NCBI GenBank assembly: GCA_003165295.1
Contig: PLTC01000081.1
Location: forward strand, 4,366-40,096
Length of the DNA stretch: 35,731 bases
Direction of reading: 5' to 3'
DNA from: Rhodospirillales bacterium
GTDB lineage: Bacteria > Pseudomonadota > Alphaproteobacteria > Azospirillales > Azospirillaceae
Below are positions 1 through 35,731 of this stretch, piece after piece. Below the pieces are notes generated by a model, which worked only from the letters and a program-made list of their open reading frames with translations, did not search any database and was not told where the DNA came from. Position 1 is the first letter of the stretch, and each line of letters opens with the position of its first letter. The position numbers were made by a program, and so were the translations under genes.

Positions 1-16
1 CCGGCCCTTTGCGGGT

Positions 17-122
17 GTGGGCAGAACCCACCCAACCCTTTCATTTCAACGACTCATCGGAACCCGGGGCCTGTGGGGTGTTGCCCCCGGAACCCCGGGG
101 CCTTGCAACCGGAACGGTTGCA
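17..122. repeat. Inverted-repeat-rich leader upstream of the decarboxylase gene
   Basis: The first 160 bases hold no gene I can support. They contain a small hairpin (GTGGG at 17-21 pairing with CCCAC at 27-31). Two copies of a CCCGGGGCC-type word lie near 63-71 and 94-102. A perfect 8-bp hairpin follows, with TGCAACCG at 104-111, loop GAA, and CGGTTGCA at 115-122. The stems are seen directly. Whether they terminate an upstream transcript, belong to a dispersed intergenic repeat family or act in the leader of the next gene cannot be told from this window. Confidence 0.4.
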
Positions 123-161
123 GGCCAGTTCTATGGCACCTGCTGAACCGGGAAGCACGCG

Positions 162-1319
162 ATGGACGGCGGTGTGTTGTTGCCTTCGGTGGCCGAGATG
201 GTGGCGCGGCTGCGTCCCGACGAGCCGCTTCATTGTGTGCGGCCGGCGGCGCTGGCCGAAGCGGCACTGACCTTTATCCGGGCCTTTCCCGGCGACGTGC
301 TCTATGCGGTCAAGTGCAATCCCGACCCGATGGTCCTCCGGGCGTTGTGGGACGGCGGGATTCGTCACTTCGACGTGGCCTCTCCGGCGGAGTTCCGGCT
401 GGTCGCGCGGCTTTTTCCCGGCGCGGGCCTGCATTACATGCACCCGGTCAAGGCACGTTCGGCCATCGCCGCCGCCTGCCACCAGACCGGGGTGCGCGAC
501 TTTGCCCTTGATACTCCCGATGAGTTGGACAAGCTGCGCCATGAAACCGGCGATGCCCGCGATCTCGGCCTGATCGTCCGGTTGGCGCTGCCTCCCGACG
601 GCGACTCCCTGTGCGGCATGTCGGGTAAGTTCGGGGCGAGCCCCGAGGCGGCTGTGGCGTTGCTGCGGGCGGCGCGGCGGTACGCCCGGCGGCTCGGCAT
701 CAGCTTCCATGTCGGCTCCCAGTGTCTGGTTCCCGAGGCCTACGAGCGGGCGCTGGCGCTGGCTGGCAGGGTGGTCGCCGGGGCCGGCGTCAACCTGGAG
801 ATTCTCGACGTGGGCGGCGGCTTTCCGGTGGCGTATCCGGGCCTGAAACCGCCGCCGGCGGCCGCTTTCCTGGCCGCCATCGAACGGGGCGTGGCCCGAC
901 TCGGTCTGGGCCGACACTGCCGGCTGTGGTGCGAACCGGGACGGGCGCTGACCGCGGCCGGGGTCTCGGTGGTGACACGGGTACTCCAGCGCCGCGGCCA
1001 CGCGCTTTACCTCACCGACGGACTCTATGGCAGCCTCGCCGATGCCGGCCTCTCCCGGTTGTGCTACCCTGCACGGCTGATCCGGCCCGGCGGCGGCGAA
1101 CCGGCGGCGCCCGCGCCGTTCACCCTGTTCGGGCCAACCTGCGACAGCCTGGACCGCATCGCCGGTCCGTTCCTGATCCCCGACGACGTGGCCGAAGGCG
1201 ACTGGATCGAATTCGGGCTGGTGGGCGCCTATGGCGGCTGCCTGCGCACCGCCTTCAACGGCTTCGGCCGGGCCAGACGGGTCGCGGTCCGGGATGCGCC
1301 GCTGGTCGCCTCGGTTTGA
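162..1319 (+). CDS. Group IV PLP-dependent decarboxylase, ornithine decarboxylase-like
   Basis: A 385-aa alanine-racemase-fold decarboxylase of the ornithine/diaminopimelate/arginine family (group IV), expected to be cytosolic and dimeric and probably to make putrescine from ornithine. Lys51 in YAVKCNP is the expected PLP Schiff-base lysine. HVGSQ near residue 185, the glycine loop DVGGGFP near 220 and EPGRAL near 260 bind the cofactor phosphate. Cys327 in FGPTCDSLD is the catalytic cysteine contributed across the dimer. The C-terminal GAYGGCLRTAFNGF matches the ODC-type ending rather than that of DapF or DapE-type enzymes. The ATG at 162 follows GGGAAG at a 6-base spacing. Substrate (ornithine, lysine or a related diamine) cannot be fixed by eye. 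A long opposite-strand frame over this gene is a codon-bias shadow. Confidence 0.9.
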   Translation: MDGGVLLPSVAEMVARLRPDEPLHCVRPAALAEAALTFIRAFPGDVLYAVKCNPDPMVLRALWDGGIRHFDVASPAEFRLVARLFPGAGLHYMHPVKARSAIAAACHQTGVRDFALDTPDELDKLRHETGDARDLGLIVRLALPPDGDSLCGMSGKFGASPEAAVALLRAARRYARRLGISFHVGSQCLVPEAYERALALAGRVVAGAGVNLEILDVGGGFPVAYPGLKPPPAAAFLAAIERGVARLGLGRHCRLWCEPGRALTAAGVSVVTRVLQRRGHALYLTDGLYGSLADAGLSRLCYPARLIRPGGGEPAAPAPFTLFGPTCDSLDRIAGPFLIPDDVAEGDWIEFGLVGAYGGCLRTAFNGFGRARRVAVRDAPLVASV

Positions 1320-1570
1320 GACCACCCTTCGCGGCGAAGCCGTGGCCGTCGGGTTCCCTCCGATTGAAACCTTTAGTCGCCGACAGTTTTGCCGCATTGC
1401 GAAATTCCGCAGACTGCGACACAGTGGCGCCTTGCCGGTTCCAGCCGCCGCGCCAAAACGGCACCGACCAGAACCGGCTGACCGGGACAGTGCTTGGGAG
1501 TCTGGGCAAGAAACATCAGGTTGTCGCCAGCAGGATTAGCCCGCACCCGACAAGCCAGGGAGCCGAAGAG

Positions 1571-1975
1571 ATGCTCATTGAATGGGACGCCTCGTTCGAG
1601 ACGGGAGACCGGAAGAATGATGATATACACCAATACATCGTCCGTCGATTAAACGAAATCTGGCAAAAAATCGGCGGTCACGACGACCATGTCGAAATGG
1701 AAAAATGGATACTTGAGTATTTCAATTATTATATCCGTCATTTCAATGACGAAGAGTGCCTCATGGCTAAAGTGAAGTATCCCGAGTGTCAAAAACATAA
1801 AAAGCGACACCTGGAAATTATCGAGCAGTTTAATTCGATTTTAATCCGGCTGGATGTTGTTAAATCGATCATGCGTGACGAAGTCCGCGGCCTGATCATT
1901 ACGATTTCTGATCATATGAAAGTCGAAGACCGAAAGCTCGCCAGGTTCGTGCGCGAACACCGGCCTCCCCAATAG
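1571..1975 (+). CDS. Bacteriohemerythrin, single domain
   Basis: A 134-aa non-heme di-iron O2-binding protein. All seven expected iron ligands are visible: His20 (DDIH), His57 and Glu61 (HFNDE), His76 and His80 (HKKRH), and His115 and Asp120 (HMKVED). Length is normal for a free-standing bacterial hemerythrin, so it probably stores, delivers or senses oxygen in the cytosol of a microaerophile. The ATG at 1571 follows GAGCCGAAGAG; upstream in-frame codons do not read as protein. The gene is much AT-richer than its neighbours (21 G/C in the 60 bases 1681-1740) and uses AAA, ATT and TAT codons rare elsewhere in the window, which suggests transfer or relaxed codon selection. It ends convergently with the coiled-coil gene, with a strong hairpin between them. 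Confidence 0.93.
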   Translation: MLIEWDASFETGDRKNDDIHQYIVRRLNEIWQKIGGHDDHVEMEKWILEYFNYYIRHFNDEECLMAKVKYPECQKHKKRHLEIIEQFNSILIRLDVVKSIMRDEVRGLIITISDHMKVEDRKLARFVREHRPPQ

Positions 1976-2016
1976 CGCCGGCGAGCGTAAAGCATCACAA
2001 AAAAAGGCGGCCTTGC

Positions 2017-2052
2017 CCCCCGACCAGGGACCGTAACGCCCCTGGTCGGGGG
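2017..2052. terminator. Long hairpin between convergent genes, probable terminator
   Basis: A perfect 13-bp stem (2017-2029 with 2040-2052, CCCCCGACCAGGG and its complement) encloses a 10-base loop. It sits between the stop codons of the convergent hemerythrin (1975) and coiled-coil (2093) genes. On the minus strand the stem is followed after a 10-base spacer by a T tract (complement of the A run around 1999-2005), so it best fits termination of leftward transcription. A second short hairpin, GGGGC-CAAA-GCCCC, follows at 2056-2069. Confidence 0.6.
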
Positions 2053-2092
2053 AAAGGGGCCAAAGCCCCCATTGGGCAGGCTCGCCGTCTTC

Positions 2093-2578
2093 TTAGTGGG
2101 ACTCGTGATGAGCGGGCTTCTTCTCGCCCTTTTGTTCGCCGGCGGTGACCGGCGGGGTCTTGGCCGCGGCGAGTTCGGCGGTCAGTTCCTCGACCTTGGC
2201 CCGGAACTGGTCGCGGTCCTTGGTCACCGCGGCCAACTGCCGGGTCTGTTCCTCCACCTTCGCCTTGAGGGTCTCGCTGCCGCTGGCGGCAAGCTTGCCG
2301 ACCAGTTCGTCGGCCCGGGCCTTGAGGGTATCGCGCTCCGCGGTCAGCGCCCCGATTTGCGCCGCCACTTCGTCAGCCTTGGCCTTGGCCTGATCCCGCT
2401 CACCGGTTACGCCGGCCAGTTGCTGGACAGCCTGATCGGCGCGCGCCTGCTGGGCCTTGAAATCCTGGGCAAAGGAGGCGGACAGTACAATTGCCACAGC
2501 GGCGATCAATATGCTCAATACAGAGACAATGCGCCAGAATTTTGGCTCACTGGCTGCGGGGACCGGGCCGTTTCCCAT
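2093..2578 (-). CDS. Membrane-anchored coiled-coil protein, function unknown
   Basis: A 161-aa protein with a short cytoplasmic N-terminus, one transmembrane helix at about residues 15-35 (FWRIVSVLSILIAAVAIVL) and then about 100 residues of Ala/Glu/Lys/Asp/Gln-rich heptads with no prolines or glycine clusters, characteristic of a long coiled coil. The tail is Lys/His-rich (EKKPAHHESH). The start at 2578 is chosen because GGAGAGG (2585-2591) lies 6 bases upstream; a longer reading from 2650 would bury the ribosome site. No enzymatic motif is present. It could be a structural spacer or scaffold facing the periplasm. I do not recognise a named family. It is downstream of, and co-oriented with, the XdhC gene but separated by about 220 bases. 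Confidence 0.75.
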   Translation of the reverse strand: MGNGPVPAASEPKFWRIVSVLSILIAAVAIVLSASFAQDFKAQQARADQAVQQLAGVTGERDQAKAKADEVAAQIGALTAERDTLKARADELVGKLAASGSETLKAKVEEQTRQLAAVTKDRDQFRAKVEELTAELAAAKTPPVTAGEQKGEKKPAHHESH

Positions 2579-2797
2579 TGGCATCCTCTCCAAGAAAGGG
2601 TCTGTATCAATCAGGTGAGCCCCCGCGATCGCCACCATCACGAAAATCACGAGAGCGTTTTTCCGATCAAGGGGCCGGTCGGACTCCGATGGTCAAACAC
2701 CAGGAACCACCGTCACTGTTCGGATTGATGAGAGTTCTACCGGAACCGTCGTTCACCGTCACGTTCAAAAAAGCGTCCCGAAGCCGCCGGCCCGAGG

Positions 2798-3967
2798 TCA
2801 AAGGTCAGTTTTGGGATTGACAGCAGTTATCCCCAGCCCGGTGGACAGAGGTGTGGACAAGTCTGGGGATAGCCGCGGCGCGACAGGCCCGGGCGCGCTC
2901 GCCGCGCCCGCCGTCGGAGTCCCGATGCCCCGGCGCCGGGCAACCAGTTCGGCCAGAATCGAGACGGCGATCTCGGCGGGCGTCACCGCGCCGATCCGGA
3001 GACCGACCGGACCGTGGATGCGCGCCAGTTCGGCCTCGGCAAAGCCCTGGGCGCGCAGGCGGTCCAGGCGCTGGGCGTGGCTTCGCCGGCTGCCGAGGGC
3101 GCCGATATGGAACACCGGCGCCCGTAGCGCCGCGCCAAGCGCCGGATCGTCAAGCTTCGGGTCATGAGTGAGGGTGACCACCGCCGAACGAGGGTCGAGC
3201 CCCGCCGCCACCAGCGCCTCATCGGGCCAGGCGTCCACCACCGTGGTCCCGGGAAAGCGTTCGGCCGCGGCAAAGCCCCGACGGGGATCGATCACCGTCA
3301 CCTGGAAACCGGCAAGCCGGGCCATCGGCGCCAGGACCTGGGCAATGTGGACGCCCCCCACCACCAGCAATCGGGGGACCGGCGCGAACACATGGACGAA
3401 CAGCCGCCGGTCCTCGCCGGCCTCGACCACGGCACTGCGGTCGGCGGCCAGACAGTCGCGGGCCGCCGCCAGCAGCGGTTCCTCGAGCCCGAAACCGCCG
3501 TGAACCACCGACGGGAAGACCAGCGTCTGAAGCCCCATCACCAGATCCGTGACGAGCGCCACCGGCCGCCGTTCGGCCCGAAGCCGCAGCAGCCGCTCCA
3601 ACAACCCGGGTTTGCCGTCCGCGGGACCGACCGGCTGAAGATAAAGCTCGATCCGACCGCCGCAGGCGAGACCGACCTCCCACGCCCGCTGGTCGGTGAC
3701 GCCATAGCCGAGCAACCGCGGCTCGCCATCGGCAATCGCCCGCAACGCCTGATCGACCACCGCGCCCTCAACGCAACCGGCCGACACCGAACCGACCATG
3801 GCCCCGGCCTCGTCCACCGCCAACTGACTGCCCGCCGGACAAGGCGCCGAGCCCCAGGTTCGGATCACCGTCGCCAGCGCCACGCCCCGACCCTGGGCCC
3901 GCCAGCGCAGCGCCGCGGTCAGGGCATCGTCCGCGCCCGTCACCGGTGCGCCATCGGTTGTCATCAT
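2798..3967 (-). CDS. xdhC: XdhC/CoxI-family protein (molybdenum cofactor insertion for xanthine dehydrogenase-type enzymes)
   Basis: A 389-aa protein with the two halves of the XdhC/CoxF family. The N-terminal CoxI-like part has RTWGSAPCPAGSQLAV and GSVSAGCVEGAVV with the conserved cysteine (about residues 35-75). The C-terminal Rossmann part starts at LLVVGGVHIAQVLAPMARL (about residue 190), followed by VIDPR, and contains THDPKLDDPAL, GALGSRRSHAQRL and the family ending IHGPVGLRIGA-TPAEIAVSILAELV. Known members bind molybdenum cofactor, promote its sulfuration and hand it to xanthine dehydrogenase-class enzymes. No xdhA/xdhB or cox structural gene is in the window, so the client is unknown. 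The last 45 or so residues are a non-conserved Ala/Pro/Ser/Thr tail, whose DNA contains DnaA-box-like words. ATG 3967 follows GGAGGGGTGAGGCG; ATG 3964 is equally possible. Confidence 0.9.
   Translation of the reverse strand: MMTTDGAPVTGADDALTAALRWRAQGRGVALATVIRTWGSAPCPAGSQLAVDEAGAMVGSVSAGCVEGAVVDQALRAIADGEPRLLGYGVTDQRAWEVGLACGGRIELYLQPVGPADGKPGLLERLLRLRAERRPVALVTDLVMGLQTLVFPSVVHGGFGLEEPLLAAARDCLAADRSAVVEAGEDRRLFVHVFAPVPRLLVVGGVHIAQVLAPMARLAGFQVTVIDPRRGFAAAERFPGTTVVDAWPDEALVAAGLDPRSAVVTLTHDPKLDDPALGAALRAPVFHIGALGSRRSHAQRLDRLRAQGFAEAELARIHGPVGLRIGAVTPAEIAVSILAELVARRRGIGTPTAGAASAPGPVAPRLSPDLSTPLSTGLGITAVNPKTDL
2827..2872. other. Cluster of DnaA-box-like 9-mers inside the 3' end of xdhC
   Basis: Four near matches to the DnaA box TTATCCACA fall within 46 bases: TTATCCCCA (2827-2835), GGTGGACAG (2840-2848, complement CTGTCCACC), TGTGGACAA (2852-2860, complement TTGTCCACA, one mismatch) and TGGGGATAG (2864-2872, complement CTATCCCCA). 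They encode the unconserved tail of the XdhC protein. There is no adjacent AT-rich unwinding region or dnaA/dnaN/parAB gene, so an origin is not claimed. Confidence 0.35.
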
Positions 3968-4029
3968 CGCCTCACCCCTCCCCCACCCGGCCCGGCCTTC
4001 GCCCGGAGCCCGCGGCGGGCACGGGGGGC

Positions 4030-6162
4030 TCACCCGGCCGCCCGACGCCCGGCCGGACGCACATAAGGCGCGTAGGCCCGGTCCGACTTCTGGATATGAT
4101 TGATCAGCCAGTCCTTGACGAAGTCCAGGGTTTCCATGGCCAGGGTGTTGGAGGCCACGCGGGTAAAACGCTCCCGGACTTCCAGCACCTTGGCGACGAA
4201 CGCCTCATGGGCCTTGCGGTGGGTCGCAAGGTCGGGGAAGTTCCCGGCGGTCATGAGGTCCTCTTCGCGGCGGAAGTGGACCGCGGTATACTCGATCAAC
4301 TGGTCGAGCACCGCCGCGATCACGTTCTTGCTCCTGCCGGCGCGCATGGCCTGGCACAGATCGTTGAACAGCGCGAACAGCCGCTGATGATCCCGGTCCA
4401 GGCTCTCGTGCTCGACGCTGAACCGGTTGGTCCACTTCAAAGACGGCAGTTCAACGTGGCCCGCCTCTTCGCCGCCGTCCATCAGATGGCGGACGCGACC
4501 GAGAAAGCCCTGGACCTCGGTCTGAAGCTGTTCGGTTTCGCTGTAGACCTGATCGGCGGCGCTGGAAACCCGCTCGACGATTCGGGCAGCCTCGTCGGCG
4601 GCCCGCGAGACCCCGGTAATCCGGCTCGAAACGTCGTGGGTGCCGCTGGCGGCGCTGGCGGCGTTGAGCGCGATGTCCGAGGTGGCGGCCCCCTGCTGGG
4701 ACATGGCGGAGGCGATGGACGCGGCAATCTCGTTGATATGGTTGATGGTCTGCGAAATGCTGGCGATGGCCGCGACCGCCGCCGCGGTTTCCTGCTGGAC
4801 CTGGGTGATTCGCTGCGCGATGTCCTCGGTGGCGCTGCCGGTCTGGTTGGCCAGGTTCTTGACCTCTCCCGCCACCACCGCGAAGCCCTTGCCGGCCTCC
4901 CCGGCCCGCGCCGCCTCGATGGTTGCGTTCAGCGCCAGCAGGTTGGTCTGACTGGCGATGCCGGAAATCAGCTTGAGTACCGCCCCGATGTCGCCCACCG
5001 TCCGGTCGAGGCGGAGAATCCGCTCCGTGGTCTCTCCGGCCTGACCGACCGCAGCCGTGGCAATGCTGGTCGCGTTCGCGACCTGACGGCCGATTTCCGA
5101 CACGGTGGCCGACAACTGTTCCGCGGCCGCCGCCACCGACTGAACGCTGCCGCTGGTGTGTTCGGCGGCCGACGCCACCGACTGGCTGTCGCGGCAGGTC
5201 TGACCGACGCCCTGATTGAGGTTATCGGTGGCGGCGGCAACGCTTTTGACCGCACCCGACACGGTGTTGAACAGTTCCGACACCGATGTCGAAAACTCCC
5301 GGGTCAGACGGTCGAGTCGCTCCTGGCGTTGCTGGTGTTCGGCCGCCTCCCGGGCGTGATGCCCGGCCAACCGGGTCCGTTCCGCGGCGGTGGTCTTGAA
5401 CACCGCGACCGCTTTGGCCATCAGCCCGACCTCGTCCCGGCGTTCGGCGCCCGGCACCGCGACCGTCAGTTCGCCGTCGGCCAGCCGATGCATGGCCGCG
5501 GTGATGGCCTCGATGGGCCGGATCATGCCCCGGGCGACCATCAGGCTGAACAGCGTCACGAAACCGACCACGAACAAAGCGATGCCACCGACCAGCCACG
5601 CTTCCCGGGCAAAAATGGCATCCAGGTCATCAACATAGATGCCGCTGCCGATCACCCAGCCCCAGGGCGCAAACCCCTTGACGTAAGACAGCTTGCGAAC
5701 CGGCTGGGAGGTATGGGGCCGGGGCCAGAGGTAAGAGACGAAGCCGGCATCCTGCCGGCGGACCGTGTCGACAAAATCAACAAACAGTGCCCGGCCGCTG
5801 GCATCCCTGACATCGCCGGCATTCTTGCCGACCAGGGCCTGATCGGGGTGCGCCAGCACCACCGGAGTCATGTCATTGACCCAGAAATAGCCCCCGTCCC
5901 CATAGCCCATGGCGCCAACCGCCAAAAGCGCGGCCCGCTGGGCGTCGGCCACCGCAAGGGCGCCGGAACGGGCCAGCGATTCGTAGTGAGTGATCACGCC
6001 ATAGGCCGCCGTAACCATCTGTTCGGTCTTGTCGCGCCGATCATTGAGCAGGTTGGCATAAAGCGCCTGGAGGCCGAGTGTGGCGATGGTCAGCATGCCC
6101 ATAACCGCGGTAGCGACGATCAGGAGCGTGCGCGTGCGGATGGTCAGAATTGGCAGGGCCAT
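4030..6162 (-). CDS. Methyl-accepting chemotaxis protein with Cache sensor and C-terminal hemerythrin domain (DcrH-like)
   Basis: A 710-aa receptor. TM1 is at about 11-33, followed by a periplasmic single-Cache domain at 40-185 with the typical [16 protein letters not shown] and [11 protein letters not shown] motifs, TM2 at 189-210, HAMP at 211-263 and the receptor signalling helices with the tip [32 protein letters not shown] hemerythrin domain occupies about 575-695. All hemerythrin ligands are present: His in DRDH, HFRRE, HRKAH and HIQKSD. Known DcrH-type receptors sense O2 through such a domain, so this receptor probably combines a periplasmic ligand signal with cytoplasmic oxygen or redox sensing for aerotaxis. 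ATG 6162 is preferred because the 24 residues before it are not membrane-protein-like. An AT-rich stretch with the palindrome TTACGTAA (6247-6254) lies upstream and may hold the promoter. Confidence 0.93.
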
Positions 6163-6289
6163 GGCAGCAATCTTCGGTAAGTCGATCGTTCGACGTGTAA
6201 GGTCGCACCAAGCCGAAGACGTTGGCAAGAGCACAAATTAAAAAACTTACGTAACGACGGAAGGAAGCGGGCGCCGGTCGTCGCCGCCG

Positions 6290-8305
6290 CTACCCCCGAG
6301 GCGGGTTCTCCCGGGCGGTCAGAATGCGGTCGAATTCCCCAAGGCGGGCGGCAACCCGGCCATAAACGCTGTCGGCGGGGTAGTGACCGGTGGCATCGGG
6401 CTCGCCGGCCGCAAGGCCCGCGAACAGCGCCACGGCGTCCTCAACACGGCTCACCGTCCATAAATGGAAGCGGCCGGCGGCAACCTCGGCCGCGATGTCG
6501 TCGTGGAGAATGACATTGATCAGATTCGCCGCCGGAATGACCACGCCCTGACTGCCCGAGAGGCCGCCCTGTTCGACGCAGGTACGGAAAAAGCCTTCGA
6601 TCTTGGGGTTGACCCCGCTCACCGACTGGATTTCGCCGTGCTGGTTGACCGAGCCGGTCACGGCCAGGTCCTGGCGCAGCGGCACCCCGGAAAGGTCCGA
6701 GAGCAGCGCCAGCAACTCGGCGAGAGAGGCCGAATCGCCTTCGATGCCGCCGTAATTCTGCTCGAAGGTCACGGAACCGGAAAACGACACGGGCATCGTC
6801 CGGGCAAAACAGCCGGAAAGATAGCCGTGCAGGCCAAGCACTCCCTTATGCTGAATCGGTCCGCCCAAATTCACGTCTCTCTCGATGTTGATCACGCCCA
6901 ACTGGCCGATCCAGGTGCGGGCGGTGACCCGGCACGGCGAGCCATACCGATGGTCGACCTTGTCGAACACGATCAAAGCGTTGACCTGGGCAAGGGCGGT
7001 CCCCGCGGTCGACACCATCACGGCGCGGTCGGTGATCGCCCGATGCAACCGGTCCTCGCCCTGACTGACCCGTCGCCGTTGCTCCGCCGCCGCCGCAACG
7101 ACATCAACGCGGCGAATCAGTTTGCCGTCGGCGGCGCGGCGGCCGATCAGGGCCGCCTCGCCGATCAGGTCGTCAAGCAATTCCAGGCGCGAGGACAGCT
7201 TTTCCCGGTGTTCGGCCCAGCGCGCGGCCATCCCGAGCAGCAATTGAACCGCCGCCCGGTCGCACCGGGTATCATGCCCCGCGGCAAAGCGCCCGATCAG
7301 GCCGACATAGGCGGCAACATTATCGGCGGTGGCCCCCAGATCGTCACAGATATCGGCCTTGATCTTGAAATAGACCCGGGACTCGGGATCCCCGAGGAAC
7401 CAGCCGTAATACCAGCGCGGGGCGCCGACGATCACCACCTTGGCGTCGAACGGGATCGAATACGGGCGCGGGGCGCCGGCGATCGGCACCGCGCCGGTGC
7501 GGTGCGGCTCCTCGATTCGCAGCTTGCGGTCGCGGAGCGCGCCCTTGAGCGTCTCCCACACCCCGGCATCCCTGGCCAGCGCCTCGGCACGCAGAACCAG
7601 AATGCCGCCATTGGCCCGATGGAGCGCGCCCGCCCGGATCAGGGTAAAGTCGGTGGCAAGTCCGCCCGCGGTACGCACATATTCGATGCTGCCGAACAGG
7701 TTGCTATAGGTCGGGCTCGGCTCGATCACCACCAGGGGGCAGGTTTGGCCGCTGTGGTCGACCAGCAGATTGACGGCATAGCGTCGGGCCGGGGTGTCCG
7801 GGCTGTCGGCGGCGGTGGGGAAGGCCCCGGCATGGGTCTCCACGTCGCGCCGCAGATGCGCAAACCACGGCGCCAGCTCGGGCACATGGGCGAACCCGGC
7901 AATCACCGCGTCGACCTCGGCCAGCGCCGCCTTGGTTGCGGCCGAGGCCAGCCGGGTCGCCAGCACCGCCAGCCGGTCGCGCAGCGCGCTGCCGGCGCCC
8001 GCGGGCAGACGATAGGGTTGCGGCCGGTGGCTCTTGAGAAAATTGTTGAGATAGACCCAATCGTCCTGGGGTGGCCGGTCCCGGACATAGCCCTCCAGCA
8101 ATTCCCGGGTGGCGGTCATCCGACCGCTGCGGTCGTCGCCGACCACGAAGGTATTGAAGCCGATTCCGGTCATGTCCAGGCCGAAACGGATCGCTTCACG
8201 GGCGCGCTTGTGGCTGGAAAGGGCGAAGAACCCGCCTCCGTCCGTCTGATCGGCGGCGTGGAGCGGGTAGCCGATCTGAGCGGCTTCGAGTTTGTGCAGG
8301 GTCAT
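6290..8305 (-). CDS. Lon-like ATP-dependent protease of the AAA_32 (LonB/YcbZ-like) family
   Basis: A 671-aa protein with a degenerate N-terminal ATPase part and a C-terminal Lon proteolytic domain. The catalytic dyad is visible as Ser525 in EGDSASLAE and Lys568 in SGVNPKIEGF. FEQNYGGIEGDSAS and the preceding GVLGLHGYLSGCF are typical of the family. The P-loop position reads GDDRSGRMT (residues 56-64), with Arg62 where ordinary Walker A motifs have Lys; I recall GxGR-type loops in AAA_32 relatives, so this may be family-normal. Walker-B-like GGILVLRAEAL lies near residue 233. It probably degrades damaged or regulatory proteins in the cytosol. The ATG at 8305 starts a conserved-looking N-terminus. 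It is upstream of and co-oriented with the chemoreceptor gene, with a 127-base gap. Confidence 0.9.
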   Translation of the reverse strand: MTLHKLEAAQIGYPLHAADQTDGGGFFALSSHKRAREAIRFGLDMTGIGFNTFVVGDDRSGRMTATRELLEGYVRDRPPQDDWVYLNNFLKSHRPQPYRLPAGAGSALRDRLAVLATRLASAATKAALAEVDAVIAGFAHVPELAPWFAHLRRDVETHAGAFPTAADSPDTPARRYAVNLLVDHSGQTCPLVVIEPSPTYSNLFGSIEYVRTAGGLATDFTLIRAGALHRANGGILVLRAEALARDAGVWETLKGALRDRKLRIEEPHRTGAVPIAGAPRPYSIPFDAKVVIVGAPRWYYGWFLGDPESRVYFKIKADICDDLGATADNVAAYVGLIGRFAAGHDTRCDRAAVQLLLGMAARWAEHREKLSSRLELLDDLIGEAALIGRRAADGKLIRRVDVVAAAAEQRRRVSQGEDRLHRAITDRAVMVSTAGTALAQVNALIVFDKVDHRYGSPCRVTARTWIGQLGVINIERDVNLGGPIQHKGVLGLHGYLSGCFARTMPVSFSGSVTFEQNYGGIEGDSASLAELLALLSDLSGVPLRQDLAVTGSVNQHGEIQSVSGVNPKIEGFFRTCVEQGGLSGSQGVVIPAANLINVILHDDIAAEVAAGRFHLWTVSRVEDAVALFAGLAAGEPDATGHYPADSVYGRVAARLGEFDRILTARENPPRG

Positions 8306-8499
8306 GCTTCAAACATTCGGGACCGGGGTCCGGCCGTCAAGAGCAAGGACGACCGGGCGCCGCCTGTCCCTGGGCTTTCTCCGGGTTTTCTGTTGACCGA
8401 CCGGGAACCATCGCCATACTGGTCCGCTCGGGCGGCGGCGGCCGGATACGCGCCGCATCGGACCGGCGCGCGGACGAAGACGGAATTGAAGGGCCGGGA

Positions 8500-8883
8500 A
8501 TGACCTATCTGCTCGTGGCACTCGGCAGCGCGCTGGGCGGAACGCTCCGTTACTGGCTGTCGGGCCTGATCGCCAACTGGTTCGGACAGACGTTTCCCTG
8601 GGGCACCCTGATCATCAATGTCAGCGGCTCCTTCGTCATCGGCTTCTTCGCGACGCTGACCGCGGCCGACGGCCGGTTGCTGGTGCCCGGCGAGTGGCGG
8701 CAGTTCGTCATGGCCGGAATCTGCGGTGGGTACACCACGTTTTCGTCGTTCAGCTACCAGACCCTGGTCCTGGCCCAGGATGGCGAGTGGTTCGATGCCG
8801 GTCTGAACATCGTGCTGTCTCTGGTGTTCTGCCTGGTCGGGGTCTGGCTCGGGGTCGCGACCGCGATGGCGATCAACAAGTAG
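8500..8883 (+). CDS. crcB: Fluoride ion channel FluC/CrcB
   Basis: A 127-aa four-helix membrane protein with every CrcB signature: GSALGGTLRYWLSG near the N-terminus, GTLIINVSGSFVIGF (GTLxxNxxG) around residue 35, and GICGGYTTFSSFSYQ around residue 75, which forms the Phe/Thr/Ser fluoride pathway and central Na+ site. Known members work as dual-topology homodimers that export fluoride. The ATG at 8500 is preceded by AAGGGCCGGGA. It is 10 bases from a DUF190 gene, a common pairing. I looked for the fluoride riboswitch (crcB motif) in the 194 bases upstream and did not find it. This region also carries the divergent start of the Lon-like gene. Confidence 0.96.
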   Translation: MTYLLVALGSALGGTLRYWLSGLIANWFGQTFPWGTLIINVSGSFVIGFFATLTAADGRLLVPGEWRQFVMAGICGGYTTFSSFSYQTLVLAQDGEWFDAGLNIVLSLVFCLVGVWLGVATAMAINK

Positions 8884-8893
8884 GAGGCCCGCG

Positions 8894-9244
8894 ATGCAAG
8901 TGCCCAAGGACGCCATCCTGCTGCGCATCTTCATCGGCGAGCAGGACAAGTACCAGCACCGCCCGCTTTACGAGGCCATCGTCTTCAAGGCCCGGGAACT
9001 GCACATGGCCGGGGCCACCGTGCTGCGTGGTCCGCTCGGTTTCGGACGTTCCAGCCGGATCCATACCGCCAAGATTCTCCGACTGTCGGAGGACCTGCCG
9101 ATGGTCATCGAAATCGTCGACAGCCCGGAGCGGATTGATCGCTTCCTGCCGGTTCTCGACGGCATGATCGGCAGCGGGCTGGTCACGCTGGAGAAGGTCC
9201 AGGTTCTCCAATACGGCACCGATCGTCACCCACCCTTGGCGTAA
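8894..9244 (+). CDS. DUF190 family protein, partner of the fluoride channel
   Basis: A 116-aa small soluble protein of the DUF190 family, with a ferredoxin-like/PII-like fold in known structures. Recognisable elements are LLRIFIGEQDKY near the N-terminus, PLYEAIVFKARELHMAGATVLRGPLGFG in the centre, and DLPMVIEIVDSPERIDRFLPVLDGMI toward the end. DUF190 genes are frequently coupled to crcB and are thought to be regulatory, but the biochemical role is unproven. The start at 8894 follows AGGAGG at a 7-base spacing, the best ribosome site in the area. Translation is probably coupled to crcB through the 10-base gap. Confidence 0.93.
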   Translation: MQVPKDAILLRIFIGEQDKYQHRPLYEAIVFKARELHMAGATVLRGPLGFGRSSRIHTAKILRLSEDLPMVIEIVDSPERIDRFLPVLDGMIGSGLVTLEKVQVLQYGTDRHPPLA

Positions 9245-9281
9245 GGTCCCGGTTTCCAACGGCCCCGGCCTTTGATGGTGG

Positions 9282-9299
9282 CCAGGGCAAAGCCCCTGG
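9282..9299. repeat. Short inverted repeat between DUF190 and FemAB-like genes
   Basis: CCAGGGC (9282-9288) and GCCCCTGG (9292-9299) form an imperfect stem around AAA. The GGGC-AAA-GCCC core resembles the small hairpin at 2056-2069, so both may belong to one dispersed GC-rich intergenic motif. No T tract follows, so a terminator role is weakly supported. Confidence 0.3.
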
Positions 9300-9325
9300 A
9301 CTCACAGGACCAGGAAGCCCGCCCC

Positions 9326-10489
9326 ATGACCGAACCGGCCACCGTCGCAGACCTCGTCAGACGCCAGGGCGCCGCCAATACACCGGCCTTGTTCGAAGAG
9401 CTGAATTCACGAAGCGGTTCCGGCGGACAAGCCGCCTATGGCGCGCAAATCATCGCGCTGCTCAACCAGACGGCGCCGATTGAGGCCAACGCCATCCGCC
9501 ACTATCTGAAACGTGCCGGTCATTCGTTCATTTTCAATGCGATCGATACGGACTGGCTCGATACCCGGGAAAACAATCGGGTGGTCCGGCGCACCGCAAC
9601 AATGCCCGGGTTGCCGTGGCCCCGGAACGGTATTACCGCACCCTTCATAAGAAATCGCATCTACGATGATTTGGCACAGGAACGGGAAAGCGATCTCTCA
9701 TTTCTCGTAATGCGGCGAGATCAGGTGCTAATCGACGCCCGCTGCGTGATCTATGACAATGAAATCAATAATTCTGGGCCACCGGTGACGCTGATTTACG
9801 GCACCGATGAACCGTCGCAACGACAATCGGCGATACGAACGGTGTTGCGGCATCTTCGCTTGCTGAGACGGGTCTATTGTGTTCCCAGAGTCCGGCTGTT
9901 GGTCGATGACCTGACCGCCACCGCCGCCGCCGGGTTGTCGGTGGGCTTCGCCGGCCTTCGCAATTTTGTTAACATCCATGTGGACCTGACGCGCAATGAC
10001 ACTGAAATCTGGTCCCATCTGCGCAAAAGCTACCGCCCGTTGATCACCAGATACGGACACCGTCAGCCAACAGTATCCTGGGGATTCGGCGAAGCCCGAG
10101 GTTTCTTTGCGGACAAGTTCTGCTATGGTCCGTCAATGGACTATCAGGAATACATGATGGCCACCAAGGCCGGAGTCCTGCTGACCTGGCACACCGAAAA
10201 CGGGCGGATCGGCGCGGCTATCGGCCTGACCGACGTCGCCACCGGCCCGGACTATCGCACCTGTTACTTTAACATCGGCGGATTCGACAAGACCGAGCCC
10301 GGTCACTACGCCCTGTACAGTGCCCTACTCTATCTGAAAAGACAATCCTGTCAAAGATTTTACCTTGGTATCTGTAGCACCGATCAGGACCGTTCAACCA
10401 AAATTGGTTCGATTAACTTTTTCAAATCGGGCTTTTCGGCAACCATCGACCACTATCGGATCGGCCTGACCTCAATGTCCATGGTTTGA
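9326..10489 (+). CDS. FemAB/GNAT-like acyltransferase-fold protein
   Basis: A 387-aa protein whose C-terminal half resembles FemAB-related GNAT-fold proteins found near surface-polysaccharide and flagellar glycan genes. VDLTRNDTEIWSHLRKSYRPLITRY (about residues 222-246, read in segments) matches the Leu-Arg-Lys-Ser-Tyr motif of that group, and GHYALYSALLYLKRQ with FYLGICSTDQDRSTKIGSINFFKSGF matches the late GNAT-like core. It probably transfers an acyl or aminoacyl group to an amino sugar or peptide; donor and acceptor are unknown. The start at 9326 follows AGGAAGCCCGCCCC; an in-frame ATG at 9272 lies inside the intergenic inverted repeat and is less likely. Composition is AT-richer than most neighbours. 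It stands alone, without flanking glycan genes, and ends convergently with the PP2C gene. Confidence 0.65.
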   Translation: MTEPATVADLVRRQGAANTPALFEELNSRSGSGGQAAYGAQIIALLNQTAPIEANAIRHYLKRAGHSFIFNAIDTDWLDTRENNRVVRRTATMPGLPWPRNGITAPFIRNRIYDDLAQERESDLSFLVMRRDQVLIDARCVIYDNEINNSGPPVTLIYGTDEPSQRQSAIRTVLRHLRLLRRVYCVPRVRLLVDDLTATAAAGLSVGFAGLRNFVNIHVDLTRNDTEIWSHLRKSYRPLITRYGHRQPTVSWGFGEARGFFADKFCYGPSMDYQEYMMATKAGVLLTWHTENGRIGAAIGLTDVATGPDYRTCYFNIGGFDKTEPGHYALYSALLYLKRQSCQRFYLGICSTDQDRSTKIGSINFFKSGFSATIDHYRIGLTSMSMV

Positions 10490-10558
10490 TCCCGATTGCG
10501 GGCACGATCCTGGTCGAGGGCATGATCCCGGCGCACGGGGACCAACGAGACGCGGGCG

Positions 10559-11716
10559 TTACCGCCGCCGGATCCAGATCAGGGTCAGATCGTCGCGTAA
10601 CGGTCGGGTGACCCGTTCAAAGAACGGCTTGAGCAGGACCGCAACCGGGTCCAAAACACCATCGTCGGCCGCCGTCCTGCGGACCTGGGCCAGCACCGCT
10701 TCCTGGCCGAAGGCCACGCCATCGGTTCCGCGGCACTCCAGCAGCGCGTCGCTGTAGAGCAGCAGAAAGCCCCCAGGCGGCAACGTCACCTGTTGGGTGC
10801 GGTACCGGGCGTGATGCGAAATCCCGAGCAACAGCCCCGACGAGTCGAGCAGCGTCAGGTCGCCGCCGACCCCAAGGATGGGATTGGGGGCACCGGCGCC
10901 GGCAAAGGTCAGCAGGTTGGTCCGCTTGTCGAGCACGCAATAAAAGGCGGTGGCGAACTGCCCGGTGGGCAGTACATCCTTAAGTGCGGCATTGAGATAA
11001 GTCAGCCACTCGGCCGGTTCGCCCCGGCGCGCCTGGCTCCGCTCGAACAGCGTATGCAGGCGAAAGGTGTTGATGGCGGCGGTGATCCCGTGTCCGGCAA
11101 AGTCCACGATGAGGAAACCGACCCGATCGGCATCGACCTCGAACACACTCCAGAGATCGCCGCCCAGCTCCGAGGACGTCTCGAAATGGCTGTAGATCTC
11201 GAGGCCATAGGTCTCCCCCAGTTCGGCCACCCGGCGCGGCTCGGGCAACAGGGAAAGCTGCATGGCATGGGCGTGCCGCAACTCCTTCTCCACCCGCTCG
11301 CGGAACACGGTCAGATCAATGAATAATTTGCGCCGCTCCAGTTGGTGGCGCACCCGTGCCATGCACTCCCCGGGCCGGATCGGCTTGCTGATGAAGTCGT
11401 TGCCCCCGGCGTTGAAACAGGCGACCTGTTCCTCGTCGCGGTCCAGGGCGGTCTGGAACAGAATCGGCAGATCGGCATAACGGGCGTCGCTGCGCAACCG
11501 GCGGCACATTTCCAGCCCGTTCATCCTGGGCATGGCCACATCCAGCAAAACCAGATCGGGCCGGAAGCTCTCGACTTTGGCCAGGCCGTCGACGCCGTCA
11601 TTGGCGAAGGCGATGTTCCGAATGCCGCTGCGCAGCAGCAACAGAGAAAGCGACTTCCGATTGAACTCGTTGTCATCAACAATGAGGACACGGCAATCAT
11701 CGAGGGAAATGGTCAT
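10559..11716 (-). CDS. Response regulator with PP2C (SpoIIE/RsbU-type) phosphatase output
   Basis: A 385-aa protein with an N-terminal receiver (residues 8-125: acidic pair Asp14/Asp15, phosphorylation site Asp59 in LVLLDVAMP, Thr89, Lys111 in KPIRPGE). A short helical linker follows (about 128-155), then a PPM/SpoIIE phosphatase domain (160-384). Metal-binding aspartates are visible in ELGGDLW (Asp187), IVDFAGHG (Asp205), LLLYSDALLECRG and the final PLRDDLTLIW. Known relatives (RsbU-like, or the HsbR receiver-PP2C architecture) dephosphorylate a STAS antagonist when the receiver is phosphorylated. Here that STAS protein (12490-12795) and its kinase are encoded directly upstream in the same operon, with 34 bases separating this gene from the ATPase gene. 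The start ATG 11716 gives a complete receiver. Confidence 0.93.
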   Translation of the reverse strand: MTISLDDCRVLIVDDNEFNRKSLSLLLLRSGIRNIAFANDGVDGLAKVESFRPDLVLLDVAMPRMNGLEMCRRLRSDARYADLPILFQTALDRDEEQVACFNAGGNDFISKPIRPGECMARVRHQLERRKLFIDLTVFRERVEKELRHAHAMQLSLLPEPRRVAELGETYGLEIYSHFETSSELGGDLWSVFEVDADRVGFLIVDFAGHGITAAINTFRLHTLFERSQARRGEPAEWLTYLNAALKDVLPTGQFATAFYCVLDKRTNLLTFAGAGAPNPILGVGGDLTLLDSSGLLLGISHHARYRTQQVTLPPGGFLLLYSDALLECRGTDGVAFGQEAVLAQVRRTAADDGVLDPVAVLLKPFFERVTRPLRDDLTLIWIRRR

Positions 11717-11750
11717 GGGCGGTCCTTCCCCCTCCGGTGGCGCCCGCCCT

Positions 11751-12479
11751 TCATAACATAAACCGCAGGGATGTGCAGCGACCGCCGTCGGTCACCGCCA
11801 CCCGACCGGCCAGCGCGCGCATGAACACAAAGCCCCGCCCCGAGCGGCTGGTGCCGTCGACCTCGGTGGGAATCACCGAGGTATCGAAACCGGTACCCTG
11901 GTCGGCAACGCTGATATCCAGCAGGCGACTGGACCAGCGCGTGAAGATGTCGGTGCGTCTGCGCCGCAAAACCGGGTCGTTGAGACGCTCATTCACCAAC
12001 TGGCTGAAAACCCGGTAGCCTTCTGGATAATCCTTGGCGGTGCTGGCGATGCCCAGATTGCCGTGGACGATGGCGTTGGCCACCGCCTCCTGCAAACACA
12101 ATTCCACCACCGAGCGTTGCTCGCCGGTGACCACCCCGCGCGCCACCAGTTCGTCGCTGACCAGGGCGGCGACCTGAAGCCCGAAGCCGGTGGCGGTGGT
12201 CAGAGACAGATAAAAGCCGGCGCCGGAGATCGCCACCGCCGCCCAATCGCCCACCGGTTCGTCATCGCCACCCAACTCGATCAACGCCGAGTAGGGTCCC
12301 CTGAGCGCGACCGCCAGCGAACCCCGGTCAACCTCCGAAACCAGCAGCACCCGATAATTCCGGGTCACGGTTCCCGGTTCGTCGTCGCCCTGGCCGAACG
12401 CATTGAACCGCACGGCACATCGCCCGCCTGCATCCGCCGGGATAAGATCGGCAACGACGGTGTAAGGACAGCTTATGAT
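11751..12479 (-). CDS. RsbW-type serine kinase/ATPase of a partner-switching module
   Basis: A protein of about 240 residues ending in a GHKL ATPase domain. The N box is VVELCLQEAVANAIVHGNL, the G1 box ISVADQGTGFD and the G2 region SGRGFVFMRALAG, as in RsbW/SpoIIAB kinases that phosphorylate STAS proteins. The N-terminal 100 residues are an extra domain I do not recognise. The start is uncertain: after the STAS stop (12490-12492) there is no ATG/GTG/TTG in frame until GTG 12413. I provisionally give AUC at 12479 because GTGAGG sits 5 bases upstream and the following residues read as protein. An in-frame GTG/ATG pair at 12554/12551 would overlap STAS, and its sequence looks like a frame shadow. 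The gene lies between STAS and the receiver-PP2C gene, with no linked sigma factor. Confidence 0.85.
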   Translation of the reverse strand: MISCPYTVVADLIPADAGGRCAVRFNAFGQGDDEPGTVTRNYRVLLVSEVDRGSLAVALRGPYSALIELGGDDEPVGDWAAVAISGAGFYLSLTTATGFGLQVAALVSDELVARGVVTGEQRSVVELCLQEAVANAIVHGNLGIASTAKDYPEGYRVFSQLVNERLNDPVLRRRRTDIFTRWSSRLLDISVADQGTGFDTSVIPTEVDGTSRSGRGFVFMRALAGRVAVTDGGRCTSLRFML

Positions 12480-12489
12480 GCTCGCCTCA

Positions 12490-12795
12490 CTAATATTCGA
12501 TAGACACGATTTCACCGATTTTCGCCAGATCGATGGAACGCTTGACATCATCACGCGGCCCGCGCACGATCAGCTTAATTTTCTTCTGTTCGGCCTCCTC
12601 CTGGAGAATTAAAATCATGCCGAGCCCGGCCGAATCAATAAAATCAAGCCCTGATACATCCACCACGAACCGGCGCAGATTGGGGCCATCCAATAGTGCG
12701 ACAATGTCCCGCAAACGATCGTGGTCGGTAAACTCCAGCCGCCCGGTGAGACGCGCTTCTATTGCATCTGCCAGGTTGCGCGCATGAAACTCCAT
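12490..12795 (-). CDS. STAS-domain anti-anti-sigma factor-like protein
   Basis: A 101-aa single STAS domain of the RsbV/SpoIIAA type. The hallmark FVVDVSGLDFIDSAGLGMIL includes Ser55, the expected phosphorylation site for the adjacent RsbW-type kinase. ATG 12795 is chosen because GAGG lies 5 bases upstream and the protein then has the normal family length; a longer reading to 12900 adds unrelated residues. It is the first gene of a three-gene minus-strand operon (STAS, GHKL kinase, receiver-PP2C). By analogy with Rsb and HsbA systems, its phosphorylation state would decide which partner it binds. That partner could be an anti-sigma factor, a diguanylate cyclase or another effector, and is not encoded here. 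Confidence 0.93.
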   Translation of the reverse strand: MEFHARNLADAIEARLTGRLEFTDHDRLRDIVALLDGPNLRRFVVDVSGLDFIDSAGLGMILILQEEAEQKKIKLIVRGPRDDVKRSIDLAKIGEIVSIEY

Positions 12796-13142
12796 CCTGT
12801 CCTCACTTTTGCGACGACCGCTGTCCTGGTCAGGCACTGCCGATGCCGCGGGATATTTCGCCCGGACGGCGCCTGTTGCGACTTGGTCCTCAGCCTTCAA
12901 TGTTAAAGCAAACCCGGAGAGAGTTGCCCCTCGCCTCGTTTTCCCCTTTTTTCGTCACCGAGATTAGCCTAACCCGGGTTGGCCCTCAAGCCCGCTCGGC
13001 AACCTCCGGCCAAAACCTTGCACCGTCCCGGTTCCGGCCCCCATGCCGAGACAGGACATCGCACATCTGGTATAGGGGCGTCGGGGACCGGGGTGGCCGG
13101 CGAGGCAACGGGTCAAAGACGGGCCAGAGAGGAACAGTGGCG
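12796..13142. other. Divergent intergenic region between STAS operon and histidine kinase gene
   Basis: This 347-base stretch separates two divergently transcribed signalling operons and must carry both promoters. It has AT-richer patches near 12901-12912 and 12945-12970 and a TATAGG word at about 13071, but I could not pair these with convincing -35 elements. Open frames crossing it are codon-bias artefacts. A purine-rich ribosome site, AGAGAGGAAC, lies just before the kinase start. Confidence 0.5.
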
Positions 13143-15556
13143 ATGGTCGGAGCCGCCATATGGGCAAGAATCCCTGCCGCCTGGGCAAAATTCCTGCTGA
13201 TCCTGATTCCCACCCTGGCAACCTCCACGGTCGCGTTTGCGACGGTGTTCTTCTACACCAAACGCATCGATCTCCGGCAGGAACTGGCCGCCAAGGTGGC
13301 AGGCATTGCCGACATCAATGCCTCGGCGTTGGCCGGCAGCCTGGCGGCCGTCGATCTCAAGAGCACACGCCACATCATCTCGGCAATTGCGATCAACCCG
13401 GAAGTCCAGTGCATCGACGTCACCGCCGAGGTCCCGCCGTTCCGATTCTCCTGGCCCGAAGCCGGTTGCCTGTCAGCCGACCGGCCGGCCGCCTCCGGCG
13501 CCGACCCGACCCCCCGATTGAGCCGGGAGATCGCCGTCGACGGACACCCCACCGGCCGGATTACCCTTTATTATTCTTACGAGCCGGTCAACAAGGCCCT
13601 CACCGAAGAAGTTTGCGATGCGATCTGGCTGCTGTTCCTGCTGCTGGTCGTCACCGTGATCACCGCGCTGACCGCGTACCGCCTGACCATCGGGGTTCCG
13701 CTGGCCCGACTGATCGCCTCCATCCGGCTGGCCGAACAAAAGGGCAGCCGCGAGTTGGTGGAATGGCAGGCCAATGACGAACTGGGTAACCTGATCGCCG
13801 CCTACAATCGCCTGCTGGTCAAGCTCGCCTACGAAGAGGTAGCGCTGCGCAAGAGCGAGGAGCGACTGAGCCTCGCCATCGCGGCCACCCGGTCTTCGGT
13901 GTGGGACATGGACCTGACCACCGGACAGATCTGGTGGTCCGCGGAATTCCCGGCGATTCTCGGCTACGGCCCCGACGGGTTGTCCATGTCGACCACGACG
14001 CTCGAATCCCTGATCCATCCCGAGGACCGCGACCGGGTGCTGAGCGAATCGCTGCGACACATCGTCGGTGAAACCGCCGGCTACTGTAACGTCTACCGCC
14101 TGCGCCGCCAGGACGGCCGTTATCTGTGGGTGGAGGACCGGGCCACTGCGATTCGCGACACCCACGGCGTGGCGTTGCGCCTGACCGGCATCCTGGCCGA
14201 CATCACCGAACGCAAGCAGGCGGAACTGGATCTGGCCCAGGAACGGGCGATCCTTCAGGCGACCCTGGAGAATGTCGACCAGGGTATCATCATGTTCGAC
14301 CCGGCGCTGCGGCTGGTGACCTTCAACCGGCGCGCGGCCGAACTGCTCAACATGCCGCTCAAACTGCTGACCCAACGCCCCACCTTCAATGAAATCATCC
14401 GCTGGCAGATGGCGCGCGGCGAATTCGGCGACGACGAACCGGCCGAGCGGCTGAAACACTGTTGGGAACGGATGCCCACCGAGTATTTCATGGTCAAGCA
14501 CCCGCGCAGCGACGGCACGGTGATCGAAATCCGCTCCAACCCGCTGTTCATGGGCGGCTTCGTCTGCACCTATACCGATGTCACCGCCGAAACCCGATCG
14601 GCCGCCGACACCCTGGCGGCGATGCAGGCCACCGAACGGGCCTATGCCGAACTCAAGGAAACCCAGGCCAGCCTGGTCCAGGCGGAAAAGATGGCCTCCC
14701 TCGGCATGCTGGTGGCGGGCATCGCCCACGAGATCAATACCCCGGTGGGCATCGCCTACAGTTGTGCCAGTCACCTGACCAACCGTACCCGCCAACTGGT
14801 CGCGGCCATCCAGGGCAGCAACCTCAAGAAGTCGGAACTGCTGACCTACGCCACCGCCGCCGCCGAATCGACGCGCCTGATGTCGGCCAATCTCAGCCGC
14901 GCCGCCGAGTTGATCCGCAGCTTCAAGCAAATCGCGGTGGATCAGGCCAGTGCCGAGTTGCGCCGCTTCGACCTCAAGACCTATATCGACGAAGTCGTCA
15001 CCAGCCTCGGGCCGCGCCTGCGCACCACGCCGCACCGGGTGGTGGTGGATTGCCCGCCGGGCCTCACCGTCAACGGCTATCCCGGCGCCCTGTCCCAGAT
15101 TCTGACCAATCTGGTGATGAACGCCCTGATCCATGCCTTCGACAACAAGCCGGCCGGCGGCACCATCACCATTTCGGCCACGGCGCCGGCCGATGCCGAC
15201 GACATCGACCTTTGCTTTGGCGACGACGGCACCGGCATTCCGGCCCGCATCCGGGCCCGGATATTCGAGCCGTTCTTCACCACCCGACGGGGCAGCGGCG
15301 GCAGCGGGCTCGGCCTTCACATCGTGTTCAATCTGGTGACGCAGACCTGCGGCGGGCGCATCACCGTCGACAGCACCGAAGGCAGCGGCACCACCTTTCA
15401 CATCCGCCTGCCCCGCGAAGCCCCGGCCCATCCCGATGGCCCGGGCGATCCCGAAACCCGGGCCGACACCGATGGCCGCACGCCCTCGCCCGCCGCCGCC
15501 CTGCCCGAGCCCGGGCCGGTGCCCCCGGCACCGCCCCTTGAGTCCCGGGTGGCGTC

Positions 15557-15560
<4 letters not shown>
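13143..15560 (+). CDS. Membrane-bound PAS sensor histidine kinase
   Basis: An 805-aa kinase. TM1 is at about 15-37, an extracytoplasmic sensor of about 120 residues follows, then TM2 at 159-182, HAMP at 183-235, a first PAS with PAC ending (about 240-360, ILADITERKQAE), a second PAS_7-like domain (366-485), a dimerisation/phosphoacceptor region with His529 in GIAHEINTPVG, and the GHKL ATPase at about 630-755 (N box LTNLVMNALIHA, G1 DDGTGIP, G2 SGGSGLGLHIV). The last 45 residues are Pro/Ala-rich. Signals may come through the periplasmic domain and the PAS domains. ATG 13143 is used; GTG 13137 has a better ribosome-site spacing and adds two residues. The stop overlaps the next start as ATGA, so this kinase and the following DUF3369-type hybrid are translationally coupled and are probable partners. 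Confidence 0.92.
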
Positions 15561-18595
<3,035 letters not shown>

Positions 18596-18922
18596 GGCGG
18601 CCGTCTGGTTTCGTCGTCCCGCCGTCATCGCTCTCTGTTCTTTCGAGGACCTCGGATCAACAACGGTCCGGTTACGGCAGCGGCCTGCCCCCATCGCGCG
18701 GCACCCACGGTCGGGCACCCAACGGTCCCGGCGCCCTCGGCGTGCATGAGGTTGTGTCCATACTTTACTATTTAGGCTAAAGTCGCCCGGCGATTCCTGA
18801 AAATGTGAATTGCGGTGGTTGGCGCGAAGACAATTGTATGCGCGGCACCGCACCGTCCTGGCTTACGCCGTAACGTTCATGCCCGATCCCGACCCCGAGT
18901 CGCTCCCGCGGAGAATCAGAAG
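18596..18922 (+). promoter_or_regulatory. Intergenic region with AT-rich promoter-like patch before the fusion enzyme gene
   Basis: This 327-base gap has no supportable gene. Most is GC-rich, but 18751-18784 is a distinct AT-rich patch. TTGTGT at 18752-18757 could be a -35 element, with TAGGCT (18773-18778) or TACTAT (18766-18771) as weak -10 candidates; neither spacing is ideal. It suggests that the fusion enzyme and giant kinase have their own promoter rather than reading through from the hybrid kinase. A GGAG word at 18910-18913 precedes the chosen start. Confidence 0.3.
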
Positions 18923-21900
18923 ATGACGGAGAGTCTTCCATACGTTCAGGAAATCGCAGGAAGCCCCATCACCATACAGCCTTACCAGTTTAACGATGCC
19001 GAGCTGGCCTGGTTCTTTCTGAAATGCGACGAAAATGCGATCAATGGGCTGCTTGATCGCTTTATAAACCTGCCATCCCAAGGCGCTGCCTCGTATCATT
19101 GCCTGGCCTTTGACGGCGTTACCGATGTGATCATGATCATGTCGAAAATGACCTTCGCGGTCCGCCTCTCGGAAGCCGTGGTCTGCGGCAATGAAACTTA
19201 TCACGAGCTGTCGTTCTGGATTCCGTGCGTGGACCGGCAGAGCGGTCAACCGGCGCTGTTTCTGCCTTTTCTGTTTCCCGACAGCTTTTCCGCGATTGCC
19301 ACCGGGCGCGAGGTGTACGGCTTCTTCAAGACTCCCGCGAGTTTCCAGGTCACGGGCAAGGGCAAGGGCGGCGACGAGGCGCTCATGCTCGATCCGCGCT
19401 TTTCCGCTTCGGCGGTCGGGTTCAGGAAGTTCGGCAGGGACGAGACCGCCCGGTTATATGAGTTCCTGAAGGTTGAGTTTCCGGCCGGAAGCGGAGCCTC
19501 GGAAATCGCAGCCTCGGAATCCCCAGCCCCGACGACCGGCATCCTCCGCGACCAACTGGCCCCGGTCCTCGGGCGCCTGCTGGCCGGGGCGACCGCCGCC
19601 GCCCGGAGCCTGGTGGTGGCGCCGCCCCCCGACTCGGCCCTCGCCCGCCTGATCGGGGCGCTGAGCGGGCTCGCCGGGGCGCGGCTGGAAGAGGGTTTCA
19701 TCGGCCTGGTCAATGCGCTCCTGGACCTGTGTCCGGCGATCTTTCTCAAGCAGTTTCCCTCGATCGGCGATGCCCGGCTGGCCGAAACCCGCAGCATCAC
19801 GGCGGCATCCTTTCAGTTGTCGAAGTTAAAAAAGGTAACGGTCTGGCCGTTCACCCGGCCGCCGATGACCTATGACCTGCACTTTCAGAACCTGGACAGT
19901 TTTCCTCTGGCCACGGCGCTGGGCGTGATCCCGGCCCGACAGGACCAGGACCTGACCGTCGTTCAAGCCCACGGATTCAGCACCGCCATTGACTTTTCAT
20001 TGGAGACAGGACGAACCATGGCCGATATTTCCAACAAAAAGCAAAAGATCGCGATCCTCGGCGGCGGCGCCGGCGCCCTTTCGGCGGCTTTCGGGATCAC
20101 CGAGGTCCCGGGCTGGCAGGACCAGTACGAGATCACCGTCTACCAATTGGGCTGGCGGCTGGGCGGCAAGGGCGCCAGCGGCCGCAACCGCACCGTCGCC
20201 GACCGGATCGAGGAGCACGGGCTGCACATCTGGTTCGGCTATTACGAGAATGCCTTCCGGGCGATCCGCACTTGCTATGCCGAACTGAACCGGGCGCCCA
20301 ACACGCCGTTGGCCACCTGGGACATGGCCTTCAAGCCCCACAACAGCATCGTGGTCCAGGAGTTCGTGGACGAGCTGCGGTTGCGTGACGGCACGGTGGT
20401 TCAGGAACGGCGGCCCCATTTGGGCGGCCCGTGGCAGACCTGGTACGTTCCGTTCGGCACCACGCCCGGAACCCCCGGCGACGAGGCCCCGGTCATCGCT
20501 CCCGATCCGGCGCTGGTGTTCCATCACCTTCAGCAAATGTTGACGCAACTGGCGGCGGCGATCGAACTCCCGCTGCCCCAACTGGACCAGATCGACGCCC
20601 TCATGGCGACCCATCTGGGCACCGACGGGCGGCAGGCACTGGGACGCCCGTTGACCGCCCTGCTCGCGGCCCTGCCGGCGCTGCCGGACCAGGCCAAAGC
20701 CTTCGCAAAGACCCTAACCGACCCCGGCGAGAATCGGCGATGGGCGAAGCGTCTCGAGGAAATTCTCGATCTGATCGAAAACTTCCTGAGTTTCCTGAAG
20801 GAGGTCCTGACCCTGCTGCTCGAGACGGTTGCCTCCGACCTCGCGCCGAGGCTGGCCCCGGCGGTAAAGGCGTTGCTGGAACCCTTTGCCCAATCCATCA
20901 ATTCGGTGTTCCGCATCGCCGACCTGGCCCGACTCGCGGTGGTCATCGCCAAGGGCGTGATCCTGGACGGCGTGCTTACCTCCGGTTATAAGTCGATCAA
21001 TCAGTACAATTTCACCGACTGGCTGATGGCAAACGGCGCCTCTTCGGCCCTGGCCAATTCGGCCATCGTCCGCGCCTTCTATGATCTCTATCTCGGCTTC
21101 CCCGACGGCAGGACAACGGACTGCGAAGGCGTCGGCATCGGCGGCAACGTTTCCGCCGGTGAGTTACTGCACAGCTATGTGCTGGTGGTCGCCTGCTATA
21201 AAGGCGCGATCATGTGGAAAATGCAGGCCGGTATGGGCGACACCGTGTTCACGCCGCTCTATCAGGCACTGAAGCAGCGCGGCGTGAAGTTCAGGTTCTT
21301 CCACAAGATCACCGATCTTCACGTCAAGGACGGCGCGATCAGCGCCATTGACTACGCCGTCCAGGCGACGCTGAAGGCCGGCCTGACCGAATACAATCCG
21401 CTCTATGATGTCAGAGGGCTGGCCTGCTGGCCATCGGAGCCCAATTACGACCAGTTGGTTCAGGGCGAGGCGTTGCGGCGACGTCACGTCGATCTCGAAT
21501 CCTCGTGGGCCAACTGGACGCCGCCGGCCACCGGAACCCTGGTCCGGGGCCAGGATTTCGATCAGGTGGTGCTGGGCATCTCGGTGGCGGCGCTTCCTTA
21601 TATTACCGAAGAGCTGGCGGCGGCCAACCCAGGCTGGCGGGCGATGCTGGACCACGCCAACACCTCGGCGGTCCAGGCCATGCAGCTGTGGCTGAACGTC
21701 AACCTGGAGGAAACCGGCTGGCCCCTGACCAGTCCGGTAATGGATGCCTATGCCGAGCCGTTCAACACCTGGGCGGCGATGGACCAGACACTCGACAAGG
21801 AAAACTGGCCGCAGAACGCCTTGCCGTTCAATATCGCCTATTTCTGTAACAACCGACCGGGAGAACTGCCGAAAACCCGCGCCGGGTTCGAAAAATTCAT

Positions 21901-22315
21901 CAAGGACAATCCGACATATCCCCAGCAGCAGAACGCGGAGGTGGAGAACGAAGGCCGGAAGTGGCTCGACGCCTACGCCCCCTATCTGTGGCCGACACTG
22001 CCCGGACCGGACGGGAAGGGCTTCGACTGGTCGGCGCTGGTGGATATGGAGAACCGGACCGGCGTCGAACGGCTGAACGGGCAATACTTCCGCGGCGAAG
22101 TCGAACCGACGCTGCGCTATGTCTGCAACAAGGCCGGGACCAACCAGTACCGGCTGACCGCCGGGGGCTCGGGTTTCACCAACCTGTTCCTGGCCGGGGA
22201 CTGGATCGACACCGGATCGCTCAATCTCGGCTGCGTCGAAACGACGGTGATCTCGGGGTTGCAGGCGGCCCGGGCCTTGACCAACTATCCGGTACCCATC
22301 GCCCGCGACGCCTGA
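18923..22315 (+). CDS. Fusion of acetoacetate-decarboxylase-like domain with phytoene-desaturase-like FAD oxidoreductase
   Basis: A 1130-aa single reading frame with two enzyme-like parts. Residues 1-365 resemble acetoacetate decarboxylase: the motif ATGREVYGFFKTPASF carries Lys136 where family members have the Schiff-base lysine, and a late segment (about 300-360) resembles the end of that fold. Between them is a helical insertion of about 110 residues. Residues 366-1130 are a flavin amine-oxidase/phytoene-desaturase-type protein: dinucleotide-binding KIAILGGGAGALSAAF near 375-390, QLGWRLGGKGASGR, EEHGLHIWFGYYENAF, and the C-terminal FAD signature NLFLAGDWIDTGSLNLGCVETTVISGLQAA. A long helical insert lies near 560-690. 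An ATG at 20018 with AGGA upstream marks the join. Substrate is unknown; a hydrophobic polyene, sterol-like or polyketide compound is only a guess from the family. ATG 18923 follows GGAG at a 9-base spacing. Confidence 0.8.
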   Translation: MTESLPYVQEIAGSPITIQPYQFNDAELAWFFLKCDENAINGLLDRFINLPSQGAASYHCLAFDGVTDVIMIMSKMTFAVRLSEAVVCGNETYHELSFWIPCVDRQSGQPALFLPFLFPDSFSAIATGREVYGFFKTPASFQVTGKGKGGDEALMLDPRFSASAVGFRKFGRDETARLYEFLKVEFPAGSGASEIAASESPAPTTGILRDQLAPVLGRLLAGATAAARSLVVAPPPDSALARLIGALSGLAGARLEEGFIGLVNALLDLCPAIFLKQFPSIGDARLAETRSITAASFQLSKLKKVTVWPFTRPPMTYDLHFQNLDSFPLATALGVIPARQDQDLTVVQAHGFSTAIDFSLETGRTMADISNKKQKIAILGGGAGALSAAFGITEVPGWQDQYEITVYQLGWRLGGKGASGRNRTVADRIEEHGLHIWFGYYENAFRAIRTCYAELNRAPNTPLATWDMAFKPHNSIVVQEFVDELRLRDGTVVQERRPHLGGPWQTWYVPFGTTPGTPGDEAPVIAPDPALVFHHLQQMLTQLAAAIELPLPQLDQIDALMATHLGTDGRQALGRPLTALLAALPALPDQAKAFAKTLTDPGENRRWAKRLEEILDLIENFLSFLKEVLTLLLETVASDLAPRLAPAVKALLEPFAQSINSVFRIADLARLAVVIAKGVILDGVLTSGYKSINQYNFTDWLMANGASSALANSAIVRAFYDLYLGFPDGRTTDCEGVGIGGNVSAGELLHSYVLVVACYKGAIMWKMQAGMGDTVFTPLYQALKQRGVKFRFFHKITDLHVKDGAISAIDYAVQATLKAGLTEYNPLYDVRGLACWPSEPNYDQLVQGEALRRRHVDLESSWANWTPPATGTLVRGQDFDQVVLGISVAALPYITEELAAANPGWRAMLDHANTSAVQAMQLWLNVNLEETGWPLTSPVMDAYAEPFNTWAAMDQTLDKENWPQNALPFNIAYFCNNRPGELPKTRAGFEKFIKDNPTYPQQQNAEVENEGRKWLDAYAPYLWPTLPGPDGKGFDWSALVDMENRTGVERLNGQYFRGEVEPTLRYVCNKAGTNQYRLTAGGSGFTNLFLAGDWIDTGSLNLGCVETTVISGLQAARALTNYPVPIARDA

Positions 22316-22369
22316 AGGTTGGGGGGCTACGTCCTCTTGTGTCGTTTCTTACCCTTGGCAGTACAGGAC

Positions 22370-29302
<6,933 letters not shown>

Positions 29303-29389
29303 CCTGGGTTCGGGGTTCCGCAGTGCCGCCGGCCCTTGGTGGGTCCGGGAAAAGGCTCTGGTGGGGGTTCAGGGGGAAATGAAGCGACC

Positions 29390-29761
29390 ATGGCTGATAT
29401 TCTGATTATCGATGACGACGAGATGATGATTGACATCATTGCCGACGCCCTGGGTGATGCCGGCCATGCGACCCGTTCGGCGCCGGACGGGCCGGCCGGG
29501 ATCGCCGAGGCACTGCGGCAGTGTCCCGACGCCATCGTCCTCGACATTTCCATGCCCGGAATGAACGGCTGTCAGGTGGCTGCGGAACTTACCGCCTGCC
29601 CGGCAACGCGCCATGTCCCGATTATCGCCGCCACCGGCTTTGACGATACCGCCAAGTGGGATGCCGCCCTGGAAGCCGGCTGCACCTCGGTCATCGCCAA
29701 ACCGATTGTGTCGGAACATTTGCTGACGCAGGTGGCGGCGGTTCTGAAAACCGGGCGATAG
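29390..29761 (+). CDS. Single-domain response regulator (CheY-like)
   Basis: A 123-aa receiver with no output domain. Conserved residues are the acidic triplet Asp8-Asp10, phosphorylation site Asp52 (IVLDISMPGMNG), Thr82 (AATG) and Lys104 (AKPIVSE). It lies 87 bases after the giant kinase on the same strand, so it is a likely recipient of phosphate from the kinase's HPt histidine, or a phosphate sink. It could act on a motor, an enzyme or another kinase. The start at 29390 is the usual position directly before the first beta strand; the G-rich AGGGGGA upstream is rather distant at about 14 bases. It converges with a CheC-like phosphatase gene, a possible off-switch for it. Confidence 0.92.
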   Translation: MADILIIDDDEMMIDIIADALGDAGHATRSAPDGPAGIAEALRQCPDAIVLDISMPGMNGCQVAAELTACPATRHVPIIAATGFDDTAKWDAALEAGCTSVIAKPIVSEHLLTQVAAVLKTGR

Positions 29762-29819
29762 TACAATACCAATATCGACTTACAGTCGGCCCGCTCCCGG
29801 GGTCGCCGTTTCCGCCGCT

Positions 29820-30458
29820 CTACACCAGGGCATTGCCACACTGGCCGGTCGGCCCGGCCATCAACCGGCTCATGTGATTTTTGAGGAACGCGAAAGTGTT
29901 ATCAGGCAGAAGAAAGTCCCAATAGAACGTCAGCGCGGTATTCTCGACCGCCATGCTGATTCTTATGTTCAAAAAATACTCACATAAGTCGTCGATGACG
30001 ATTGACCTCAGAAAAAACTCGGACGGATGCTCGATGTAAACCACCGGCAAGTCGAGGTTGATGGCGATTCCGAAGGAGTCGGCAATGCTGCCCAGACCGG
30101 CGCCAATCAGGATGTTCCCGATTTCGATGATCGCGTCGCCATAGAACTGCTCCTGGGGTTCGCCCGCCATGGCCGGCGGCAGAACGTAACGGACCAGCTT
30201 GAGGCTTTCCTGTTTGGGAAACAGGATCATGGCATAGGAGTCCAGCGGCTCGGCGATGCGCTTGAAGACACCGCACACCGTGTCGGTGGTCATGCACAGT
30301 TCCGAAACCAGATCGATGGCCTGGATCAGGCAGAGATTGGGCACCGAAAGGGAGATCTCGCGATCGACCAGCACGCCCAGCGAGGCCGCCGCCTTGTTGA
30401 CGCCGATGTTGAAAATCTCCGAAACGAAATCCAGTTCGTCGTCGGTGTACGAGATCAT
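29820..30458 (-). CDS. cheC: CheC-like CheY-P phosphatase
   Basis: A 212-aa protein of the CheC/CheX/FliY family. Both copies of the catalytic pattern D/SxxxExxN-x22-P are intact: Asp10, Glu14, Asn17 and Pro40, then Asp108, Glu112, Asn115 and Pro138. Two intact sites indicate CheC rather than CheX, which has one. The family dephosphorylates CheY-P. CheC normally pairs with CheD, but no cheD or chemotaxis operon is visible here. The gene converges on the single-domain receiver with a 58-base gap, so that receiver may be its substrate. The last 20 residues are extra. Composition is less GC-rich than neighbouring kinase genes. ATG 30458 is preceded by GGTGACTGACC. Confidence 0.85.
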   Translation of the reverse strand: MISYTDDELDFVSEIFNIGVNKAAASLGVLVDREISLSVPNLCLIQAIDLVSELCMTTDTVCGVFKRIAEPLDSYAMILFPKQESLKLVRYVLPPAMAGEPQEQFYGDAIIEIGNILIGAGLGSIADSFGIAINLDLPVVYIEHPSEFFLRSIVIDDLCEYFLNIRISMAVENTALTFYWDFLLPDNTFAFLKNHMSRLMAGPTGQCGNALV

Positions 30459-30596
30459 GGTCAGTCACCATACCGCGCCCGGAACCGCGACGAAGGCCGG
30501 AGCGTTCGGGGCGACGCCCGGGTGATTTAGCCGGTTTGCCGCCTGGCTGGCAACCGGAATGGTGCCGCCCGCGCCTGCACCCATGAAGATTGGCGA

Positions 30597-30626
30597 TTGG
30601 CCGCCGGCGGCTCTCCCGGTTATAGT
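30597..30626 (+). promoter_or_regulatory. Sigma70-like promoter for the cytochrome b561 gene
   Basis: TTGGCC (30597-30602) and TATAGT (30621-30626) are separated by 18 bases, giving 4/6 and 5/6 matches to the housekeeping consensus. Transcription would start about 60-65 bases before ATG 30698. An imperfect inverted repeat, CCGGTTTGCC (30531-30540) with GGCAACCGG (30549-30557), lies just upstream in the divergent region shared with the cheC-like gene. It could be a regulator site or a hairpin. Confidence 0.4.
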
Positions 30627-30697
30627 GCCCATCGCTTGGCGATACCGGCGCGACCAAACGATTGACGGGCCGGATCAGGAACTGGAGAGGAACATTT

Positions 30698-31273
30698 ATG
30701 TCCGACACCATCGAGAATCCCCAGCCCCGGACCGTGAATGGGCGCTACTCCCCTCTCGCCCGGACCTTTCACTGGGTCTCCGCTGCCCTGATGTTCGCAG
30801 TGGTCCCGATCGCCTGGTACATGACCACCCTGGAAAGAACCGATCCGTCGCGGGAAGACTGGTACAGTCTCCACAAGTCCATCGGCATCACCATCCTGGT
30901 CCTCAGCATCCTGCGTGTGATCTGGAGCCAGCTCGACCATCGCCCGACCCTGACCGGAATTCTGCAACCGCTGCAAGCGGCAGCGGCGCATGTTGCCCAC
31001 ATCCTGCTGTACGTGATGCTGATCGCGATGCCGGTCAGCGGCTACCTGATGTCGGCCGCCGGCGGTCACCCGGTGGTGATCTTCGGCCTGTTCACCATCC
31101 CGCCGCTGGTGCCGGTCAGCCACGACCTGTCCAGACTCGGCGCCCTGCTCCACGATGCCGGACAATGGGCGGTGTATGGCCTGGTCAGCCTCCACGTGCT
31201 GGCCACCGGCTACCACACCTTCGTCCGGCGCGACGGCATCCTCGGTCGCATGCTGCCCTGGCGGGCGAACTGA
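30698..31273 (+). CDS. Cytochrome b561 family membrane protein
   Basis: A 191-aa bacterial cytochrome b561 (CybB-like) with four predicted transmembrane helices (about 24-41, 62-79, 98-118 and 153-174). Histidines sit at the expected positions for two b hemes: His25 (TFHWVSA), His59 (SLHKSIG), His98/His101 (AHVAHILL), His152, and His166/His173 (SLHVLATGYH). Such proteins pass electrons between quinol and periplasmic acceptors, including superoxide in one characterised case. The ATG at 30698 follows GGAGAGG at an 8-base spacing. The gene is monocistronic by appearance, ending convergently with a zinc-ribbon gene 14 bases away. No di-heme partner or catalase-type gene is adjacent, so its electron donor and acceptor are unknown. 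Confidence 0.92.
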   Translation: MSDTIENPQPRTVNGRYSPLARTFHWVSAALMFAVVPIAWYMTTLERTDPSREDWYSLHKSIGITILVLSILRVIWSQLDHRPTLTGILQPLQAAAAHVAHILLYVMLIAMPVSGYLMSAAGGHPVVIFGLFTIPPLVPVSHDLSRLGALLHDAGQWAVYGLVSLHVLATGYHTFVRRDGILGRMLPWRAN

Positions 31274-31287
31274 CCCGCAACCCGCGG

Positions 31288-31575
31288 TCACTCCTTGCCG
31301 GCCTCGTCGCCCCAAAGAATGCCGCAATCGCATTGGAAATCAGACCCGGTGGGTTCGAACCGGCGATTGCGGCCGGTGCCGATCAGGATGCCCTCCTGAA
31401 TCCGGCGAAGCCGCCGCCCGGGTTCCCGGCACATGGGACACGGTTTGGCCGGTCCCCAGGCGGTGGCATGCCATGCCGGCCCATCGGGATGGCGAATTGC
31501 CTCGCCCTTCACAATCTTGACGATTCGTGTCCCGTCTTTTGCGCTCCAGAATTTAAACAGTCTGTCGAACATCAT
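31288..31575 (-). CDS. Small zinc-ribbon-like hypothetical protein
   Basis: A 95-aa protein of unknown function. It has a basic N-terminal half (FDRLFKFWSAKDGTRIVKIV) and a cysteine arrangement CPMC followed about 33 residues later by CDC, which would suit a single zinc-ribbon site. Lys/Arg content is high, so nucleic-acid binding is possible but not shown. The start at 31575 (or the adjacent ATG at 31572) is chosen because earlier codons are Arg/Gly-rich and unlike protein; the ribosome site is weak. Coding on this strand is supported mainly by the paired cysteines and the absence of a better frame. Confidence 0.6.
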   Translation of the reverse strand: MMFDRLFKFWSAKDGTRIVKIVKGEAIRHPDGPAWHATAWGPAKPCPMCREPGRRLRRIQEGILIGTGRNRRFEPTGSDFQCDCGILWGDEAGKE

Positions 31576-31878
31576 CCAATCGTGACCCGATCCGCAAGAT
31601 TTGCCGACGCCGACACCGTTTCGACGCCGACGGGGCAGGAAACCGGTTCGGCAACGGCCGGTCAAGCTGGAAGGATGAAGGGGTGAATCGCGAAGTCGGA
31701 CTGTTTCCGGCCAGGTCCACCGACGTCATGCCCCAGCGCCATGCCCCAGCGCCATGCCCTTGCGCTTGACTCTGGTATTCCGGTATGTGTGGAAACGATC
31801 GATCCTGACCCCGATGGCCGGATGGTTCCTGATCGACCGCGCTCTCGGGCAAAGCGACCCAATCCCTTGGAGAAAGCC
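31576..31878. other. Divergent intergenic region with 13-base tandem repeat
   Basis: This 303-base region separates the zinc-ribbon-like gene (leftward) from a hypothetical membrane protein (rightward). It contains two exact tandem copies of ATGCCCCAGCGCC (31728-31740 and 31741-31753) and a partial third copy (ATGCCC, 31754-31759). A consensus-like -35 word, TTGACT, follows at 31766-31771, without a convincing -10 at the right spacing. I see no gene here. Confidence 0.5.
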
Positions 31879-32391
31879 ATGAATGGCGGAACCTTCCTCG
31901 CGTTCCTGCTGACTGTGCTGATGATTGTGGTGGTGGTGCTCCACCGCGAGCCCGCCAGCCCCGACGGAACCACGAGCCCCCCGCCGGCAGCCGCGGCGAT
32001 GCCGACCGCGCCCTCCCCGCGTACCGTTGCCGACAGCGTCGCCCCGTCCAGGCCCGCAGTCGGCCCGACCCAACGCACCGAAGCGGCACCCGTGGCCGGC
32101 GCGCCATCGCTGCCGTCGGCCGCCCCGGCCGCACCGGCCGTTACCGGAACCGCCGCCGCCCCGGGGGCCAACCACCCGAGCCATCTGGCCAGCCACGGGA
32201 TCGGGTGTGCCGTTGCCGGCACCGCCGGAACCGGCCTTGCCATGGCGGTCGGACCACCCGAAATACTCGCCATGATCGGCAGTGCCCTGCTGATGCCGGT
32301 CTCTCCGATCCTGATTGGTGCGGCCTTGGGAACGGTCTTCGTTACGGGATGCGCCGTCGGTGCCGCGGTCTCGCCCCTGGTGACCGGCTGA
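31879..32391 (+). CDS. Hypothetical membrane protein with Pro/Ala-rich linker
   Basis: A 170-aa protein with an N-terminal transmembrane helix (about residues 5-21, FLAFLLTVLMIVVVVL). A roughly 75-residue Pro/Ala/Ser/Thr-rich low-complexity linker follows, then a glycine/alanine-rich hydrophobic C-terminal region (about 105-168) with two or three potential membrane helices, including GTVFVTGCAVGAAVSPLV. No enzymatic motif is visible and I recognise no family. The start at 31879 is supported by GGAG 7 bases upstream. The Gly/Ala-rich helices superficially recall small magnetosome-membrane proteins, but no diagnostic Leu-Gly repeat is present and I do not claim that. Confidence 0.65.
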   Translation: MNGGTFLAFLLTVLMIVVVVLHREPASPDGTTSPPPAAAAMPTAPSPRTVADSVAPSRPAVGPTQRTEAAPVAGAPSLPSAAPAAPAVTGTAAAPGANHPSHLASHGIGCAVAGTAGTGLAMAVGPPEILAMIGSALLMPVSPILIGAALGTVFVTGCAVGAAVSPLVTG

Positions 32392-32535
32392 AGCTTTCCC
32401 ACCCCAGAACCGGACGATAACGCCTCGGCATGACCGGCACACCGACGACCGGCGCCGACGCGAACCCCTGGACACCCGGTAGCCGCCTCTGCTATGGGAA
32501 CCGCCACCTTTTGATCATGGTAAACGGGGCGCTCC

Positions 32536-32757
32536 ATGCCGTTGAGCGACTCGGAGTTCGCCAAGGTGCTCAATCACCTCTATGTGATGAGCCGCGAGAC
32601 CCGTCTCGATGACGAGCAACTGGCCGAAGGGCTGATGCGCGCTGCGGTGTTTCTGCTCGCGGTGCGGGATGGCGCGGGCAGCGGGACCGAAGCCGTCGCC
32701 GACGAAATGCTGGACCGGGCGCTGGAGTGGTGCCGGCGCATGACCCCCAATCGCTGA
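32536..32757 (+). CDS. Small acidic helical hypothetical protein
   Basis: A 73-aa predicted all-helical soluble protein (SDSEFAKVLNHLYVMSR, DDEQLAEGLMRAAVFLLAV, EAVADEMLDRALEWCRR). It contains one cysteine and no recognisable motif. Coding is supported by a clean amphipathic pattern and by GGGGCG about 5 bases before ATG 32536. It lies 144 bases after the hypothetical membrane protein on the same strand. Function unknown. Confidence 0.6.
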   Translation: MPLSDSEFAKVLNHLYVMSRETRLDDEQLAEGLMRAAVFLLAVRDGAGSGTEAVADEMLDRALEWCRRMTPNR

Positions 32758-32871
32758 CCCGTTGACCGCGGCGACACCATCAGGCCATGAACCTGACGCT
32801 TGGCTGGTGATCTGCGGTAGCCTTTGCCCGGCCGCAACGGCCCCCCAACTGATTCAGTACGGGTTAGACCT

Positions 32872-32901
32872 GTAAAGGTCCGGCCCCGTAAAGGTCAGGC
32901 C
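32872..32901. repeat. Pair of 14-base direct repeats upstream of lipoprotein gene
   Basis: GTAAAGGTCCGGCC (32872-32885) and GTAAAGGTCAGGCC (32888-32901) differ at one base and are spaced 16 bases centre to centre. The first is overlapped by a small inverted repeat, GACCT/AGGTC (32867-32880). They lie 27 bases before the start of the Gly/His-rich lipoprotein and could be regulator half-sites, or a chance duplication. Confidence 0.45.
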
Positions 32902-32927
32902 GGGACACGCCGGCCGGGAGGCATTTC

Positions 32928-33242
32928 ATGAATAACGCTTCTGGCATGCCGGGCGTAAGCCGGACGCGGAGGCTGCTGGTTCTCGGCGTCATCGGCATTG
33001 CACTTTCGGGATGTGCGGTTTATCCCGCGGTTCCGGGTCCTGACTATGGCGCCTGGTATCCATCCTACTACGGCTATGACGGCTATGACGGCTACTACGC
33101 GCCGTATTACGTCACCGGCGGCAACGGCGCAGTCGGCGGGTTCCATGGCGGTCGCGGGTTCTATGGCCATGGTGGTTTTCACGGCGGCGGTCATGGCGGT
33201 GGTTTTGGCGGTGGTCATGGCGGTTACGGCGGCCGTCACTGA
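32928..33242 (+). CDS. Gly/Tyr/His-rich small lipoprotein
   Basis: A 104-aa secreted protein. The positively charged start (VSRTRR) is followed by a hydrophobic helix and the lipobox ALSGC with Cys29, so signal peptidase II cleavage and lipid anchoring are expected. The mature part is low complexity: a Tyr/Asp/Pro-rich segment (YYGYDGYDGYYAPYY) followed by Gly/His/Phe repeats of GFHGG and GHGG type. Such tails are seen in small envelope proteins; metal binding through the histidines is possible but unproven. Start 32928 is supported by GGGAGG 7 bases upstream. Direct repeats lie just before it. Confidence 0.8.
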   Translation: MNNASGMPGVSRTRRLLVLGVIGIALSGCAVYPAVPGPDYGAWYPSYYGYDGYDGYYAPYYVTGGNGAVGGFHGGRGFYGHGGFHGGGHGGGFGGGHGGYGGRH

Positions 33243-33361
33243 GACCTCGCCGGTGGTCCGGACCGTGCCGGCATCAACAGCCACCCGGCCGAAAAAACGG
33301 TGAACCGCCGGCGGTACGCCGACGGCTCGCCGAAGCCTTATCGTCCCCGGTCGTCGACCGA

Positions 33362-33481
33362 TCAGGGCGCACAGCTTGTGTGATAGGGCACGGAGCCGCA
33401 AGCCAGCGTATTGTTTTCCGCACAGGCTGAAACCGCCGCGACGGACGCAAGAACCAGCAACAGACCGAAGAACTTCGTCAT
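33362..33481 (-). CDS. Very small lipoprotein (39 aa)
   Basis: MTKFFGLLLVLASVAAVSAC is a full lipoprotein signal peptide with lipobox AVSAC (Cys20). The mature peptide is only about 20 residues, with two further cysteines (LACGS and TSCAP) that could form a disulfide. ATG 33481 is preceded by GGGAGGGTGAG, a strong ribosome site, whereas the longer frame to 33646 has none and crosses a tandem repeat. Entericidin-like or other micro-lipoproteins have a comparable layout, but no family assignment can be made. It converges with the Gly-rich lipoprotein gene. Confidence 0.7.
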   Translation of the reverse strand: MTKFFGLLLVLASVAAVSACAENNTLACGSVPYHTSCAP

Positions 33482-33608
33482 CTCACCCTCCCCGATTGAT
33501 GATCCAGAAAATATCCATCTCCGGTCGGGCTTCAAGCCCCCGCTGTTCGGGAGCCCAAGCTCGCCCAGGATCGGGATGCTGACACAAAGTGCCGCTGGGG
33601 GACAAGCG

Positions 33609-33640
33609 GCTTCGGGATCAAATGTCGCTTCGGGATCAAA
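33609..33640. repeat. Tandem 18-base-period direct repeat
   Basis: GCTTCGGGATCAAA occurs at 33609-33622 and again at 33627-33640, an 18-base period. It lies in the gap between the PseG-like gene stop (33656) and the small lipoprotein gene (33481). It could be a leftover duplication or a regulator site for the lipoprotein gene about 130 bases downstream on the minus strand. Confidence 0.45.
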
Positions 33641-33655
33641 GCCCACGCCACCGGG

Positions 33656-34723
33656 TCAGGCCGCGGGCCCACGGTCAGGGACGGGGGGCGCACCGGCAAC
33701 CAGCGCCAGCAGCGCCGCAGCCATGCGCCCGGCGCCACCGCCGTCGATCAACCGCCGCTGGCGCCGCGACATCCCGGCGGCGGCGGCGCGGTCTCCGAGC
33801 AGTGTGTTCACCGCGCCCCGCACCGCCGCGGCATCGAAGCCGCCCCCGGCGCCGAGGTCATGGATACAGCCCCGCCCGGCCAGCCAGCGCGCTTCGGGAA
33901 GGAGATTCGGAATCTGGGGATAGACCACCGCCGGCACCCCCACCGCCAGCGCCTCGTAGACGATCATGCCGCCGGTGATCAGCGCCACCGGAGCCGAAGC
34001 CAGCAGCGCCGCCAGTTCCGCCCCGCTCTGCCCGACCAGCACCTGGATGCCGGCGGCGTCGCCCGCCGAGACCAGCGCCGCCCGGTCAGGAAACGCCGCT
34101 CCGACCACCAGCCGCGAACGGCCCCAACCGGTCCGATCGAGCACCTCGGAGGCCAGAAACCGCGCCCAGTCGGCGGCGCCGGCGCCGCTGCCCACCACCA
34201 TCAGCACCCCGGCTTCGCGCCCGACGCCTGGCCCGGCTCCCGCCGCCGGCCACCGGCTCCGGCCAAAGACCGGACGCAGCAGCGTGTGGCGCGGCCCGGC
34301 CAGCACCTGCGCCCGTGCAGGCAGACCGGAATAGCGGTGATACGCCTCAAGCACCGTGCCGTTGACCACCAGATCCGCGTCCAGGTCACCGCCCTCGTCG
34401 TCGATCACCGCCACCACCGCCCCCGGCACCGCCCGGCGCACCAGCCGGGACCACGGACCGTTGCGCCGCGGGTGATCGATCACCACCGCCGCCGGCCCCA
34501 GGCCAGCCAGAATCCGGGCAAAGCCGTCGTCGTCATCCGCCGCCACCACCGGCACCGTCCCGCGGCCGGGAAACAGCCCCGGCAGCACCGCGCCGGCGCC
34601 GACCACCGTCACCACTGCGCTTTCGCCCAATGCCTCGGCCAGTGCGGCGCAGCGCACTCCGTGGCCAAGCCCGATCAGATGATCGGCATCGACGCGGATC
34701 ACCAGTCGCGGCGCCCGGGTCAT
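33656..34723 (-). CDS. PseG-like nucleotide-sugar hydrolase/glycosyltransferase-fold protein
   Basis: A 355-aa GT-B-fold protein resembling PseG, the UDP-sugar hydrolase of pseudaminic acid synthesis. The N-terminus IRVDADHLIGLGHGVRCAALAEAL parallels the FRVD-IGxGHxxRCxxLA signature of that family. The C-terminal domain has LVVGAAFPDR and ALITGGMIVYEALAVGVPAVVYPQIPNLLPEARWL, a MurG/PseG-like donor-sugar region. It probably releases UDP from an activated amino sugar, or transfers that sugar, in the cytosol. ATG 34723 places the conserved start at residue 6; the longer frame to 34837 is not conserved-looking. It is the third gene of a minus-strand set with an aminotransferase and a methyltransferase, supporting a role in a surface or flagellar glycan. 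The exact sugar is unknown. Confidence 0.75.
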   Translation of the reverse strand: MTRAPRLVIRVDADHLIGLGHGVRCAALAEALGESAVVTVVGAGAVLPGLFPGRGTVPVVAADDDDGFARILAGLGPAAVVIDHPRRNGPWSRLVRRAVPGAVVAVIDDEGGDLDADLVVNGTVLEAYHRYSGLPARAQVLAGPRHTLLRPVFGRSRWPAAGAGPGVGREAGVLMVVGSGAGAADWARFLASEVLDRTGWGRSRLVVGAAFPDRAALVSAGDAAGIQVLVGQSGAELAALLASAPVALITGGMIVYEALAVGVPAVVYPQIPNLLPEARWLAGRGCIHDLGAGGGFDAAAVRGAVNTLLGDRAAAAGMSRRQRRLIDGGGAGRMAAALLALVAGAPPVPDRGPAA

Positions 34724-34784
34724 GACCCGGAACCCGACCAGGAATGCCCGGGTCCACCCCTTGCCGCCCCCAATGACGTCATGG

Positions 34785-35510
34785 TCACGGCCCCTTGCCC
34801 AACACCAGATGCCATTCCTCGTCCTGGAACCGGCCATTGCCGAAGGTCACGGTCGAGCGGTCCACCAAAACCGGATCGAAGCGGGAAAAGCAGTCCTCAA
34901 GGCCGGTGCGGTCGAGCAAGGTCAGAGTCATTCCCAGTTCCGTGCTCCAGCTCATGCCCTCCACGGTGCGGTCGAGCCGAACCTGATAATCGCCGAGGGA
35001 CGTACCATGTTGGCCCCGACTGTCCCCGGCACTCTTGATCACCACGAAGGCGCGACCGCCCGGTTTCAGCACCCGGTGGAGTTCCGCCACCGCCGCCCGC
35101 AAGCCCGGATAGGGCAGATAGTAGAGCACGCCATAGGATAACACGGCGTCAAAACTGTCCCCGGCGAAAGGCAGGCGATCCACCGAGGCCACCGCTCCGC
35201 TCAGCGACAGGCCGCGGCCCGCCGCCGCAGCCACGGCAGCAGCCACCGCCACCGCCGAAAAATCGACCACCGTGGTCCGATAGCCCTCCGCCGCCGCGAA
35301 CAGCCCGTGCCGCCCGGTACCCGAACCCGCATCCAGCAGCGACACCCGGGCCGCCTCATCCCGCGGAAAACTACGGAACAACCAGCGGATCACCGAGGGT
35401 TCGGGATGAACCGGAGCGAATCGGGGCCGGGCAAACAACTGGTTCCAGCCATCGCGGCGAGAATCTGACCCAAAAGTATCGGATATTCGGATCAGGGGAT
35501 GACCGGTCAT
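34785..35510 (-). CDS. SAM-dependent methyltransferase (class I)
   Basis: A 241-aa Rossmann-fold methyltransferase. Motif I is SLLDAGSGTGRHGLFAAAEG (about residue 58 onward). VVDF follows, and the motif IV to post-motif region reads DSFDAVLSYGVLYYLPYPGL and LHRVLKPGGRAFVVI, as in methyltransferase-11/25 proteins. The C-terminal part has family-variable sequence (YQVRLDRTVEGMSWSTELGMTLTLLD). Its substrate is likely a sugar or glycan precursor given the neighbours, but that is inference. ATG 35510 follows GAGGCGG. The upstream aminotransferase stop (35515-35517) lies only 4 bases before this start, so the genes are probably translationally coupled. Confidence 0.88.
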   Translation of the reverse strand: MTGHPLIRISDTFGSDSRRDGWNQLFARPRFAPVHPEPSVIRWLFRSFPRDEAARVSLLDAGSGTGRHGLFAAAEGYRTTVVDFSAVAVAAAVAAAAGRGLSLSGAVASVDRLPFAGDSFDAVLSYGVLYYLPYPGLRAAVAELHRVLKPGGRAFVVIKSAGDSRGQHGTSLGDYQVRLDRTVEGMSWSTELGMTLTLLDRTGLEDCFSRFDPVLVDRSTVTFGNGRFQDEEWHLVLGKGP

Positions 35511-35514
35511 GGCA

Positions 35515-35731
35515 TCATTCCGCCTCAATAACCTTTTCGATCAGTTCCGCCGCCTGCCGGACGCGCTCCGGGGTGGTATCATTTGTCACCCACAGGTTGA
35601 GAACCTCCCGGCCCCAGGCGGCGGCCTCCTCGCCGCATTCCGCCCCGAACCAGTGGGGATACGCGGTGTTCAGCGGCGGATAGTTGGTGCCGGCGTCGAG
35701 TCCCGCGGTCCGCAGCGCCGCCACCACCCGG
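35515..35731 (-). CDS. C-terminal fragment of a DegT/DnrJ-type sugar aminotransferase (runs off window)
   Basis: Only the last 71 residues are in the window, because the gene begins beyond base 35731. The visible part ends TNYPPLNTAYPHW, REVLNLWVTNDTTPERVRQAAELIEKVI, consistent with the final small domain of a fold-type I PLP enzyme such as the DegT/DnrJ/EryC1 sugar aminotransferases. The active-site lysine lies outside the window, so the assignment is tentative. Together with the coupled methyltransferase and PseG-like genes it suggests an amino-sugar pathway. Confidence 0.6.
   Translation of the reverse strand, partial: RVVAALRTAGLDAGTNYPPLNTAYPHWFGAECGEEAAAWGREVLNLWVTNDTTPERVRQAAELIEKVIEAE

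Follow-up and report, generated by a model that had tools for sequence, protein, structure and literature searches.

The window analysed here, a stretch of 35,731 nucleotides from a Rhodospirillales bacterium (Azospirillaceae), contains an intact ORF on the forward strand (18923-22315, +; ATG at 18923, stop at 22315, no internal stops) that encodes a protein of 1130 aa. ORF calling simply took the longest frame, and an alternative, longer frame for the same gene opens at GTG 18815; since the alignment with the Deefgea relatives begins at the ATG, we consider 18923 the likely start. The protein is composed of an acetoacetate decarboxylase (ADC) superfamily domain (residues 1-365; 18923-20017, +), a very short linker, and a phytoene-desaturase-type FAD oxidoreductase domain (residues 370-1130; 20030-22312, +), with both halves supported by Pfam, by AlphaFold models compared with Foldseek, and by an alignment of 84 relatives. 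A PDB sequence search with the single 1130-aa protein returned nothing meaningful; in the Foldseek comparison, the AlphaFold model of the whole protein (pLDDT 85, pTM 0.74) matched the rice phytoene desaturase first (5mog, target TM 0.76) and ADC structures next. The intact frame and the Pfam and fold matches bear out the proposal of an earlier note on this DNA that decarboxylase-like and FAD-oxidoreductase parts are joined in a single protein of this length. Fusion by chance or an assembly artefact was ruled out, as isolate genomes of Deefgea, Shewanella, Pseudoalteromonas and Azospirillum possess both halves, either fused or adjacent.

In the N-terminal half, the Pfam ADC family (PF06314) matches residues 17-145 with an E-value of 6e-8, above the cut-off. 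An AlphaFold2 model of residues 1-365, built from 44 relatives (pLDDT 87), yielded 24 significant PDB matches (E <= 0.001), all 24 of them crystal structures of the ADC superfamily (target TM 0.56-0.68), headed by the aldolase-dehydratase from Streptomyces bingchenggensis (E 5e-13); domain search and structure prediction thus identify the fold that had been guessed for this region. Lys136 (codon 19328-19330, +), the predicted Schiff-base lysine already singled out in the earlier note as a catalytic residue of ADC type, sits in a GRE..G..K motif that lines up with the ADC chains, and is invariant in 84 of 84 aligned ADC domains, together with G128, G133 and Q277. Four residues after G89, loci L093-L097 (Azospirillaceae-type), Deefgea and the window itself have Tyr, and the remaining aligned members have Glu. 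We take this position to correspond to the catalytic Glu76 of Clostridium acetobutylicum ADC (an equivalence judged by motif, not by superposition); if so, the window protein lacks the glutamate of true decarboxylases. Because the lysine is invariant but the Glu76-like position varies, Schiff-base chemistry is probably kept, and its outcome may be either decarboxylation or an aldol/dehydratase-type reaction, as holds for the superfamily at large. An insert at residues 185-276, helical and also delimited as about 187-270, is found throughout the family (median length 56) and is longest, 92 residues, in the window.

The C-terminal half is matched by Pfam NAD_binding_8 (PF13450) over residues 378-448 (E 2e-7, above the cut-off), while the match to Amino_oxidase is marginal (E 0.07, below the cut-off). 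The scores against the NCBIfam equivalogs are far too low for assignment to either of them: 43.2 bits for the hydroxysqualene dehydroxylase HpnE (cut-off 283) and 20 bits for zeta-carotene desaturase (cut-off 622). The FAD-binding Rossmann and GG motifs and the phytoene desaturase-like fold place this half among the phytoene-desaturase-type flavoproteins, as had been read from the sequence and in agreement with the Pfam and Foldseek results. Residues G380-G382, R412, G414-G415 and E431-H432-G433, along with other flavin motifs, are nearly invariant among 91 sequences, and 86 of the 91 have Gln (Gln408 in the window) instead of the usual Glu at the presumed ribose-binding position. Here too a helical insert is present (W507-G678, 172 residues, also delimited as about 529-681), again family-wide, with a median of 164. 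Helical insertions, described earlier as unusual, do occur in both halves, but judging by their medians they are mostly features of the family.

The enzyme gene is surrounded by genes for sensor proteins, all on the same strand and identified from Pfam or HMM matches and translations. Immediately downstream, a giant sensor (22319-29302, +; likely ATG at 22370, only about 55 bp past the end of the enzyme gene) combines Ser/Thr kinase, AAA_16, GAF, PAS, HisKA and HATPase domains with two receivers and an Hpt domain, an arrangement of enzyme and giant sensor that is repeated in Deefgea. It is followed by a stand-alone response-regulator receiver protein (29390-29761, +), without the GGDEF output present at the equivalent place in Deefgea (L013 20381-21313). 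Upstream lie a PAS-PAS sensor histidine kinase (12762-15560, +) and a hybrid histidine kinase with receivers and Hpt (15557-18595, +). The earlier note, which was right about the domain identities and the fusion, overlooked these neighbours. PADLOC gave no match for the enzyme, and the best-listed matches of the giant sensor ran through its kinase domain; with the enzyme unmatched, we rejected the idea of an anti-phage defence system.

Scanning genome contigs with the whole fusion, and adding loci from genomes related to that of the window, we obtained 86 loci, the window among them. An ADC partner is encoded in the same frame or in an adjacent gene at 85 of these 86, the sole exception being L085, whose contig begins inside the flavoprotein gene. 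In this core clade the pairing is nearly obligate, although adjacency was partly selected for, since the set was found with the whole fusion. The search was therefore repeated with a flavoprotein-only profile, which corrects this bias, in 398 genomes of Pseudomonadota, 194 of Cyanobacteriota, 201 of Chloroflexota and 189 of the phylum to which locus L092 belongs. Fusions in the order ADC-FAD occur in the window, Deefgea, Herpetosiphonaceae, Shewanella, Rhizobacter, Caldimonas, Spirulina and other gammaproteobacteria. Separate neighbouring genes, the arrangement that the earlier note had advised looking for, exist in either order: ADC then FAD in Pseudoalteromonas, most cyanobacteria and one Chloroflexi genome, FAD then ADC in Azospirillum and at L092. 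The reverse fusion, FAD-ADC, was found in a second species from the genus of the window (L093, 7444-10608); the flavoprotein-only searches added L151 from another phylum and L108 from other Alphaproteobacteria, and a plasmid collection added Qingshengfaniella (L169, also other Alphaproteobacteria). Fusion of ADC and flavoprotein thus recurs in many genomes and is not unique to that of the window. On a tree of 72 flavoproteins, in which the deep branches are poorly supported, the fused state changes at least 8 times. The window sequence groups there with Deefgea (Betaproteobacteria) and a Chloroflexi sequence, far away from the other copies of its own family, which suggests that the fusion gene was acquired horizontally.

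The Azospirillum clusters (L094-L097 and L170) comprise two divergent flavoprotein copies, one ADC gene, a FadL/TodX-type porin and a giant kinase, and in Azospirillum sp. TSH58 the cluster resides on a 569 kb plasmid. In one strain of Pseudoalteromonas lipolytica an in-frame stop splits the ADC gene (L072 9962-10906). At L106 (12408-17944) the flavoprotein is separated by a saccharopine-dehydrogenase-like gene from a pair of ADC-like ORFs and a TIR-TPR protein, which lie about 3-5 kb away. For some distant flavoproteins of the flavoprotein-only sample (e.g. L105, L107, L153-L156) no ADC gene was found nearby, and counts of such loci are upper limits, because two divergent fusions with a C-terminal ADC escaped the ADC profile and were recovered by Pfam. 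Some flavoproteins from the phylum of L092 have an N-terminal extension, which we considered as a hidden ADC domain; profile comparison rejected this for the group, and one extended member (L166) shows a weak ADC match. In L158, L159, L160, L161 and L163 from this phylum, an extra N-terminal domain with the motif YRAHN.SI and no Pfam match is present, which is encoded by a separate adjacent gene in Rufibacter tibetensis (L168 9409-10362). It appears to be an alternative partner to ADC.

Three types of sensors are encoded beside the flavoprotein: giant Ser/Thr-kinase/AAA_16/GAF/histidine kinases (the window, Deefgea, cyanobacteria, Azospirillum), adenylate cyclases with AAA_16 (Chloroflexi, Alphaproteobacteria and the phylum of L092), and 7TMR-DISM proteins, which are hybrid histidine kinases in Pseudoalteromonas and other gammaproteobacteria and diguanylate cyclases in Shewanella and Burkholderiales. 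RefSeq annotation independently puts cyclase genes beside the flavoprotein in Rufibacter (Bacteroidota) and Qingshengfaniella. In the first set, dereplicated at 60% identity and compared with control ORFs from the same loci, a signalling ORF lies within 400 bp at 14 of 19 loci against 7 of 126 controls (Fisher p 1e-10), and within 3 kb at 18 of 19 against 21 of 126 (Fisher p 2e-11). The flavoprotein-only set, which was not dereplicated, gave 18 of 24 loci against 0 of 75 control ORFs within 400 bp (Fisher p about 5e-15) and 20 of 24 against 1 of 75 within 3 kb (p about 5e-16). Sensors beside the enzyme were deliberately omitted from the controls; the signalling HMMs were built from the neighbours, yet describe general domains. 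Sensor genes being abundant in these genomes, as the 21 controls of the first set indicate, one could suppose that an ordinary lipid or carotenoid enzyme has acquired sensor neighbours by accident, but this is very improbable, as the linkage greatly exceeds that of the controls in both samples and extends over five phyla.

On the flavoprotein tree the class of the sensor switches at least 14 times, yet the linkage persists. At flavoprotein loci where no ADC was found a sensor neighbour is still present (L105, L148, L155, L163), and the association of the flavoprotein with sensors is closer than that with the ADC half. At L167 (5275-6813) one protein has ADC fused C-terminally to a cyclic-nucleotide-binding domain; its gene separates that of the flavoprotein from one for a Ser/Thr kinase-AAA_16 protein. 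The usual outputs are histidine kinase, GGDEF or cyclase domains, not DNA-binding domains; a Crp/Fnr regulator follows the cyclase in Qingshengfaniella and a DNA-binding TPR regulator is present at L107, so gene regulation is possible at those loci. In Pseudoalteromonas the operon (L028 9170-18313) encodes a short alpha/beta-hydrolase-like protein (recognised by motif only), ADC, the flavoprotein, a TonB receptor and a 7TMR-DISM hybrid kinase in the same order in some 30 genomes, and a periplasmic solute-binding protein also adjoins these genes.

The earlier note had suggested sequential chemistry on one substrate, and the occurrence of the two halves as fusions in both orders and as adjacent genes in either order argues strongly for such a two-step action. 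The flavin half, with its phytoene-desaturase fold, would oxidise or desaturate a lipophilic substrate, and Lys136 of the ADC half would form a Schiff base with it, leading to decarboxylation or to a reaction of the aldol/dehydratase type; the order of the two reactions is one that we infer. That the substrate is lipophilic is suggested less firmly, by the desaturase fold and by the FadL and TonB neighbours in some lineages. Enzyme and adjacent sensor would then constitute one functional unit, in which the product sets the activity of the sensor as its ligand and the signal passes on through phosphotransfer, c-di-GMP or cAMP, according to lineage. Taken as a whole (an enzyme with two functions and a single lipophilic substrate, united with a sensor whose ligand is most likely the product), this is the reading that we favour, though we put it slightly short of an even chance. 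Against it count the distant flavoproteins for which no ADC gene was found nearby and the transport genes next to some members, which could indicate uptake and degradation. Its most delicate element is that the product, rather than the substrate, may be what the sensor reads; we lean to the product since the outputs are mostly c-di-GMP, cAMP or phosphorelay, not what one would usually expect where a degradation operon is regulated locally, and since the enzyme-plus-kinase modules RpfF/RpfC and CqsA/CqsS operate in that way.

The main and serious rival to the product as ligand is catabolism of the substrate: the sensor would detect an imported lipophilic compound, the two-step enzyme would consume it, and the molecule sensed would be the substrate itself. 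The TonB receptor, the putative hydrolase and the periplasmic binding protein of Pseudoalteromonas and the FadL/TodX porin of the Azospirillum cluster fit such a scheme, but additional genes for degradation are not conserved from lineage to lineage, we recognised none next to the enzyme gene of the window, and the sensors mostly have no DNA-binding outputs, so that we regard it as rather unlikely. It is more doubtful still that the flavoprotein serves as a redox or ligand sensor subunit, controlling the adjacent kinase or cyclase by contact, with catalysis secondary. Flavins are common redox sensors, and the sensor neighbours retained at the four loci without a detected ADC would suit this role, but the invariant ADC lysine and the nearly invariant flavin motifs are as expected of active enzymes.

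In no fewer than four further phyla, the gene of a relative nearly always adjoins that of a large sensor; this suggests a unit of enzyme and sensor, so far undescribed, that would make or process a small molecule to which the cell responds. The signalling reading is drawn from gene association only. As a more tentative generalisation, the family could represent a widespread signalling system in Pseudomonadota, Cyanobacteriota, Chloroflexota, Bacteroidota and the phylum of L092, in which a lipophilic signal, made by a flavin oxidoreductase together with a partner of ADC type or another kind, is read by interchangeable receptors (7TMR-DISM proteins, AAA_16-TPR kinases and cyclases) that feed c-di-GMP, cAMP or phosphorelays. 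Members are currently labelled in RefSeq only generically ("NAD(P)-binding protein", "FAD-dependent oxidoreductase", "acetoacetate decarboxylase family protein"), and in the open-access literature, the scope of our survey (subscription papers and preprints lay outside it), we did not find the ADC-flavoprotein pairing or its linkage to sensors described. To our knowledge, orphan sensors of the 7TMR-DISM, giant kinase/AAA_16/GAF and cyclase/AAA_16 types are common and their ligands mostly not known. A conserved enzyme beside them offers a direct route to a sensor ligand, and would give a function to a flavoprotein family with generic database names only.

Compared with known members of the ADC superfamily (Clostridium and Chromobacterium ADC, the aldolase-dehydratase Sbi_00515, MppR, Swit_4259), the window domain shares the fold and the lysine of the GRE..G..K motif, but is only about 10-14% identical, contains the helical insert, is fused to or adjoins a flavoprotein and, in the subclade of the window, has Tyr at the presumed Glu76 position. 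Anabaena all0736, a homologue of plant NXD1 (neoxanthin-deficient 1) annotated as a member of the acetoacetate decarboxylase family, is found on lipid droplets with carotenoid enzymes (PMC12923008). An ADC-family protein near carotenoid enzymes is a lead only: cyanobacteria with the ADC-flavoprotein system also possess separate, shorter ADC-family proteins (frames of 229-248 aa) closer to canonical ADC, so the window domain is unlikely to be an NXD1 orthologue and probably belongs to a different subfamily. With the plant and cyanobacterial phytoene and zeta-carotene desaturases and HpnE, the window flavoprotein shares the GG-type flavin motif and the GLH..FG.Y motif, which we take to be common to desaturases; it differs from them in NCBIfam scores that fall far short of the cut-offs, in a helical insert some 150 residues long, in Gln replacing Glu (86 of 91), and in the ADC partner and the sensor neighbour. 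In the RpfF/RpfC (DSF) and CqsA/CqsS (CAI-1) modules, the gene of the signal synthase is linked to that of its receptor. The two halves of the window protein match only ADC and flavoprotein families, unrelated to the crotonase-type RpfF and the PLP-dependent CqsA, and the class of the sensor varies widely among relatives. For the RpfC/RpfF synthase and sensor, see PMC13220807. The likeness to both modules lies in an enzyme gene consistently placed beside a sensor gene, the linkage typical of quorum-sensing synthase/receptor modules, with c-di-GMP outputs occurring as well.
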